A stretch of 64,000 nt of DNA from Dyella sp. M7H15-1 (GTDB taxonomy: Bacteria; Pseudomonadota; Gammaproteobacteria; Xanthomonadales; Rhodanobacteraceae): positions 1,302,001-1,366,000 of the forward strand of contig NZ_CP035300.1 of NCBI RefSeq assembly GCF_004114615.1, given 5' to 3'. This document shows, in pieces, positions 1 through 64,000 of the stretch; the stretch's first letter is position 1; each line of letters begins with the position of its first letter. Under the pieces are notes generated by a model. It saw only the letters and a list, made by a program, of their open reading frames with translations. It did no database searches and was not told where the DNA came from. The position numbers and the translations under genes are program-made.

Positions 1-181
1 ACACCACGGTCGTTTGATGGGTGAGTTTGTCGGGGACGATGATCCTCCGCGAGGGCTTAAGCAGGCAGTTCCAGATCGAATTTGGCGAACAAGCGCCGAT
101 GCTCGTTTTCTGGTTGGGTGTAGCGTGCAAAAACCAGCCACTGCCCTTCCGTCGTGGGAAACCAGACATCCACAGACGCTA
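1..181 (-). pseudogene. Transposase C-terminal remnant, frameshifted
   Basis: Read on the minus strand, positions 175 to 57 encode a stretch with VWFPTTEGQW, ARYTQPE and FDLELPA. This resembles the C-terminal end of IS4/IS1634-type transposases, where a TTDGR-like motif and an RYTQPE-like motif precede LxLPA. The frame stops at 57-59. A shifted frame then continues as RIIVPDKLTH towards the window start, as expected if the gene carried on before a frameshift. The piece ends abruptly next to the ACMSD start. The motif match is from memory, so the family name is tentative; that it is a decayed gene fragment is more secure. Confidence 0.45.
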
Positions 182-191
182 CACTTGGCAC

Positions 192-1208
192 ATGCTGAAA
201 ATCGACACCCACGCCCACATCCTCCCCCGCGACTGGCCCAATCTGGCCGCCAAGTACGGTAACGAAGCCTTCCCAGTGATGAACCACACCGACGGTCGCT
301 ATCGCATCTATAAGGACGGCAAGTTCTTCCGCGAAGTATGGGAGTCCTCGTTCGATCCGCAGCATCGCATCAAGGACTATGCCCGCTTCGGTGTAAGCGT
401 GCAGGTGATTTCCACTGTGCCGGTGCTGTTCTCGTACTGGGCACCGGGTTACCAGGCACTGGAGCTGCACCGACATCTGAACGACCACATGGCTGAAATT
501 TGCCGGGATTACCCCCGGCATTACGCCGCTATCGGCACGGTGCCGCTGCAAGCGCCGGACTTGGCGATCCGCGAACTGGAACGTTGCATCGACGAACTGG
601 GTCTGTACGGCGTGCAAATCGGCTCACATTGCAATGAGTGGAATCTCGACGCCCCGGAGCTATTCCCGTTCTTCGAGGCGGCGTCCGACCTGGACGCGGC
701 CATTATGGTGCACCCCTGGGACATGATGGGCACGGCCACCATGCCCAAGTACTGGATGCCCTGGCTGGTAGGCATGCCTGCCGAGCAGTCCCGTGCGGCC
801 TGCTGCCTGGCCTTTGGCGGCGTGCTGGAACGCCTGCCTCGGCTACGCGTAATGCTGGCGCATGGCGGCGGCAGCTTCCCCTGGACCATCGGACGCATCG
901 AACATGGCTTCCGCATGCGCCCGGACCTGGTCGCCACGGATAACCCGCGCAACCCGCGCGAATACCTCAAGCGCCTGTTTTTCGATTCCTGCGTGCACGA
1001 TCCGCAGGCCCTGCGTTATCTGCTGGATGTAACCGGTGTCGAGCGCGTGATGCTCGGTACCGACTATCCTTTCCCGCTGGGGGAGCAGGAACCGGGCAGC
1101 GGCATCGAGTCGCTGCAACTGGATGATCCGACCCGTGCCCGCCTGTTTCACGGTACCGCACTGGAGTGGCTGGGACTACCGCAACAACGCTTCTCTGCCC
1201 AAAATTGA
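192..1208 (+). CDS. 2-amino-3-carboxymuconate-6-semialdehyde decarboxylase (ACMSD)
   Basis: This is an amidohydrolase-fold decarboxylase that removes CO2 from the ring-opened product of 3-hydroxyanthranilate, diverting the kynurenine pathway from quinolinate towards 2-aminomuconate. The 338-residue frame has the metal signature DTHAHI (His7, His9), His174 in VHPWDMMG, His222 in AHGGGSFPW, Asp289 in GTDYPFP, and an Arg near residue 47; these correspond to known zinc and active-site residues of the family. I chose the ATG at 192 because it starts right at the conserved LKIDTHAHI; the frame is open further upstream, but that part lies over a transposase remnant. No clear Shine-Dalgarno sequence precedes it. 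Kynureninase lies two genes downstream. Confidence 0.9.
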   Translation: MLKIDTHAHILPRDWPNLAAKYGNEAFPVMNHTDGRYRIYKDGKFFREVWESSFDPQHRIKDYARFGVSVQVISTVPVLFSYWAPGYQALELHRHLNDHMAEICRDYPRHYAAIGTVPLQAPDLAIRELERCIDELGLYGVQIGSHCNEWNLDAPELFPFFEAASDLDAAIMVHPWDMMGTATMPKYWMPWLVGMPAEQSRAACCLAFGGVLERLPRLRVMLAHGGGSFPWTIGRIEHGFRMRPDLVATDNPRNPREYLKRLFFDSCVHDPQALRYLLDVTGVERVMLGTDYPFPLGEQEPGSGIESLQLDDPTRARLFHGTALEWLGLPQQRFSAQN

Positions 1209-1234
1209 TCAGCGCATCCCAAACAGGAGCACGC

Positions 1235-1756
1235 ATGAATGTCAGGCGTTACATAATGGTGATCGCCGTACTGCTGCTGGGCAGCATAGCGGTAGCACAG
1301 GCTGACGATGTCCATATGGCGTCCGGCAGCGTGCATTTCAGCACACCCTCGAACTGGGTCGGCATCATGCAGGTGGATGGCGATCCGGAAGTCCGCGTGT
1401 TCCAGGTGCCGGATCCTTCGCCCAGCGCGCGCAGCACGCTCGCGCGTGTCAGCGTAACGGTGAAGCAGATGGTCAATCCTCAGGACTTCAACAGCTACGT
1501 CAGTGGCGCGGTTACCAAAGCGAAGCAACTGAAGAATTACCAGCCCGGTCAACGTGCGGCAGGTGACGAGAACAGTTTCATCTACACCGCCAGCGAAAAC
1601 GGTACGGCGTACACCTATGTCGAGCGCTACTGGTTCCGCGACGGTCACGCGATCCAGTTGCGTTGCGCGCGCCCGTCAACAAGTCAGGCGGGACAAGCAT
1701 GGACGGTCACGTTCGATAAAGGCTGTAGTTCGATTGCTTCGACGCTTGGCACTTAA
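1235..1756 (+). CDS. Small secreted protein of unknown function
   Basis: The 173-residue product starts with an Arg-Arg pair, a hydrophobic stretch (about residues 6-20) and AQA, a typical signal peptide with cleavage near residue 23. The mature part is polar, with two Cys near the C-terminus (about residues 147 and 163) that could form a disulfide. No family is recognised. A good Shine-Dalgarno sequence (AGGAG) sits about 7 bases before the ATG at 1235. It lies between ACMSD and kynureninase on the same strand with short gaps, so it may be cotranscribed, but nothing in it suggests a catalytic role in that pathway. It is probably periplasmic. Confidence 0.75.
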   Translation: MNVRRYIMVIAVLLLGSIAVAQADDVHMASGSVHFSTPSNWVGIMQVDGDPEVRVFQVPDPSPSARSTLARVSVTVKQMVNPQDFNSYVSGAVTKAKQLKNYQPGQRAAGDENSFIYTASENGTAYTYVERYWFRDGHAIQLRCARPSTSQAGQAWTVTFDKGCSSIASTLGT

Positions 1757-1837
1757 GGCAACACCGAAACGCGCTGCTTGAAGCACAAGCAACAACATGC
1801 CCAATGAGTGCTTTACACACCAAGTTGGAATGTCTAG

Positions 1838-3115
1838 ATGTCCACACCTTACAAAGCCACCCTCGCCTGGGCTCAAACTCACGACGCTGCCGATCCTCTG
1901 CGTGCGTTCCGCGACGAGTTCCTGATTCCTCCGCATGAAGGCGGCGAGACACACTACTTTTGCGGCAACTCGCTGGGCTTGCAAGCACGCGCGATACGCG
2001 AAGCGGTGAATGCGGAGTTGAACTATTGGGGTGAACTGGGCGTGGAAGGCCACTTCAAAGGCCGTCTGCCGTGGATGGACTATCACGAGTTCGTGCGCGA
2101 TCACCTTGCCGAAGTCGTGGGGGCCCAGCCCGACGAAGTCGTTGCGATGAATACGCTGGGCGTGAATCTGCACCTGATGATGGTGAGTTTCTATCGCCCC
2201 TCGCCGGATCGCCACGCCATCCTGATCGAAGCGGGTGCATTTCCCACCGATCGCTATGCGGTGGAATCGCAGATCCGCTATCACGGGTTCAGTCCCAAGC
2301 TGTCGCTGATCGAGCTGCAAGGCGACGAGCCGAACGGCAGCCTTTCGATGGCGGCGATCGAACGCGCATTGGCCGCACACGGCTCACGCATCGCGCTGGT
2401 GATGCTGCCCGGCGTGCAATATCGCACTGGGCAGGCTTTCGATCTGAAAGCCATCACCGAACTGGCGCACAAGCACGGTTGCATCGTGGGTTTCGATCTT
2501 GCCCATGCAATCGGCAACTTGCCGCTACAACTGCACGACAGCGGCGCCGACTTCGCGATCTGGTGCAGTTACAAATACCTGAACTCTGGCCCCGGAGCGG
2601 TGGGTGGCGCCTTTGTACACGCACGTCACGCCCATGCTGCACTACCCCGCTTTGCCGGCTGGTGGGGACACGACAAGACCACGCGCTTCCAGATGGAGCC
2701 GGAATTCGTACCCACGCCCGGTGCGGACGGCTGGCAGCTTTCCAATCCGCCAATTCTTGCGCTGGTACCGTTGCGCATCTCACTGGAAATCTTCCATCGC
2801 GCTGGCATGAAGCGCCTGCGCGAGAAATCGCTGCAACTCACCGGCTACCTGGAATGGCTAGTGCAAAGCCAGTTATCGGATGTGTTGGACATCGTCACGC
2901 CCAAGGAAACCGAACGGCGCGGCTCGCAACTTTCTCTTCGCGTACTGGGTGGTCGCGAACAAGGGCGCGCACTGTTCGACTATTTGATCGAACAAGGCGT
3001 CATCGGTGACTGGCGCGAACCCGATGTGATTCGCATCTCCCCAGCACCGCTGTACAACCGCTTTGCGGATTGCCTGGCGTTTGCGCAGGCGGTGCGCAAG
3101 TGGAAACATGGCTGA
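1838..3115 (+). CDS. kynU: Kynureninase
   Basis: This PLP-dependent hydrolase splits kynurenine or 3-hydroxykynurenine into (hydroxy)anthranilate and alanine. The 425 residues match the usual length. Visible landmarks are FCGNSLGL (about 41-48), FDLAHAIGN with Asp220 and His223, and the Schiff-base Lys246 in WCSYKYLNSGPG. The C-terminal domain carries VIRISPAPLYNRF, the carboxylate-binding end. The start at 1838 fits the family N-terminus. Together with ACMSD upstream it points to tryptophan breakdown through the kynurenine branch; kynurenine monooxygenase and 3-hydroxyanthranilate dioxygenase are not in this window. Confidence 0.95.
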   Translation: MSTPYKATLAWAQTHDAADPLRAFRDEFLIPPHEGGETHYFCGNSLGLQARAIREAVNAELNYWGELGVEGHFKGRLPWMDYHEFVRDHLAEVVGAQPDEVVAMNTLGVNLHLMMVSFYRPSPDRHAILIEAGAFPTDRYAVESQIRYHGFSPKLSLIELQGDEPNGSLSMAAIERALAAHGSRIALVMLPGVQYRTGQAFDLKAITELAHKHGCIVGFDLAHAIGNLPLQLHDSGADFAIWCSYKYLNSGPGAVGGAFVHARHAHAALPRFAGWWGHDKTTRFQMEPEFVPTPGADGWQLSNPPILALVPLRISLEIFHRAGMKRLREKSLQLTGYLEWLVQSQLSDVLDIVTPKETERRGSQLSLRVLGGREQGRALFDYLIEQGVIGDWREPDVIRISPAPLYNRFADCLAFAQAVRKWKHG

Positions 3116-3187
3116 TTCGGCAGGTGCGTCAGCCAAGCTACGCCAGCAGCCCTACTACAGGAAGCTGATGGGTTGGCGTGTTCATAA

Positions 3188-3305
3188 GAGCCTGTTTGTA
3201 ATCTTTTCGTTATCCCGATGGTAGAGCGATGACGAGAAATCACTACGCCAGAGGGGCATCCGATGGCACACATCTCACAAGAAACCCTTGCAGCCCCATT
3301 CAAAG
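3188..3305 (+). mobile_element. IS5-type element remnant (outer end plus transposase start)
   Basis: The terminal sequence GAGCCTGTTTGTAATCTTTT starts at 3188 after a TAA, the same target triplet seen at the second copy. Inside it an ATG reads MTRNHYAR, followed by a piece like SD..ISQETLAA after a frameshift, matching the N-terminus of the transposase remnant at 6199. The other end of the element is gone, and the sequence runs straight into the stop codon of the foreign gene at 3300. The transposase start faces away from the copy at 6034-6241, so the two remnants bracket the island as inverted copies. Confidence 0.7.
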
Positions 3306-5687
3306 CTTGCTTCTAATTTGAAGTGGTTTCAGCATCCCTGCACCGTCGATTGTCAATAAATGTTTTAAATCATGTTTTTCGAGCAACATATTGATCGAAC
3401 TCGCTGGAATACCTCCGCGGGTATCGGTTCGATGCTGCACGATGTCATCGAGAAATGCCGAGCGAACAGCAGGATCCGTTATCCCCCAGGACTGCAAATG
3501 TTTATCGATGAGTGCCCTGTAATCTATCGACGCATTAACCGATGGATAATAGACGCCTGAGTTGGAAAAATGGCTGGCTCTGATCGTGCTCCATGCCAAG
3601 GGCATGGAGCCAGGGCCGACATCGGGTGGAATATTCTCCGATGTCACGACCTCCTCCATGATATTCGCCGACTTTGCGCCTAGCGTTCCGGCTGTCAACG
3701 CCGCGCCATGGAATTGAATATCCGGGTGTCCTTTCAATGTCCCATACAAAGGCACATTCATTTCTTTATCTCTAACCATATCAATGGTATTTGCTGAGAT
3801 ATCGATGCCATCGAATATTTGTTCTATACCTCGATTTTCCTGCCCAAGGCTATACACGAGTTGATCGACTTCAACAACCTCCCTTTCTCGTATGCACGCG
3901 AGCTCCACCCCTTCGATCTTGCGCATGATCACCGTTTTAGGATCAGCTGATGTCTCCGCAGGCCTATAGCGATCAATAGTTATTTGTAGTTTCCCATTCG
4001 CCAGGGACTTGATTGCAACAAGTTCACAATTTGGCCATAGATTTCCCGTTTGGCCCAAGGTTGATTTGGCATCCACGGCTAACGTACCATCACGCAATGT
4101 GTCGAAGCCGTTTCTCGCTATCCATATGACATCATTTTTCCTATGCTGATAGGTTTCTGGCGTCATTTTAATATCGGGTGTATCTTGCAAGAACAAGCCT
4201 CGCCGTGTTGCTGCGGCAGCAGTGCCTCCTCCACCCCAAACCATTATGCGACGCCCCTCTCCCAGCGATGAGCATTCTTTATCAGATAAAATGAATGCAT
4301 TACCGTCAACAATTGGCGTAAATCCTTTTTTTTGATCGAACGTAGACAATCGTTTGTAATCGGACTGATTCAACAGCGACCCTAATGAGCGACCTGCATT
4401 GACGCTTTCAATAAGCTTTGCAATTGTCGAAATTTGATCCTTCTCGCAGCTATTTTTTAACAGATCATTCAAATCCAATAGGTTTGGTTGTTTATTGGTC
4501 GTTCTACCAGAATCGTGGAAATACCCTCCTTTGACAAGCAAGCGGTAAACTTCTTCGGATCGATCTCCTACAATCGTTTTAAAATCTTCCCTATAGAATT
4601 GACCATGCTGCGAAAAAATATTCTTTGCATCTGACAACCCAGTTCCGACAACAATTTGATTGGCGTGAACCGTCTTAACATGATTCTGCCCATTCAAGCG
4701 ATAGGCAACTTGAATCAAGTAGCCATCGCCATTGGCTTTCCTCACATTCATGACTTCCCCTGGAATGCCAGGAAAATTATGAATGACTTGCGAATGGATC
4801 ATGCCTTTATAAAGATGACGGGCATTGACTTGAGAAACACCAAAGGATTCAGAAATAGCAGGATTATAGTTCGATGCAGCGGTGTCAGCATCGAATTCGA
4901 GAACACCCGAGGTTTGAGCCAGTTGATAATTCCCCTGCCAAATACCATTATTTTGACCGACAAAGAGCGCATTCTGTTCATGTTTATTAGGCATGTATTC
5001 CCAATATCGGCTCTGGTTATTTCCACGACCAATTCCAAGCACATCCACGTGAGGTGATGGATCGGAGTGAAACATCATCAGGCGATTTTTATTAGCTGCA
5101 TTTAACTGTAAAATATCATTCTCGAATTCGGTTTTCATGCGCTTATTTTTAGCGCGCATAAAATCCATGTCCGAATGAAGTTGATCTTTGCTTTCCAATT
5201 GAGGATAAATAGATCGAACATGAAATGGTCGCTGATCTATCACGCGAACGTCACCAAGATTCAGGTCACGAATAATATCGGCGTCAATTTCGTTCATCAA
5301 CTTCTCGATTTGATCGATTGACAATCCAGCTTTATTCATTACATGATCAAGCAAAGGATTTTGTAGATTCTCCTGAATTGAGATAAAAATTTTTGCTTTG
5401 AATGTATCAAAGTTTCGAATAATATTATTTGTCCTTTCCGCATGAGATGATCCATATGTAAAGATATCAACGACTCCTAAATCGATTAAGTTACTTAACA
5501 CATTTAGTGCTAAATTATTAGATGAATCGCCTTCCAAGTGATAATGAGCAATTTCTATCGAATCAGATGATGAGCTTTTAACTGCCGACTTTTGCTCGTC
5601 AACTTCCATGATTTCCGCATGTAACTTCATACCAAAACTTAATATATTCATAATTCGTGACAGTCCATCTAAAATTACGCCAATCAT
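3300..5687 (-). CDS. Unrecognised 795-residue protein with flavoprotein-like dinucleotide motifs
   Basis: I do not recognise a family. The 795-residue product has several features of two-dinucleotide flavoproteins: a glycine-rich LGIGRGNNQS (about 217-226), QIVVGTG (about 344-350, like the ATG motif after an FAD domain), MVWGGGGTAAAATRR (482-496) with Arg525 of IWIAR about 30 residues on (typical of NAD(P)H sites), VDQLVYSLG (607-615) and FHGAAL (659-664). The first 200 residues are polar and helical-looking without a signal peptide. The gene is clearly richer in A+T and uses A/T-ending codons far more than its neighbours. It stands alone between inverted IS5 remnants. An oxidoreductase or a secreted effector with a redox domain are both possible. 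Confidence 0.7.
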   Translation of the reverse strand: MIGVILDGLSRIMNILSFGMKLHAEIMEVDEQKSAVKSSSSDSIEIAHYHLEGDSSNNLALNVLSNLIDLGVVDIFTYGSSHAERTNNIIRNFDTFKAKIFISIQENLQNPLLDHVMNKAGLSIDQIEKLMNEIDADIIRDLNLGDVRVIDQRPFHVRSIYPQLESKDQLHSDMDFMRAKNKRMKTEFENDILQLNAANKNRLMMFHSDPSPHVDVLGIGRGNNQSRYWEYMPNKHEQNALFVGQNNGIWQGNYQLAQTSGVLEFDADTAASNYNPAISESFGVSQVNARHLYKGMIHSQVIHNFPGIPGEVMNVRKANGDGYLIQVAYRLNGQNHVKTVHANQIVVGTGLSDAKNIFSQHGQFYREDFKTIVGDRSEEVYRLLVKGGYFHDSGRTTNKQPNLLDLNDLLKNSCEKDQISTIAKLIESVNAGRSLGSLLNQSDYKRLSTFDQKKGFTPIVDGNAFILSDKECSSLGEGRRIMVWGGGGTAAAATRRGLFLQDTPDIKMTPETYQHRKNDVIWIARNGFDTLRDGTLAVDAKSTLGQTGNLWPNCELVAIKSLANGKLQITIDRYRPAETSADPKTVIMRKIEGVELACIREREVVEVDQLVYSLGQENRGIEQIFDGIDISANTIDMVRDKEMNVPLYGTLKGHPDIQFHGAALTAGTLGAKSANIMEEVVTSENIPPDVGPGSMPLAWSTIRASHFSNSGVYYPSVNASIDYRALIDKHLQSWGITDPAVRSAFLDDIVQHRTDTRGGIPASSINMLLEKHDLKHLLTIDGAGMLKPLQIRSKL

Positions 5688-5706
5688 TTAACTCAGCATG
5701 AGGTAA

Positions 5707-5726
5707 GCCCCGGCTTTGCCGGGGGC
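5707..5726. repeat. REP-like palindrome, solo copy
   Basis: A GC-rich hairpin CCCCGGCTTTGCCGGGGG lies just upstream of the foreign gene. Its core is the reverse complement of the hairpins that flank the IS200-type element at 60002 and 60583. It may be a solo repeat mobilised by that transposase, or a leftover end. Confidence 0.6.
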
Positions 5727-5812
5727 TACTTACATGAAAAATAATCAACGATCACCAAATTTTCAGACCTAACTTTCTAAAAGATACAAAATTAGGAACT
5801 CTATTTAAAATA

Positions 5813-5955
5813 CCTGATTCCGTGAGCTTCTGACTCGCATGCCCGCTGCCCGCTTGCTTTGCGTGAAAGCACCCACTCACCCGCCGGGTGAGTCAAAGAT
5901 CACTCGCAAACCCATAGGCCATGCGCACTGCGCGTTAGGAGGTCACGGAATCAGG
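5813..5955. repeat. 143-bp element bounded by a perfect 13-bp inverted repeat
   Basis: CCTGATTCCGTGA at 5813-5825 is repeated inverted at 5943-5955. The interior contains a second strong hairpin, ACTCACCCG-C-CGGGTGAGT at 5875-5893, and no open frame of note. It occupies the gap between the foreign gene and the IS5 derivative. Inference: a non-autonomous element end pair or a structured RNA; no second copy was seen in the window. Confidence 0.5.
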
Positions 5956-6033
5956 AAATAGTAACAGTTAGGTTGAACCTCTTTCTCTAAGGTATTTACC
6001 TTATTACGATTAATTATCGATCACAGGGTTTAA

Positions 6034-6241
6034 GAGCCTGTTTGCAATTTTTTCGTTATCTTCGATCATTAGGCGAAGCAGACGTGCTTACGATCTCCAC
6101 GGTTGGAGGCTTCGTGCGACTCTGCACGCTGCATAGCAGTGGCTCGATCTGCGCAAATTTTTCTCGGCTAATGTCACTGGCGTCGTGGTTTCTCGTCATC
6201 GCCCCATCATCGGGGATAACGAAAAGATTGCAAACAGATTC
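6034..6241 (-). mobile_element. Internally deleted IS5-type element (MITE-like) with TAA target duplication
   Basis: Both ends are present as inverted repeats, GAGCCTGTTTGCAATTTTTT at 6034 and its mirrored form ending at 6241, flanked on both sides by TAA (6031-6033 and 6242-6244). From 6199 leftwards the minus strand encodes MTRNHDASDISREKFAQIEP and continues with a TKPPTVE stretch, the N-terminus of an IS5-family transposase, before the frame is lost. The catalytic part is missing. It resembles the remnant at 3188-3305 but is inverted relative to it. Confidence 0.75.
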
Positions 6242-6258
6242 TAAGTGGATGGATTCGG

Positions 6259-7554
6259 TCAGGTAGTCAAGTTGGCGAGACGTTGCCGTAATGCATCCAG
6301 GTGCAGATCGTTGCCGGCACCAGGTGATGTACGCGCAGCCAGGCTCGCTTCGGGTGTGCGCCCCTGCCCGGCAGCCGTGACGGCTTCCGCGGCTGCACGA
6401 TAAGCGTCACGGAAAGGCACGCCTGCGGCGGCCTGCTCGATGGCCACGTCGGTGGCATACATGGCCGGTTCGATGGCGGCGCGCATGGCGGTTTCGTTCC
6501 ATTGCATGCGTGCAAGCAGGTCTGGCAGTAGTTCGAGCGCTGCAAGACCATGTGTCACGCCATGAAACAGCGAGCCCTTGGAAAATTGCAGGTCGCGTTG
6601 ATAACCCGAAGGCAACGAAAGCAGTTGTTCAATTTCGCAGCGTGCGGCGGCGACGGTTGCATACGAAGCACGCAGCAGCTCCACCACGTCGGGGTTGCGC
6701 TTGTTGGGCATGATGGAGCTACCGGTAGTGTATTCGGACGGCAGCGTGACGAAATTGAATTCCGCTGTGGTAAACAGCGAAAGATCCCAGGCCAGACGGC
6801 GCGCATCGAGCATGGCGCTGCCGATGCTTTCCATCACGGCCATTTCGAACTTGCCGCGCGAAAGCTGGGCATAGATCGGCGACACCTGCATCCGCGAAAA
6901 GCCAAGCGCCTGGGTGGTGTGGGCGCGATCGAGCGGAAGATTCACGCCGTAACCGGCTGCGGTGCCGAGCGGATTGGCATCAATCCAGACCTCGGTCTGA
7001 CGCGCACGCCATGCGTTATCGACAAAACCCTCGGCAAAGCCGGCGAACCACATCGACGTCGATGAAACCACCGCACGCTGCAAGTGGGTGTAGCCCGGCA
7101 AGGGTAAGGCCGGTTGGGCTGCACGCTGCAAGCATACTTCGGCAATGGTGTGGCAATGCGTTTCCAGTTCGGCGAGCTTTTCCTTCAGCCACAAACGTGT
7201 GGCGACAAGAATCTGGTCGTTACGGCTACGGCCGGTGTGCACGCGACGACCGGCATCACCAAGTCGGTCGGTGAGACGCGCTTCGATGGCAGAATGGCCG
7301 TCTTCGTAACGATCGTCCAGTACAAAATGGCCGGCGCGGAAGTCCTCGACAAGGGCATCCAGTTCGCGTTTGAGATCCTGCATTTCTTGCGCGCTGACCA
7401 CTCCGATATGGGCCAAGCCTTCGACATGCGCCTTGCTGGCAGTGATGTCATGCAGGAAGAATTCGCGATCCAGCAGCACATCGTCGCCGGCCAGGAACTT
7501 CATGATCTTAGCGTTGGTCTCGACACCGTTTTTTTGCCAAAGGAGGTCGGTCAT
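6259..7554 (-). CDS. argH: Argininosuccinate lyase
   Basis: The enzyme splits argininosuccinate into arginine and fumarate, the last step of arginine synthesis. The 431 residues hold the superfamily landmarks HTGRSRND (106-113), the catalytic Thr-His at 156-157 in GYTHLQ, and the signature [12 protein letters not shown] (278-289) with its catalytic serine. It is slightly shorter than the usual roughly 460 residues. It is the last gene of the minus-strand arginine set, 92 bases after argC. No obvious intrinsic terminator follows; the IS5 derivative begins within 20 bases of the stop codon. Confidence 0.95.
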
Positions 7555-7646
7555 GATGAGTCTCGTGCCATGGGTGTTTCGATCCTCGCCAATCTAAATG
7601 TGATCAAAAGACAGGCTGCACACAGGGAAGGGAGTCAATGTGTCGC

Positions 7647-8600
7647 TCAAATGGGAATGGAGGTGTACTCGTCCATGCCAATCGCCCGATTGATGTTTTG
7701 CATCGCCTGCGTAGCCGCACCTTTCAAAAGGTTATCCAGGGTAGCAACGATGACGACACGCTTGCCGTCTGCCGACACCGCAAAGCCACCCACCTCGGCA
7801 TGATGCTTGCCGGCAACCTGGCTGACCCACGGCGATTCATCCTGCACGCGCACCAGCTTCTCGTCACCATAGGTTCGCTGGAACAACGCAAGAATATCTT
7901 CGTGCTTGTGTGATCGAGCAAGGTACAGATTGGTGGTGACGGTCAGGCCACGAAAATGCGGTGCGACATGCGGCATGAATTCCACCGGGATACCCAGGTG
8001 GCGGCTCGCTTCCTTCTCGTGCATGTGTCCGGTCAAGGAGTACGGCATCAGGTTGTCGCGCAGCTTCTCCGGATTGTTCTTGTCCGACGGAGTGGTGCCT
8101 GCGCCAGAATAACCGGAAACACCGAAACACACCGGCGGTGCTGCCAGCACGCCCTTGAGCGGCGCGATGGACAACTGGATCGCGGTGGCATAGCAGCCGG
8201 GATTGCTGATGCGTTTCTCGCCGCGCCATTGGTTGCGCGTGAGTTCCAACAGGCCGTAGTACCAGGTGTTATCGAAGCGGTAATCGGCAGAAAGGTCCAC
8301 GATCACCGGATCCTTGCCGGCCTTGTCGAAGGCTTCGACGCATACCGACGCCTTGCCATTGGGCAAAGCCAGCACCACCACATCCGCATCAAGGCTAGGC
8401 AGATCTTCATGCGCCGGCGATGTGTAATGCAGATCGCCCTGGTATTCGGGAACGTGCTCATCCACGCGCTGACCATCCAGCTCACGTGACGACACGTACG
8501 CCAATTCCAGCGAAGGATGCGCAGCTACCAGCTTGATCAGTTCTGCGCCGGTGTGGCCACGAGCACCTACGATGCCGATGCGCTTGTTGGAAGCAGCCAT
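7647..8600 (-). CDS. argC: N-acetyl-gamma-glutamyl-phosphate reductase
   Basis: This NADPH-dependent enzyme converts N-acetylglutamyl phosphate to the semialdehyde. The 317-residue frame from the ATG at 8600 begins with the nucleotide-binding loop GARGHTG (12-18) and has the catalytic Cys136 in ISNPGCYAT, and His in the HVAPHFRGL segment. The frame is open upstream, but that part overlaps argB, whose stop is only 5 bases before this ATG, so I take 8600 as the start. Close spacing indicates cotranscription and probably translational coupling with argB. Confidence 0.95.
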
Positions 8601-8605
8601 GATCG

Positions 8606-9922
8606 TTAATCCACCAAAGTCGGTTGACGTACGGCGCAGTGAGCGACGCAACGCTCGATCGTGTCGAAGTCGTGCAGGCCGTACCAGAACACTTTCCAGC
8701 GTTCCTGCTTGTAGCAACCATCCGATTCGGCGTAATAAAAGTGATTCACCTGGTTGCCATGGCGTGACCGCCAGAACAAGCTCGGGTTTTCCTCGCGCAT
8801 CACCAACCATACCGCGCGTCCCAGACCTTCGCCCTTGGCATCATCGAGCACTGCGAATTTATCCAGATAGATCAAGCCGTCCTCGTTGGTGAGGATCATC
8901 GCGGCGCGATAGTTTTCGCTGACGTAGATGCGATAAGGCGTAGTGCGTTCGAAATAATCGTCGACCACCTTGCAGCCGAAGCTGGATTCGATCAGCGTGC
9001 GCATGCGTGCATGATCCACGCCTTCCCAGCTTTCGAAGCAGAACACTTTCTCGCCCCGGCGCACCAGCGTGCCGGAACCTTTGTGCGTAAACAGCTCTTT
9101 CGCCAGCTCCGACGGACGCGTAATCGACACCGACGACGTCAGTGGCAGGCCTTGCAGCAAATCGGCGATCTGCTCGATCTTCACGCGCATGCCGCCATTG
9201 ATCCAAGACTGGGCCATCAGGTGATCGTATTCGGTGCTCAGGTTGATCGAATCGATGACCTGTCCCCGGTCATCCAGCAGACCGCCGGTGCCGGTAAGGA
9301 AGATGATCTTGTACGGTTCCAGCACACGCACCAGTTCGTTAGCGGCGAAGTCGGCATTGATGTTGAGGAACTGGCCTTCGTCGGTTTCGCCAAGGCTGGC
9401 GATCACCGGGATGGAGCCTGCACGCAAACTGGCCTCAATCGGTGCAAGGTTGATGCTATCGACCTTGCCGACCATGCCGTAGACGTCTTTGTCCAGGAAG
9501 CTGGACATGAAGACGCCGGAGGGCACCGAGGTGGCGCGCGTATTCATCGCTTGCAAGGCTTCCACCAGTCGCAGGTTCTGCTGCTGGAACACGCGGCGCA
9601 CAATGCCCAGCGCCTTGGGCGAGGTAACACGTAACCCGTTGACGGTCTGCTTGGTGATGCCGGCCGCCTGCAGTTCTTCATCCAGCTGAGGGCCGGCACC
9701 GTGCAACACGATCGGTGTCAAGCCGACCTGCTGCAGGAAGGTCAGCGATGACGTGAGGTCGGCCAGCTCGTCGCGCAGTACGGCGCCGCCGACCTTGACC
9801 ACAGCGAAGCGCTTGGCATCAAGCTGCGAAAAGCGCTTGAGGTATTGCTGGATTTCCTTGGCGCTGCCCATGGCGGAGAGCAGGCGCACAATGGTCTGGC
9901 GGGTGGTCTTATGCGCTTCCAC
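8606..9922 (-). CDS. argB: Bifunctional N-acetylglutamate kinase / N-acetylglutamate synthase
   Basis: The first roughly 290 residues are an amino-acid kinase domain (VVKVGGAVL near 41-49, [12 protein letters not shown], an [12 protein letters not shown] site and IFLTGTGGL). The last roughly 145 residues are a GNAT domain of the NAT/DUF619 type (for example [18 protein letters not shown] and GEGLGRAVW). Fused kinase-synthases of this kind are known from Xanthomonas and from fungal and animal mitochondria. One protein would thus acetylate glutamate and phosphorylate the product, and arginine would be expected to inhibit it; a stand-alone argA is not needed. The start at 9922 overlaps the end of argE' by 14 bases. 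Confidence 0.93.
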
Positions 9923-11057
9923 GGTTCACGATCTCGTAGATGGTTTCGGCGTATTTTTGCAATTGATCGAGGGCAACCCATTCGTCGGCAGTGTGCGCTT
10001 GGGCGATATCGCCAGGGCCGTAGACGAAGGCGATGTAGCCGCCCGCAGAGAACAGCGCGGCTTCGGTCCAGAAGTTCACGGCATTGCCGACCGGAATGCC
10101 CAATTCATCGGCGATATCGCGTGCGGCAAGGCGCCTTGTTTCGGCGGTAGCGGTATCGCCAGCTGGCAGGGAATCGCCACGGAACAACTCGGTGTAGCTC
10201 AGCGGTTGCGGTTCGACCAGGGTGCGGAAGGTTTCCAGCAGGTGATCCGGTTTCATACTGGGCAGCGGACGGAAGCCAAAACGCACATCCGCCGTCGGCG
10301 CAATCATGTTGGCCTTGATGCCGCCTTCGACGCGACCGACGTTGAAGCGCAAACCGGTCAGGCCGCCGAAACGCTCGCGTGATTGACGCTCCACGTAATC
10401 CAGTGCCGCACTGCCCCAACGGATCGCCTGATGCAACGCGCTGTCGTTGGGGTGCTGCTCGCCGGAAGCATGGCCTGCCTGCCCAACAAAACGCATCTGC
10501 ACGGAATGAATGCCTCGATGTGCCAGCACGGCTTCGCCGCAGGTCGGTTCAGCGACAATCACCGCGTCGTAAGGATGCCCCTCCTTGAGGAAGGCAGCGA
10601 TACAGCGTGGGTCGTTGGCCTCTTCATCCGTGGACAACAGCAAGGCCATATCGCCAGATGTGGCCTTGGCCACCGCCAGCAACGCCGCGGCCGCACCTTT
10701 GATGTCGCTTGCGCCAAGGCCAATTGCGCGATCAGCCGTCACCGTGAGGACGTGCGGATCCTGGGTCCAGTGCGGCGAATCGGGCACGGTATCCAGATGC
10801 ACATTGAACAGATATTTCGGCTTGCCGCGCACGGCATACAGCGTCACCGCGCCCGCGCCATGATCGGCAACGCTCATTTCAAAACCGGGCAGATGTTCGC
10901 GCAAATAATCGAAAATACCGCCGGTGTCGATTTCGCGCGGCGGATTGCGCGTATCGAACGACACCAAAGCACGCAAATGCGTCAGCGTCGCATCGAGCAA
11001 TGCTGCTTCCCCGATTCCCGATTCCCGATTCCCGATTCCCACGCTCCCAGCACTCAT
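9909..11057 (-). CDS. argE': N-acetylcitrulline deacetylase (ArgE' type)
   Basis: This M20-family metallopeptidase-like enzyme would remove the acetyl group from N-acetylcitrulline in the route that uses ArgF'. The 382 residues show [12 protein letters not shown] (first metal ligands), LSTDEEAND (catalytic Glu) and [13 protein letters not shown]. The ATG at 11057 overlaps the argG stop as ATGA, which supports this start. Residues 7-17 are encoded by a simple tandem repeat (GGGAATC units, 11009-11040), so the N-terminal tail looks like a later addition. Assignment to acetylcitrulline rather than acetylornithine rests on the presence of an acetylornithine carbamoyltransferase in the same set. 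Confidence 0.85.
11009..11040. repeat. Tandem GGGAATC repeat inside the argE' N-terminus
   Basis: On the + strand CCCGATT units repeat four times in a row, and the reading frame of argE' passes through them as a Gly/Ile/Asn/Arg/Glu/Ser tail. A relative of this repeat (GGGACTC units) sits inside valS at 25046-25078. Confidence 0.8.
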
Positions 11058-12274
11058 CGGTTCACCTCAGCCCACAAGGTGCTGCTCATGCCGAACAGCT
11101 TGATGAAGCCTTCCGCCTCAGCCACGCCCCAGTCTGCCGCCTGCGCATAGGTAGCGCCCTTGGCATTGAGGATATGACGGGATTCGACGGCGATTGCATT
11201 GACGACGCCGCCGGTGGTTTCCAACGTGACATCGCCGTTGACGGTTGCCTGGCTGGACGCCAGAAAAGCTTCGAGGTCGGTCTTGAGCGGATCGTGGTAG
11301 AAGCCCTCGTACACCAGCTCCACCCACTTGCGTGCGACGTCCGGCTTGAAGCGATTCTGATGCTTGGTGAGCACGGCTTCTTCCAGTGCACGATGCGCGA
11401 CCAACAATGCGGCAAGACCTGGCGCTTCGAAAATGATGCGACCCTTCAGGCCAATGGTGGTGTCGCCGGTATAGATACCGCGGCCCACACCGTATTGCGC
11501 CAGCAGTGTGTTGAGCTTGGCGAGCATCTTGTGGCCGGCGATCTTCTCGCCATCCAGCGCCACCGCCTCGCCGTTGACGAAACTGATCTTCAGGCGCAAC
11601 GATTTGGACGGCCATTCGGCGCGCGGCTTGCACCAGCCCATCGCACCTTCGCCCGGCGCCTGCCAGCGGTCGATCTCGCCGCCAGACATGGTCAGGCCGA
11701 GCAGGTTTTCGTTGATGGTATACGCCTTCTGCTTGGCACGCACGCCAAAGCCGAGGTTTTCCAGATACTTCTGCTCGTAGGCACGAACTTCCGTGTGTTC
11801 TTTCTGGATTTCGCGGATCGGCGCGACGATCTCGTAATCGCCCTGCCCCTTCACTGCCAGGTCGAAACGCACCTGGTCATTGCCCATGCCGGTGCAGCCG
11901 TGCGCAATCGCCTTGGTACCCAGCTCGGCGCAGCGCTTCAATGCCGCGTCCACGATCAGGTAGCGGTCGGACACCAATAACGGATACTGCGACTGGTAAC
12001 CCTCGCCAGCCCACACGAATGGTTTGACGAAGCCATTCCAGATCGCCGGGCCGCCGTCGATGGTCTGATGGCTGACCGCCTTCAGTTCCTTGGCGCGCGC
12101 TTCGATGTAAGCGCGCTCTTCATCGTCCACGCCACCGGTGTCGGCGAACACGGTATGCACGGCCCAGCCGCGTTCTTGCAGGTAGGGAATGCAGAAACTG
12201 GTGTCGAGGCCACCGGAAAAGGCGAGAACGATGTTTTTGTTGTGGCTGACGGGACTCGGGGTGGCATTCGACAT
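11054..12274 (-). CDS. argG: Argininosuccinate synthase
   Basis: The enzyme joins citrulline and aspartate with ATP. The 406 residues begin after a short polar lead with the PP-loop SGGLDTS (20-26), followed by [24 protein letters not shown] and MSGGEIDRW, all characteristic. It heads the tight block argG-argE'-argB-argC. An A+T-rich gap of about 100 bases separates it from the PaiB-type gene and could hold its own promoter, for example a weak TTGTTC, 18 bases, TAATAC pair on the minus strand. Confidence 0.95.
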
Positions 12275-12370
12275 AGCAATGACCTCAGTAAAGCTAAAAA
12301 GTATTAGTTAGAAAATAGACAAGAGAACAACCATCGAGCAATTAGGGGTGAGTAGGCCGACTGATGTTTC

Positions 12371-13000
12371 TCACCCATGACGACGCTCCTCGGCTTGTTG
12401 CATCAGGTCGGCAAGCTCGGCATCGCGCAGTCCTTCCCGCTCACCCAGTCCCCTGACCACACCGGCACGATTGGCATCAGGATGGTTCTGGCTCAACTTG
12501 AACTTGCCTTCGATCCGATCGATGCTGATTTCCAGCCCGACGATGGTCTTCAGCATTTTCTGGATGTAATCTTCCGGCGCATCGCTGACCTGCCAGGGCC
12601 TGGGTTGTGACGCTTCGTGACGGTCCGTCAGCCGCTCGAGAAAGCCACGCAGCCAGGCTTTGTCTTCGATCACTCGCAAACGGCCGTGCACATGCACCAC
12701 GGCGTAATTCCAAGTCGGCACCTCGCGCCCGGTTTCATGCTTGCTCGGATACCAGTGGGGACTGATGTAGCCGTTGGCTGCCTGGAACATCACCAGCACT
12801 TGCGCGCCGTCAGCCTTGGTCAGTTCATTGCCGCGCGCAACGTGCCCCTGCAGCAAGCCGTCACCCGCCAGTTCCAGCGGCAGATGATTGGCTGTCAGCC
12901 CTCCGGCTCCATGCATGACCACGGTGCCGAGCGGATAGTCGCGAATCAGCGCATGCAGCACATCGATGCGCGTTTCGTGGAAGGATTTGGGCAGGTACAT
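12371..13000 (-). CDS. PaiB-type FMN-binding protein (putative transcriptional regulator)
   Basis: The 209-residue product has the PaiB family landmarks: an N-terminal MYLPKSF, HLPLEL, the VMFQAANGYISPHWYPSK segment and VPTWNYAVVHVHG, which form the split-barrel flavin pocket. In Bacillus, PaiB with PaiA was linked to repression of sporulation and degradative enzymes, but most homologues have no proven role. It sits between argF' and argG on the same strand, 15 bases after argF', so it is probably cotranscribed with argF'. A link to arginine control is possible but not shown by the sequence. Confidence 0.85.
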   Translation of the reverse strand: MYLPKSFHETRIDVLHALIRDYPLGTVVMHGAGGLTANHLPLELAGDGLLQGHVARGNELTKADGAQVLVMFQAANGYISPHWYPSKHETGREVPTWNYAVVHVHGRLRVIEDKAWLRGFLERLTDRHEASQPRPWQVSDAPEDYIQKMLKTIVGLEISIDRIEGKFKLSQNHPDANRAGVVRGLGEREGLRDAELADLMQQAEERRHG

Positions 13001-13015
13001 GACGTGTTCTGCGGC

Positions 13016-14023
13016 TCAATGTTGTGCGATCAGCGAGGCCATCACCGCCTTCTGCACGTGCAGGCGGTTCTCTGCTTCATCGACAGCGATGCATGCGGGC
13101 GAATCCATCACCGCGTCGGTCACCTTGATGTTTCGACGCAGCGGCAGGCAGTGGCTGAAAACGCCGTTGTGGGTCAGTGCCATCTTGGCTTCATCGACGA
13201 TGAAATGCTTGTGCGCGTCGCGGATCGGCTTTTCCTGCTCCCAGCGGTCGAAGAACGGCAAAGCGCCCCAACTCTTGGCGTAGACCACGTCGGCGCCGCG
13301 ATAGGCTTCCTCGATGTTATGGCTGACCTTGAGCGAACCGCCGTTTTCCCTGGCATTCTGCTCGCCGAAGGCCATGTAACGCTCGTCCAGCACGTAATCG
13401 GGTGTGGGGCACAGCAGGGTCACGTCCATGCCCATCTTGGTGGCGATCAGCAAGGCGGAATTGGCCACGGCGGTGTTGAGCGGCTTGGGATGATAGGTCC
13501 AGGTCAACACATACTTGCGGCCGCTGAGATCGCCAAAGCGCTCCTTCAGTGCCAGCGCGTGTGCCAGTTCCTGGCAGGGATGAGTGATCGTTTCCATGTT
13601 GATCACCGGCACCGTGGCGTACTGCGCGAAGGCCTTGATCACAGCATCTTCACGGTCCACCGACCAATCCTGGAATTTGGGGAAGGCGCGCACTGCAATC
13701 AGATCGACATAGCGGCTCAGCACACGCGCCACTTCAGCGATGTGTTCTTCGGCTTCGCCATCCATCACCACATTCGGACGAAACTCGATCGGCCATGCGT
13801 CCTTGCCGGGCGACAGCACGATGGCATGGCCGCCGAGATGGAAGGCACCCAGTTCGAAACTGGTGCGCGTACGCATCGAAGGATTGAAGAACAGCAATGC
13901 CATCGACTTGCCAGCAAGCTGCTGACCACATGGCGAGCGCTTGAAAACGGCAGCCTGTTCAAGCAACGCGTCGATTTCAGCGCGGTTGTAATCCTGGGTG
14001 GTTAGAAAATGGCGAAGCGACAT
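13016..14023 (-). CDS. argF': N-acetylornithine carbamoyltransferase (ArgF' type)
   Basis: This transcarbamylase carbamoylates N-acetylornithine instead of ornithine, giving N-acetylcitrulline. The 335 residues hold the carbamoyl phosphate loop SMRTRTSFE (49-57), HPCQELAHAL, and HCLPLRRN near the C-terminus. VMDGEAEEHIAEV and KPLNTAVANSAL are typical of the acetylornithine group described in Xanthomonas. I start at the ATG at 14023; the 13 upstream codons run into the terminator hairpin and are unlikely to be translated. A leader ORF rich in Arg codons and a terminator lie directly upstream, suggesting attenuation. Confidence 0.93.
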   Translation of the reverse strand: MSLRHFLTTQDYNRAEIDALLEQAAVFKRSPCGQQLAGKSMALLFFNPSMRTRTSFELGAFHLGGHAIVLSPGKDAWPIEFRPNVVMDGEAEEHIAEVARVLSRYVDLIAVRAFPKFQDWSVDREDAVIKAFAQYATVPVINMETITHPCQELAHALALKERFGDLSGRKYVLTWTYHPKPLNTAVANSALLIATKMGMDVTLLCPTPDYVLDERYMAFGEQNARENGGSLKVSHNIEEAYRGADVVYAKSWGALPFFDRWEQEKPIRDAHKHFIVDEAKMALTHNGVFSHCLPLRRNIKVTDAVMDSPACIAVDEAENRLHVQKAVMASLIAQH

Positions 14024-14051
14024 CGTTGACTCCAGTCCGAAAAAGCAAAAA

Positions 14052-14073
14052 ACCCGGCGCAAGGGCCGGGTTT
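14052..14073 (-). terminator. Intrinsic terminator in the argF' leader (attenuator candidate)
   Basis: On the minus strand an 8-bp stem (14073-14066 with 14059-14052) and a 6-base loop are followed by a run of T. It ends about 30 bases before the argF' ATG. The outer arm ACCCGGCC (14072-14065) can instead pair perfectly with GGCCGGGT at 14116-14109, which covers the last codons and stop of the leader ORF. The two pairings exclude each other, as in amino-acid attenuators. Confidence 0.7.
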
Positions 14074-14106
14074 TGTCGTCGTATTCACTTGCAACGTGGC
14101 GACAGC

Positions 14107-14211
14107 CTACCCGGCCGAATGTCGGTCCAGCGGTCGACGCGCACGCGAAGTCATGCCAGCGGCCATGCGGGCGCTGGTAAGCACGATAGCGGTATAGACG
14201 GCTGCGGACAT
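14107..14211 (-). CDS. Putative arginine leader peptide for argF'
   Basis: A 34-codon ORF starts with MSAAVYTAIVLT and ends with TSRARRPLDRHSAG; it contains five Arg codons, four of them within the last 12 codons. The stop lies 34 bases before the terminator hairpin. A stalled ribosome at Arg25-Arg26 would leave the segment 14116-14109 free to pair with the first arm of the terminator and prevent termination; a ribosome at the stop would mask it. A GGAA sits a few bases before the ATG, and a second in-frame ATG at 14241 would give 44 residues. Function is inferred from layout only; the peptide itself resembles nothing I know. Confidence 0.5.
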   Translation of the reverse strand: MSAAVYTAIVLTSARMAAGMTSRARRPLDRHSAG

Positions 14212-14296
14212 GGGGATTCCGGGTAGTTGAATTTCAATCATGACTGGATTTGCGTTGCCATGCAACAAAAAACGCCGGCAAGCCGCCAAAACAAAA

Positions 14297-14323
14297 GGTG
14301 ACCGTGCCAGGGCAGCGGTCGCC
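14297..14323 (-). terminator. Terminator of the glycine-zipper gene
   Basis: GGCGACCG and CGGTCACC (minus strand, one G-T type mismatch) form a stem with an 11-base loop, followed by TTTTGTTTT. It lies 22 bases after the stop of the gene at 14345-14923. Confidence 0.65.
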
Positions 14324-14344
14324 TTAGGAAACGGGACGCTTCGA

Positions 14345-14923
14345 TCAGTCCGCAGGCGCCACGTTGACGCGTACGCGCAGGCGTTCACCCGGGTCATAAC
14401 TCAGGCGCGACATATAAACGTCGCCGTGATAACGGTACTCGACGTCATAGCCAATAATCTGGCGCTGCTGCGTAACCTGGCTGTCAGGCTGACAGACGGT
14501 CTGGTCGGAGGTGTAGGTTTGGCCGCCGCTCGAGACAGAATTGCCGACCGCCCCACCCGCTACCGCGCCGCCCACGATAGCGGCGGTGTTGCCACGACCG
14601 TGGCCAATGGTACTGCCGAGCACACCACCCACCACCGCTCCCAGCACCGTGCCGATGCCCTTGTTGCTCGGCGTCTGCTGGGTGACTTGCTGGTCGTAAC
14701 ACTGCTGCGTCGGGGTGGTCGTCTGGACAACACTGTAAACCGGATCGACACGGAGCACATCGGCCCAGGCATAGTGTGCGTTGTCACCACCACCTGCACT
14801 GGGTGGCGGCGGTGCCGCGCCCTGCGGCGGCGGGGGATAGTTGCCGTAGCTGGTCTGCGCCGCCACCACGGCGGACACACTGACCAACACCAGCAACGGG
14901 ATCAACAGCATATTCTTATTCAT
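14345..14923 (-). CDS. Glycine-zipper 2TM domain envelope protein
   Basis: The 192-residue product starts with MNKNMLLIPLLVLVSVSAVVA, a signal peptide, then a Pro/Gly-rich stretch. Residues about 95-130 form two Gly/Ala hairpin segments (GTVLGAVVGGVLGSTIG and AAIVGGAVAGGAVGNSV), the glycine-zipper pattern of 17-kDa surface antigen-like proteins. The C-terminus is a small polar domain. It probably sits in the periplasm or outer membrane; no specific role is known. I chose the ATG at 14923 because the signal peptide begins there; the longer frame adds 22 unsupported residues. Confidence 0.8.
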   Translation of the reverse strand: MNKNMLLIPLLVLVSVSAVVAAQTSYGNYPPPPQGAAPPPPSAGGGDNAHYAWADVLRVDPVYSVVQTTTPTQQCYDQQVTQQTPSNKGIGTVLGAVVGGVLGSTIGHGRGNTAAIVGGAVAGGAVGNSVSSGGQTYTSDQTVCQPDSQVTQQRQIIGYDVEYRYHGDVYMSRLSYDPGERLRVRVNVAPAD

Positions 14924-15152
14924 GGACAACCTCCACAAAGGGGTGGATGAAAGCGCCTTTTGCGCACAGCGAAATTGCAGCAAATTCACGCTGAATCCAC
15001 GCTTAGAAGTACCGCAATTTAGCCCTTTGTTTTGTGTTGAGAATTGTAAATTTCAGAAGCATCTGATGTTGGGCTCCGACTGCCTTTCGGCGGGACCTTG
15101 ATAAGATGTCTGATTCATTTGCCTGTACCAGCCAAGCTGCGGACCCTGCCCC

Positions 15153-16529
15153 ATGCCGATCTCGCTCTATAACAGCCTCAGCCGCCGCATCGAGCCCTTT
15201 GCGCCGCTCGATCCGAATCGGGTGACGGTGTACCTATGCGGACCGACGGTCTACAGCTATGTGCATATCGGCAATGCGCGCGGCCCGGTCGTCTTCGACG
15301 TACTAGTCAAACTGCTGCGCCGCCATTACCCGCAGGTGATCTACGCCCGCAACATCACCGACGTGGACGACAAGATCAACCACGCCGCGATCGAACGAGG
15401 GGTGCCGATCGGCAGCATCACGGGACGCTTCACCAAGGCGTATCGCGAAGACATGGCCAAGCTCGGGATCGCGCAGCCAGACATCGAGCCGTTCGCCACC
15501 CAACATATCGACCAGATCATCCGCATGATCGAAATCCTGATCACTGGCGGACATGCCTACGTGGCGGAAGGCCATGTGCTGTTCGACGTAAGCTCTTACC
15601 CTAACTATGGCGCGCTTTCCGGTCGCGACATCGATGAGCTGATCGCCGGTGCTCGCGTCGAGGTCGCTCCCTACAAGAAAAACCCGACCGACTTCGTGCT
15701 GTGGAAACCCTCCACCCCCGAACTGCCCGGCTGGGACAGCCCCTGGGGACGTGGTCGCCCAGGTTGGCATATCGAATGCTCGGCCATGAGCGCAGCGCAC
15801 CTGGGCGAGACCATCGACATCCACGCCGGTGGCGTGGACCTGCAGTTTCCGCATCACGAGAACGAGATCGCCCAGTCCACCTGCGCCCATGGCGGCAAGG
15901 TGTTTGCGCGCTGGTGGCTGCATAACGGCATGCTCACCTTCGATGGCCGCAAGATGTCCAAGTCGCTGGGCAATGTGCTGCACGTGCATGAGCTGCTCAA
16001 GATGCATCCACCGGAAGCCCTGCGCCTGCTGTTGCTGCGTGGCCACTATCGCCAGCCGCTGGATTGGTCCGATGCGGCCATTGCCCAATCAATCAGTACA
16101 CTGGATGGCTGGTATCGCGTGCTGCGCGAACTCAGTGCGATTGAACTCGATCCTGCTCAACCGCTGCCCGTGCCCGCCCAGCTCGAAGAAACCCTGAGCG
16201 ACGACCTCAACACCCCCAAGGCCCTGGCTGAGCTGTCGTTGCTGGCCGATGCCGCCCGCCAAGCACCTTCCGCTGCCACCAAGGCCGCCCTGCTCGGAGC
16301 GGGTACGATGTTGGGCCTGCTGCAGGACGATGTCGAAGTTTGGTTCAAACAGGCTGGCGGCCAGAACGTGGATGCCGAACACGTGGAGAGTCTGCTGGAA
16401 GCACGCCACGCCGCGCGTGCCGCCAAGGATTTTGCCCGTGCCGATGCTATCCGCAACGAGCTGATGGCCATGGGCGTGATGATCGAGGACGGGGCCCAAG
16501 GCACGCGCTGGAGCATCGTAAAGCACTGA
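15153..16529 (+). CDS. cysS: Cysteinyl-tRNA synthetase
   Basis: A class I synthetase that charges tRNA-Cys. The 458 residues hold the zinc-binding Cys29 in YLCGPTVY, the HIGH box as HIGN just after it, WHIECSAMS (second zinc Cys), HHENEIAQS and the KMSKS loop near residue 267. The C-terminal DALR-like helical region is normal. It stands alone; a 187-bp palindromic element follows and no ordinary terminator is seen before it. It is divergently oriented from the glycine-zipper gene across about 230 bases. Confidence 0.96.
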
Positions 16530-16540
16530 TTCGGCTCTAG

Positions 16541-16727
16541 GGATGCTCTGATCTATTCCACGCACCCGGCATGACGTCCTTTAAATTCAAGATGTGGTGG
16601 CCGCATTGTCTGCGCGTGTGGCTGCGGCCCAACGGTGAAGGCAGACTGACTGTCTGTCGAGACGTTGGGCCGCAGCCACACGCGCAGACAATGCGGTGAC
16701 GGGTACGCGGAATAAATCAGAGCATCC
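16541..16727. repeat. 187-bp palindromic element with perfect 33-bp arms
   Basis: Positions 16601-16633 and 16664-16696 are perfect 33-base inverted repeats around a 30-base loop that itself contains a CAGAC/GTCTG hairpin. The outer arms 16541-16567 and 16701-16727 match at 24 of 27 positions. The whole would form one long, branched hairpin in DNA or RNA. It fills the gap between cysS and sufE. A MITE with long arms is the simplest reading. Confidence 0.8.
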
Positions 16728-16758
16728 CCAGCATGGCGATCCGCGCGATAATAGGCGC

Positions 16759-17193
16759 ATGAACACGATTGCCAATGCCAGCGCCACCCAGGCTCAACAA
16801 GACATTGCCGAGGAATTTGCCTTTTTCGGTGACTGGACCGAGCGCTACCAATACCTGATCGACCTGGGCAAGCAGTTGCCGCCCTTCCCCGAAGAATGGA
16901 AGACCGAGGAATACCGCGTGCACGGCTGCCAGTCCATGGTGTGGTTGATACCCAGTGGCGACGCTTCACAGATGCACTTTGACGCCACCAGCGATTCGGC
17001 GATTGTTTCCGGGCTGATTGCGCTGGTGTTGCGGGTGTACTCCGACCGCTCCGCTGCCGAAATCGTCGCCACCGAACCGGAGTTTATCCGGCAGATCGGG
17101 CTGGCCAAGCATTTGTCACCCACCCGTTCGAACGGTTTGGCAGCCATGTTGGCGAAGTTGAAGGCGCATGCGGCGGCGCTGGAAGCTGCGTAG
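16759..17193 (+). CDS. sufE: SufE family cysteine desulfuration protein
   Basis: SufE accepts persulfide sulfur from a cysteine desulfurase and passes it to Fe-S cluster assembly. The 144-residue frame shows EFAFFGDWTERYQYLIDLGK, EEWKTEEYRVHGCQSMVWL with the acceptor Cys in HGCQS, and SPTRSNGLAAM, all typical. I start at the ATG at 16759; the upstream frame extends into the palindromic element. No other suf gene is adjacent. A shared terminator lies beyond a repeat, between this gene and dksA. Confidence 0.92.
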   Translation: MNTIANASATQAQQDIAEEFAFFGDWTERYQYLIDLGKQLPPFPEEWKTEEYRVHGCQSMVWLIPSGDASQMHFDATSDSAIVSGLIALVLRVYSDRSAAEIVATEPEFIRQIGLAKHLSPTRSNGLAAMLAKLKAHAAALEAA

Positions 17194-17250
17194 GGATGAA
17201 ATCCCAGCCTCGTTAGGCTCAAAGAAAGTTGGGATTTCGTCCCAGCCTAC
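17190..17250. repeat. Inverted repeat pair of the GTAGG-TGGGAT type
   Basis: GTAGGGATGAAATCCCAGCC at 17190 is mirrored by GTTGGGATTTCGTCCCAGCC at 17228 and ends in TAC. A related pair occurs at 59807-59876. These look like REP/BIME units; the first overlaps the last codon of sufE. Confidence 0.65.
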
Positions 17251-17315
17251 AAAACTGGAAAAACAAGCATATGAGAGCGCCAAACCTCCCAAATTGAGCA
17301 ATGGCCCACAAAAAC

Positions 17316-17346
17316 AAAAAGCCCCGCTCTCGGCGGGGCTTTTTCG
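17316..17346. terminator. Bidirectional terminator between sufE and dksA
   Basis: AAAAAGCCCCGC and GCGGGGCTTTTT form a strong stem with a short loop and T-runs on both strands. It can end transcription of sufE from the left and dksA from the right. Confidence 0.85.
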
Positions 17347-17351
17347 TGGAA

Positions 17352-18485
17352 TCAATCACCCATCTGTTTCTGCAGATGCTCGCGACGTTCCTGTGCATCC
17401 AACGACAAGGTAGCAATGGGACGCGCATCAAGACGCTCCAAGCCGATTTCCTCATCAGTTTCTTCACAATAGCCATAGCGGCCTTCCTCGATTCGGCGTA
17501 GAGCCTTGTCGATCTTGGAAATCAGCTTGCGGTAGCGGTCGCGGGTACGCAGCTCCAGTGAGTTTTCGGTCTCGCGGGTGGCGCGTTCGGCTTCGTCGCC
17601 CACGTCGCGGACTTCGTCACGAAGGTTTTCCATGGTTTGGCGGGACTCTTCCACCAACTGCTCGCGCCATTCGCGCAACTTGTTGCGGAAGTAGGCCAGG
17701 TGACGAGGATTCATGTACTCCTCGTCCGCAGAGGGACGATAGCCAGAAGGCAGGTCGATGGTGGTGGTAAGGGGTAGCGCGTAACGGCCGTCTTCGCGGG
17801 TTACGCCATTATCGAGATTTGTAGCGGTGTTATTCATTGAGGACTGCGTGTTCTTCTGCTTCTTGGTAGTCGAGTGGTTCGCGGTGGCGTTGGCTACGCG
17901 CGGTGCCGTCGGACCGACAGCACTGGCCACTTTGCCCCCCATAGGGGCAGTAGCCTTGGATGATACGGATTGGCGTGTTGCAGTTTGTGCGACTGGCGCC
18001 GGATGCTTTGCCTCAATCGCGGGCTTGGCGGGCTTGGCCAGGACTGGCTTGGCGGCCGGCTTGGCGACAACCTTTTCTTCCACCATTTTCTTGGCCGGCG
18101 CCGGCTTGGGCGGCCCAGCGTGCCCGGGTTCCGGTTTACCCGCTACCTTCTTAGCCGGCACAGACGTGGGTGCGACCTTCTTCGGTTGCGGCTTGGCGAC
18201 AGGCTTGGCGGCTTTCTTCTCAACGACTGTCTTGGCGGGCACCTTCTTGGCGGGCACCTTCTTGGCGACCACCTTCTTGGCGACCACCTTCTTGGCAGAC
18301 ACCTTCTTGGCGACCACCTTGGCCGGCACCTTCTTCGCCGCTGCCTTCTTGGCAGGTGCGTGCGTCTTCGCGGACTTGGTCGTAGCGACTTTGGCCTTGC
18401 TGACTTTGGTTTCGTTGCCCTTACCCGTCGCCTTTCCCTTCTGAGCAGTCTTGGCGGCGGTGGAGTTACGCGTGGTTTTCGCCAT
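17352..18485 (-). CDS. dksA: DksA-family regulator with long Lys/Ala-rich histone H1-like tail
   Basis: DksA binds the RNA polymerase secondary channel and works with ppGpp. The last about 160 of 377 residues carry the family: NPRHLAYFRNKLREWREQL coiled coil, RDVGDEAERATRETENS with the acidic tip, and RRIEEGRYGYCEETDEEIG. The zinc finger is degenerate: only the first Cys remains, the other three positions being Thr, Ser and Ala, as in zinc-independent DksA paralogues. Residues 1-216 are repeats of AKKV/PAKK/VAKK type rich in Lys, Ala and Pro, like histone H1 tails, and could bind DNA or RNA. An ATG at 17837 would give a tail-free protein. A TTGCCG-17-TATAAC promoter precedes the long form, supporting its start. 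Confidence 0.85.
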   Translation of the reverse strand: MAKTTRNSTAAKTAQKGKATGKGNETKVSKAKVATTKSAKTHAPAKKAAAKKVPAKVVAKKVSAKKVVAKKVVAKKVPAKKVPAKTVVEKKAAKPVAKPQPKKVAPTSVPAKKVAGKPEPGHAGPPKPAPAKKMVEEKVVAKPAAKPVLAKPAKPAIEAKHPAPVAQTATRQSVSSKATAPMGGKVASAVGPTAPRVANATANHSTTKKQKNTQSSMNNTATNLDNGVTREDGRYALPLTTTIDLPSGYRPSADEEYMNPRHLAYFRNKLREWREQLVEESRQTMENLRDEVRDVGDEAERATRETENSLELRTRDRYRKLISKIDKALRRIEEGRYGYCEETDEEIGLERLDARPIATLSLDAQERREHLQKQMGD

Positions 18486-18518
18486 GTACCTTCACCATTT
18501 TGACTGTGGCGGCCGGCT

Positions 18519-18547
18519 GTTATAGCCCAATCCCCTCACACCGGCAA
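18519..18547 (-). promoter_or_regulatory. Sigma-70-type promoter of dksA
   Basis: On the minus strand TTGCCG (18547-18542) is separated by 17 bases from TATAAC (18524-18519), 34 bases before the ATG at 18485. Both boxes are near consensus with ideal spacing. Confidence 0.65.
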
Positions 18548-18599
18548 CCTTCCTTCTGGAATACTTGCAGCAATTAAGTGCCGCAAGTGTTTCGGCAAT

Positions 18600-18869
18600 G
18601 TGAATGCCGTGAGTCGATCAATCCTTTTCCTGATTAAACTCTATAAGCGCTTCATCAGCCCCCTTTTGGGACAGCGTTGTCGCTTTTACCCCAGTTGCTC
18701 CGATTATGCACGGATTGCCGTCTCCCGCTTTGGTCCCTGGCGGGGCAGCCTACTGGCTGGATGGCGCATATTACGTTGTCAGCCGCTGTGCACAGGAGGG
18801 CAGGACCCGGTCCCCGAGCACTTCCACTTCCCCCGTTGCCGCAACCATGGAGAACCGCATGTCCACTGA
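18600..18869 (+). CDS. yidD: YidD membrane protein insertion efficiency factor
   Basis: YidD is a small membrane-associated protein thought to help YidC insert proteins in the inner membrane. The 89 residues include the hydrophobic [15 protein letters not shown], the signature [11 protein letters not shown] with its conserved cysteines, and a family-typical Arg/Pro/Gly-rich end. The start is GTG at 18600; the ATG two bases earlier is followed at once by a stop. It is not in the usual rpmH-rnpA-yidC cluster here; its end overlaps the pyrC start by 11 bases, so the two are likely cotranslated. Confidence 0.9.
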
Positions 18870-20196
18870 CTGGCTGATCAAGAACGCCGAACTAGTCAAC
18901 GAGGGCCGCCGCTTCTACGCCGACGTACGCGTGAAGCACGGCCACATCGAGACCATTGGCGAAAGCCTGGACACGCATGGGGGTGAACAGGTGATCGATG
19001 CCACCGGGCTGTGGCTGCTACCTGGGATGATTGACGATCAGGTGCACTTTCGCGAACCGGGCCTGACCCACAAGGCTGATATCGCCCACGAGTCGCGCGC
19101 CTGCGCTGCCGGTGGCATCACCAGCTTCATGGAAATGCCCAACACCAAGCCGCCAGCGCTGGATCGTGAGTCGCTGGAAACCAAGTACAGCCGCGCGGCC
19201 GAAACCTCGGCGGTGAATTACGCGTTCTACCTGGGTGCGAGCAACGACAACCTCCAAGCCATCCGCGCACTCGATCCGAAAGCCGCGCCGGGCATCAAGG
19301 TGTTCATGGGCGCGTCCACCGGCAACATGCTGGTCGATAATCCAGAAACACTGGATGGCATTTTTCGTGAGGCCCCCACGCCGATCATCACCCACTGCGA
19401 AGACACACCGATGATCGACGTACTACATACCAAGGCACTCCAGAAATACGGCGAGAACATTCCAGCGCGCGAACATCCGCTGATCCGTTCACGCGAAGCC
19501 TGTATCAAGTCGACACGACTGGCCATGTCGCTGGCGCAGAAGCACGGCACGCGCCTGCATGTGCTGCACATTTCCACGGCCGATGAGCTTGTACTGTTCC
19601 AGCCCGGCCCGATCAAGGGCAAGAAGATCACGGCCGAAACCTGTGTGCATTTCCTGCATTTCGACGACGCGGACTATGAGCGCCTGGGCTTCCTGATCAA
19701 GTGCAATCCGGCAATCAAAACGGCAGTGGACCGCGAAGCTATTACCAAGGCCGTGGCAGAAAGCCGCATCGATGTGCTGGCAACCGATCACGCACCGCAT
19801 TTGCTGGAAGAAAAAGGCCAGCTTTACGACAAAGCGCCCTCCGGCCTGCCGTTGGTGCAGTTTGCCTTGCAGGCCGCTTTGCAGCGTGTTGCCGAAGGCA
19901 AGTTGACGCTAGAACGCGTAGTGGAGGCCGTCTGCCATGCACCGGCGACGTTGTTTGACGTGCACGAGCGCGGCTTCCTGCGCGAAGGCTATGCTGCCGA
20001 TCTGGTGTTGGTGGATCCGCGCAAGCCGCATACGGTGAAGCGTGAGGAAGTGCTGTCCAAGTGTGGCTGGTCCCCGTTTGAAGGCTATACGTTCAGCAGC
20101 TCGATTGTGTCAACGTTCGTCAATGGACAGCGCGTGTGGGATGGCTTACGTGTGGACGATGCTGTGCGGGGCCAGCGGTTGGCGTTCCATCGATAG
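18859..20196 (+). CDS. pyrC: Dihydroorotase
   Basis: This amidohydrolase closes carbamoyl-aspartate to dihydroorotate in pyrimidine synthesis. The 445 residues show [10 protein letters not shown] (first metal site), [12 protein letters not shown] with the Lys that would be carbamylated, [18 protein letters not shown] and [12 protein letters not shown]. In the first site the usual HxH reads QVH; as I recall this Gln is shared by one branch of the family. An ATG 12 bases upstream in frame is possible; I prefer 18859, which overlaps the yidD end. No aspartate carbamoyltransferase is adjacent. Confidence 0.9.
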
Positions 20197-20295
20197 GAAT
20201 GTTTTTACGGCCGTAGATAACGTCCTTCACGACGTCGCGCCTTGCGCAGCTTGTCCTTGAGCAAAGCACAGGTGAAGCGGCCTCAAGGCAATGCG

Positions 20296-21174
20296 CTATG
20301 TCACCGAATGCAGGAACGCCTCCAGCGCGGCACCGCGATACTTCTCGCGATGCAGAAGTATCGAAAGTCTTCTGCGCAAATCGAGGAACGGTGTTTTCAA
20401 TGCTACCAATCGCCCCGTCGCCAGCGCATCGGTCACAGCCACCTGCGGCAGGCAGGCGATGCCGAGCCCTGCGGTGACGGCCTGCTTGATCGCTTCGATC
20501 TGATCCAGCTCCATCACCGTTTCACCCGGTGGCAATTGCGCCAGTGCGCGTTCGGTGGTGACGCGCGTGGCGGAGCCGGGTTCGCGCAGCACCCAGCGTG
20601 CGCCGGCGAAGTGTTCGGGTTTCAACACGCGCTTTTTGGCCAGCGGGTGATCGGGCGGCGCACACACCAGCAGCACGTCATCGCGCCAAGGATGCGTTTC
20701 CAATAAAGAGTGCGTAACCGGGCCCTCCACGCAGCCGATGTCGAGGCTGTGATCGAGCACTGCCACGGCGATGTCATCGGTGTTGGTTACGCGCAGGCGA
20801 ATCGCCACCTGCGGATGCAGACGTACGAAATCGCCCAGCAGTTCGCCCACGCGGTAATTGCCGACCGTGTTGCTTGCCCCAATACGCAACTCGCCGGCCA
20901 GCGCATGCGTCATGCCAGCAGCGCGGCGCCCGAATTCTGCGTGGCGCTCCAGCAGCTCCTGCGCCAGCGGCAGCAGTTCACGCCCACGTGCGTTCAGCCG
21001 AAGCCGCCCACGCTCGCGATCGAACACGGGCGCGTCAAGCTGCCGCTCCATTTCCGCTAGCGCCATGCTGGCGGCCGGCTGGGTGAGGTGCAGCCGCTCA
21101 GCGGCGGCGCGCACGCTGCCGTGCAGGGCGATCTGTATGAAGACATCGAGCTGGCGCAGGCTGACATTTAGCAT
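20296..21174 (-). CDS. LysR-type regulator, divergent from a YeiH transporter
   Basis: The 292 residues start with a LysR winged helix (LRQLDVFIQIALHGSVRAAAERLHLTQPAASMAL at about 6-39) and continue with a two-lobed effector domain (ELRIGASNTVGNYRV). It is transcribed away from the YeiH-family gene across an A+T-rich gap of 90 bases, the arrangement of YeiE/YeiH in enterobacteria, so it probably controls that gene and itself. The effector could be a sulfur compound such as sulfite or a sulfonate, by analogy only. Confidence 0.9.
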   Translation of the reverse strand: MLNVSLRQLDVFIQIALHGSVRAAAERLHLTQPAASMALAEMERQLDAPVFDRERGRLRLNARGRELLPLAQELLERHAEFGRRAAGMTHALAGELRIGASNTVGNYRVGELLGDFVRLHPQVAIRLRVTNTDDIAVAVLDHSLDIGCVEGPVTHSLLETHPWRDDVLLVCAPPDHPLAKKRVLKPEHFAGARWVLREPGSATRVTTERALAQLPPGETVMELDQIEAIKQAVTAGLGIACLPQVAVTDALATGRLVALKTPFLDLRRRLSILLHREKYRGAALEAFLHSVT

Positions 21175-21264
21175 CAGCTTATTTTATGTATTTGATTAGA
21201 TATTTCAAATTTTCCTAATACATGCCAAGTTGGACAATGCGCCTATCCCCAAGGACATTCCGCC
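21175..21264. promoter_or_regulatory. Divergent control region of the LysR and YeiH genes
   Basis: The gap is strongly A+T-rich, with T-N11-A type pairs around TATTTGATTAGATATTTCAA, as expected for a LysR binding site between divergent promoters. I cannot define the boxes with certainty. Confidence 0.4.
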
Positions 21265-22299
21265 ATGAACGCCGCCTTCCTCTCCGCCACACCTCCCCTG
21301 CCAGTCCGCGCCGCCGGTCTGCTGTTGGCCATCGCCATCGCTCTGGCGGCGTGGTGGCTGGGACACTGGGTGCCGCTGATCGGCGGGCCGGTGTTCGGCA
21401 TCGTGATCGGTATCGCCGTGCGCAACCTGTTCGCGCCGGGCGAACGTTTCAGTCCTGGCATCCAGTTCGCCAGCAAACAGATTCTGCAGTGGTCGATCGT
21501 CACGCTGGGTTTCGGGCTGAGCCTGACGCAGGTGGCCAAGACCGGGCTGGAATCGCTCTCCGTGACACTGGTGACGATGACTACCGCGTTCGTCACCGCA
21601 CTGGTCTTGGGCCGCTTGATGAAGGTGCACAACAAGCTTCAGATCTTGATCGGCGTGGGCACGGCCATCTGCGGCGGATCGGCGATTGCCGCGGTGACGC
21701 CGATCATCAAGCCGGACGATCACGATACGGCTTTCGCGATCTCGACCATCTTCCTGTTCAACGTGGTGGCCGTGCTGCTGTTTCCGCTGCTGGGTCACGT
21801 GTTGCACCTGTCGGATCTCGGCTTCGGCATGTGGGCGGGCACAGCGATCAATGACACCTCTTCGGTGGTGGCGGCCGGGTACAGTTACAGCAAGGCGGCT
21901 GGCGATTTTGCCACCATCGTGAAGCTGACACGTGCCACGCTGATCATTCCGATCTGCCTGATCATGGCTATCGCCGTGGCGGTGCGTGAAAAGCATGCGG
22001 CCAAGCATTCGGGTGTCGCCAGCGACTTCAACCTGCGCAGCATCTTCCCATGGTTCATCCTGTGGTTCCTGGTGGCTTCAGCGGTGCGCACGGCCGGTTT
22101 CGTTCCGGTAACGATCCAGCCGGTGCTGCATATGGCGGCGGAGTTCATGATCATCGTGGCGCTGACGGCGATCGGCCTGTCTGCCAACCTGCGCAAGATG
22201 GCGTCGACCGGTGCGCGTCCAATCCTGCTGGGCTTGGGCGTGTGGGCCGCGGTGTCGATCAGCAGCTTGCTGGTGCAGTGGGTGATCGGGCAGCTTTGA
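21265..22299 (+). CDS. YeiH family putative sulfate/sulfonate exporter
   Basis: The 344-residue inner-membrane protein of the UPF0324/YeiH family has about nine to ten hydrophobic segments. Typical blocks are IGIAVRNLFAPGERFSPGI, QWSIVTLGFGLSL, GVGTAICGGSAIAAV and WAGTAINDTSSVVAAG. Members were linked to export of sulfate formed from sulfur compounds such as taurine; substrate here is unknown. Its control by the divergent LysR gene fits. It is followed closely and convergently by tsaB. Confidence 0.88.
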   Translation: MNAAFLSATPPLPVRAAGLLLAIAIALAAWWLGHWVPLIGGPVFGIVIGIAVRNLFAPGERFSPGIQFASKQILQWSIVTLGFGLSLTQVAKTGLESLSVTLVTMTTAFVTALVLGRLMKVHNKLQILIGVGTAICGGSAIAAVTPIIKPDDHDTAFAISTIFLFNVVAVLLFPLLGHVLHLSDLGFGMWAGTAINDTSSVVAAGYSYSKAAGDFATIVKLTRATLIIPICLIMAIAVAVREKHAAKHSGVASDFNLRSIFPWFILWFLVASAVRTAGFVPVTIQPVLHMAAEFMIIVALTAIGLSANLRKMASTGARPILLGLGVWAAVSISSLLVQWVIGQL

Positions 22300-22307
22300 T
22301 ATGCGCT

Positions 22308-23006
22308 TTACTCCTTAAGGCAACGCCCCTGCTCTACCAAGGTCAACGCAACCTTGTCGCGCAAATACACCGGCAACGCAAGTTCAGGAACCTTGGTCTT
22401 GCCCGCCTTGAATTCGCTTGCCGCCAGGGTGGCAACATGATGCGCCTGCGGATAACAGGCACCATCCGCTGAACGGGGCGCACTGCCCAGGCGCTTGGCA
22501 AGCATATCGGCATAAGTAGCCCATCCGGTACCCACCACATGCCATGCGGCGGCTTGCGGCAATACCAGCGCATCGGCAGTGCAGACACGCTCTTCATCCA
22601 GCGCGATCAGGTCGCCATTGTCGTCTCGTCGATAGCTCGCTGCATAAATCTCGCCCATGCGTGCATCGATCACTGCCAGAATAGCGGCATCGTCTTCCGG
22701 CGCTTCAAGCGCCAACGCCGCTAGTGAAGAGATGGTGACCACCGGCAGGTCCAGCGCCATCGCCATGCCTTGCGCCAGCGATACCGCCAGACGTACGCCG
22801 GTAAACGCACCGGGGCCACGCCCTACTGCAATCCCATCCAGCGCATGTTTGCCGATACCCGCTTCAGCCAGCAGCTCGTCGGCCATGGGCAACACACGTT
22901 CAGCGTGACGGCGTGGCGCCAACTCGCTGCGGGCAATCACAATCTCACCGTGCACCAGGGCGACGGAACAGGCTTCGGTGGCGGTTTCTATAGCTAGCAG
23001 GTTCAT
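22308..23006 (-). CDS. tsaB: tRNA threonylcarbamoyladenosine synthesis protein TsaB
   Basis: TsaB is the ASKHA-fold partner of TsaD in t6A modification of tRNA. The 232-residue frame from 23006 begins LLAIETATEACSVALVHG and has VGRGPGAFTGVRLAVSLAQGMA, the family signature. The 10 upstream codons lie over the valS promoter region, so 23006 is preferred. It is divergent from valS. Its last codons contain a TTAAGGCAACGC motif that recurs at other loci in the window. Confidence 0.92.
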   Translation of the reverse strand: MNLLAIETATEACSVALVHGEIVIARSELAPRRHAERVLPMADELLAEAGIGKHALDGIAVGRGPGAFTGVRLAVSLAQGMAMALDLPVVTISSLAALALEAPEDDAAILAVIDARMGEIYAASYRRDDNGDLIALDEERVCTADALVLPQAAAWHVVGTGWATYADMLAKRLGSAPRSADGACYPQAHHVATLAASEFKAGKTKVPELALPVYLRDKVALTLVEQGRCLKE

Positions 23007-23024
23007 CAACACATTCTCGCATTT

Positions 23025-23053
23025 TTGGCAGCCCATGCCCTGGCCCGTACAAT
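23025..23053 (+). promoter_or_regulatory. Sigma-70-type promoter of valS
   Basis: TTGGCA (23025-23030), 17 bases, then TACAAT (23048-23053). It lies 57 bases before the valS ATG and is near consensus. Confidence 0.65.
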
Positions 23054-23109
23054 GGGCGTTTACCCGTTAAGGCAACGCGCGCCATCCGGCGCGTAAACGC
23101 GAGCCCCCG

Positions 23110-25923
23110 ATGGAAAAGAGTTTCGAACCCCGTTCAATTGAATCGAAATGGTATGCACGCTGGGAAGCCAGTGATGTATTTCGTACTTTGGGGAAGGGAG
23201 ATCCCTATTGCATCCTGCTGCCGCCACCGAACGTCACTGGCACGCTGCACATGGGTCACGCCTTCCAGCAGACCGTGATGGACATGCTGATCCGCTACCA
23301 GCGCATGCGCGGCATGAACACGCTGTGGCAGGTGGGCACCGACCATGCCGGCATCGCCACGCAGAAAATCGTGGAAAACCAGCTCGCCGCGGAAAGCAAG
23401 AGCCGCCACGACCTGGGCCGTGAACCGTTCGTCGAGCGCGTGTGGCAATGGAAGGAGGAGTCCGGCTCCACCATCACCCACCAGATGCGCCGCCTTGGTG
23501 TGGCTGCCGATTGGTCGCGCGAGCGCTTCACCATGGATGAAGGTTTGTCCGCCGCGGTGCGCAAGGTGTTCGTGGAATGGTATCGCGCGGGCCTGATCTA
23601 TCGCGGCAACCGCTTGGTGAACTGGGATCCGGTGCTGGGTACGGCGGTGTCGGATCTGGAAGTGAACAATGTGGAACGCGATGGACACATGTGGTCGATC
23701 CGCTATCCGATTACCGACAGTGACGAAAGCGTTGTTGTCGCCACTACGCGCCCGGAAACCATGCTGGGTGACGTGGCCGTGGCCGTGCATCCAGACGATG
23801 AGCGCTACCAGCATCTGATCGGCAAGACCCTCACCTTGCCGCTGAGCGGCCGCCAAATTCCAGTGATTGCCGACAACTACGTCGACAAAGAATTCGGCAC
23901 CGGCTGCGTGAAGATCACGCCCGCGCACGACTTCAACGACTACGCCGTCGGCCAGCGCCACAAGCTTGCACCGATCGAGATCTTCACGCTCGATGCGAAG
24001 GTCAACGGCAACACGCCTGCCAAGTATCAAGGCTTGGACCGCTACGATGCCCGCAAGCTGGTGCTCGCCGATCTTGAAGCCGCCGGCCTGCTGGTCGAAA
24101 CCAAACCGCACAAGTTGCAGGTGCCGGTCAGCGACCGTTCCGATGCGGTGATCGAACCGATGCTCACCGATCAGTGGTTTGTTGATCTCACCAGCGACAA
24201 AGGTCGCAAGATGATCACCGCGCCTGCGCTGAATGCCGTGCGCTCGGGCGAAATCAAGTTCGTGCCAGAAAACTGGACCACAACCTACACGCAGTGGCTG
24301 GAAAATATCCAAGACTGGTGCATCAGCCGCCAGCTCTGGTGGGGCCATCGCATTCCGGCGTGGTACGACGAAGCCGGCCAGATCTTCGTCGGCGAAGACG
24401 AAACCGATGCGCGCAAGCATGCGTCCATCACGCCGGTTGGCGCATTGAAGCAGGACGAGGACGTGCTCGACACCTGGTTCAGTGCCGCACTGTGGCCGTT
24501 CTCCACGCTCGGCTGGCCAGCGAATGGCCCGGTAAAAAACGAACGCGGCGAAGTGATCGCCAACTGGGAAGCCGACAAGATTTACCTGCCCAGCGCCGTG
24601 CTGGTCACCGGTTTCGATATTATCTTTTTCTGGGTCGCGCGCATGGTGATGGCGACCAAGTACTTCACCGGCACGGTGCCGTTCCGCGAGGTGTACATCA
24701 ACGCCATCGTGCGCGATGCGGAAGGCCAGAAGATGTCCAAGTCCAAGGGCAACACGCTCGATCCGTTGGACCTGATCGACGGCATCGAGCTGGAGCCGCT
24801 GGTGGAGAAATCCACCAAGTCGCTGCTGATCCCGCAAGTGCGCGAGAAAGTGGAAAAGCGCGTGCGCAAGGATTACCCAAACGGCATTTCCGCCATCGGT
24901 ACCGACGCACTGCGCTTCACCTTCGCCGCACTGGCCAGCTACAGCCGCACCATCAACTTCGATATCAAGCGTGCGGAAGGCTACAAGGCGTTCTGCAACA
25001 AGCTCTGGAATGCGGCGCGCTTTGTGCTGATGAATGTAGGGGAAAACGGGACTGAGGACTGGGGACTCGGGACTCGGGCCGTGACCGAAGCCGAGCGGTG
25101 GATTTTTACGCGGCTGAAACAGACGCTTGCCGAAGTCGAACAGCACTTCGTTACGTACCGTTTCGACCTGCTGGCGCAGGCGCTGTACGAATTTGTGTGG
25201 AACGAATACTGCGACTGGTTCCTGGAGCTGTCCAAGCCCGCGCTCAATGGCGACGATGCAGTCGCGGCAGCATCCACGCGCCACACCTTGCTGGTGGTAT
25301 TGGAAACCGTGCTGCGTGCGCTGCATCCGATCATTCCGTTCATCACCGAAGAAATCTGGCAATCGGTGGCGCCGAAGCTTGGCATCAAGGCAGACGGTAT
25401 TCTGCAACGCCCGTGGCCCAAGGCCAGCGATATGCAGGCCGATGAAGCAGCCACAGCAGAAATCGAATGGTTCAAGAATGTGCTCAGCGGTATTCGCCGC
25501 ATTCGTGCGGAAATGAATATCGCACCGGGCAAGATCATTCCGCTGCTACTGGCTGACGGTGACGTCAGCGATCGCGCGCGCGCCGCCAAGTTTGCTGCGC
25601 AGATCAGCTTCCTTGCGCGCGTCGAAGCACCACAATGGATTGCTTCCGGTGCTGATGAACCGGCTGCTGCGGCAGCCGTGGTCGGTTCGATGCGCGTATT
25701 GATTCCGCTCGCCGGCCTGATCGATCTTGGCGCCGAGAAGGCGCGGCTCGCCAAGGAGATTGGCAAGATCGAAAGCGAGATCAAGAAATGTGAGAACAAG
25801 CTGGGCAATGCCAATTTCGTGGCGAATGCGCCGGCCGAAGTGGTGACGCAGGAGCGCCAGCGCATTGCGGATTGGGGCACGCAGCTCACTACGTTGCGCG
25901 AGCAGTTGCAGAAGCTGGGTTGA
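23110..25923 (+). CDS. valS: Valyl-tRNA synthetase
   Basis: This class I synthetase charges tRNA-Val and edits threonine. The 937 residues contain [16 protein letters not shown] (HIGH box), the editing domain with [45 protein letters not shown] near residue 541, and a C-terminal coiled coil ([17 protein letters not shown]). Around residues 645-656 the sequence [13 protein letters not shown] is encoded by a tandem GGGACTC-type repeat inserted in frame in the linker before the anticodon-binding domain. The gene is preceded by a good promoter and closed by a hairpin at 25977. Confidence 0.97.
25046..25078. repeat. Tandem GGGACT(C/G) repeat inside valS
   Basis: Four diverged copies of a GGGACTCG-like unit lie in frame in valS. 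The repeat is of the same type as the GGGAATC array in argE' (11009-11040), and adds about ten residues relative to what I expect of other ValS proteins. Confidence 0.65.
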
Positions 25924-25976
25924 TGCTTTTGCACTCGACATCCCTTTCATGTGCTTCACACGCATGTTTTACTGAG

Positions 25977-25996
25977 ATCCCGGCCTTCGCCGGGAT
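25977..25996. repeat. GC-rich hairpin after valS
   Basis: ATCCCGGCCTTCGCCGGGAT is a perfect 8-bp stem with a short loop. There is no T-run, so it is more likely a REP-type repeat than a strong terminator, though it may protect the valS transcript end. Confidence 0.5.
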
Positions 25997-26010
25997 GACG
26001 AGCTAAGAGC

Positions 26011-26799
26011 GTGGCAACTCAATACCCTCCTCCCATTGCCCTGACTATCGCCGGCTCCGACTCCGGCGGTGGTGCCGGCATCCAGGCTGACCTGAAAACC
26101 TTCCATGCACACCACGTGCATGGGCTTTCAGTCATCGCCGCCATCACTTCGCAGAACACGCAAGGCGTAAGCGCTGTGCATCCGGTACCCCTCGGCCATA
26201 TCCGCAGCCAGATCAAAGCGGTGTTCGACGATTTCCCGATCGCCGCCGTCAAAACCGGCATGCTTGGCAACGCCAAGACCGTGCGACTGGTAGCCAGAGA
26301 ATTGCGCAAGCGCAAACCCGCCTGGCTGGTAGTCGACCCGGTCATGATCTCGACCAGCGGTTCACGTCTGCTGGATGAGGATGCGGTGGAGGCGATGGTG
26401 AACGAACTCATCCCGTTAGCCGACGTACTCACCCCGAACCTGCCCGAAGCGGAAACCCTGCTTGACTACCCGCTTCGCACCGCCAAACAACTGACCGACG
26501 CCGGAGAAGCTCTGCTCGCCCTGGGTGCTGCCAGCGTGCTGCTGAAAGGCGGGCATGCACGCGGTCGTGAAATCGTGGATCGCTACTTCGATGATCGCGG
26601 CATCGTGGAAATCCGACACGCCCGCTTGCCGCGCGAGGGCCACGGCACTGGCTGCACGCTGGCCTCGGCCATCGCATCCGAACTTGCCTGTGGCCATACG
26701 CCACGCTCGGCGGTACGCCGGGCCACCGCCTATGTGCATCGCGCCTTGAAGAACAGCTATCAACCCGGCGGTGGCGCCAGTCATGTACTCAGGCACTAA
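26011..26799 (+). CDS. thiD: Hydroxymethylpyrimidine/phosphomethylpyrimidine kinase
   Basis: ThiD phosphorylates HMP twice for thiamine synthesis. The 262 residues show TIAGSDSGGGAGIQADLKTF, AVKTGMLG, VVDPVMISTSGSRLL, LTPNLPEAE and the catalytic GHGTGCTLASAIA near the end, typical of the ribokinase fold. The start is GTG at 26011; no in-frame ATG lies near the conserved N-terminus. No TPP riboswitch was recognised upstream, and no other thi gene is adjacent. Confidence 0.93.
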   Translation: MATQYPPPIALTIAGSDSGGGAGIQADLKTFHAHHVHGLSVIAAITSQNTQGVSAVHPVPLGHIRSQIKAVFDDFPIAAVKTGMLGNAKTVRLVARELRKRKPAWLVVDPVMISTSGSRLLDEDAVEAMVNELIPLADVLTPNLPEAETLLDYPLRTAKQLTDAGEALLALGAASVLLKGGHARGREIVDRYFDDRGIVEIRHARLPREGHGTGCTLASAIASELACGHTPRSAVRRATAYVHRALKNSYQPGGGASHVLRH

Positions 26800-26886
26800 G
26801 CCGGATTGGCTGTAAAATCCTTGACTTGCGACCATCCGACCACATACTCCGGCCTTGCCCAAGGCGTTATCCGAGCCATTTTCACG

Positions 26887-27834
26887 ATGGATTTCATCAG
26901 TCCTCGCTTCATTGTTCTGTATGTGCTGCTGGCCTTCGTGCTGTGCGTGCTGCTGGTGCACCTGCGCGGCCGTGCACGCTTGCGCTTCGATCGTCAGCTT
27001 GTAGATCACTCAGCCGTGTTCGCGCCCTACAACCTGCTGATGTATGCCTTTTCGGCCGTACCGGCCAGGCCGATTCTCGATCGCCGCGGCTTTCCGCAAC
27101 TGGATCTGCTGCAGTCCAACTGGCAGGTCATTCGCGACGAAGCCTTGCAATTGTTCGACGAAGGCCATATCCGCGCCGCGCAGAACAACGACGATGCCAG
27201 CTTCAACAGCTTCTTCAAGCAGGGCTGGAAACGTTTTTATCTGAAATGGTACGGCGAACCGCTGGCCTCGGCCGAAGCGCTGTGCCCACAAACCGTGGCC
27301 TTGCTCAAATCCATTCCCAGCGTGAAGGCGGCGATGTTCGCCACCCTGGCCCCGCACAGCAAACTCAATCCGCATCGCGATCCATTCGCCGGATCGCTGC
27401 GTTATCACCTTGGTTTGATCACCCCGAACTCGCGCGATTGCCGCATCTTCGTTGACGGCGAAGAACACGCCTGGGGTGACGGCAAGGATGTGGTGTTCGA
27501 TGAAACCTATGTGCACTGGGTGGAAAACAATACCGACCAGACTCGCGTGATCCTGTTCGCCGATGTCGAGCGCCCGCTGCGCACGCGCCTGATGAATGCC
27601 ATCAATCATCGCGTCGGTGCCTTTATGGGCAAGATCACGGCTTCGCCAAACACCGAGTCGCCGGAAGAGAAAACCGGCTTCATCAATCGGGTATTTGCGT
27701 TCAATCATCGCAACCGCGCGCGTAGCCGGGTGTTTAAACACAAATTCCCCAGACTGTTTCGGGTAGTGAAATACATCGGCATGCTGATCTTTATCTGGTT
27801 GGTGTTTCTGGCCCCCTGGCCGTTCGTGCGGTAA
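26887..27834 (+). CDS. lpxO: LpxO-type lipid A hydroxylase (aspartyl/asparaginyl beta-hydroxylase family)
   Basis: An Fe(II)/2-oxoglutarate dioxygenase that hydroxylates a secondary acyl chain of lipid A in Salmonella. The 315 residues begin with a membrane helix (IVLYVLLAFVLCVLLVHLRG) and match LpxO along the length: DHSAVFAPYNLLMYAFS, DEGHIRAAQ, FNSFFKQGWKRFYLKWYGEPL, the metal-binding His in NPHRDPFAGSLRYHLGL and VFDETYVHWVENNT. A second hydrophobic segment ends the protein. The start at 26887 places the first helix at the N-terminus. It stands alone and would act at the inner membrane. Confidence 0.9.
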   Translation: MDFISPRFIVLYVLLAFVLCVLLVHLRGRARLRFDRQLVDHSAVFAPYNLLMYAFSAVPARPILDRRGFPQLDLLQSNWQVIRDEALQLFDEGHIRAAQNNDDASFNSFFKQGWKRFYLKWYGEPLASAEALCPQTVALLKSIPSVKAAMFATLAPHSKLNPHRDPFAGSLRYHLGLITPNSRDCRIFVDGEEHAWGDGKDVVFDETYVHWVENNTDQTRVILFADVERPLRTRLMNAINHRVGAFMGKITASPNTESPEEKTGFINRVFAFNHRNRARSRVFKHKFPRLFRVVKYIGMLIFIWLVFLAPWPFVR

Positions 27835-28309
27835 GAACCTGTCACGTTACGGACTGGACGATCCGGAAGCCTGCACCACACCGACTATTCAGAAGCCTTG
27901 AAGCCGCTGTGCGTGATGAAGGCGCATCACAGCAAGGCTTGCAGATATCCATGCCGAAAGAACAAAGCGAACGGCTCCGAACTCATCACCCATCCTGATC
28001 ACCACGCGGAACGCGGCCAATTATCGGCAGCGGCATTGCCGATCGTCCGCAAACCATTGCAGATCGTCCACCGTAATTTCCAATAATTACGATTCATGCA
28101 CTAAATAAGCCCTTTTAGGACTTTAACCATATGATCGACCATTACCCATCTATAGACTGCCCCCTTTTCAGAAACACGAAACCTTTAGCCAGCAGTGACA
28201 TCGATGTCTACGCAGACATGGCGCATGTCCAGCTGAGCGAATACCTCTTCTCGTCAACGGCCTGAATATTCATGGGCTGGCTTGAGAACACACACCCGCT
28301 GAGCGCCCT
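27835..28309. other. 475-bp gap before the fimbrial operon
   Basis: No convincing gene or RNA is seen. The right half (28080-28200) becomes A+T-rich, consistent with a promoter for the fimbrial genes, but no clear -35/-10 pair stands out. A 62-codon frame at 27898-28086 has no coding character. Confidence 0.5.
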
Positions 28310-29011
28310 ATGACTCGTACCATTCGACCTTCGCTGAAGATTATCGTCGCAGCAATATTCGCGTCAGGCTCGTTAGCCGCACACGCAGACGGCATGCTGC
28401 CGGCCACCACGGTCGTATTGGTCAATGAAGCCGACAAGGAAGCAAGCATGCAGGTGCGCAACGATGACCCCGTTGCCGCCTTGCTTTACGTCAGTCTCGA
28501 AGACATACCCGAAGATAAAGAGCCGTTATTGATCGTGACGCCTCCCGTCACTCGCGTGGAGCCTGGTGCGTCGCAAACGGTACGCTTCATTCTGCAAAAC
28601 CGTGAGCCGCTGAAAACCGAGCGTCTAAAGCGCGCCACGTTCGAAGGCATCCAGCCCAAGGATCCTAACGCCAAAGCCAAACTGGCCGTAACGGTACGGC
28701 AAAACCTGCCGGTGATCATTCATCCCAAGGGGCTTCCGCTCAACAAAGAACCGTGGAAGCTGCTGACCTGGTCGGCCAGCAAGGATTCGCTGACGGTACG
28801 CAACGATAGCCCGTACGTGGTGCGCATAGCGCAAGATCTGGTATTGCAGCCAGGCAATGCGTCCGCCGAGCTACCTAATCCCTACGTGTTGCCAGGCCAG
28901 GTCATTTCGGTGCCCATCAAGGGCACGGCCACGGCCGTCGAATTCACACCGGCCTCGCTGTATGGCTTTGCATTGCCCAAGCATCAAGCACCGGTAACTG
29001 CCGGGCAGTAA
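28310..29011 (+). CDS. Periplasmic fimbrial chaperone (PapD type)
   Basis: Chaperones of this family donate a beta strand to fimbrial subunits and deliver them to the usher. The 233 residues have a signal peptide (cleavage near AHADG), then TTVVLVNEADKEASMQVRN, PPVTRVEPGASQTVRF, the VTVRQNLPVIIHPKGLP block of domain 1 and an immunoglobulin-like domain 2 (VRNDSPYVVRI). Strand G1 residues and the Arg/Lys anchor pair of the cleft are plausible. It is the first gene of the chaperone-usher operon, 24 bases before the usher start. Confidence 0.92.
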   Translation: MTRTIRPSLKIIVAAIFASGSLAAHADGMLPATTVVLVNEADKEASMQVRNDDPVAALLYVSLEDIPEDKEPLLIVTPPVTRVEPGASQTVRFILQNREPLKTERLKRATFEGIQPKDPNAKAKLAVTVRQNLPVIIHPKGLPLNKEPWKLLTWSASKDSLTVRNDSPYVVRIAQDLVLQPGNASAELPNPYVLPGQVISVPIKGTATAVEFTPASLYGFALPKHQAPVTAGQ

Positions 29012-29035
29012 TCGGCTGCATGGCATTTCGACACT

Positions 29036-31600
29036 ATGCATCGCCGCACCCGCTCGGCCTGGATGGGAACGTCTCGAAAATACCTCGTCATAAAGGTTTC
29101 TGCCACCTTGGCGCAGGTTGCTCTGGGTTTGGACGTCTTGGCGGCCGAAACCAGTCCAGCTATCTCGTCAACGAGCAAGCCGCAATCGCTGGAATTCGAC
29201 AGCGAAACCCTGAAGAGGCGCGGCATCGATCCAAAGCTTGCCGCTTATTTTCGCGACGCGCCGCGTTTTCCCGACGGCCCGCAACGGGTAACGCTCTTCG
29301 TCAACGGTCGTAAGCGCGGACAACTCGAGGTGCCATTTACTGGCGATGGCCAGTTGTGTTTCGATCGCGCCCTGCTCGACAAGGCACGCATGGTTTTACC
29401 TGAAGAAGTCGGGAAAAGCATCTCCACGAACGCAGCGGGCAGCACCCCAACCTGCGTCGATTTTCTCGCTGCCTGGCCGCAGGCGCATATCGATCTTCGA
29501 CCCGACAAGGACGAGGTCGAATTGATTGTGCCTACCGACGCCTTGCGCGAACCAGAACAGAACGAACCGGAATATGCCACCGGCGGCATCGCCGGCTTGG
29601 CCAATTACGACATGACTGCCGTCCACAGCCGTTTCGGCACACAAACCAGTCAATCGGTATCGGCCAATACGGAATTGGGACTCAACGCCGGCGACTGGAT
29701 CGTGCGCAGCCGACAGTCGCTCAATTCGCAAGATGGCCGGACGCAAACCCAGCAATTGCTTACCTACGCCCAGCACACTTTCACGCGGCAGCGTGTGGCG
29801 CTGCAGGTTGGACAGATCGACCTGAGCCAGCCCATCTTCCCCGGCACCTCGATCGAGGGTGCTCAGATCTTGCCGGAATCAGCCTTGCTGGCCAACGTGA
29901 ACAATGGTGCCGGTGCCATCGTCGAAGGCATTGCCCATTCGCAAGCGCGGGTCGAAGTGCGCCAGAACGGCGCCTTGATCTACACGACGGTGATGCCGCC
30001 CGGCGCATTCGCGCTGCGCGATGTTCCACTCCTCAATAATTCCTCAGGGCTGGAAGTCACCGTCATCGAGGCCGACGGCAGCCCGCAGCGCTTTACCGTG
30101 CCTGCCGCCGCGTTATTACGACCTTCACTCGCACCTGAAGGGTATTCGCTTGCCGCCGGGCGGGTACGCCGCTTTACGTCGGGCGACGGCAACCTGCAGC
30201 CATCGCTGGTGAGCGCCACGCGCGGCTGGGCGCTGGGTCGCCAGACACGCCTCAGTACCGGAGCATTGGTCGCCACCCGTTACGAGGCACTGGGTTATGG
30301 CATTGACACCAAAACACCCCAGAATTGGAGTGTCAGTTACCGACAAATGATCGCTCAAACCGATCGTGAGCATGTCCGTGGCCTGCAGACCAGCGTGTCG
30401 ATAAGCATGCCGCTGCCCAATAGCTTCGCCATCGGCGCATCCGCCCTGGTCCGCACCCCAGGCTATCGCGACCTGCAAGATACGTTGCATGAACGTGCGT
30501 CTCCATCCGGCGCATTGCCGGCTGACCAGTTTGCGCGATCTGACGCAAGCAATCGGCAATACAGCGCGCTAATGAGTTGGAATCATCCCGGCCTGGGTGC
30601 TTTCAACGTGAACTATTCGCGTTACTTGCTTCAACCGGGCAGCGCATATGGCCAACGCGCCGTGATGACGTGGAGCAAATCCTTTCGTCGCGCCAACCTG
30701 TCGATCACCGGTGAATGGAATATCAAATCGAATGCATCCAACGTCGAGCAACGCGCAAGCCATCTCAACGGCAATGCCATTTACGCCACGCTCACACTTC
30801 CATTGGGACGCGACAGCCTGCGCACCACGGCGGAACAACGTGACGGCCGGCAGCGTCTTGGCGTGAATTACAACAGCCGCGTCAACGATCAGTTCAACTA
30901 CAACGCTTCGTTACAGCGCGATCAGACACGGGGAACCACCGACGTTTCCATCGGCGCAGGCGTACTGCCGCGCTATACGCAAACCAACGCGACGTACTCG
31001 CGCTACGGCTCTGGCAGTTCGTTGTATACCGCCGGCCTGCGTGGCGGCATCGTGGCACACTCCGAAGGCATTACGTTTTCGCCGTATACCGTCCAGGACA
31101 CATTCGGTGTCGCCTCATTAGGCAGCAGGCAAGCCGGCGTAAAGCTAAACACACCCGCCGGCTCCGTTTGGACCGACGCATGGGGCCGCGCAGTCGTGCC
31201 ACAACTGAGCGCGTATCAGCGCAGTCAGGTGGACATTGTCGCCAAGACACTGCCACGCGATGCCGATGTCAGCAATACATCCAATAGCGTGGAGGCTGCA
31301 CGTGGATCAGTGCAAAAACTCAACTTCAATATGGTCCGCAGTCAACGAGTACTGATCCGTGTCATCACTGAAAGTGGCCGGCCACTCGCCAAGGGCAATA
31401 CCGTTGTCAACGGCGCGGATCAATTCATCACGGCAGTGGGAAACAACGGCGAGGTATTTCTGAGCGGCGTTCGGCTCGACGAAACCTTTAAATCGGTGGA
31501 TGACCAAGACAGGCCTTGTCGCCTGACCTTCGCCCTGCCGGACAAGCCCACTGGCGACAACTACTTCGAACGCATTGATGCGCAATGCAAACCGCTATGA
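29036..31600 (+). CDS. Fimbrial outer-membrane usher protein
   Basis: The usher is a 24-stranded pore that assembles and secretes fimbrial subunits. The 854 residues include LFVNGRKRGQLEV and DFLAAWPQAHIDLRPDKDEVEL (N-terminal domain), a barrel with GTSIEGAQILPESALLAN and EVTVIEADGSPQRFTVPAAALLRP (plug/middle domain), TTAEQRDGRQ and C-terminal domains. A hydrophobic segment at residues 18-36 serves as a signal peptide, with unusually many residues before it, so an ATG at 29063 could be the true start. The stop overlaps the next start as ATGA. Confidence 0.93.
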   Translation: MHRRTRSAWMGTSRKYLVIKVSATLAQVALGLDVLAAETSPAISSTSKPQSLEFDSETLKRRGIDPKLAAYFRDAPRFPDGPQRVTLFVNGRKRGQLEVPFTGDGQLCFDRALLDKARMVLPEEVGKSISTNAAGSTPTCVDFLAAWPQAHIDLRPDKDEVELIVPTDALREPEQNEPEYATGGIAGLANYDMTAVHSRFGTQTSQSVSANTELGLNAGDWIVRSRQSLNSQDGRTQTQQLLTYAQHTFTRQRVALQVGQIDLSQPIFPGTSIEGAQILPESALLANVNNGAGAIVEGIAHSQARVEVRQNGALIYTTVMPPGAFALRDVPLLNNSSGLEVTVIEADGSPQRFTVPAAALLRPSLAPEGYSLAAGRVRRFTSGDGNLQPSLVSATRGWALGRQTRLSTGALVATRYEALGYGIDTKTPQNWSVSYRQMIAQTDREHVRGLQTSVSISMPLPNSFAIGASALVRTPGYRDLQDTLHERASPSGALPADQFARSDASNRQYSALMSWNHPGLGAFNVNYSRYLLQPGSAYGQRAVMTWSKSFRRANLSITGEWNIKSNASNVEQRASHLNGNAIYATLTLPLGRDSLRTTAEQRDGRQRLGVNYNSRVNDQFNYNASLQRDQTRGTTDVSIGAGVLPRYTQTNATYSRYGSGSSLYTAGLRGGIVAHSEGITFSPYTVQDTFGVASLGSRQAGVKLNTPAGSVWTDAWGRAVVPQLSAYQRSQVDIVAKTLPRDADVSNTSNSVEAARGSVQKLNFNMVRSQRVLIRVITESGRPLAKGNTVVNGADQFITAVGNNGEVFLSGVRLDETFKSVDDQDRPCRLTFALPDKPTGDNYFERIDAQCKPL

Positions 31601-32181
31601 CACCGCCAACCATCCTCCTTCAAACATACCGCACGTGCGTGCTTGCCGTGCTGACGCTTGGCTTGGCCTTGCAAGCAGCCTCCACGCATGCGGCTGACTG
31701 CACTGTGCAACTGAGCCAGAGCGAACTCGATTACGGTCGCATCACACGCGGCGAACTGGCTGCCCCCACACACATGCAGACCGATCTTCCGCTGCATGAA
31801 CGGCATGTGACGCTCACCGCGATCTGCGCGTCACCCTCCGCCATGGCGCTGTTCTTCCGTGCAACCGCTGTCGATGCCTCCCGTTTTCGCCTTGCCGATG
31901 GCGGCAGCTTTTCCATAAACATCGATCACGCCTTACTCGACGGCAAGCCGGTATCGTTGGGAAGCGTTCGCTATCTCGGTGAGCCACCTTCGCAAATCGC
32001 CAACAGCCTTCCCCTCCGCCCTCACTTCGGGGTACAGCCCCTGATCGACGGACAAGCCGCCCAAGGCACGCAACTTTCTGTGCAACTGACCGTAAAACCA
32101 CAGATCACCGCTGCGACATCACTGCGCCGGGACGAAACCGACCTGCATCAACAAGGGACGTTCGACATGGTGACGCCATGA
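31597..32181 (+). CDS. Fimbrial subunit-like secreted protein
   Basis: The 194-residue product has a signal peptide ending AASTHAAD, then CTVQLSQSELDYGRITRGEL, which resembles the N-terminal region of pilin and DUF1120-type proteins, with a second Cys in AICAS that could form the usual disulfide. The ATG at 31597 overlaps the usher stop (ATGA) and its own stop overlaps the next start in the same way, so the genes are translationally coupled. It could be a minor subunit or adhesin carrier. Similarity to the following genes is low. Confidence 0.78.
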   Translation: MTPPTILLQTYRTCVLAVLTLGLALQAASTHAADCTVQLSQSELDYGRITRGELAAPTHMQTDLPLHERHVTLTAICASPSAMALFFRATAVDASRFRLADGGSFSINIDHALLDGKPVSLGSVRYLGEPPSQIANSLPLRPHFGVQPLIDGQAAQGTQLSVQLTVKPQITAATSLRRDETDLHQQGTFDMVTP

Positions 32182-32801
32182 TTCGCCGCACCTCAAGGAC
32201 CGTTTTTTGCATCGCATGCGTTTGCACATTCACCGCTAACGCAGCGAATTACCACGCCGACTTTTCCATCAAGGCCACCCTTGTTCCGTCGGCGTGCAAA
32301 CCGACACTGTCGGATGCCGGTGTGGTCGACTACGGCACCATCCAGGCATCCCGTTTGCAGCGCACGACACCAACCCTGCTGGATGCCAAAAGCTTGCAAT
32401 TGACAGTAGAGTGCGATGCGCCGACCTATTTCGCGCTGAAACTGCACGACAATCGCGCTGGAACGGGCGGAGCGGCCACCGATAGTTTCGGACTTGGCCG
32501 TAGTGCAGGACACGATATCGGATCGTACAGCGTGCGTGTGAGCCACGCCTTCGCAGGCAACGCATCGCTGATGCTGCTACGGAGCGACGACGATGGCATA
32601 CGCTGGCAAAGCGATGCGGAGCCGCTGGTCACCGACGCACTCTACGCTTTCGCCGCACCGGAATCGGTCGTGCCACATGCCTATCAACATCTTTCTGCCG
32701 ACATGTGGATACAAGCGAAGATTCTTCCTACGCAAGAATTATCTCTATCGGAAGTGATCATGCTTGATGGCTCCGCTACGGTAGAAGTCACTTATCTCTA
32801 G
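32178..32801 (+). CDS. DUF1120-type fimbrial subunit-like protein
   Basis: The 207-residue product has a signal peptide (FCIACVCTFTANAAN), a Cys pair (SACKPTLSDAGVVDYG and VECDAPTYFALK), and a C-terminus MLDGSATVEVTYL, the same end pattern as the two genes downstream (MDGSATIEIKYL). Such DUF1120 proteins occur next to chaperone-usher genes and are probably subunits or tip proteins. It starts in an ATGA overlap with the preceding gene. The terminal beta strand VEVTYL would be the part held by the chaperone. Confidence 0.8.
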   Translation: MIRRTSRTVFCIACVCTFTANAANYHADFSIKATLVPSACKPTLSDAGVVDYGTIQASRLQRTTPTLLDAKSLQLTVECDAPTYFALKLHDNRAGTGGAATDSFGLGRSAGHDIGSYSVRVSHAFAGNASLMLLRSDDDGIRWQSDAEPLVTDALYAFAAPESVVPHAYQHLSADMWIQAKILPTQELSLSEVIMLDGSATVEVTYL

Positions 32802-32915
32802 CCGTAATCGTCTAATGAAGACCGGGCTTTTGAGGGTCCCGGGGTATAGATGTAACCATTGCATGCTTTGTTACGAATATGCCGAGACAACCCTCGCACA
32901 ATCCAAGGACTACAC

Positions 32916-33539
32916 GTGAACAAGATTTCAAAAACACTACTGGCCTCAGCCCTTGCGCTTACTGCATCCACCGTATTCGCCGAAAGCGTCGACTTCACTG
33001 TGTCGGGCACCATCTCTCCATCGGCGTGCGTTCCAACCCTTTCGGGAAGCTTCGATTTTGGAGTCATCAACTCCACCGAGCTTAAAGATGTTGAAGGAGG
33101 TGTCAAACGCGCCCCAACGAAGACGGTAGACTTTCGCATCGATTGCACGGCACCCACGTCATTCATGATGGTTGCCACAGATAACAAGGCCGGCACGGTG
33201 AGTGACAGCGTTACCGCCCTATCCCCCTACTTCTTTGGCTTGGGTCAGGCCAATGGCAAGAACATCGGCGGTTACAAGGCGGAGCTTGGTCATGCCTTCG
33301 GGGACGGCACCCTTGCCAACGTTTATCTTGCCACGGACAGTTCAGCCTCGAGCTGGGTGCAGAGCCTCGCCGTGAATCCGAACGATTATTATCGCTTCGG
33401 CACCAGTGAGAACAGCTATAACAGTTACAGCACGGTCATGGCCACCTTGACCGTCCTCCCTTACCTTGACGCAAGCCTTGATTTCGGCGACGAAATTACC
33501 ATGGATGGCTCGGCAACGATTGAAATCAAGTATCTGTAA
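32916..33539 (+). CDS. DUF1120-type fimbrial subunit (paralogue 1)
   Basis: The start is GTG at 32916, with AAGGA 7 bases before it and the signal peptide NKISKTLLASALALTASTVFA directly following; upstream codons have no such support. The mature 207-residue precursor begins ESVDFTVSGTISPSACVPTLSG, almost identical to the gene at 33787, and keeps the second Cys in IDCTAP, GLGQANGKNIGGY and the MDGSATIEIKYL end. These two paralogues probably are the major structural subunits. The 115-base gap before it could hold a separate promoter. Confidence 0.82.
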   Translation: MNKISKTLLASALALTASTVFAESVDFTVSGTISPSACVPTLSGSFDFGVINSTELKDVEGGVKRAPTKTVDFRIDCTAPTSFMMVATDNKAGTVSDSVTALSPYFFGLGQANGKNIGGYKAELGHAFGDGTLANVYLATDSSASSWVQSLAVNPNDYYRFGTSENSYNSYSTVMATLTVLPYLDASLDFGDEITMDGSATIEIKYL

Positions 33540-33639
33540 CGGCGTAACGGCCGGCGCAGGGAGATCACTTTTCCCAACGTTGGTCGACCGGTTTACGCGC
33601 CTAGGCATTTCCGACTTCTCGCGAAGTAACTGCAAGCGC

Positions 33640-33738
33640 GTTGACGTCACCGTTGTCGTTGAACCATTCGCTGCGAGCAGCCTCCCACTGAACAAGAACC
33701 TCGTGCTTGGCAGCTCGACCACCATCGAATTGCACTAG
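33640..33738 (+). pseudogene. C-terminal fragment of a third DUF1120-like subunit
   Basis: Between the two paralogues an open stretch reads VVVEPFAASSLPLNKNLVLG followed by SSTTIELH and a stop. The pattern hydrophobic-x-V-x-P, L, I/V-x-L-x-GS-x-TIE lines up with LSVQPLFDADIDL and LDGSATIEIKYL of the neighbours. No start or signal peptide accompanies it. I read it as the end of a lost gene copy; chance similarity is not excluded. Confidence 0.4.
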
Positions 33739-33786
33739 CTGCAAACCAAAAACCGTCCCACTCTTCTGATTCAAACTGGAATGTTC

Positions 33787-34419
33787 ATGAAAAACCTTTC
33801 GAAACTCGTTCTGGCTTCGAGCTTGGTGCTCGCCGCATCCACCGCATTCGCCGAAAGCGTCGATTTCACTGTATCGGGCACCATCTCTCCCTCGGCGTGC
33901 GTACCGACTCTTTCGGGAAACTTCGAATTTGGAACCATCAACTCAACGACACTTAAGCTCGATACATCCTATGAAGGCATCAAAACCGTGGCCGCCAAGG
34001 ATCTATATTTGAACGTAGCCTGCTCAGCAGCCACATCATTTGCGCTTTCTGCCACGGACAACAAGGCGGGAACCGTGAGCAACAACGTCGCCGGCCAACT
34101 CCCCGAAGCATTTGGCCTAGGTCAAGCCAATGGCAAGAACATAGGCGGCTACCTGGTAGGCTTGCGGTCCGCCGTTGGAGACAGCGGACCGGTCAAGACT
34201 TTCAAAGCCACGGACGACACGGCGACAACCTGGGCCGTAAGTTATAACCTCGATGCGCGCGGAAACTACACTCGTTTCGGCTTGAGCGCGGACACGTATA
34301 ACAGCTACAGCAGTATCCTTGCCGCACTCTCTGTCCAGCCACTCTTTGACGCAGACATTGATTTAAGCAACGAGATCACCCTGGATGGCTCGGCAACGAT
34401 TGAAATTAAGTATCTGTAA
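33787..34419 (+). CDS. DUF1120-type fimbrial subunit (paralogue 2)
   Basis: The 210-residue precursor begins MKNLSKLVLASSLVLAASTAFA, a signal peptide, then the ESVDFTVSGTISPSACVPTLSG start shared with paralogue 1. Second Cys in VACSAATSF, GLGQANGKNIGGYLVGL and LDGSATIEIKYL are also shared, while the middle diverges, as between fimbrial variants. An in-frame ATG six bases upstream is less likely. It closes the operon; a group II intron scar follows. Confidence 0.83.
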   Translation: MKNLSKLVLASSLVLAASTAFAESVDFTVSGTISPSACVPTLSGNFEFGTINSTTLKLDTSYEGIKTVAAKDLYLNVACSAATSFALSATDNKAGTVSNNVAGQLPEAFGLGQANGKNIGGYLVGLRSAVGDSGPVKTFKATDDTATTWAVSYNLDARGNYTRFGLSADTYNSYSSILAALSVQPLFDADIDLSNEITLDGSATIEIKYL

Positions 34420-34515
34420 CCACGTGATCACCGACGCAGCCGTCCCAGGCATGCAGGGATAGCGGCGCCAGATCATGATCATCGGATAGGAGGCCGGTTT
34501 TCCGGTCACCGAGTC

Positions 34516-34581
34516 GCCGGAGGCGGCCGCCCGCCTCCGGCTCCCACAGAACGTAGCGTGCGGTTTTCCCGCACTACGCTC
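34516..34581 (-). mobile_element. Group II intron scar (domains V and VI)
   Basis: On the minus strand 34581-34549 reads as a 33-base domain V: GAGC start with the AGC triad, helices GAG/UUC, CGUAG/CUACG and UGCGG/CCGCA, a GAAAA loop and the two-base CG bulge at the right place. It is followed by a perfect domain VI-like hairpin (34541-34516). About 200 bases upstream on the same strand (to 34800) show no reverse transcriptase frame, so only the 3' end of an intron, or a degenerate one, remains in this 400-bp gap. Confidence 0.55.
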
Positions 34582-34817
34582 TTCGGAGGTTGCTTCACAG
34601 CACTGCGAGTGCTTGCAGCTCCCGATAAGAGAGGTACAGGCGTGGCCGCGATGAATGAGAGATTGCGTGAGATAGTGTGAAGCTTGGTGAGTCTGGATGT
34701 GCTTCGCGAGGCAACGGCACATGCGGGTCGGGAGAATGACGAGTCTCGCGTTGATGTTCGATCATGCATGGGATTCAGTCCGGCTTAGCCGGACGCGGGC
34801 GGCATTTATGTGATTCA

Positions 34818-36824
34818 TTAACCGGCTAGCCGTTGCCTAGGCATTCCGTGCAAGCGCAGGCTGAAAGCGACTCCGCTGCCGTCCTCCAGATTCCGTGCCG
34901 AGGCAACCCCACTGTGCCGCTCGACCACCAACCGCACCACATAAAGGCCCAACCCGAGATGCGGCGCATCGCCTGGGGTGGCTTTGTCGCGCAGACTGAC
35001 CAGTGAATCGAATAGTCGCCCCTGCATGGCGGCTGGTAAGAGGGGACCCTGGTTCGCCAATTCGATCTCGGTGCCGCCATCGAAGGGCCGCAGACTCAAC
35101 CGTAACCAACCGTCGACGGGAGTGAATGACAAGGCGTTGTCGAACAGCTTGTCCAACGCCTGGGCGATCAATTCCGGGGCGCCATGCAAATGCATGGGCT
35201 GATCAGGCAACACGCATTCCAGCAGACGCGCGCCGGCCAGGGGTCGATAGGCATCGGCACAGCCTCGCACCACGTCGACCAGATCGACATCTTCGGGCTC
35301 GGCGGCGGCAATCGCCCGCTCCATCCTGTTGGCCTCGCTCATTGCGCGCACGAGTGTGCCCAATCGTGCTACGCCGTCGCGTGCCCGTGCCAGATAGGGC
35401 TGGGCCTCATCGGACAATTCGGCATGTTCAAGGTTGTCCAGCGACGACTTCACAATCGCCAGCGGCGTGTTGAGTTCGTGCGACAGTTTCGAGGCCAGTG
35501 TGCGCAGGTAATCGGTATAGCCGCCAACCGCTTCGAACAATTTCTGGAAGCTGCGGGCCAGATCGCCGATCTCGTCGTTGGACTCCACCATCGGGAAATA
35601 GCCTTGAATCATCTGGCCGTCCAAACGCCCATCGTTGAGCTGGGCACGCTCGACCGCATCGCGCAACCGGCCAAGACGAAGACTGAGGCTCGTCGCAAAC
35701 AGCAACAGAATCGCGCCTGCTACCAGCATCACACCAAAACTGGTCAACAGCAGGCTCAGGAATGCGCGATTGGCCAACAGTGGCACCGCGCGACTGGCCT
35801 GCTCCAGCAGCAACACGCCAACCACCGTGCGATCACGTTCAACCGGCACAGTCGTTGCAAGCACAACGCTGTCGCGTTCCTCACCTTGACGCCAGACGAT
35901 AGTCGCCTGACCGGTACGAGCACTTTGTACTTCCGGCAAATCCAGGCGCGGCACATCGGCCGTCCAAAGCTCGGCTTCCTCGAGTGGGTTGGCTAACAAC
36001 GAACGGTAGATGATCGAAGACAACCAACCCGGCTGCGGACCAGAGGTCGTCAGGCGCCCGCTCTGCGCCAACAGCCAGCCGGACGGTGCTATGAGACGCG
36101 CACGCGTGTCCTCCGGCGCCATGCGTGACAATTCCTGTGCGAGATCCGGTGAATAACGCCAGAGCGGACGCACGTCGGCGGCAAGGGAGTCACCGCCATC
36201 CACCGCGGTGTAGACGCCTACGCCTAGCGCGCTGAGTCCGAGACCGCGCGGCAAACGCCATTCGACGCGGTAACCGCTGCCATCTTCCTGCCATTGGCCA
36301 ACGATCCTGTCAGGCAGATCGCCGGCGGGTGGATCAAGGGTCAATGCCGTGAAGCCGCCCGGCGCGGCACTCGCGATCAGATAACGGCGATGTTGCGAGC
36401 CTTGCGCCAGATCCAGAATCAGATGATCAGCCGAAAGCGCGTTGGGGTCGCCCGCATCGGCGCGTGTGCGATGCACTGCACGTACGTCGACGTAGACATA
36501 AAAACCATTGTCGTCCTCCGCCAGCAGCAACTTGCCGCGTTTGCCCAGCGGCTGGCTCCACGGCGTCATCAGTGCCCAGTCATCGCCGTAGCCGTCGATG
36601 GTGATGGGACTTATCGCCTGTTGCACATACCAGCCATTGCCAGGCTGTGGTAGCGGCACATCGGTCACGGCAAGACTGCGCGCCACGGCTGTCGCCGTCG
36701 CTGTCAGCGCCTGTTCCTGCCCCTGGCGCAGCAGGGTTTCCATCTGGCGCACGTACAGCCAGCCGGCCACCGGCAATGCGAGCGTACATAGGGCAACCAG
36801 CAGCAGTTTTTGGCGGAGGCTCAT
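34818..36824 (-). CDS. pdsS: Sensor histidine kinase of the proteobacterial dedicated-sortase type
   Basis: The 668 residues have a first membrane helix (about 4-22), a periplasmic sensor with ISPITIDGYGDDW (resembling a carbohydrate-binding CBM9-like fold), a second helix (about 355-378), HAMP, the phospho-acceptor His449 in SKLSHELNTPLAI, an N box in DKLFDNALSFTP and a GLGLYVVRLV G box. The overall architecture is what I remember of kinases paired with a dedicated sortase (PdsS). It starts in an ATGA overlap with the small gene before it. No sortase is in the window, so the name rests on architecture alone. Confidence 0.8.
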   Translation of the reverse strand: MSLRQKLLLVALCTLALPVAGWLYVRQMETLLRQGQEQALTATATAVARSLAVTDVPLPQPGNGWYVQQAISPITIDGYGDDWALMTPWSQPLGKRGKLLLAEDDNGFYVYVDVRAVHRTRADAGDPNALSADHLILDLAQGSQHRRYLIASAAPGGFTALTLDPPAGDLPDRIVGQWQEDGSGYRVEWRLPRGLGLSALGVGVYTAVDGGDSLAADVRPLWRYSPDLAQELSRMAPEDTRARLIAPSGWLLAQSGRLTTSGPQPGWLSSIIYRSLLANPLEEAELWTADVPRLDLPEVQSARTGQATIVWRQGEERDSVVLATTVPVERDRTVVGVLLLEQASRAVPLLANRAFLSLLLTSFGVMLVAGAILLLFATSLSLRLGRLRDAVERAQLNDGRLDGQMIQGYFPMVESNDEIGDLARSFQKLFEAVGGYTDYLRTLASKLSHELNTPLAIVKSSLDNLEHAELSDEAQPYLARARDGVARLGTLVRAMSEANRMERAIAAAEPEDVDLVDVVRGCADAYRPLAGARLLECVLPDQPMHLHGAPELIAQALDKLFDNALSFTPVDGWLRLSLRPFDGGTEIELANQGPLLPAAMQGRLFDSLVSLRDKATPGDAPHLGLGLYVVRLVVERHSGVASARNLEDGSGVAFSLRLHGMPRQRLAG

Positions 36825-37033
36825 TGATAATAAAGCACATAGTTCACACCGATAGCACTGGCGTAGGTGCAGCAATCCCTGGTCCAGCCGACGGGCGCCG
36901 TCGTAGCAATGCTCCACGCAGGCGCGGCACCGTCGGCCGGACCATGCGTTTCGACCGCCATGTCAGGCTGCGCTGCCAGGGTGACGCCTGCACATAGCGA
37001 CCGACTTGCAAGCACCCAACGCAGTCGCATCAT
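36821..37033 (-). CDS. Small secreted protein coupled between regulator and kinase
   Basis: A 70-codon ORF starts at ATG 37033, overlapping the stop of the response regulator (ATGA), and ends in another ATGA overlap with the kinase start. It has an N-terminal hydrophobic segment (WVLASRSLCAGVTLAAQ) and a short mature part with Pro/Ala stretches, an adjacent Cys pair and a tyrosine-rich end (NYVLYYQ). Two overlaps with flanking genes make it very likely a translated gene. Its role is unknown; it could be a signal or accessory of the sensor. It is small and has no recognised family. Confidence 0.65.
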   Translation of the reverse strand: MMRLRWVLASRSLCAGVTLAAQPDMAVETHGPADGAAPAWSIATTAPVGWTRDCCTYASAIGVNYVLYYQ

Positions 37034-37719
37034 GGACGCCACCGGTAGCCAACGCCATGTACGGTTTCGATGGCATCGAATTCCGGGGCCACCGCAATGA
37101 ATTTCTTGCGGATGCGTTTGATGTGCGAAGTGATAGTGGCATCATCCACCACCAGCTCCGCTTCGCGCATAAGTTGATCGCGATTTTTCACGTGGCCTGG
37201 GAAGCGCACCAGCGTGTGCACCATCCAGAATTCGGTCACGGTGAGCGGCACTTCTACCTCGTTCCAGGTGATGCGCATACGCTCGGATTCGAGCTTGAGC
37301 GGGCCGTGGCCAATCACCGTTTCGCTGGAAGTGGGTGTTTTCAGTGATTCGATCCGGCGGAACAAGGCGGCAATGCGGGCAGCCAACTGATGCAGGCTGG
37401 TGTCCTTGCTGAGGTAATCGTCCGCGCCCAAACGCAGGCCGGAAATCACGTCGAAGTCTGAATCGCGAGCCGTGAGGAAGATGATGGGCAGCGTGGCCGA
37501 TTTGGCGCGCAGTTCACGACAGAGATCGAAACCACCTTCCGGCTCATCGCCCAAACCGATATCGATGATCACCAACTCCGGTAGCCGGATGGTGAAGGCG
37601 TTGGACGCCTCTTGCCGCGAGCCGTAACCGCGGGTGTCGTAGCCAAAGCGGTTGAGCGCCTCGACGTAGTTGGCACGGATCAGGGGTTCGTCTTCGACGA
37701 TGGCGATGCTGCGGCCCAT
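37030..37719 (-). CDS. pdsR: Response regulator of the proteobacterial dedicated-sortase type
   Basis: The 229 residues have a receiver domain (acidic residues EDE at 9-11, phospho-acceptor Asp53 in VIIDIGLGD, Thr in FLTARD, Lys in LSKDTS) and an OmpR-type winged helix (LTVTEFWMVHTLVRFPG, ATITSHIKRIRKKF and the GVGYRWRP end). It fits the partner regulator (PdsR) of kinases such as the gene downstream. It is the first gene of the regulator, small protein, kinase set, and divergent from the candidate small RNA. Confidence 0.88.
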   Translation of the reverse strand: MGRSIAIVEDEPLIRANYVEALNRFGYDTRGYGSRQEASNAFTIRLPELVIIDIGLGDEPEGGFDLCRELRAKSATLPIIFLTARDSDFDVISGLRLGADDYLSKDTSLHQLAARIAALFRRIESLKTPTSSETVIGHGPLKLESERMRITWNEVEVPLTVTEFWMVHTLVRFPGHVKNRDQLMREAELVVDDATITSHIKRIRKKFIAVAPEFDAIETVHGVGYRWRP

Positions 37720-38009
37720 GTGGATTCCTCGTGAGTGGCACGCAGGTTGCTATGCGAGCCCCGTGCCGCGCAAGCCCGGGAGCGTGCTTTGCCCGCGTTC
37801 TGCCAGATTCGGTCGCCCGATCGCCCTTGTCTTGGCGGTGAGGCCGCCCTGGCCCGGTTTTTGATATCTCCACGCCACACTGCAGCATGCATGGTTCCAG
37901 AGACGCACGAGCCGCGAAAAAATTTCACCCGATGCGGGAACCAATCCCGGCAAGCCCGGTCTGACTACTCGGCAGACGCTTATTTCCATGCCGTGGAAGT
38001 TGCCAACGC

Positions 38010-38135
38010 TGTTTGACGGTCGAGCCTCCCGTCCTTCAGCCCGCACGAAGCCTCTGCCAATGGTGTCTCCTCTAGCGTCTTTCCGACGCCCCTCCAGCCC
38101 GGTGCAGATTTCCCTCCGCACCGGGTTTTTCTTTT
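38010..38135 (+). ncRNA. Candidate C-rich small RNA ending in a strong terminator
   Basis: No gene explains the strong + strand terminator CCCGGTGC-loop-GCACCGGG-TTTTTCTTTT at 38098-38135: both flanking genes run on the minus strand. Upstream are two more hairpins (38015-38033 and 38075-38089) and exposed C-rich motifs (CCTCC in three places, including the terminator loop) able to pair with Shine-Dalgarno sequences. This pattern recalls the Xanthomonas small RNA sX13, which has three C-rich loops. The 5' end and promoter are not defined; the rest of the 400-bp gap (37720-38009) shows nothing I recognise. Confidence 0.45.
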
Positions 38136-38826
38136 AAGGCAACGCTGAATAAGTATCGCCGTCGAGGGCAGCACGCATCTTGTGGATCACGGCCTGGTAA
38201 TTGGCTGCGCCGAAGATGGCCGATCCGGCCACGAAGGTGTCGGCGCCTGCTGCCGCGATCTCACCGATGTTGTCGGCCGTGACACCGCCATCCACTTCGA
38301 GGCGGATCGGTAGACCGCTTTGATCGATGCGCTGGCGTACCGCGCGCAGTTTGTTGAGCGCTTCGTGGATGAATGTCTGCCCGCCGAAGCCCGGGTTCAC
38401 CGACATGATCAGCACCAAATCAAGCTTGTCGAGTACGTGATCGAGCCAGTTCAGTGGCGTGGCGGGATTGAAGACCAACCCTGCTTCGCAACCGGAATCC
38501 TTGATCAGGGCAAGGGTGCGGTCGACGTGCTCGGTGGCTTCTGGGTGGAAGCTGATGCGGGTTGCGCCGGCCTTGGCGAAATCCGGCACGATGCGATCCA
38601 CTGGTTTCACCATCAAGTGCACATCGATCGGTGCGGTAATGCCGTAATCGCGCAATGCCTTCAGCACCATGGGCCCCATGGTGAGGTTGGGTACGTAATG
38701 ATTGTCCATCACATCGTAGTGCACCCAGTCACCGCCGGCGGCCAACACCTTGGCGGTGTCCTCGCCCAGTCGCGCGAAATCGGCGGAAAGAATGGAAGGG
38801 GCGATGACAGGGGATTGCTTGCTCAT
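38134..38826 (-). CDS. rpe: Ribulose-phosphate 3-epimerase
   Basis: Rpe interconverts ribulose 5-phosphate and xylulose 5-phosphate in the pentose phosphate pathway. The 230 residues show [26 protein letters not shown] (metal His and Asp), [22 protein letters not shown] and LEVDGGVT. The ATG at 38826 begins just before the conserved SPVIAPS; nine upstream codons are not needed. The last six codons encode YSALP and stop from a sequence (TTAAGGCAACGCTGAATAAG) that also ends the amine oxidase gene at 60633. Transketolase lies about 3 kb to the right. Confidence 0.95.
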
Positions 38827-38923
38827 GGCGGGCCTATAAAACGGGAATGGCAAAAGGTCGGAAACGCTTCAACAAAGGCGCGAAACCGCCATTTTACAAG
38901 GACTGGCACTCCCCGCTCCCCCC

Positions 38924-39727
38924 TTACTTGAACCCACGCTCCGCCTTGATCCGCTCGTACGCCGCATTGATTTCGCTGGCACGGGCCTCGGCGCGCTTGC
39001 GCATCTCTTCGGGCAGGTCGCCGAGGCGGTCGGGGTGATGCTCGGAGATCAGCTTTCGATAGGCGCGCTTGATGGCACGGTCATCCGCGTCGCGTGCAAC
39101 GCCAAGCACCGCGTAAGGATCTGGCCCCTGCGGATTGCGTTGCGGTGGCACGTAGCCGCCCGGTCCATGACCATAACCGCGTGCACCGGCCGTGCCCTGC
39201 CAGACATAACCCTTCATCGCCATCAGGGCCATCAGCTCCATATCGCTGACCCGCAAGGCGGAAGCAAGCTGGCGGAGAATCGCCATTTTTTCGGGTGGCG
39301 GATGGCCTCCGGCCAGCACCGTTTCAATCACCACATCCAGCACGGGGAAGGCGTGATCGCGACGCAGGCCGACCCATTGGCGCAGTGCATTGATCGGTCC
39401 GGTGACATCGAACTCGGGTTGCTTGCCCACATTGAACGCACTGATGGCCTGCTGACGCGCGTTCCCGTCCAGCCCCATGCGCGCCATCACGCTCTCGGCG
39501 ATGGCTATTTCCGCTTCGGAAACGCGGCCATCGGATTTGGCGATCGCCCCCAGCAGCGCAAAGAGCGGGGACACATAGCCGCCAGATTCGGGAGTCGCAG
39601 TTCGACGCTGGCTGAAGCGCAGGTTGTCGAGCACGAAGCCGACAATCGCTCCCACGCCAGCCCCTACCAGGTCGTGGCCAAACAACAGGCCCGCCATGGC
39701 GAACCAGAAGGTGTACATGTAGCTCAT
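38924..39727 (-). CDS. djlA: DjlA-like TerB/DnaJ domain co-chaperone
   Basis: The 267 residues start with a membrane segment ([29 protein letters not shown]), continue with a TerB-like helical domain ([21 protein letters not shown]) and end in a J domain with DPYAVLGV, the HPD triad in [10 protein letters not shown] and the final helix. This is the order of DjlA, an inner-membrane DnaK co-chaperone with a role in envelope stress. Its start overlaps the end of the cytochrome gene by four bases (ATGA). Confidence 0.92.
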
Positions 39728-40047
39728 GGCGTCGTGGCGGCCTGTGGTTGGGGTGGCTGTGCGCTGTACCAGCGTACGAGCTGATCCAGATCGGCATCAC
39801 TCACCGGACCGATCGCCGCACGCATCAGTGGTACATCGCGACTGCCGTCGCGGTAATCCTTCAATGCCTTGCGCAGGTAATCCAGCCGTTGACCGGCCAA
39901 ATTCGGCGCGCCGGGAATCTGCGCCATGCCGGTTTCACCGTGGCAGGCCGCGCACAAACCCAAGCGCATCGGCTTGGGTGGCATATCGGTGGCAAGCACT
40001 GACAAGGCACCGGTCAGACCAAGTGCCGCGAGGAGTACGGTTCGCAT
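39724..40047 (-). CDS. Small periplasmic c-type cytochrome
   Basis: The product has a signal peptide ([20 protein letters not shown]), one heme c motif [12 protein letters not shown] and a distal Met region near PLMRAAIG, as in cytochrome c4/c5-like mono-heme proteins of about 85 mature residues. It ends in a Pro/Gln/Ala-rich tail. It would carry electrons in the periplasm; its partner is not identifiable. I prefer the ATG at 40047 to that at 40053. The stop overlaps the djlA start, which suggests cotranscription but not a shared function. Confidence 0.85.
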
Positions 40048-40139
40048 CGGCAACAGATGGATATAAAGACGCCGATTCTAGCAGCGTCTCAGGCGTAGGC
40101 CGTTACAATAGCCCGCTTGTCGATCTACCGGAGCGCACC

Positions 40140-41036
40140 GTGCCCACGACCCTGCTGCAATCGAACTTGCCCGGCCTGGAACTGATCCATCGCGGCAAGG
40201 TGCGTGACGTCCATGCCCTGCCCGGCCAGCGATTGCTGATCGTCGCCACCGACCGACTGTCCGCCTTCGACGTGGTGCTGCCCGATCCGATTCCAGGCAA
40301 GGGCGAAATGCTTACCCAGATTTCCAATTTCTGGTTCGGCAAGACCGCACACATCATGCCCAACCATCTCATGCATGCCCCACTGGATGAAGTCCTGCCA
40401 AAGGATTCGGACCTTGCGCTGTATAGCAAGCGTTCCGTGGTCACCAAGCGACTGAAACCGGTGCCGGTGGAAGCGATTGCACGCGGATATCTCATCGGCT
40501 CGGGCTGGAAGGATTACCAGGCCACCGGATTGCTGTGCGGCATCAAGCTACCAGCGGGCCTGCATCAGGCCGAGCAGTTGCCGGAACCGATCTTTACACC
40601 ATCGACCAAGGCTGCCGTAGGTGACCACGACGAGAATGTGAGCTTCGACACCGTCGTGACTGCCGTCGGCAAGGAGCTGGCCGAACAAATTCGCGACGCC
40701 ACACTGGCCATCTACAAATGGGCCGCTGTTTATGCTGCTGAACGCGGCATCATCATCGCTGACACCAAGTTTGAATTCGGCACGGATGAAAACGGCAAGC
40801 TGTATGTGATGGACGAAATGCTGACACCCGATTCCTCGCGCTTCTGGCCAGCGGATCAGTACCAGGTCGGCATCAGCCCACCGAGCTACGACAAGCAGTT
40901 TGTGCGCGACTATCTGGAAACGCTGGACTGGAACAAGAAGGCACCCGGCCCGCATGTGCCGGCGGACGTGATTGCCGGCACGGCCGCCAAATACACCGAG
41001 GCGTTGCAGCGTCTCGCTGGCATCACCCTGGATTGA
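40140..41036 (+). CDS. purC: Phosphoribosylaminoimidazole-succinocarboxamide synthase
   Basis: PurC joins aspartate to CAIR in purine synthesis (SAICAR synthetase). The 298 residues have [50 protein letters not shown] and [13 protein letters not shown], all family marks. The frame is open for 138 codons upstream, but that overlaps two genes on the other strand; GTG at 40140 has GGAG 6 bases before it and opens at the conserved start. A TACAAT at 40104 is a candidate -10 box without a clear -35. Confidence 0.95.
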
Positions 41037-41040
41037 GTTG

Positions 41041-41142
41041 ATGAATGCCTGGCTTACCCTTGGCCTCGCCATCCTCGACATCGCATTGACCGTTGTAGAC
41101 GTACTAGTATTGAGTCTCTTCTCCAAACGTAGCGCGCACTGA
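41041..41142 (+). CDS. 33-residue membrane peptide coupled to the DUF962 gene
   Basis: ATG at 41041 opens a 33-codon ORF reading NAWLTLGLAILDIALTVVDV and continuing hydrophobic to a basic SKRSAH end, a single transmembrane helix. Its stop TGA overlaps the ATG of the next gene (TGATG), and it begins 5 bases after purC, so the three are packed like an operon. Shortness makes chance possible; the coupling and clean hydrophobicity argue for a real small protein. Confidence 0.5.
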   Translation: MNAWLTLGLAILDIALTVVDVLVLSLFSKRSAH

Positions 41143-41633
41143 TGGCAACGTTCGAACCAGGCACCCGCAACATGCGCGACTGGCTCGACAGCTACAGCCG
41201 CGATCACCAGCATCCCATCAACCGGCTACTGCACTGGATCTGCGTCCCACTGATCGTGTGGAGTGCCATCGCGATGATGTGGACGATTCCCGTGCCGGAG
41301 GCATGGTTTCGCCCCGGCTCCTGGGCGGTATTGGCGATCGTGCTGTCCTTCACCTGGTACTGGAAACATTCGCATCGGCTCGGCGCCGCATTGCTCATGG
41401 TGCTGGCGATCTTTGCCTTGAGCTGCTTCTGGGCGTTTCAGCACTACGGCCCGTCGACGCTGCTGCGAATTGGCATCGGCGTATTCGTCGTGGCGTGGAT
41501 CGGCCAGTTCATTGGCCATCTGATCGAAGGGCGTCGGCCAAGCTTTCTTACCGACCTTGCTTACCTGCTTGTCGGCCCGGCTTGGTTGATGGATAAACTG
41601 ATGCGTCGCTTTGGCTTCAAGGAAACCCCATGA
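41142..41633 (+). CDS. DUF962/Mpo1-like membrane protein
   Basis: The 163-residue product has DWLDSYSRDHQHPINRLLHWICVP near the start and WIGQFIGHLIEGRRPSFLTDL later, the His-rich marks of the DUF962 (Mpo1) family. In yeast Mpo1 is an Fe(II) dioxygenase of 2-hydroxy fatty acids; the role of bacterial members is less known. Four to five hydrophobic segments place it in the inner membrane. An inner ATG at residue 11 is possible. Start and stop both overlap their neighbours. Confidence 0.82.
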   Translation: MATFEPGTRNMRDWLDSYSRDHQHPINRLLHWICVPLIVWSAIAMMWTIPVPEAWFRPGSWAVLAIVLSFTWYWKHSHRLGAALLMVLAIFALSCFWAFQHYGPSTLLRIGIGVFVVAWIGQFIGHLIEGRRPSFLTDLAYLLVGPAWLMDKLMRRFGFKETP

Positions 41634-42043
41634 CGGTTGTGCTTGCGCTGCTCAGCAGCGTTATCTGGTGGGTGATCATCAGCAGCGTGGGTGCGGTTGT
41701 GCCTAGCTTGATTGCCTGGGTCGTATTACGCTGGAACGAAGGCACGACCGTGGTGTTCAACCGCACCTATCTGGCCTGCCTGATCTGGGGCCTTTTCGTT
41801 ATGTTGGTTTGCGGGGTGGTTGCCGCACATCTCGGCATACAACATGGGCCGTTCAGCCCATTGATCCACAACAACGGATTTCGCGTAGCCCAGGCGCTTT
41901 CGATGGTAGTCGGCGTCTTGGCACTCTGGCGCTTGGTTCCGCGCATTGACGCGCGACGTATTCGCCTTGGCAGTGCATGCATGGCGATGGCTGCGGTCAT
42001 GGCAGTCAGCTTTGGTATCGCCACAACGCTCGCCAGTCTTTGA
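41630..42043 (+). CDS. Small membrane protein of unknown function
   Basis: The 137-residue product has four hydrophobic segments (about 3-32, 48-68, 83-100, 111-135) joined by short polar loops with RNEG and RIDARR. No family is recognised. It starts in an ATGA overlap with the DUF962 gene, so the two are translationally coupled and may work together in the membrane. A GC-rich hairpin follows at 42075. Confidence 0.7.
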   Translation: MTVVLALLSSVIWWVIISSVGAVVPSLIAWVVLRWNEGTTVVFNRTYLACLIWGLFVMLVCGVVAAHLGIQHGPFSPLIHNNGFRVAQALSMVVGVLALWRLVPRIDARRIRLGSACMAMAAVMAVSFGIATTLASL

Positions 42044-42074
42044 GCTAGCGCGCAGATTGGGGTAACGCAGGATA

Positions 42075-42100
42075 GCCCCGCCCTCCGAAGAGAGCGGGGC
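42075..42100. terminator. Hairpin between converging genes
   Basis: GCCCCGC and GCGGGGC form a 7-bp stem with a 12-base loop, followed by ATTTCG. It lies between the membrane gene and the transketolase end and may serve both; the T-run is weak. Confidence 0.5.
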
Positions 42101-42107
42101 ATTTCGA

Positions 42108-44102
42108 TCAACCGATGACGCGCTTCACCGCATCCACCACGTGGCCAACGGTGAAACCAAAGTGCTCGAACAAGGCCGGCGCCGGCGCAGATCCGCCAAA
42201 GGTGGTCATGCCAACCACTTCACCATCTAGGCCAACGTACTTGAACCAGTAGTCCACGCTAGCGGCTTCCACCGCCACGCGTGCACGACACCAGCCTGGC
42301 AGCACGCCTTCGCGGTATTCCAGCGGTTGGGCATCGAACGCTTCCGTGCACGGCATCGACACCACGCGCACCGGCACGTTCTGCTGTGCCAGCGTGCGGG
42401 CCGCTTCCATCGCCAATTCCACTTCGGAACCTGTAGCGATCAGGATCGCCTTGAACTGGGTATCGGCCGGATCGGAAAGCACGTACGCACCACGCAAGAT
42501 GTCGGATACCTGCCGCGGCGTACGCTGCTGATGCTTGAGCGTCTGGCGCGAGAAGATCAGGCAGGATGGATTATTCTTGCGCTCGATCGCGGCCTTCCAG
42601 GACACCACCGATTCCACCACGTCGCACGGACGCCACACGCGGTTGTTCGGGATCAGACGCAACGAGCCGAGGTGTTCGATCGGCTGGTGGGTCGGACCAT
42701 CCTCGCCCAAACCGATCGAATCGTGCGTGTAGACGTGAATAACATGTGCCGGAATCAGGCAGCTCATGCGCACAGCGTTGCGGGCGTAATCGGAGAACAC
42801 CAGAAAGGTGCCGTCGTACGGCAGGAAGCCGCCGTGCAATGCGAAACCATTGGCAATCGCACTCATGCCGAACTCGCGCACGCCGTAATGAACGTAATTA
42901 CCATCAGGGCCAGTGATGTTTTTGCTGCCCTTCCACATGGTGAGGTTGGAACCTGCCAGGTCTGCCGAACCGCCGACCAGCTCCGGCAGCAGCGGACCGA
43001 AGGCATCCAGTGTCATCTGCGAAGCCTTGCGCGAAGCCACGTCCGGACCTTCGGTCTGCATTTTTTCGATATACGCCTGCGACTTTTCCGCCCAATCGGC
43101 CGGCAGTTCACCAGCGATGCGGCGGCTGAATTCCGCAGCGAGTTCCGGATGCTCCGCTTTGTATTTCGCAAAGACATCGTTCCACTGCTGTTCGCGCTCT
43201 GCGCCGACGACTTTTTTGTCCCAACCAGCGTAGATGTCGGTAGGAATTTCGAACGGCGCATAGCGCCAGTCGAGCATGTCGCGGGCAGCGGCCACTTCGG
43301 CCTTGCCAAGCGCGGCGCCATGGCTTTCTTCCTTGCCCTGCTTGTTCGGGGCACCGAAGCCGATGATGGTCTTGCAAATGATCAACGTGGGTTTTTCGCT
43401 CTGCGAAGTCGCTTGCTCCAGCGCCCTCTTCACCGCGTCAGCGTTGTGGCCATCCACCACGCCGATGACATTCCAACCGTAGGCTTCGAAACGCTTGGCG
43501 GTATCGTCGGTGAACCAGCCTTCCACTTCACCGTCGATGGAAATGTTGTTGTCGTCGTAGATGGCGATCAGTTTGCCCAGCTTCCAGGTACCTGCCAGCG
43601 AGGCGACTTCGTGCGAAACGCCTTCCATCAGGCAGCCATCGCCCAGGAATACGTAGGTGTGGTGATCGACGATGGCGTGGCCCGGGCGGTTGAAATGCGC
43701 CGCCAGGACTTTTTCTGCCAGCGCAAAACCGACCGAATTGGCCAAGCCCTGGCCTAGCGGTCCGGTGGTGGTTTCCACGCCTGGGGTTTCGCTGGCTTCC
43801 GGATGGCCGGCGGTCTTGGAATGAAGCTGGCGGAAACGCTTGAGCTCAGCCATGGGCAGGTCGTAGCCGGTGAGATGCAACAGGGCGTACTGCAGCATCG
43901 AACCGTGGCCGTTGGACAGCACAAAACGGTCGCGATTGGGCCACCTCGGGTTGCCGGGGTTGAACTTCAGGAAGTCGTTCCACAGCACTTCGGCGATGTC
44001 GGCCATGCCCATCGGCATGCCGGGGTGGCCGGAATTGGCTGCCTCCACAGCATCCATGGCCAGGGCGCGGACGGCGTTGGCGAGTTCGCGACGGGAAGTC
44101 AT
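42108..44102 (-). CDS. tkt: Transketolase
   Basis: This ThDP enzyme moves two-carbon units in the pentose phosphate pathway. The 664 residues show [18 protein letters not shown], the ThDP motif [12 protein letters not shown] running to the DDNNISIDG end, [15 protein letters not shown] in the pyrimidine-binding domain and [13 protein letters not shown] in the C-terminal domain. Length and start are standard. It is followed to the right by fba on the same strand across a gap with the fba terminator. Confidence 0.96.
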
Positions 44103-44289
44103 CAGGTCTATCTCCGGGGCAGGCGCAAAAGGACTTATTGTCGCCGATCGTTGGCTATCTGTCGTCCAGTTGTCGTTATAGGCGTCCGTTGTGATTTGTT
44201 TATTGTGTGCCGTTGCAGATCCATGCCGTCATGGTCGCTGGCGAATACCGCTTCTGATCGCCGTCGCGTAACCAAAGCCAGAGAAACAA

Positions 44290-44317
44290 GAAAGGGCGCC
44301 CGACGAGGCCCTTTCTG
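44290..44317 (-). terminator. Terminator of fba
   Basis: On the minus strand AGAAAGGGC pairs with GCCCTTTCT across a 10-base loop, then TTGTTTCTC. It is 31 bases after the fba stop. Confidence 0.7.
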
Positions 44318-44348
44318 TTGGCCCTTCAAGCGGCGGCTGAAACGATGA

Positions 44349-45353
44349 TCAGCCCTTCCACTGGCCCAGTGCGGCAAGGCCGTTGTCCTTGGCGCGGGCA
44401 GCCACGGTCTTCTGGGCTTCGGCGTAGTTGACCTTCATGTCCTTCGACCACAGCTTGAGCGCGGCCTGTTGCATGGCGCGGCCGTAGGAGAAGGACAGTG
44501 GCCACGGATGCGGCCCCATGCGATTCATCGCATTGAGGTGGGCGGTGGACTGCTCGTCAGTCTGGCCGCCAGAGAGGAATACGACGCCTGGCAGGGTAGC
44601 CGGCACAGTGGTCTTCAATACACGTACGGTCGCTTCGGCCACTTCCTCTACGCTAGCCTGCTCTCCCGCATCCTTGCCCGAGATGACCATGCTGACTTTC
44701 AGGATAGTGCCTTCCAGCAGCACGTTTTGCTCGTACAAAGCATTGAACAGGCTGCGCAGCACGGCTTCGTGCACTTCGTAGCTCACTTCGATGCTGTGGT
44801 CGCCGTCCATGATCACTTCCGGCTCGACCATCGGCACCAGGCCAGCTTCTTGGCACAGCGCGGCGTAGCGGGCCAGCGCATGGCAGTTAGCTTCGATGGT
44901 GGAGGAACTGGGGTTGTCTTCGCTGATGTTGATGACGGCACGCCACTTGGCGAACTGGGCACCGAGCTTGACGTACTCGGCCAGGCGATCGCGCAGGCCG
45001 TCGAGACCTTCGGTGACCACGTCACCGGGGAAGCCTGCGAGCGGCACCGGGCCCTTGTCGACCTTGATGCCTGGGATGATGCCGTTCTTCTTCATCACCT
45101 GAGTGAACGGCACACCGTCCTTGGTGGACTGGCGGATGGTTTCGTCGTACAGGATCGCTCCGGAGATGTGATCGGAGAGGTTCGGCGCGGTCAGCAGCAG
45201 CTCGCGGTAGGCGCGACGGTTCTCTTCGGTGTTCTCAATGCCGACCGCCTCGAAGCGCTTCTTGATGGTGTTGGTCGACTCATCGATGGCGATGATGCCC
45301 TTGCCAGGCGCGACCATCGCCAGGGCGATGCTCTCAAGATCTTCAATGCTCAT
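44349..45353 (-). CDS. fba: Class I fructose-bisphosphate aldolase
   Basis: The 334 residues are of the Schiff-base class I type: GKGIIAIDESTNTIKKRF, DETIRQSTKDGVPF, GIKVDKGPVPLAG, KWRAVINISEDNPSS, MVEPEVIMDGDHSIE and VFLSGGQTDEQSTAHLNAMN are all present. It splits or forms fructose 1,6-bisphosphate. The ATG at 45353 begins at the conserved SIEDLESIALAMVAPGKG; the 19 upstream codons are not family-like. It groups with tkt, pyk and gap. Confidence 0.95.
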   Translation of the reverse strand: MSIEDLESIALAMVAPGKGIIAIDESTNTIKKRFEAVGIENTEENRRAYRELLLTAPNLSDHISGAILYDETIRQSTKDGVPFTQVMKKNGIIPGIKVDKGPVPLAGFPGDVVTEGLDGLRDRLAEYVKLGAQFAKWRAVINISEDNPSSSTIEANCHALARYAALCQEAGLVPMVEPEVIMDGDHSIEVSYEVHEAVLRSLFNALYEQNVLLEGTILKVSMVISGKDAGEQASVEEVAEATVRVLKTTVPATLPGVVFLSGGQTDEQSTAHLNAMNRMGPHPWPLSFSYGRAMQQAALKLWSKDMKVNYAEAQKTVAARAKDNGLAALGQWKG

Positions 45354-45508
45354 TGGACGACTCCGTAAAACTTTGGCGGCATACGGCCGCAAGAGAAGGG
45401 TGCCACCCATGCGGGTGGTCAGGTTGAAAACGCGGGATTATAGCCCCAACCGGTCGGCCGGCGTCCGTGACCGGCCGAATCGAGGGCAGAGCCAGTTTAC
45501 GATCAGCT

Positions 45509-45955
45509 CTAGCCGTAGCCTGGCAGCTTGCAGGGAGCCATCATGGCGGCCTGCCGGGTTTTGTCGCCTGGGGAGTTGAACGGGACGATGTAATACGTGG
45601 AGACCGGGTCTTCGTGCTTATTGGTCAGCGATGGACCGTATCGGAATTTGGACACTGCGCTGATCGCTGCCTTGCCGAGATCGCTCCGCGGCGTCACCTT
45701 GGCAACCTGGATATTCATGGGGATGCCATCGGAACCGATGGTATAGGTCACCGCCACACAGCCGGGCTTGTAGAGGTTCACACCGCTGTTGGGTACGTCA
45801 ACCTGGATACCTTCCTTGCGGTTGTTGATGAGAATCCAGTCGTTGGAGAGCTGCTCCGGTGCTACACGACGCGCTTTCTGGGCCATGGCGGGCATGCTGG
45901 CGGCAAGGACAGCGGCCACCAGTAAGGATTGGCCGAAACGAGTCAAGGCCTGCAT
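45509..45955 (-). CDS. Periplasmic protein with TonB C-terminal-like domain
   Basis: The 148-residue product has a signal peptide (SLLVAAVLAASMPAMAQ) and a domain with GCVAVTYTIGSDGIPMNIQVAKVTPRSDLGKAAISAVSKFRYGP, the pattern of TonB C-terminal modules (V-x-V-x-F-x-I-x-x-D-G). There is no N-terminal membrane anchor or Pro-rich rod, so it is not a working TonB. It may bind the inner face of an outer-membrane protein, but no partner is adjacent. It lies between fba and pyk. Confidence 0.75.
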   Translation of the reverse strand: MQALTRFGQSLLVAAVLAASMPAMAQKARRVAPEQLSNDWILINNRKEGIQVDVPNSGVNLYKPGCVAVTYTIGSDGIPMNIQVAKVTPRSDLGKAAISAVSKFRYGPSLTNKHEDPVSTYYIVPFNSPGDKTRQAAMMAPCKLPGYG

Positions 45956-46040
45956 GACATACCTCCGATGTATCGCGGTTGGGGACGGCCCTAAGTCTAG
46001 CTAACCCGCGGCACACCTGCGCAGCGGGTTAAGAGGGGGC

Positions 46041-47513
46041 TTAGAGATCACGCAAACTTTCCACCACGCCGTCGGCACCTACCGAAAGCAACTTCAACGT
46101 ATTGGTGCCACCGCCGCGACCGATATGATCGCCATGTGTGAGCACGACGCGATCGCCTTCGGCCAGCTTGCCTGCTGCAAACAACTGCAACACTGCCTCG
46201 CGTGCCGACACCCCTGGATTCAGGGTGTCATGGGTAAATTTCACCGGCTGCACATCACGCAGCATGAGCATGCGCCGACGCGCATCTTCGAACGGCGAAA
46301 GCGCATAAATCGGCACCGCGCTGCGATAACGCGAAAGCCATTGCGCCGTTGCACCTGATTCGGTCAAAGCGACAATGGCACGCGCCTTCACTTCGCTGGC
46401 CAGCAGCATGGCCGCCAGTGCGATGGCCTGATCGGTGCGATCCAGGCGATGACCGGCCGTGGTCAAGTCTTCCTTCGACTCGAACTGGCTTTCCGCTCCC
46501 AGGCAAATGCGACGCAAGGCAGCCACGGCTTTGTCCGGATGTGCACCGGCCGCCGATTCTTCCGACAACATCACCGCATCGGTGCCGTCGATCACGGCAT
46601 TGGCCACATCGAGCACTTCGGCACGCGTGGGGATGGGAGAGCGCACCATCGACTGCAACATCTGCGTCGCCGTAATCACCGCACGGTTGCGCTGCACGGC
46701 TTCGCGAATGATCTTCTTCTGCAAGCCAGGCAGTTCGGCGTCACCAATCTCCACGCCCAAATCACCGCGCGCCACCATCACCACATCGGACGCGTCGATG
46801 ATTTCACCGAGCACCGAAATCGCATCGGCACGCTCGATCTTCGCCACCAGCGACGCCTTGCCGCCGGCCTCCTCCAACAAGTGCCGCGCCAGCTCCATAT
46901 CCGCCGCGGAGCGTACAAACGATACCGCGAGGAAGTCCGCGCCGATCTCGGCGGCCAGCTTGATATCGGCCTTGTCCTTTTCCGACAGCGCCGACACCGA
47001 CAAACCACCGCCCTGACGATTCAAACCCTTGCGATCGGAAAGGCGACCGCCGATCAATACCCGGCAGTGCACCTCGCAGCCGACAACCTCAAGCACGGTC
47101 AGCGCCACCAGGCCATCGTCCAGCAACAACACGTCGCCGGCTTTCACATCCTGCGGCAATCCAAGATAGCTGACGCCCACGCGGCTCGCATCGCCCGGCG
47201 GAGCATCTACCCGGCAATCGAGCACGAAGGCATCTCCGTCGCGCAATTCCACTGGGCCATTGGCGAAACGCTCAACGCGAATCTTCGGCCCCTGCAGATC
47301 AGCCAGCACACCTACCTCACACCCGACCTTCTCAGCCGCCTTGCGTACGGCCACGGCTCTGGCCCGATGATCATCGGACTGACCATGGGAGAGGTTGAGT
47401 CGGACCACATTCACGCCTTCGACGATGATTTTTTCCAGCATGCCCGGCGCATCGGTAGCGGGACCCAGGGTGGCAACGATCTTGGTACGACGGCATTGTG
47501 TTTCGGTAGCCAT
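46041..47513 (-). CDS. pyk: Pyruvate kinase
   Basis: Pyk makes ATP and pyruvate from phosphoenolpyruvate. The 490 residues include RRTKIVATLGPATD, VVRLNLSHGQ, LADLQGPKIRVERF, the signature segment ending EKIERADAISVLGEI as AKIERADAI, MVARGDLGVEIG and TQMLQSMVRSPIPTRAEV, plus the C-terminal domain. Length is normal. It is monocistronic in appearance: the TonB-like gene follows 85 bases later. Phosphoglycerate kinase, a frequent neighbour, is absent. Confidence 0.95.
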   Translation of the reverse strand: MATETQCRRTKIVATLGPATDAPGMLEKIIVEGVNVVRLNLSHGQSDDHRARAVAVRKAAEKVGCEVGVLADLQGPKIRVERFANGPVELRDGDAFVLDCRVDAPPGDASRVGVSYLGLPQDVKAGDVLLLDDGLVALTVLEVVGCEVHCRVLIGGRLSDRKGLNRQGGGLSVSALSEKDKADIKLAAEIGADFLAVSFVRSAADMELARHLLEEAGGKASLVAKIERADAISVLGEIIDASDVVMVARGDLGVEIGDAELPGLQKKIIREAVQRNRAVITATQMLQSMVRSPIPTRAEVLDVANAVIDGTDAVMLSEESAAGAHPDKAVAALRRICLGAESQFESKEDLTTAGHRLDRTDQAIALAAMLLASEVKARAIVALTESGATAQWLSRYRSAVPIYALSPFEDARRRMLMLRDVQPVKFTHDTLNPGVSAREAVLQLFAAGKLAEGDRVVLTHGDHIGRGGGTNTLKLLSVGADGVVESLRDL

Positions 47514-47703
47514 GATGCAGATTTCAAATTTTGTCGTACCAGACTAGCAGAACTGCATGAACGCGATAGGACGCATCCCGCGCAACGCTTACATCACCTC
47601 AGAAAAGCACTACGGATTCGCTGACTTACATAAACAAAACGTAGCCATACGATGCGTTGCCGTGGTACATCACGGCATCATTGCCCATCGAGAGAGATCG
47701 AGC

Positions 47704-48030
47704 ATGACATCAAAGCATTCATGGCAAAACGGGAAGATACGCAGCCGCCTCACAATCATCGCAAGCGTCGGACTCAGCGCGATTTGCGCAGCAAGCCTCA
47801 GCATCGCGGCAAAGGCACAGAACGCACCGAGCGATTATATGGAGAGCCCCGTTCAACAAAACCCCGATGAACTCATCCACTTTTGGCATCATTTGGGAAG
47901 CGGCGGATCGAGCTGCGTTACGCCCGTAACCTATCACCCATTCTGCAACGCCAGATTCAAAACCTCCGCCAAACGCCGGCCCGCTTCACGCAAGCGGGCT
48001 TCGGCTACCGGTAGTTTGGCATTGATGTAG
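47704..48030 (+). CDS. Small secreted protein, end overlapping the nuclease gene
   Basis: A 108-codon ORF begins with a basic region and a clear signal-peptide core (RLTIIASVGLSAICAASLSIAAKAQNA). The mature part up to about residue 80 looks plausible, with two Cys; the last 30 residues lie antisense to the end of the S1/P1 nuclease gene and are Lys/Arg/Ala-rich, which suggests the original gene was longer or different and now ends by chance. No family is recognised. A real but possibly damaged gene is my best reading. Confidence 0.4.
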   Translation: MTSKHSWQNGKIRSRLTIIASVGLSAICAASLSIAAKAQNAPSDYMESPVQQNPDELIHFWHHLGSGGSSCVTPVTYHPFCNARFKTSAKRRPASRKRASATGSLALM

Positions 48031-48746
48031 GCCTGGTCGATCACGTGGCCGCTCGGATAGATATCGTGGCTGATGCGGCAGGATTCTTCCGCCCATTGCG
48101 CCGCGGCATTATCGTACGGTGCCATCGGCGGAGGCAGTTGCATGGCGCCTTGCGCATCCAGCCTATTGACGTACGCCTTCCAACCGAGCTGACGCGTACT
48201 CAGCAAACCCGAATCCCACACCCGGTGCAAATTCGTACCCTGTCCCTGGAACTGCACCTGATACTTGTTGCCGCCCAGATCGTCCTTGTAACCCCCATGC
48301 AGCGGCTGATGAATATCTCCAATAAAGTGCACCACGAACTTCAACGCCTGCAACCTGGCCTGATCCGTCTGACTGCGATCACTCAGAATGGCGATGTAGT
48401 GCGAAATGGCTTCAACGACACATTGACCATCCTTGCAATCGCGCGGCGGGGTATAGATGCAATCACCGCTGCGGAAATCGATGAAATGCAGAGGGCGGGT
48501 TTTGTTCCATAGATCCTGCTGCTTGGGATCGTTGCGGATTTCGTCCGCCCAGCTGGCAATGTCGGCCAGCGACTTGGTGTGATCGAGTGCGCGCAGGTGT
48601 TCCACTTCCGCCTCGGCCGCAGGGCTGAGATGGCGCTGGGCCAGTTCGGCTACTACGCTATGCCCCAGCGGCCCCCATGCCTGCGCAGCCGGCACGATGG
48701 CGAGGGTCGTGAACAAGGCAGCAGCAAGACGGCAGATGGAACGCAT
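47934..48746 (-). CDS. S1/P1-family zinc nuclease, secreted
   Basis: These trinuclear-zinc enzymes cut single-stranded nucleic acids and 3'-nucleotides. The 270-residue precursor has a signal peptide whose cut after AQA exposes Trp24 of WGPLGH, the residue whose amino group binds zinc. Further ligands are visible in SWADEIR (Asp), LHFIDF, FVVHFIGDIHQPLHGG and GTNLHRVWDSGLL. The C-terminus ANAKLPVAEARLREAGRRLAEVL type helix is normal. It is divergent from gap and probably acts in the periplasm or outside the cell. Confidence 0.92.
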   Translation of the reverse strand: MRSICRLAAALFTTLAIVPAAQAWGPLGHSVVAELAQRHLSPAAEAEVEHLRALDHTKSLADIASWADEIRNDPKQQDLWNKTRPLHFIDFRSGDCIYTPPRDCKDGQCVVEAISHYIAILSDRSQTDQARLQALKFVVHFIGDIHQPLHGGYKDDLGGNKYQVQFQGQGTNLHRVWDSGLLSTRQLGWKAYVNRLDAQGAMQLPPPMAPYDNAAAQWAEESCRISHDIYPSGHVIDQAYINAKLPVAEARLREAGRRLAEVLNLALQNG

Positions 48747-48897
48747 GACGACCCCCTTGGTGGCAAGCCGAGAATCTTGCCATAGCCTTTATGACATCGG
48801 ATGAGGGATCGCCCCGGTTCGGGCTAAAATGCGCGTTTCGGCGGCCCTACTAGACCGTCGCTTTGCTGCCTGTCATCACTTCAGAGGACGCTGTCTC

Positions 48898-49911
48898 ATG
48901 ACCATCAAGGTCGCCATCAACGGTTACGGTCGTATCGGCCGCAATGTTCTGCGCGCGCTGTACGAATCAGGTCGCACGAACGAATTTCAGATCGTCGCGA
49001 TCAATGACCTCGGCAATGCCGAGACCAACGCGCACCTCACCCAGTACGACACCGCCCATGGCAAGTTCCCGGGCGAGGTCTCGGTGGACGGCGGCGACCT
49101 GATCGTCAACGACGACCGTATCAAGGTCTGCGCGGAACGCGACCCGTCCAAGCTACCATGGGGCGAGCTGGGCGTTGAGGTCGTGCTGGAATGCACCGGC
49201 CTGTTCACTTCCAAGGCCAAGGCCGGTGCGCACCTCGCCGCTGGCGCCAAGAAGGTGATCATTTCCGCCCCCGGCGACAAGGACGTGGACGGCACCTTCG
49301 TGTTCGGCGTGAACGACGACAAGATCACCGCCAGCCACCAGGTGATCTCCAACGCCTCCTGCACCACCAACTGCCTGGCACCACTGGCGAAGGTGCTGCA
49401 CGAAAAGATTGGCATCGTGCACGGCCTGATGACCACCATCCACGCCTACACCAACGATCAGGTACTGACCGACGTCTATCACTTGGACCTGCGCCGCGCC
49501 CGTTCAGCCACCCATTCGCAGATCCCGACCAAGACTGGCGCCGCCGCCGCGGTGGGCCTGGTGCTGCCGGAACTCAACGGCAAGCTGGACGGCTTCGCCA
49601 TGCGTGTACCGACCATCAACGTGTCGGTGGTCGACCTCTCCTTCGTCGCTGCCCGCAACACCACCAAGGAAGAAATCGATGCGGCCATCAACGACGCTGC
49701 CCATGGCCCGCTGAAGGGCATCCTGTCGGTGAATACCAAGCCACTGGTGTCGATCGACTTCAACCACAACGCTCACTCCTCCATCTACGACGCCACTCAA
49801 ACGCGCGTGATGGGCGGCACGCTGGTGAAGGTGCTGAGCTGGTACGACAACGAGTGGGGTTTTTCCAATCGTATGCTGGACATGACCAAGGCGCTGGTCG
49901 CGGCCAAGTAA
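48898..49911 (+). CDS. gap: Glyceraldehyde-3-phosphate dehydrogenase
   Basis: The 337 residues begin with [10 protein letters not shown] (NAD site) and have the catalytic Cys155 in [15 protein letters not shown] His in [31 protein letters not shown] and [12 protein letters not shown]. It is a standard glycolytic enzyme. I start at ATG 48898; 23 upstream codons extend into the promoter region, where TAAAAT at 48825 is a likely -10 box. A strong terminator follows the gene. Confidence 0.96.
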
Positions 49912-49930
49912 ACGCATTGTGTCCGCACCG

Positions 49931-49959
49931 AAAAAAGCCGGGCCAAGCCTGGCTTTTTT
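49931..49959. terminator. Terminator after gap
   Basis: AAAAAAGCCGGGC and GCCTGGCTTTTTT make a stem with a very short loop and runs of A and T on either side, so it can act on both strands. It is 20 bases after the gap stop. Confidence 0.85.
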
Positions 49960-50066
49960 CTTGGCTGCACTCGCGTCATATCGTCTCGACCATTCAAGTC
50001 CGACAGGCTCCTAGCGAATCAAATCCGCCTCCCATCACACACTGAAGCTTTGTGTTTACCTGAACC

Positions 50067-50086
50067 TTAAGGCAGCGCTGCCTTAA
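50067..50086. repeat. Perfect 20-bp palindrome at the end of the oxygenase gene
   Basis: TTAAGGCAGCGCTGCCTTAA is fully self-complementary. Its half is one base from the TTAAGGCAACGC motif found at 22314, 23066, 38134 and 60633. It includes the stop codon of the oxygenase gene and may act as a terminator-like hairpin or a repeat relic. Confidence 0.5.
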
Positions 50087-51009
50087 CGCCGGTAGCGTAC
50101 GTAAGCACGCTTGGCCAGGTACAACAGATGCCCGGTCAGCCCACGATCCTGCGCCTCGCGCAACGCCGTGTTTTCCGTATAGAGCATGCGGATATGGCCA
50201 TCGCGCTGTTCCAGCAGATGCTTGATTTCCGCGAGATCCCTGCGCGACAGCACTCGCCCCTCCGCGAAGTGCTCGGGCAACTGACGATTGACGTAATAAG
50301 TGGTATGCCTGGGCGCCGTTTGCTCCGTAGGCCGGTCCTTGGTGTAGAAATACAAGGCTACCGAGCGCCGCGTCAGCTCTTCGCGTCCGGGCGGAAGGCA
50401 AATGGGATCGAAGGCATGCCAGGAGACTTCCGACGTTTCAAAAATCACGCAGCGATTGAAGAGCGGGTCGATCGAGCGCGAAGGCCGGCTGTCAACATGC
50501 GGATCGCGGAACAATTCCAGACAACCACCCCAGCCCTCTTCCCAGACCGGATTGAGGTACACAATAAGGTTGAGCCGGCGATGCCAGCGCTCACTCGGGT
50601 GATAGTTGAAGTCGACGTGTGCATCCAGCGCCATGCCGTTGCGATTCTCGTGCGTTCCACCACCGAGATACCAAGGGTCATAGATCAAGTCGTCGATACC
50701 GGTGATATCGCCAATCGCCTTGAGGAACTCCGGGCTCTTGATTGCGTCATCCAGCCGCTGATAGGCAGGTCCAAGGCTACGCACCTTGTCCAGGGTGGAT
50801 TTGCCGCCAAGCTCCCCACTATCAGCTATCGCGTTGCCTCGCTCGAACGCGGGAAAGCTGCCCAGCAGCGCCTGCGCAAAATTCAGGGTCAGAAAATCGT
50901 CGATGACGACATGCGGAAAAGGCGGCGCCGACGCGAACTCCTGACGGTAATCGGCCAGGTTGGCCATCACGGCCGGATTGATAATCGACGTCCCTGCGCA
51001 ACCCTGCAT
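50083..51009 (-). CDS. 2-oxoglutarate/Fe(II) oxygenase (prolyl 4-hydroxylase-like)
   Basis: The 308-residue product has a double-stranded beta-helix dioxygenase core: PHVVIDDFL at the start, the metal pair in LDAHVDFNYHP, LNLIVYLNPVWEEGWGGCLELF, the distal His in EVSWHAFDPI and Arg in RRSVALYFYTK for 2-oxoglutarate. The C-terminal 60 residues are a charged helical tail. I take ATG 51009, with AAGGG upstream, over two earlier starts at 51027 and 51078. Such proteins near glycosyltransferase genes often modify cell-surface sugars or proteins; the GtrII-like gene next door is divergent. Confidence 0.85.
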   Translation of the reverse strand: MQGCAGTSIINPAVMANLADYRQEFASAPPFPHVVIDDFLTLNFAQALLGSFPAFERGNAIADSGELGGKSTLDKVRSLGPAYQRLDDAIKSPEFLKAIGDITGIDDLIYDPWYLGGGTHENRNGMALDAHVDFNYHPSERWHRRLNLIVYLNPVWEEGWGGCLELFRDPHVDSRPSRSIDPLFNRCVIFETSEVSWHAFDPICLPPGREELTRRSVALYFYTKDRPTEQTAPRHTTYYVNRQLPEHFAEGRVLSRRDLAEIKHLLEQRDGHIRMLYTENTALREAQDRGLTGHLLYLAKRAYVRYRR

Positions 51010-51263
51010 TGGCACACCCTTAACCATATAGTCGTCGTTGATACGATCACTGGCCAATAGGATGCCAGCACCAAACAAAGCAATCTAGCATAAGGTCAAC
51101 ACGCCCCATGACATCCTGAAATGGCCTTGCTCCGGTGCGTCGGAGCCGAATGAAGTCGTGTCAGGCGTCTGATCCGGTAATATCCGCGTTCTCTCACGTC
51201 ATGATGATGTGCGTTCGCGGACCTGATATATGTCAGCGATCATATCGTCAACGGAACAGGCCC

Positions 51264-52826
51264 ATGGAAGCATCGCCGCGAAACCAAGTCACTGGCAGAC
51301 AGGTTTTTGCCATCTTGTTCCTGGGGTACTTGCTGTTCGTGCTTTACCCCCTGCTGCGCGCCGATCGCCCGTACAACGATGACCTCGTTCGTGCGCTCAA
51401 TGGTGCTTACGGCTGGAACGCCAATGGCCGTCCACTGACCACACTGTTGATGCGGGCACTGGAATTGAACCTGCCTTCGCTCGTCGACATAGCTCCGTTG
51501 ACGCAGATCCTGGCCATTGCATTGCTGGCTTTGTCTGGCGTACTGATCGCCCGGCGTTACAAGCTTTCATCACCCTTGCTCGCTGCCTTGCTCACGCTGC
51601 CACTGGGCGCCCAGCCCTTTTTCCTTGAAAACCTGTCGTTTCGCTTCGATGCACCAGGCATGGCTTTGGCGATCTTGTTGGCGCTGATCCCGATCACGAC
51701 GTTACGGCAAAAGCGATCCGGCTTCTATTTGGGCGCACTTTCCTTGCTGGGAAGCTTGTGCAGCTATCAGCCGGCTTTCAATGTATTTCTCATTTTCGCT
51801 CTGCTGGATCTGCTCGCAGCACAAACCGAGCGGTCCGAACCAAGACAGATCTTCTGGCTGACATGCCGCTATGTCACCCAGACACTGCTTGCCGCGGCTG
51901 TCTATACCTGGAAAGTCGCCCCATCCATCAAGGACTGGGTGCAAGAACATAGCCGAACCATCCATAGCATCCGCGACATCAACGTGGTCGTGCACAACAC
52001 CAAAACCATGGGCACTTATCTGCTCAGTGCGATGCCATATCGCTGGACACTGATGTTTCTGCCCTTGATGTTGCTCATGGCAGTCACACCGTTGGTGATC
52101 ACCTTGCACTACACGTTTACGCCATCCACACAACATGCGCATCCGCTGTGGGTCAAGTCTGCACTGATCATCCTTGCCCTGCTCGCACCTGCTGCAGCCC
52201 TCGTCTCCCTCGCTGGACCGATGCTTTTGCTGGTATCGCCCATCGTCGCCGCCCGCGTATTCCCCAGCGTTGGCGCACTGATCAGTGCCGGCTTGATCGC
52301 CCTATACCTTGCCAGTCATGCAACAACGCGTCGCTGGGCTGTTTATCTCACCAACACAGTGGCAAGCATCTGGGTCGCGGGCATGCTGGTATTTGCCGGT
52401 GCCTATAGCAACGCCCAATCCGCCCAGAAGCACTACGAAGATCGCATCGCATCGCAATTGTCGAATGACCTGGCTGAGTTGAAAGCCAACGACGGCATCC
52501 AGCAGTTCCTGCTGGATGGTTCGGCCGGACTCTCACCATTAACAGCCCACGCAGCGAGCCGCTTTCCTTTGCTCAATACGGTGGTGCCCACTTATTTGCA
52601 GGGACGTGACTTCATGTCACGCTACTTCATGAAGCACTACGTCACGGGACTCCATGAAGCCCGCGAGGATGACACGAACAATGCAGCAGCCGATGCCGTG
52701 CTAGGCCGCGCGTGTACCGCGCCAGTGGTCTATACCAGAAGCCGTTACACCTTGCGGCTAGTAGGTGATACGGCCGTTGTTACGCTCCCCGGCGGTCTTC
52801 CAACGGGTTGCCCGAACCCACCTTGA
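51264..52826 (+). CDS. GtrII-like glucosyltransferase (polytopic membrane protein)
   Basis: The 520-residue protein has about ten membrane helices and, after the first, RPYNDDLVRALNGAYGWNANGRPLTTLLM, which resembles the start of the glucosyltransferase GtrII domain family used in O-antigen glucosylation. Another landmark is FRFDAPGMALAILLA. A C-terminal soluble domain follows the last helix. It would transfer glucose from a lipid carrier to a surface polymer in the periplasm. GtrA and GtrB partners are not seen nearby. ATG 51264, with a GGAACAGG upstream, is preferred over an earlier frame start at 51135. Confidence 0.75.
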   Translation: MEASPRNQVTGRQVFAILFLGYLLFVLYPLLRADRPYNDDLVRALNGAYGWNANGRPLTTLLMRALELNLPSLVDIAPLTQILAIALLALSGVLIARRYKLSSPLLAALLTLPLGAQPFFLENLSFRFDAPGMALAILLALIPITTLRQKRSGFYLGALSLLGSLCSYQPAFNVFLIFALLDLLAAQTERSEPRQIFWLTCRYVTQTLLAAAVYTWKVAPSIKDWVQEHSRTIHSIRDINVVVHNTKTMGTYLLSAMPYRWTLMFLPLMLLMAVTPLVITLHYTFTPSTQHAHPLWVKSALIILALLAPAAALVSLAGPMLLLVSPIVAARVFPSVGALISAGLIALYLASHATTRRWAVYLTNTVASIWVAGMLVFAGAYSNAQSAQKHYEDRIASQLSNDLAELKANDGIQQFLLDGSAGLSPLTAHAASRFPLLNTVVPTYLQGRDFMSRYFMKHYVTGLHEAREDDTNNAAADAVLGRACTAPVVYTRSRYTLRLVGDTAVVTLPGGLPTGCPNPP

Positions 52827-52842
52827 GCATCTGCGACAAAAA

Positions 52843-52871
52843 GCCAGTCCCCGGCAAAGCCGGGAACTGGC
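52843..52871. terminator. Long hairpin after the GtrII-like gene
   Basis: GCCAGT-CCCGGC-AAA-GCCGGGA-ACTGGC forms an almost perfect stem of about 13 bp. Its core CCCCGGCAAAGCCGGG matches the REP-like palindromes near the IS200 element. There is no T-run, so its role as a terminator is uncertain. Confidence 0.5.
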
Positions 52872-52913
52872 CTACCCAATTAGTTGAGCATCTTCAGAAC
52901 GACATCATAATCA

Positions 52914-53414
52914 TTAGTGAAGTGCTTTCAGTGCCGCGTCGTAATTAGGTTCTTCAGCAATCTCGCCCACCAATTCGGTGTGCAGCACCTTGTCGTGTTC
53001 GTCCAGCACCACCACGGCACGCGCGGCCAAACCGGTCAGCGGACCGGAAGCGATGGCCACGCCGTAGTGCTTGAGAAAATCCTGACCGCGCATGGTCGAC
53101 AGCGTGACCACGTTACTCAGGCCTTCGGCACCGCAGAAACGCGCCTGTGCAAACGGCAGGTCGGCGGAGATACACAACACAACGGTATCGCCCAATTGCG
53201 AAGCTTTTTCATTGAACTTGCGCACCGACGTGGCACACGTCGGCGTGTCCACACTGGGGAAGATGTTAAGCACCTTGCGCTTGCCGTTGAAACTGGCGAG
53301 CGTGGCGTCGGAAAGATCCTTGGCAACCAGGCTGAAACCTGGTGCCTGCTGGCCGACGGCCGGCAACTGGCCGGCAACGTTGACCGGATTGCCTTTGAGC
53401 GTAACTTGAGACAT
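52914..53414 (-). CDS. tpx: Thiol peroxidase
   Basis: Tpx reduces hydroperoxides with thioredoxin. The 166 residues contain the peroxidatic Cys60 in [14 protein letters not shown] and the resolving Cys94 in [11 protein letters not shown], at the normal spacing of the family, plus [15 protein letters not shown] at the end. ATG 53414 opens with [10 protein letters not shown], the usual start. It lies downstream of fahA on the same strand, 95 bases apart, and may be cotranscribed or not. Confidence 0.95.
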
Positions 53415-53509
53415 GTGGGACTCCTTGGTCGGTGAGAGAGTGACTACAGAAAGATAGCGCCGATATTTCGGTGCGTCATCTGTTGTCACCGAAGTCCCGT
53501 GAAGTTTTT

Positions 53510-54493
53510 TCACTTCAAGGGTGTAACCACTTGCTCGATCGCACCGAAGATGGACACGCCATGACGGTCGATGACCTCGATCCGCAGTGTGTCACCGAAC
53601 TTCAGGAAAGGCGTTATTGCCTTGCCGTCACGCAGCGTTTCCACCGTGCGTTGCTCGGCCAGGCAAGAAGCACCCTTGCTGGTGTCTTCATTGGCGATGG
53701 TGCCCGAGCCGACGATGGTCCCCGCAGTCAGCGGACGGGTCTTGGCCGCATGCGCAACCAGTTGCGCAAAATTGAACTGCATATCGACGCCGCATTCCGC
53801 TTCACCGAACCACTTGCCGTTGAGCCAGGTGCGCATGGGCAGATGCAGCTTGTCGTCGTGCCAGGCATCGCCTAGTTCATCGGGCGTAACGAACACCGGT
53901 GACAAAGCCGAACGTGGCTTGGATTGCAAGAAACCGAAACCCTTGGCCAGTTCCGCAGGAATCAAGCAGCGCAGACTGACGTCGTTGACCAGACCCACCA
54001 GTTGGATATGCGCTGCAGCTTGCTCCGGCGTCACCGCCATCGGCACGTCATCGGTGATCACCACCACTTCGGCTTCGAGGTCGATGCCGTAATCTTCGCT
54101 CGGCACCACCACCGGATCGCGCGGCCCGAGAAAACCAGCGCTGGTGGCCTGATACATCAGTGGATCGACATAGAACGATTCGGGCACCTCGGCACCACGT
54201 GCACGACGCACACGTTCCACGTGCGGCAGGTACGCGCTGCCGTCCACGAATTCGTAGGCACGCGGCAGGGGCGAAGCCAGCGCTGCTGCATCCAGTGCGA
54301 ACGCACCTGTTGCCTTGCCGGCGTTGAGTTCATCGGACAAGGCGTTCAGGCGTGGCGCCGCATTCGACCAATCGTCGAGTGCCGCCTGCAAGGTCGGTGC
54401 GATGCCGGTGGCTTTCACCGCACGCTGCAAATCGCGACTCACCACGATCAGCGTACCGTCGCGACCGCCTTCTTTCAGACTGCCCAGTTTCAT
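53510..54493 (-). CDS. fahA: Fumarylacetoacetate hydrolase family protein
   Basis: This gene encodes the last step of tyrosine catabolism, cutting fumarylacetoacetate to fumarate and acetoacetate. The 327 residues have an N-terminal domain and the FAH core with [12 protein letters not shown] (metal Glu/Asp), [30 protein letters not shown] and [23 protein letters not shown]. It follows hmgA on the same strand with 74 bases between. Maleylacetoacetate isomerase is not found in the window. A close bacterial relative is often named FahA. Confidence 0.92.
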
Positions 54494-54567
54494 GCATTCA
54501 CTCCGTCGGCTGCATCGTCGGGCAGCCTTTCACATCGTTGTCAGGTAACGGCCAAGCGCGCGATGGA

Positions 54568-55869
54568 TCACGCGCTCGCCGGATCGAAATGCTTGGCAAT
54601 GCCTTGCCAGCACTGATAGTAATCGCGCTGCAATTGCGGCGCTTCCAGCGCCTGTTTGGTCGGGCGGATCACTTTGCGCGTTTCGAACATGAAAGCCATG
54701 GTGCCAGTGAGGTGATCGGGCTTGCTCACATCGGCAGCACTCGCTTTCTCGAAGCTCGCCGCATCCGGACCGTGGCCACTCATGCAATTGTGCAGACTGG
54801 CACCGCCCGGCGCGAAACCACCGGCCTTGGCGTCGTACACACCTTCGATCAGCCCCATGAATTCGCTGGCGATATTGCGATGGAAATACGGCGGACGGAA
54901 GGTGTGCTCGGCCACCAACCAGCGCGGCGGGAAGATCACGAAATCCACGTTCGCCGTACCATGCGTATCGCTGGGTGAGGTCAGCACGGTGAAAATCGAG
55001 GGATCGGGATGATCGACGCTAATCGAACCAACCGTATTGAAGTGCGTCAGGTCGTATTTGTAGGGCGCGTAGTTGCCGTGCCAAGCCACCACGTCCAGGG
55101 GCGAGTGATCCATGCGCGCTGACCACAGGTTGCCTTGGAACTTGGCGATCAGCTCGAAATCGCCTTCGACGTCTTCGTACGCCGCATGCGGGGTAAGGAA
55201 ATCACGTGGCAGCGCCATCGAGTTGGCGCCGATCGGCCCCAGGTCCGGCAGACGTAGCATGCCGCCGAAATTCTCGGCGACGTAACCGCGCGCTTCCTTG
55301 TCCAGCAACTCCACCCGGAAACGGATGCCGCGTGGCATCACGGCAATTTCCAGTGGCTTTATGTCCAGCACGCCCAGTTCGGTGGCAAGACGCAGGCGTC
55401 CGGACTGCGGCACGATCAGCAGTTCGCCATCCGCGTCGTAGAAAAAACGACCTTCCATCGAGCGGTTGGCCGCGTAGAGATGAATGCCGCAACCCGACTG
55501 CTCTGCCGCACTACCGTTGCCGGCTAGCGTGACCAGGCCATCGACGAAATCGGTGGGCTTGGCCGGCATCGGCCACGGGTCCCAGCGCAACTGATTCGGC
55601 GTGGCAGGCGCTTCGTCGAAGCGATTATGAAAACTGCCATGCACCAGTGCTTCGAACGGCCGATGCATGGCGGCAGGCCGGATGCGATACAACCAACTGC
55701 GGCGGTTGGTATGCCGTGGCGCGGTGAAGGCAGTGCCGGATAGCTGTTCGGCATACAGACCATGCGCAACGCGCTGCGGTGAGTTCTGCCCCGTAGGCAG
55801 CACACCGGGAATCGCTTCGCTGGCGAATTCATTCGAGAAGCCCGATTGGTAACCGTTCGATTGCATCAT
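54568..55869 (-). CDS. hmgA: Homogentisate 1,2-dioxygenase
   Basis: HmgA opens the ring of homogentisate to maleylacetoacetate using Fe(II). The 433 residues contain [25 protein letters not shown]-type segments, [60 protein letters not shown] and the iron-binding region [19 protein letters not shown] with [10 protein letters not shown]. It is upstream of fahA. The DUF559 cassette separates it from hppD. Confidence 0.96.
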
Positions 55870-55896
55870 GTTGTCACTCTATGCCGTATCCGAGCG

Positions 55897-55936
55897 CCCC
55901 TCTCCCTCTGGGAGAGGGGCTGGGGGTGAGGGTCCG
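55897..55936. repeat. CCCTCTCCC-type inverted repeat, left of the DUF559 gene
   Basis: CCCCTCTCCCTCTGGGAGAG forms a hairpin and is followed by GGGGCTGGGGGTGAGGGTCC. The same sequence occurs inverted at 56388-56426, so the two bracket the DUF559 gene as a pair of imperfect inverted repeats. Confidence 0.75.
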
Positions 55937-56041
55937 GGCGAAGCGCGCCAACCACTGCTTGCAGCAGCATTTGTCATCGCGCACTGATCGCACCTTCACC
56001 CAAACCAACCTCCGAGGGAGAAGAACTCAAGTTTCGAGGGC

Positions 56042-56383
56042 TTACAAGATTGCTTCAAGCACTGCTTCGGTTTGTTGTAGCACTTCGTTGTCCCAAAACC
56101 GCAAGATTTTCATGCCTTGCGATTGCAGGTACAACGTTCGACCTCTGTCCACTTCGAGGTTGTGTTGCGAGCCATCCAACTCAATCACCAGATGTTTCGC
56201 GTCACAGTAAAAATCGACAACGTAAGGTGGGATGGAGTGCTGCCGCCTAAACTTGTAGCCATTCAAGCGACCGCCGCGAAGGTAGTACCAGATTTTCTGC
56301 TCCGCTTCGGTTGCCGATTTTCGCAATTGCCGCGCGTTGTCTCGCGTTCTTGTCGGTAACGGTGGTTTGATGCGTTCTGGCAC
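56042..56383 (-). CDS. DUF559 endonuclease-like protein
   Basis: The 113-residue product has RQLRKSATEAEQKIWYYLRG, FRRQHSIPPYVVDFYC, LVIELDGSQH and a final RFWDNEVL, the DUF559 family pattern, related to Vsr-type endonucleases with a PD-(D/E)xK-like core (Asp of VDFYC, Glu of IELDG). Its substrate is unknown. It lies between hmgA and hppD, bracketed by inverted CCCTCTCCC repeats only 4 to 105 bases away, so the gene and repeats look like one inserted cassette. Confidence 0.85.
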   Translation of the reverse strand: MPERIKPPLPTRTRDNARQLRKSATEAEQKIWYYLRGGRLNGYKFRRQHSIPPYVVDFYCDAKHLVIELDGSQHNLEVDRGRTLYLQSQGMKILRFWDNEVLQQTEAVLEAIL

Positions 56384-56387
56384 TATC

Positions 56388-56426
56388 GGACCCTCATCCC
56401 AACCCCTCTCCCGAAGGGAGAGGGGC
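56388..56426. repeat. CCCTCTCCC-type inverted repeat, right of the DUF559 gene
   Basis: CGGACCCTCATCCCAACCCC is followed by a hairpin CCCTCTCCCGAAGGGAGAGG. It is the inverted counterpart of 55897-55936, and lies in the 52-base gap before hppD ends. Confidence 0.75.
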
Positions 56427-56435
56427 TTTCAGGCT

Positions 56436-57530
56436 TTAAAGCACGCCACGCTTCATTTGATCGCGCTCGATCGACTCAAACAGCGCCTGGAAGTTGCCTT
56501 CGCCGAAACCTTCGTTGCCCTTGCGCTGGATGATCTCGAAGAAGATCGGGCCGATATTGTTCTGGGTGAAGATTTGCAGCAGCTTGCGTTGTTTGGTTTC
56601 CGGATCGGCGTCCATCAGGATCTTGTTCTTGGCCAGGCGCGGCACATCCTCGCCGTGGTTGGGGATGCGCTGATCGATCACGTCGAAATAGGTATCGGGC
56701 GTATCCAGGAATTGCACGCCGCTTGCGCGCATCGCTTCGACCGTCTCGTAGATATTGTCGGTAAAGCAGGCGATGTGCTGGATGCCTTCGCCGTGATACG
56801 CGTCGAGGTATTCGTTGATCTGGCTCTTCGGATCGTTCGATTCATTCAGCGGAATGCGCACGATGCCATCCGGCGCAGTCATCGCCTTGGATACCAGGCC
56901 GGTCTTGACGCCCTTGATATCGAAATAGCGTATCTCTCGGAAATTGAACAAGCGCTCGTAGTAATCGGACCACTTCTGCATATTGCCGAAGTAGAGGTTG
57001 TGCGTGAGGTGGTCGATGAAGGTCAGACCGAAGCCGGTTGGGTGCTGATCGACGCCTGCTATCGGTGCGAAGTCGCCGTCGTAGATACTGCCCGCGTCGC
57101 CGTAGCGATCCACCAGATAAAGCATGCAGTCGCCGATGCCTTTGACTACCGGCGCATTCACGGCCTTGGTCTGGGCCTTGTCAGTGGATGCCTCGCCGCC
57201 CTGGGCCAGCACGGTCTTCAACACCTCATCCGCCGGCTTCTTGAAGCGGATCGCAAAACCACAGGCGCTGGGGCCATGCTTGGCAGCAAAGTCGGCGGCG
57301 AAGGAGTGGAGGTCTTCATTGACCAGGAAGTTCACACCACCCTGACGGTAGACCGTGATAGGACGCTGCTTGTGCTTGAGCACGGCGGTGAAACCCATGC
57401 TTTGGAAAAGCTTGTGCAGTTCGCCACTGCGACCGGCGGGTGCGGCAAATTCGACGAATTCAAAACCATCGATGCCCATGGGGTTTTCGAAGGTGGTGAC
57501 GTGCATGCCGAGATTGGGCTGGGCGTTCAT
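56436..57530 (-). CDS. hppD: 4-hydroxyphenylpyruvate dioxygenase
   Basis: HppD turns 4-hydroxyphenylpyruvate into homogentisate with Fe(II). The 364 residues have GIDGFEFVEFAAP, FTAVLKHKQRPITVYRQGGVNFLVN, the metal-binding His in FIDHLTHNLYF and GEGIQHIACFTDNIY, and the C-terminal IFTQNNIGPIFFEIIQRKGNEGFGEGNF with the ligand Glu. Upstream codons before ATG 57530 are not conserved. The MarR gene is divergent from it across 115 bases and probably controls it. Confidence 0.96.
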   Translation of the reverse strand: MNAQPNLGMHVTTFENPMGIDGFEFVEFAAPAGRSGELHKLFQSMGFTAVLKHKQRPITVYRQGGVNFLVNEDLHSFAADFAAKHGPSACGFAIRFKKPADEVLKTVLAQGGEASTDKAQTKAVNAPVVKGIGDCMLYLVDRYGDAGSIYDGDFAPIAGVDQHPTGFGLTFIDHLTHNLYFGNMQKWSDYYERLFNFREIRYFDIKGVKTGLVSKAMTAPDGIVRIPLNESNDPKSQINEYLDAYHGEGIQHIACFTDNIYETVEAMRASGVQFLDTPDTYFDVIDQRIPNHGEDVPRLAKNKILMDADPETKQRKLLQIFTQNNIGPIFFEIIQRKGNEGFGEGNFQALFESIERDQMKRGVL

Positions 57531-57645
57531 GACGCTCTCCTGACGTGAGTCCGATGCGCGACGGCGACCACGGCAGCGTGCCACCATCGGGATAAGGCCA
57601 TCGTTATAGTTACATGTGAAACTAATTGCAAGGAACACTGCCGCA
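57531..57645. promoter_or_regulatory. Divergent control region of hppD and the MarR gene
   Basis: The 115-base gap holds an A+T-rich stretch with AGTTACATGTGAAACT, which contains the palindromic core ACATGT flanked by an AGTT/AACT pair. It is a candidate MarR operator just upstream of the regulator start. Confidence 0.35.
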
Positions 57646-58119
57646 ATGTCAAATCCGCGTAAGCCGACTCCTGCTGGAGCCGAGCATGCCCCCCTAGAGC
57701 TGGAACATTTCCTGCCCTATCGGCTGTCGATCCTTTCCAACACGGTAAGCCAGGCGATTGCGGACGACTACCAACGAAAGTACGACCTCAGCGTGACCGA
57801 GTGGCGTGTGATGGCCGTATTAGCACGTTTCCACGGGCTATCCGCCCGGGAAGTTGCAGAACGCACGGCCATGGACAAGGTGGCGGTCAGCCGCGCCCTA
57901 GCCCGGCTGGTGGAGGCCAGACGCGTGCACCGCGATACGCACGACGGCGACAAACGCCGCTCCGTGCTGAGCCTTACCGAGGCTGGCTGGCTGATCCACG
58001 ACGATGTGGCGCCGATGGCCCGCGCCCGCGAGCGCGAGGTGCTGGAGAAACTGGACCAGGAAGAGCAGCACTGGCTGACCCGGATTCTGGACAAGCTCCA
58101 GCCAGTCTCAAAGAAGTGA
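57646..58119 (+). CDS. MarR-family regulator next to hppD
   Basis: The 157-residue frame has a MarR winged helix: LSVTEWRVMAVLARFHGLSAREVAERTAMDKVAVSRALARLVE with the RDTHDGDKRRSVLSLTEAG wing, and dimerisation helices at both ends (RLSILSNTVSQAIADDYQRKY). Divergence from hppD suggests it represses the tyrosine genes and responds to a pathway compound such as 4-hydroxyphenylpyruvate or homogentisate, as in the HpdR/HmgR-type regulators of other bacteria. ATG 57646 is the better start; ten upstream codons lie in the promoter region. Confidence 0.88.
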   Translation: MSNPRKPTPAGAEHAPLELEHFLPYRLSILSNTVSQAIADDYQRKYDLSVTEWRVMAVLARFHGLSAREVAERTAMDKVAVSRALARLVEARRVHRDTHDGDKRRSVLSLTEAGWLIHDDVAPMARAREREVLEKLDQEEQHWLTRILDKLQPVSKK

Positions 58120-58167
58120 TCCGAGATAAGCGTGGACAACGCGATGCCGTCGCCCACGTGCTGGTTT

Positions 58168-59682
58168 TTACTTCACACCATGCATCAAGCGATTCACCAA
58201 CGGTGAAATCAACAGCAGCAATACGCCTGAGCCAGCCAGGACATAGAAGCAGAAGGTGAAGCCGTTGAGCGCGGAAGCAGCGGTCATGCCCGTGGCGCCA
58301 CTGATATGCGAAGCCAGCATGCCGGACAAATTGCCACCGAGCGCCATGGACAGGAACCAGCCGCCAAGACCCAGGCCAACCAGACGCGGCGGCGCCAGCT
58401 TGGTCACCATCGACAGGCCGATCGGTGACAGGCACAGTTCGCCCACCGACTGGAACAGATAGCACGTCGCCAATGGCCAGAACGGAATCAAGCCACGCGG
58501 GTCGAGCAGATACGACAGCGCATAAATCAAGCTCACAAAGCCGATGCCGTTGAACACCAGGCCCAGGCCAAACTTGCGTGGGATGGAAGGCTCCTTGTGG
58601 CGCTTCGCCAGCCACCCCCAGACCAGCGCCGTCACCGGCGCAAAGACCACCACCCCGAGCGGCTCCATCGACTGGAACCAGCCCACTGGGAATACCCAGC
58701 CACCGAACATCTGCCGATTCACCATGTTCTCGGCCAGGAAGTTGAAGGTGGTGCCGAACAGGTAATAGAAGATCCAGAACAGTACGTTGAAGGCAAAAAT
58801 GATCAGCATCGCAATCACGCGATCGAGCTGCACGCGATCGTGCCGTACGGCTTCGCCGATCAGCACCATCACCATGCCAACGAACAGCACGCCCATCACC
58901 CATTGCAAGCCGACGGCGCCGAGCTTGGCGAGCAGCAGATAGGTCACCGGCACGGCAACCACCACACCCGCGACCACCTGCAGCATGCGCATGCGGCTCT
59001 CGCTGTCGGGCGTCGGACGCCCTACCCCGTGCAAGCCACGCCGCCCGAACCAGAACCACAGCAAGCTGAGCACCATGCCGATGCCTGCCGCCGCAAAGAC
59101 GATGTGGAAGTTCTGCTGCAGCGGTGTATCGGTGAAATAACTGGCCAGCCAGCCGGTCAGCAGCGGTGCCACTAACGCGCCGCAGTTGATGCCCATGTAG
59201 AACAACGTGAAGCCGCGATCGCGACGCTCGTCATCGCGCGCATACAGTTGTCCCACCATCGAGGAAATGTTCGGCTTGAACAACGAATCGCCCACGATCA
59301 CCATCGCCAGACCGAACAACAAGGCTTCACGGCTTGGAATCATCAGCACGAACAAGCCCGCCGCCATCACCACGGCGCCGAGCAGGATCGAGCGCTGGCA
59401 GCCGATCAGCTTGTCAGCCACATAACCGCCGAAGACGCCGAAAGCAAACGCCAGCGCAACGTAAGCACCGAAGATGCTGCTGGCCCAGCCCTGTCCAGCG
59501 GGATCGCCATGGTAAAACTGCGCCACCGCGTACAAGGTCAGTGACCAACTCAGGCTGTAATACGCGAAACGTTCCCAGAACTCCGTCATGAACAGCATCC
59601 ACAACGGACGCGGATGACCGAACAGTTGCGGAAAGTCCGGCGTGGCCTGAACGCCGGCTTCGGAATACTTGTTCACAGACAT
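58168..59682 (-). CDS. POT/PTR-family peptide transporter
   Basis: The 504-residue protein has about 14 membrane helices and the POT marks: EFWERFAYYSLSWSL (the ExxERFxYY signature), FGGYVADKLIGCQRSILLG, GDSLFKPNISSMVGQLY and FTLFYMGINCGALVAPLLTGWL (FYxxINxG motif). It imports di- and tripeptides with protons at the inner membrane. ATG 59682 is chosen since the family starts a few residues before HPRPLWMLF; 70 upstream codons are unsupported. Its closeness to the tyrosine genes suggests use of peptides as amino acid source. Confidence 0.92.
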   Translation of the reverse strand: MSVNKYSEAGVQATPDFPQLFGHPRPLWMLFMTEFWERFAYYSLSWSLTLYAVAQFYHGDPAGQGWASSIFGAYVALAFAFGVFGGYVADKLIGCQRSILLGAVVMAAGLFVLMIPSREALLFGLAMVIVGDSLFKPNISSMVGQLYARDDERRDRGFTLFYMGINCGALVAPLLTGWLASYFTDTPLQQNFHIVFAAAGIGMVLSLLWFWFGRRGLHGVGRPTPDSESRMRMLQVVAGVVVAVPVTYLLLAKLGAVGLQWVMGVLFVGMVMVLIGEAVRHDRVQLDRVIAMLIIFAFNVLFWIFYYLFGTTFNFLAENMVNRQMFGGWVFPVGWFQSMEPLGVVVFAPVTALVWGWLAKRHKEPSIPRKFGLGLVFNGIGFVSLIYALSYLLDPRGLIPFWPLATCYLFQSVGELCLSPIGLSMVTKLAPPRLVGLGLGGWFLSMALGGNLSGMLASHISGATGMTAASALNGFTFCFYVLAGSGVLLLLISPLVNRLMHGVK

Positions 59683-59806
59683 ACCCCAGGGATTGAACTG
59701 GGAAGATGTAACGGCCAAGTGCATGTAAGTCAAACACATTACAGCATCTTTACTCATGCGCAAACGTGTTTGTGCCAGATTGACCGCCGACGTTGCGTAA
59801 AAGCAC

Positions 59807-59876
59807 GTAGGTTGTTGGGATGCAAACCCCAACAATGCCCCACACACATCATGTTGGGTTTTGCACCCCAACCTAC
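59807..59876. repeat. REP-like inverted pair before the IS200-type element
   Basis: GTAGGTTGTTGGGATGCAAA is mirrored by a TTGCACCCCAACCTAC unit ending at 59876. It belongs to the same class as the pair at 17190-17250. The 380-base gap between the POT gene and the IS200 transposase otherwise holds only the element's left hairpins. Confidence 0.7.
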
Positions 59877-60001
59877 GCGGATCGCTTCGCAAGACTTGCC
59901 CGCTTCAGACATTCGACCTTTCCTGGATAGTCGTGCGCGAAAACGGGAATAACGGCGAGACAGGACTTTCCCAGGAACTTAAAGGGCGCTTAAGTAAGTA
60001 T

Positions 60002-60601
60002 CCCCCGGCAAAGCCGGGGGCTTTATTGGGTGAGCCCCTCAAAGGGGCGATAACAGCGTGAGCCGCCTGAAGGCGGCGGGCTACACGCCCAGCTTCATCT
60101 CGTCGTAACGTTCATCCTCTTGCTCTTGGTTTCGGATGTATGCCCTCACCATCGCTTCGTCCAAGCCCACCGTCGAGACGAAATAGCCTCGTGCCCAAAA
60201 CGACTCCCCAGTGAAGTTTCGATTCCGTCCTCCGAACTTGCGCGCAATGGTGATGGCACTCTTACCCTTGAGGTAACCCACCACGTTCGACACTGCATAC
60301 TTCGGCGGAATGCTGATGCACATGTGAATGTGGTCGCTCATCAGGTGGCCTTCCACAATCTGCGATTCCTTGTGCGAAGCCAACTCGTGGAAGACCTCGT
60401 CCAAGTGCTTGCGTAACTCTCCAAACACCTGCTTCTTTCTCCGCTTGGGAATGAACACCACGCGGTACTTACAGTCCCAACGGGCATGACTCAAGCTTTG
60501 ATACTCTTTCATCGTGAACCTCGTCTCTTGGTCGAGATTTCAGGTTCACTACGACCGCCGTATAGGTCAAACCTTGGTGAGTCCCCCGGCAAAGCCGGGG
60601 G
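60002..60601 (-). mobile_element. IS200/IS605-type element with flanking hairpins
   Basis: The transposase gene is flanked by the same hairpin in the same orientation, CCCCCGGCAAAGCCGGGGG at 60002-60020 and 60583-60601. Two more short hairpins lie inside the left end (60034-60048 and 60063-60078). There are no terminal inverted repeats of the usual kind, as expected for Y1 single-strand transposition. The borders beyond the hairpins are not fixed. Confidence 0.75.
60081..60512 (-). CDS. tnpA: IS200-like Y1 transposase
   Basis: A 143-residue HUH single-strand transposase: LSHARWDCKYRVVFIPKRRKK start, the HUH motif in MSDHIHMCISIPP, and the nucleophile Tyr in MVRAYIRNQEQ. Length fits IS200/IS605 TnpA and related REP-associated transposases (RAYT). 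The frame is intact, so it may be active. The surrounding hairpins would be its recognition sites. No TnpB lies next to it. Confidence 0.9.
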   Translation of the reverse strand: MKEYQSLSHARWDCKYRVVFIPKRRKKQVFGELRKHLDEVFHELASHKESQIVEGHLMSDHIHMCISIPPKYAVSNVVGYLKGKSAITIARKFGGRNRNFTGESFWARGYFVSTVGLDEAMVRAYIRNQEQEDERYDEMKLGV

Positions 60602-60632
60602 CTTACCTCATTCTGAGTTAGTGCCATTGCGG

Positions 60633-62744
60633 TTAAGGCAACGCTGAATAAGGCTCCTCTTTATTCTTCTTCGGCCCAGCCTTACGAAGCAACTTTTCCA
60701 CTGCTTCACTGGTGGCATCGGTCGAACTTTCCGGGCAGATAAATGGATACTCCCGATCGTCGATGATCGGCTCAATGCCGAAGAAATCGTTGAGCACCGA
60801 TTCCGAGGTGCAGTAAGCACCTTCCACCCACGCTTGGTCGTTCGAATACGCCTCGCCGACGATGAAGATATCGGCATCCGCCCTTTCGATCAGTTGCGAG
60901 GGTTTGCGGATCTTGCGTTGCACATCGCCGATATCGAAATGCGGCGCCCATTCGTGATAGCCGGCATTGAACGGGGGCAGTGACCAATCCATGTAAGCGG
61001 CCTGCAACGGTTCGGGCACGGCGCTGAAGTCCGTATTGGGGCCGAAATGGAGTTCCGCCAGCATTTTGCGCAGCATCTTTACCATGCGCGCCGGTACCTT
61101 GCGTGGCCCCTCCAGGGGCTGCGTATCGGCCGAACTCGGTATCTCGCGCTGACGCTTGGGGCCCAGTTCCAATTCCCGCCAGAACTCGGTGTTGTCCTCG
61201 TCGTCATAACTGGCAAGGATGCCGTAGATGGGTTGTTTCTTCGGCTCGGTCGCGTTGTTGCCGAAATACACCACCATGCGAATGGGCGAGTTGCTCACGC
61301 TCGGTCCAATGGTGTTGTTGCGTGAGAGCGCGGCCAACTGCTTGGTCTGGGCAATCGTCAATGCCTGCTCGGTCATGCTCTCGATCGCCCCCACCATATC
61401 CGTCGCCGATGTGTAAGGCACGTCGACCAACGTCAGCATCGCCTTTAGTGTAGTGGCCGGAAATTTCTGCGCGCGGAGCTGGGCAATGGTGTCAGGCGTG
61501 ATCGTGTAGCCGACGATCTGTGCGGGATAAGGAGCCGGATTGTCGATGTCGGGCGCCCACCATGGCTGATCGAAGAACATGCCTACCTTGTACGACGGCT
61601 GCATGATTGTCGATTCCAAATAAAGGTTCACCTTCTCGTGGTTGAGCACATCCACTTCGCCATGTGTCGGCAAGCGGAAACGCGTGGCTTGTGCCACCAG
61701 ATCGATCGCCGCACGGGGCATCGCCATCCACGCCGCATCGGCCACGCCCGAGCCGGTGGCGATATTGGGGCTGTCGCGATGTGCGTAGGTAAACACTGCC
61801 TTGCCCAATTTCGCCAGGATCGAATGAAGACGTGTATCAGGGTGATAACGGAACTCGATGCCCTTGGCCTTGGCAAGCTTCACGACCTCATCGAATAAGG
61901 CATTGAACATCCCCGAGTAGCCTATCGATAGCGTGCGATACTGGCTTCCCGGTGTGAACTCGTTATTGATGTTGAACGACACGCCGGCATGCGTGTTGAT
62001 GACATTGGAACTATAGCCGTTGCCATCGGCGGCGTAATCGTAGCCTTCTGCGCCCAATTGATCGTAGAGCAGATTCCAATAACCGATATCCTTCAGATAG
62101 TCGCCCTGCTGGAAGATGCTCGATGCCGGCAACTGCGCGGTGATCCTTCCATTCTGATAGAAGCGACACCAATCGCGACGGGTGAAATCCGCCCACGGCT
62201 TGGTCGTAGCCAGGTCTTGCACCGTAGTAAAACCCTGATCGGGCGTCGTGCTGGCGCCGAAATTGTTCACTGTGTAAGGCGCGGGTGTGTTGGAGCCAAT
62301 GGCATCCAAATAAAAATTCCGCGAACGCAGGTAGAACAACTGATTATTGGTGACGTTGAACGGCACCGAATATTTTTCCAGCCCCAGCTTGGAGATCACC
62401 GTGCTGACCACGCGATGGCCTGGCGCGAGGCCATTGTTCGGTTCCGGAAAAGCCTTGCTCGGAGCGCTATCCCAGTAGGAGTAGCGCATACCGCCCAGCT
62501 CGACATACGAATCGGTCTTGTCGTTATTGTAGTGCCAGGTGCAGACACGAGCACCGGCCGCGCGGGTGCCTGGATGACGTTTGGAGAAGTCGTAGCGCCC
62601 CCAATCGTACAGCTCCAGCACGTCACCCTTCTTCAGTTGTTTCGAAGCGAATTTGGCTTTTTTGCATTGGCCTTCCAGCAAGCGCCACGCGGTGTACAGA
62701 CCGGCCGCGCCGGCGCCAAAAATCGAATAGATTTTCTGTGCCAT
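60633..62744 (-). CDS. FAD-dependent amine oxidase-like protein
   Basis: The 703-residue product begins SIFGAGAAGLYTAWRLLEG, an FAD-binding GxGxxG motif, then ELGGMRYSYW (the RxGG/GG-like motif of amine oxidases) and ends with FIVGEAYSNDQAWVEGAYCTSES, the second FAD contact with the motif VEGA. The middle is large and partly unique. Likely it oxidises an amino acid or amine with oxygen. There is no signal peptide. Substrate is unknown; L-amino acid oxidases of similar size exist. The ThDP enzyme is 32 bases upstream. The YSALP end comes from a shared 20-bp sequence. Confidence 0.8.
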   Translation of the reverse strand: MAQKIYSIFGAGAAGLYTAWRLLEGQCKKAKFASKQLKKGDVLELYDWGRYDFSKRHPGTRAAGARVCTWHYNNDKTDSYVELGGMRYSYWDSAPSKAFPEPNNGLAPGHRVVSTVISKLGLEKYSVPFNVTNNQLFYLRSRNFYLDAIGSNTPAPYTVNNFGASTTPDQGFTTVQDLATTKPWADFTRRDWCRFYQNGRITAQLPASSIFQQGDYLKDIGYWNLLYDQLGAEGYDYAADGNGYSSNVINTHAGVSFNINNEFTPGSQYRTLSIGYSGMFNALFDEVVKLAKAKGIEFRYHPDTRLHSILAKLGKAVFTYAHRDSPNIATGSGVADAAWMAMPRAAIDLVAQATRFRLPTHGEVDVLNHEKVNLYLESTIMQPSYKVGMFFDQPWWAPDIDNPAPYPAQIVGYTITPDTIAQLRAQKFPATTLKAMLTLVDVPYTSATDMVGAIESMTEQALTIAQTKQLAALSRNNTIGPSVSNSPIRMVVYFGNNATEPKKQPIYGILASYDDEDNTEFWRELELGPKRQREIPSSADTQPLEGPRKVPARMVKMLRKMLAELHFGPNTDFSAVPEPLQAAYMDWSLPPFNAGYHEWAPHFDIGDVQRKIRKPSQLIERADADIFIVGEAYSNDQAWVEGAYCTSESVLNDFFGIEPIIDDREYPFICPESSTDATSEAVEKLLRKAGPKKNKEEPYSALP

Positions 62745-62776
62745 GGTCAGATCCTTCGATAATGGGAATGCACGCT

Positions 62777-64000
62777 TTATTCGCTGCCGAGGCGACGCAT
62801 CTGGCCTGGCAGATCCTTTTCGGGGATAACAATTTCAACCAGAACGGGTTTGTTTTTGATTCCCGCAATGCGGGGCAACTCGGATTTGAGCTGATCTACC
62901 GTCTCCACCCGAATGCCTTCCGCGCCGAAAGCCTTCGCCAACGCCACGTAATCCCATTTGGGCAGGATGTCGAAGGTATCGAATGGATGCTTCGAACCAG
63001 GCTCGAAGGCAGCCATGTCCACGTATACCTGTTCAATGGCGTATACCTGATTGCTCATTACAAAAATGACGGCGTTTAGCTGATTGCGCGCCAGTGTGGA
63101 CAACGATTGACAGACCATCATGAAGCCGCCGTCGCCGGCTACCGTCCACGCGCGTTTGCGGCTGCCCAACTGCGCACCAGAGGCGGCGCCGGTTTCGAAA
63201 CCGATGCATTGCCATGCCGCCGAAGCGATGAAACTTCCCTGCGACAACCCATAACAGTTCGTGGCAGCATACATTGCCGAACTGACGCCATACGTCATCA
63301 CGATGTCTTTCAGCAGGTTCGCATCCTGCAGAAATTTCATGGTGTGCTCGAAAAATCGGTTGTAGGTGATCACCTGTGGCTGGGTATCGTAGATCGGATC
63401 GGAATTGCTCGCCCACGGTTGTGGATATTTCGGTGGGAGTGGTGCTGTAGCCTTGATCGGATAGCCCTTGCTCGCCTTGAATTTGACCAGCAGGGCTTGC
63501 ATGAAATCCTGCAAGGTCACATCGCCATATTTGAAATAGCCCGCACGGACCCCGGCAGTATCGGCCAACACCATGTCTGCGTATTTGGTTTCAATGAGCG
63601 CCAGATAGTCATCGGTGATGATAGTGCCAAGGGCCAATACGCAGTCGGACGCCTCCACGATGTTGCGCACCGATTCGATCGATGCCGCGTCGGAATAGGT
63701 GCCAATGAACTTGTCACCCTGCTCGTCCAGCACGGTTTTGCCGAGCGAAGTGGTGGTGTAGAGAAACCCGCTGGCGTCAATGATCGCCTGCAGCAATTCA
63801 GACAGGCCGAAGCGCAAGACTTCCACACCAGCGAGTATCAGCGGATTTTTGGCTACCGAAATCTGCGTCCAGGCCTGATCCACCGCGTTACGCAACGTTG
63901 CTTCCGGACTGCGAACGATGCGCGGTTTAAGCGGCGCCGCCGACGGGCGTGGACATGGCTGCCCCCATACTTCCTTGTAACAGGCGATATACACGGGGCG
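62777..64000 (-). CDS. ThDP-dependent 2-oxo acid decarboxylase (5' part outside the window)
   Basis: The frame continues past the window edge, so only about 408 C-terminal residues are visible. These cover the central domain (VAKNPLILAGVEVLRFGL, FIGTYSD) and the ThDP-binding domain with the GDGGFMMVCQSLSTLARNQL segment running to SNQVYAIEQ, which matches GDG-(24-27)-N. The pattern resembles pyruvate/indolepyruvate decarboxylases rather than acetolactate synthases. It lies just before the amine oxidase on the same strand, so the two are likely cotranscribed and may turn an amino acid into an aldehyde. Confidence 0.85.
   Translation of the reverse strand, partial: RPVYIACYKEVWGQPCPRPSAAPLKPRIVRSPEATLRNAVDQAWTQISVAKNPLILAGVEVLRFGLSELLQAIIDASGFLYTTTSLGKTVLDEQGDKFIGTYSDAASIESVRNIVEASDCVLALGTIITDDYLALIETKYADMVLADTAGVRAGYFKYGDVTLQDFMQALLVKFKASKGYPIKATAPLPPKYPQPWASNSDPIYDTQPQVITYNRFFEHTMKFLQDANLLKDIVMTYGVSSAMYAATNCYGLSQGSFIASAAWQCIGFETGAASGAQLGSRKRAWTVAGDGGFMMVCQSLSTLARNQLNAVIFVMSNQVYAIEQVYVDMAAFEPGSKHPFDTFDILPKWDYVALAKAFGAEGIRVETVDQLKSELPRIAGIKNKPVLVEIVIPEKDLPGQMRRLGSE

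Follow-up and report, generated by a model that had tools for sequence, protein, structure and literature searches.

The argF' gene of Dyella sp. M7H15-1 is preceded by a short open reading frame (ORF) rich in Arg codons and by an intrinsic terminator, and this leader is very probably a ribosome-mediated, arginine-responsive transcription attenuator of the arginine operon that follows, a reading well supported by comparison with related genomes at the level of sequence. The observations concern the parts of the switch, their conservation, two alternative RNA folds, the geometry of the ribosome relative to these folds, the choice of Arg codons and the scarcity of the repressor ArgR among relatives. 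The most interesting part of the leader is a peptide core that is frozen in a large group of these relatives. All positions refer to the stretch of 64,000 nucleotides that was analyzed, hereafter the window.

The genes downstream of the leader all run in the same direction (minus strand), and the operon makes arginine. The first one, argF' (N-acetylornithine carbamoyltransferase, 13016–14023, ATG at 14023), matched NF003384 with 603 bits (cut-off 288). It is followed by a 209-aa ORF without NCBIfam match (12371–13000), argG (argininosuccinate synthase, 11054–12274, identified by an NCBIfam match), an argE-type deacetylase (9909–11057, NF006439), argB (acetylglutamate kinase, long form, 8606–9922, NF003386), argC (7647–8810, TIGR01850, with the match from ORF residue 77 on) and argH (argininosuccinate lyase, 6259–7554, TIGR00838). 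No such leader was seen by eye at carA and argD, the two other loci inspected in this genome, and the leader is therefore tied to the argF' operon; two further leader-profile matches in the genome were weak (E 0.005 and 0.02). Between carA and carB (L298) we observed a short tandem repeat of GGGACTC plus its complement. Elsewhere in the window, a Group II intron match (RF00029, 34481–34583, minus strand) scored 46.1 bits against a cut-off of 40.

The leader ORF (14107–14211, minus strand) starts with ATG at 14211, ends with TAG at 14109–14107 and encodes MSAAVYTAIVLTSARMAAGMTSRARRPLDRHSAG. In line with the preliminary description, it has 34 codons plus the stop, and four Arg codons fall within the last 12 (R23 CGT, R25 CGT, R26 CGA and R30 CGA), with R15 lying earlier. 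The proposed stall codons R23, R25 and R26, with A24 in between (14134–14145, minus strand), close a conserved core, A14–R26 (ARMAAGMTSRARR, 14134–14172, minus strand). A high Arg content of an ORF alone is not probative in a GC-rich genome; it is the conservation among relatives that takes the layout beyond chance. Upstream of the ORF, on the same strand, are a −35-like TTGCAT (14260–14265) and a −10-like CATGAT (14237–14242) with a spacer of 17 bases. The arrangement TTGCAT-N17-CATGAT recurred by eye in several relatives, and a strict promoter scan of the window did not pick up the −35-like TTGCAT.

The intrinsic terminator (14049–14074, minus strand) consists of a stem (14074–14065 and 14058–14049) and a loop (14064–14059), followed by the T-rich tail TTGCTTTTTC. 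The sequence ACCCGGCC (14064–14071, minus strand) is an arm common to the terminator and to an antiterminator, the other strand of which is the pairing segment GGCCGGGU (14109–14116, minus strand), overlapping the last leader codons and the stop. The position given previously for this segment (GGCCGGGT at 14116–14109) was right, whereas the arm ACCCGGCC spans 14071–14064 and not 14072–14065. Similarly, the general layout stands, but 32 bases rather than 34 separate the stop from the stem, and 25 rather than about 30 separate the stem from the argF' ATG. The latter gap reaches several hundred bases in some relatives, and in those transcription of argF' may start downstream of the terminator.

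The two pairings had been proposed to be mutually exclusive, and RNA folding reproduced both alternatives. When the RNA was cut before the second terminator arm, the GGCCGGGU:ACCCGGCC hairpin formed (−23.5 kcal/mol), lengthened in the fold by a hairpin between stop and terminator (UGUCG...CGACG, 14078–14104, minus strand), while the full-length leader RNA folded into the terminator (−27.4 kcal/mol). Since the terminator is the more stable by 3.9 kcal/mol, only a kinetic switch would work, in the manner of known attenuators. When the 12 bases directly behind codon 26 were covered, the antiterminator existed before the second arm and the terminator afterwards. Untranslated window RNA also formed the antiterminator before the second arm, so that, unlike in trp, an untranslated leader would default to read-through. 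Further, the folds of the window showed no clear early hairpin of the trp type, by which transcription would end in the absence of translation; such a hairpin is not known to be common to all attenuators.

From this arrangement we infer stalling on low Arg-tRNA, its timing and the direction of control. The ribosome would translate the leader close behind RNA polymerase and, when Arg-tRNA is scarce, would stall at R23-R25-R26. With R26 in the A site, GGCCGGGU would be free and could pair with ACCCGGCC while the second terminator arm is still to be transcribed, and the antiterminator so formed would allow the polymerase to continue through argF' and the downstream genes. With ample Arg-tRNA, the ribosome would reach the stop and cover GGCCGGGU, the terminator would form and transcription would end. 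The earlier suggestion that stalling at Arg codons relieves termination would largely hold, with the difference that folding points to the ribosome at the stop, and not to a preformed early hairpin, as what guards the segment. The leader thereby combines a cluster of end-product codons, an intrinsic terminator, an exclusive pairing and a geometry in which the segment is free upon stalling and masked at the stop, as attenuators do.

The distribution of the leader was determined with a peptide profile run on 398 sampled genomes of the order (threshold E 0.01). The profile matched in 276 genomes, among them 125/125 of the window's family (f1) and 128/128 of a second, Xanthomonas-like family (f2); matches were counted per genome, irrespective of their position, and part of the remaining 23 genomes had weak matches away from argF'. 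By inference, f2 is the Xanthomonas family, since nine of 12 loci searched exceeded the cut-off of the Rfam family RF02242 and all nine belong to f2. In a class-wide sample of 274 genomes, which includes three matches within the order, only one of the 271 others matched, weakly (G460, E 9.9e-4). Weak profile matches at L132–L134 and L136–L138 (families f8–f12) were discarded as having no ArgF' nearby.

A search with ArgF' yielded 80 loci, mostly from Dyella, Rhodanobacter, Frateuria and Luteibacter, 77 of which proved to carry the leader by a strict motif search. Two others (L008 and L012) have one base changed, and L070 was excluded because its contig starts 66 bases before argF'. Four leaders use a GTG start. 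MTSRARR was present in all 202 core-type leaders read before argF', and the position before argF' was kept in every one of these loci. While 122 loci were fetched through the leader profile, 79 named loci were fetched by ArgF' and are so free of that selection, as is the comparison of f1 and f2 in the order survey. Some loci deserve separate mention. In L027 (100–165) the core is kept and the leader start is replaced near the contig end by a sequence resembling a sequencing adapter, an assembly artefact. L009, titled Candidatus Eremiobacteraeota, has the same leader and an ArgF' 94% identical to that of the window, and its contig is probably misassigned. L118 and L168, from a genus (g53) with reduced genomes of 2.5–2.8 Mb, keep MTSRARR, have lost Arg15 and have the stop five codons after R26.

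Conservation of the Arg codons had been put forward as a check of the attenuator, and it was borne out: R23, R25 and R26 encode Arg in 162/162 distinct window-type leaders, and remote families carry Arg clusters in the same place. A terminator lies between leader and argF' in 161 of these 162, the exception (L130) being a wrongly chosen ORF. The pairing segment begins 20–21 bases after the R26 codon, counted from its first base, in 145/161 leaders, and this distance is also kept where the stop codon has moved (e.g., L117, L154, L169 and L171). In a geometry based on ribosome footprints from the literature, the segment was free in 160/161 leaders with R26 in the A site, and a ribosome at the stop covered at least half of it in 158/161.

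The second pairing was also kept. Base 3 of GC(C/T)GGG faced its arm partner as C-G in 95 leaders, T-A in 42, T-G in three and C-A in two, so the changing base was matched in 140 of the 142 leaders with both motifs readable (in the other 19 of 161, one motif was unreadable or otherwise different). Duplexes with the leader's own arm averaged −14.5 kcal/mol compared to −13.3 kcal/mol with swapped arms, a difference equalled in none of 5000 permutations; set against foreign arms one by one, the own arm gave the stronger duplex in only 56% of cases and the weaker one in 22%. Mapped on a tree built from 111 ArgF' proteins, the changing base showed 9 and 11 changes, with only three supported independent pairs and a non-significant sign test. 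The pairing that the preliminary description had asked to be aligned is thus conserved, but its covariation on the tree comes down to few independent events and falls short of significance.

Next to the MTSRARR leaders, we analyzed 49 argF' loci from families f4–f11 that either had no profile match at argF' or were chosen for distance; L228–L235 (the ArgR family f12, fragments and paralogues) are outside this set. A terminator preceded argF' in 42 loci, and an Arg-cluster ORF followed by a terminator was present in 41, which include the MTSRARR-type L209 and the doubtful L294; the ORF before the terminator of L272 was spurious and was excluded. The scan found no terminator in seven loci (L210, L219, L223, L225, L283, L285 and L287), of which L285 and L287 have Arg clusters nonetheless, while the other five showed no clear Arg leader. 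The clusters include RRRR, RRLRRP and RRRSRRP, with MMNTHASAHNRTNPRRRRVLQSTAG (L211), MMNRPANKDIRRLRRPRTGNRAG (L220) and ...VVVRRRRPLRQMELFG (L226) as examples, and at least four Arg per seven codons occurred in 33/42 remote leaders vs. 21/400 random stretches.

The pairing segments of the remote leaders differ in sequence and fit their own arms, as in CCAGGUU:AACCUGG (L227) or in CUCUUUGG with CCAAAGAG (L226), where the partner lies partly in the loop. In 15 remote leaders, with the last Arg codon and the arms assigned by hand, own-arm duplexes averaged −14.0 kcal/mol vs. −7.2 kcal/mol for shuffled segments; the pairing was weak in L213, L215 and L212, where 59, 56 and 14 of 300 shuffles, respectively, were as good. 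Codon choice was likewise narrow. The run codons were CGC, CGA or CGU in 67/67 hand-assigned cases and in 162/170 by automatic assignment, while Arg codons elsewhere in the hand-assigned leaders were CGG, AGA or AGG in 10/22 and CGC, CGA or CGU in 12/22. Among MTSRARR-type leaders, the core stall codons were CGU, CGC or CGA in 485/486. These three codons are decoded by one type of tRNA-Arg, which carries inosine.

ArgR, a DNA-binding protein, is the usual arginine repressor, and its regulon targets the same pathway by means unlike those of a leader. Attenuation by arginine had been called unusual against this background, and no match to PF01316 (ArgR family) was found in the window's genome, which hence has no ArgR gene detectable by a search that does detect the family in E. 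coli and in eight other control genomes. Within the order, PF01316 was absent from 291 of 299 genomes and was found in eight, all of the distant family f12. Four f12 genomes have argF' no more than about 1.4 kb away from ArgR on the same contig, and the f12 argF' loci L228–L231 showed no Arg leader by eye. Neither ArgR nor leader was found in family f6 and in part of f10.

With regard to the peptide core, A14, A17 and M20–R26 were invariant across the 162 distinct leaders, in contrast with Arg15, which was kept in 135. T21 was always Thr, with four codons in use (ACC 71, ACG 61, ACT 23 and ACA 7), and wobble bases vary at T21, R23 and R25. S22 was TCG in 160/162 distinct leaders while neighbouring wobble bases vary, and R26 was CGA in 159/162, a codon that accounts for 47 of the 3160 Arg codons of argF' at the same loci. 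The frozen Ser codon UCG could conceivably pair with CGA, the likewise frozen Arg codon; both are nearly invariant. When 40 of the 77 f1 leaders were compared with 59 leaders from the other groups, M20–R26 gave a pN of 0.000 and a pS of 0.34, whereas pN and pS were 0.49 and 0.49 for residues 7–12 and 0.70 and 0.73 for residues 28–32. Since pN is far below pS in the core and close to it in the flanks, the core is constrained as a peptide and the remainder is not. MTSRARR is frozen at the protein level, which attenuation by a run of codons does not need, and the nascent chain is conserved over a tunnel-length stretch before the stall site in the 162 distinct leaders, as in arrest peptides.

It is conceivable, albeit on the less probable side, that the nascent MTSRARR(P) itself slows the ribosome and perhaps senses arginine, with the same RNA switch as readout. 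The immobile core beside unconstrained residues 7–12 and 28–32, together with a Thr kept through four codons, argues for this variant, in which the arrest would be helped by the CGA codon, which is read poorly, and by the Pro after it. In the parts of the report available to us, CGA was poorly read in the Salmonella his leader and gave the highest de-attenuation among CGU, CGC and CGA (PMC4046918). On the other hand, families f5–f11 apparently do the job with plain Arg clusters in which the motif is absent, and an arrest at R26 caused by high arginine would expose the pairing segment, the opposite of the response expected of a biosynthetic operon. A tentative view is that the leader would be the first arginine-specific attenuator of a biosynthetic operon in bacteria, spread through an order in which ArgR is rare, and that in four families, two large and two smaller, it may have changed from a plain run of Arg codons into a sensor working through a frozen nascent peptide. 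MTSRARR and the invariant, poorly read CGA might then sense arginine via the peptide as well as via codons.

Less likely still is that the terminated leader acts in trans, either as the small RNA Xoo5 or through its peptide, with control of argF' being secondary. In Xanthomonas oryzae, an RNA of ~124 nt was cloned, detected by Northern blot and named sRNA-Xoo5; it precedes PXO_00353, which encodes N-acetylornithine carbamoyltransferase (PMC3039613). According to the accessible text of that paper, of the two bands seen early (~130 and ~100 nt) only the shorter persisted at later times, the cloned 3' end gave 124 nt, and deletion of Xoo5, which is Hfq-independent, left growth in rich or minimal medium, virulence, enzymes and flanking genes unaffected. 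The Xoo5 RNAs fall short of the ~160 nt that a transcript ending at the terminator should have, possibly as a result of processing. The Rfam model RF02242 begins two bases before the leader ATG and the RACE 5' end of Xoo5 falls at that point, which leaves the leader ORF almost without a 5' untranslated region. The nine f2 loci above the RF02242 cut-off of 50 scored 54–144 bits, while the window leader, with 25.9 bits, fell below it; at curated thresholds Rfam gave no match at the window leader. By place and peptide core, the window leader is nevertheless homologous to the RF02242 leader as judged from sequence. A Pseudomonas rnk leader match (27.9 bits at a low threshold) was rejected, being below its cut-off and following the terminator hairpin.

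A role in trans would be in line with the conserved peptide and with the trp leader peptide, described in the available portion of a Sinorhizobium study as acting in trans (PMC7298713). It is at odds with the nature of the conserved parts, i.e., the Arg codons, the pairing segment at fixed distance and the terminator, which are those required in cis, with the constant place before argF' in 202 loci, with the free divergence of the non-core RNA between families, and with the Hfq independence of Xoo5 and its deletion without phenotype, as given in what could be seen of that report (PMC3039613).

A general sensor of slow translation in place of an arginine sensor, for instance one based on stalling of the macrolide type at R-x-R motifs, appears very improbable. 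The RAR and RRxRR motifs fit it, and an Arg-Leu-Arg leader before hflX has been read in this way in the part of the publication seen (PMC8632094). Every leader that we read, however, precedes an arginine-synthesis gene, and the codons are confined to those of one tRNA-Arg type. Finally, the view that the hairpin is just the 3' terminator of the preceding gene, next to a chance ORF, can practically be set aside: although terminators are common in the region (three terminator-like sites vs. 1.5 ± 1.4 expected from shuffling), that gene already has a T-rich hairpin of its own (14289–14275), and a core pN far below pS, i.e., conservation, contradicts a chance ORF.

Several observations were weighed against the attenuator itself, namely the Xoo5 deletion without phenotype, the short Xoo5 RNAs, read-through of untranslated RNA, the few independent covariations, the weak pairing in L212, L213 and L215, the seven of 49 remote loci lacking a terminator, and a frozen peptide that attenuation does not require. 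The attenuators of trp, his, leu, ilv, thr and phe operons likewise have end-product codons, an antiterminator overlapping the ORF end and an intrinsic terminator; unlike them, the arginine leader has a frozen core and no clear early hairpin. A survey from 2004 of proteobacterial attenuators reportedly covers branched-chain, histidine, threonine, tryptophan and phenylalanine operons, and the main text of a survey of premature terminators does not mention arginine or argF. The orf34 leader of Salmonella speF also senses arginine, by ribosome pausing at consecutive Arg codons, but, in the accessible sections of its description, it differs in controlling a polyamine gene and in relying on Rho termination together with RNase G-dependent mRNA decay rather than on an intrinsic terminator ahead of genes for arginine synthesis (PMC6386406). 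Xoo5/RF02242 is the same leader in the same place before argF', described as an sRNA with no ORF, attenuator or arginine role assigned in the available text (PMC3039613). Searches confined to the open-access literature yielded no report of genes for arginine synthesis preceded by a leader attenuator for arginine.

If the attenuator is real, it would explain how arginine synthesis is controlled in a large order that includes many soil- and plant-associated species and has little ArgR. Arginine would join the amino acids sensed through leader-peptide attenuation, and a catalogued sRNA, RF02242, would become a cis leader. Further, the frozen core, found beside the free Arg runs of sister lineages, would offer a natural comparison of how, in a leader, the counting of codons may give way to the sensing of a peptide.
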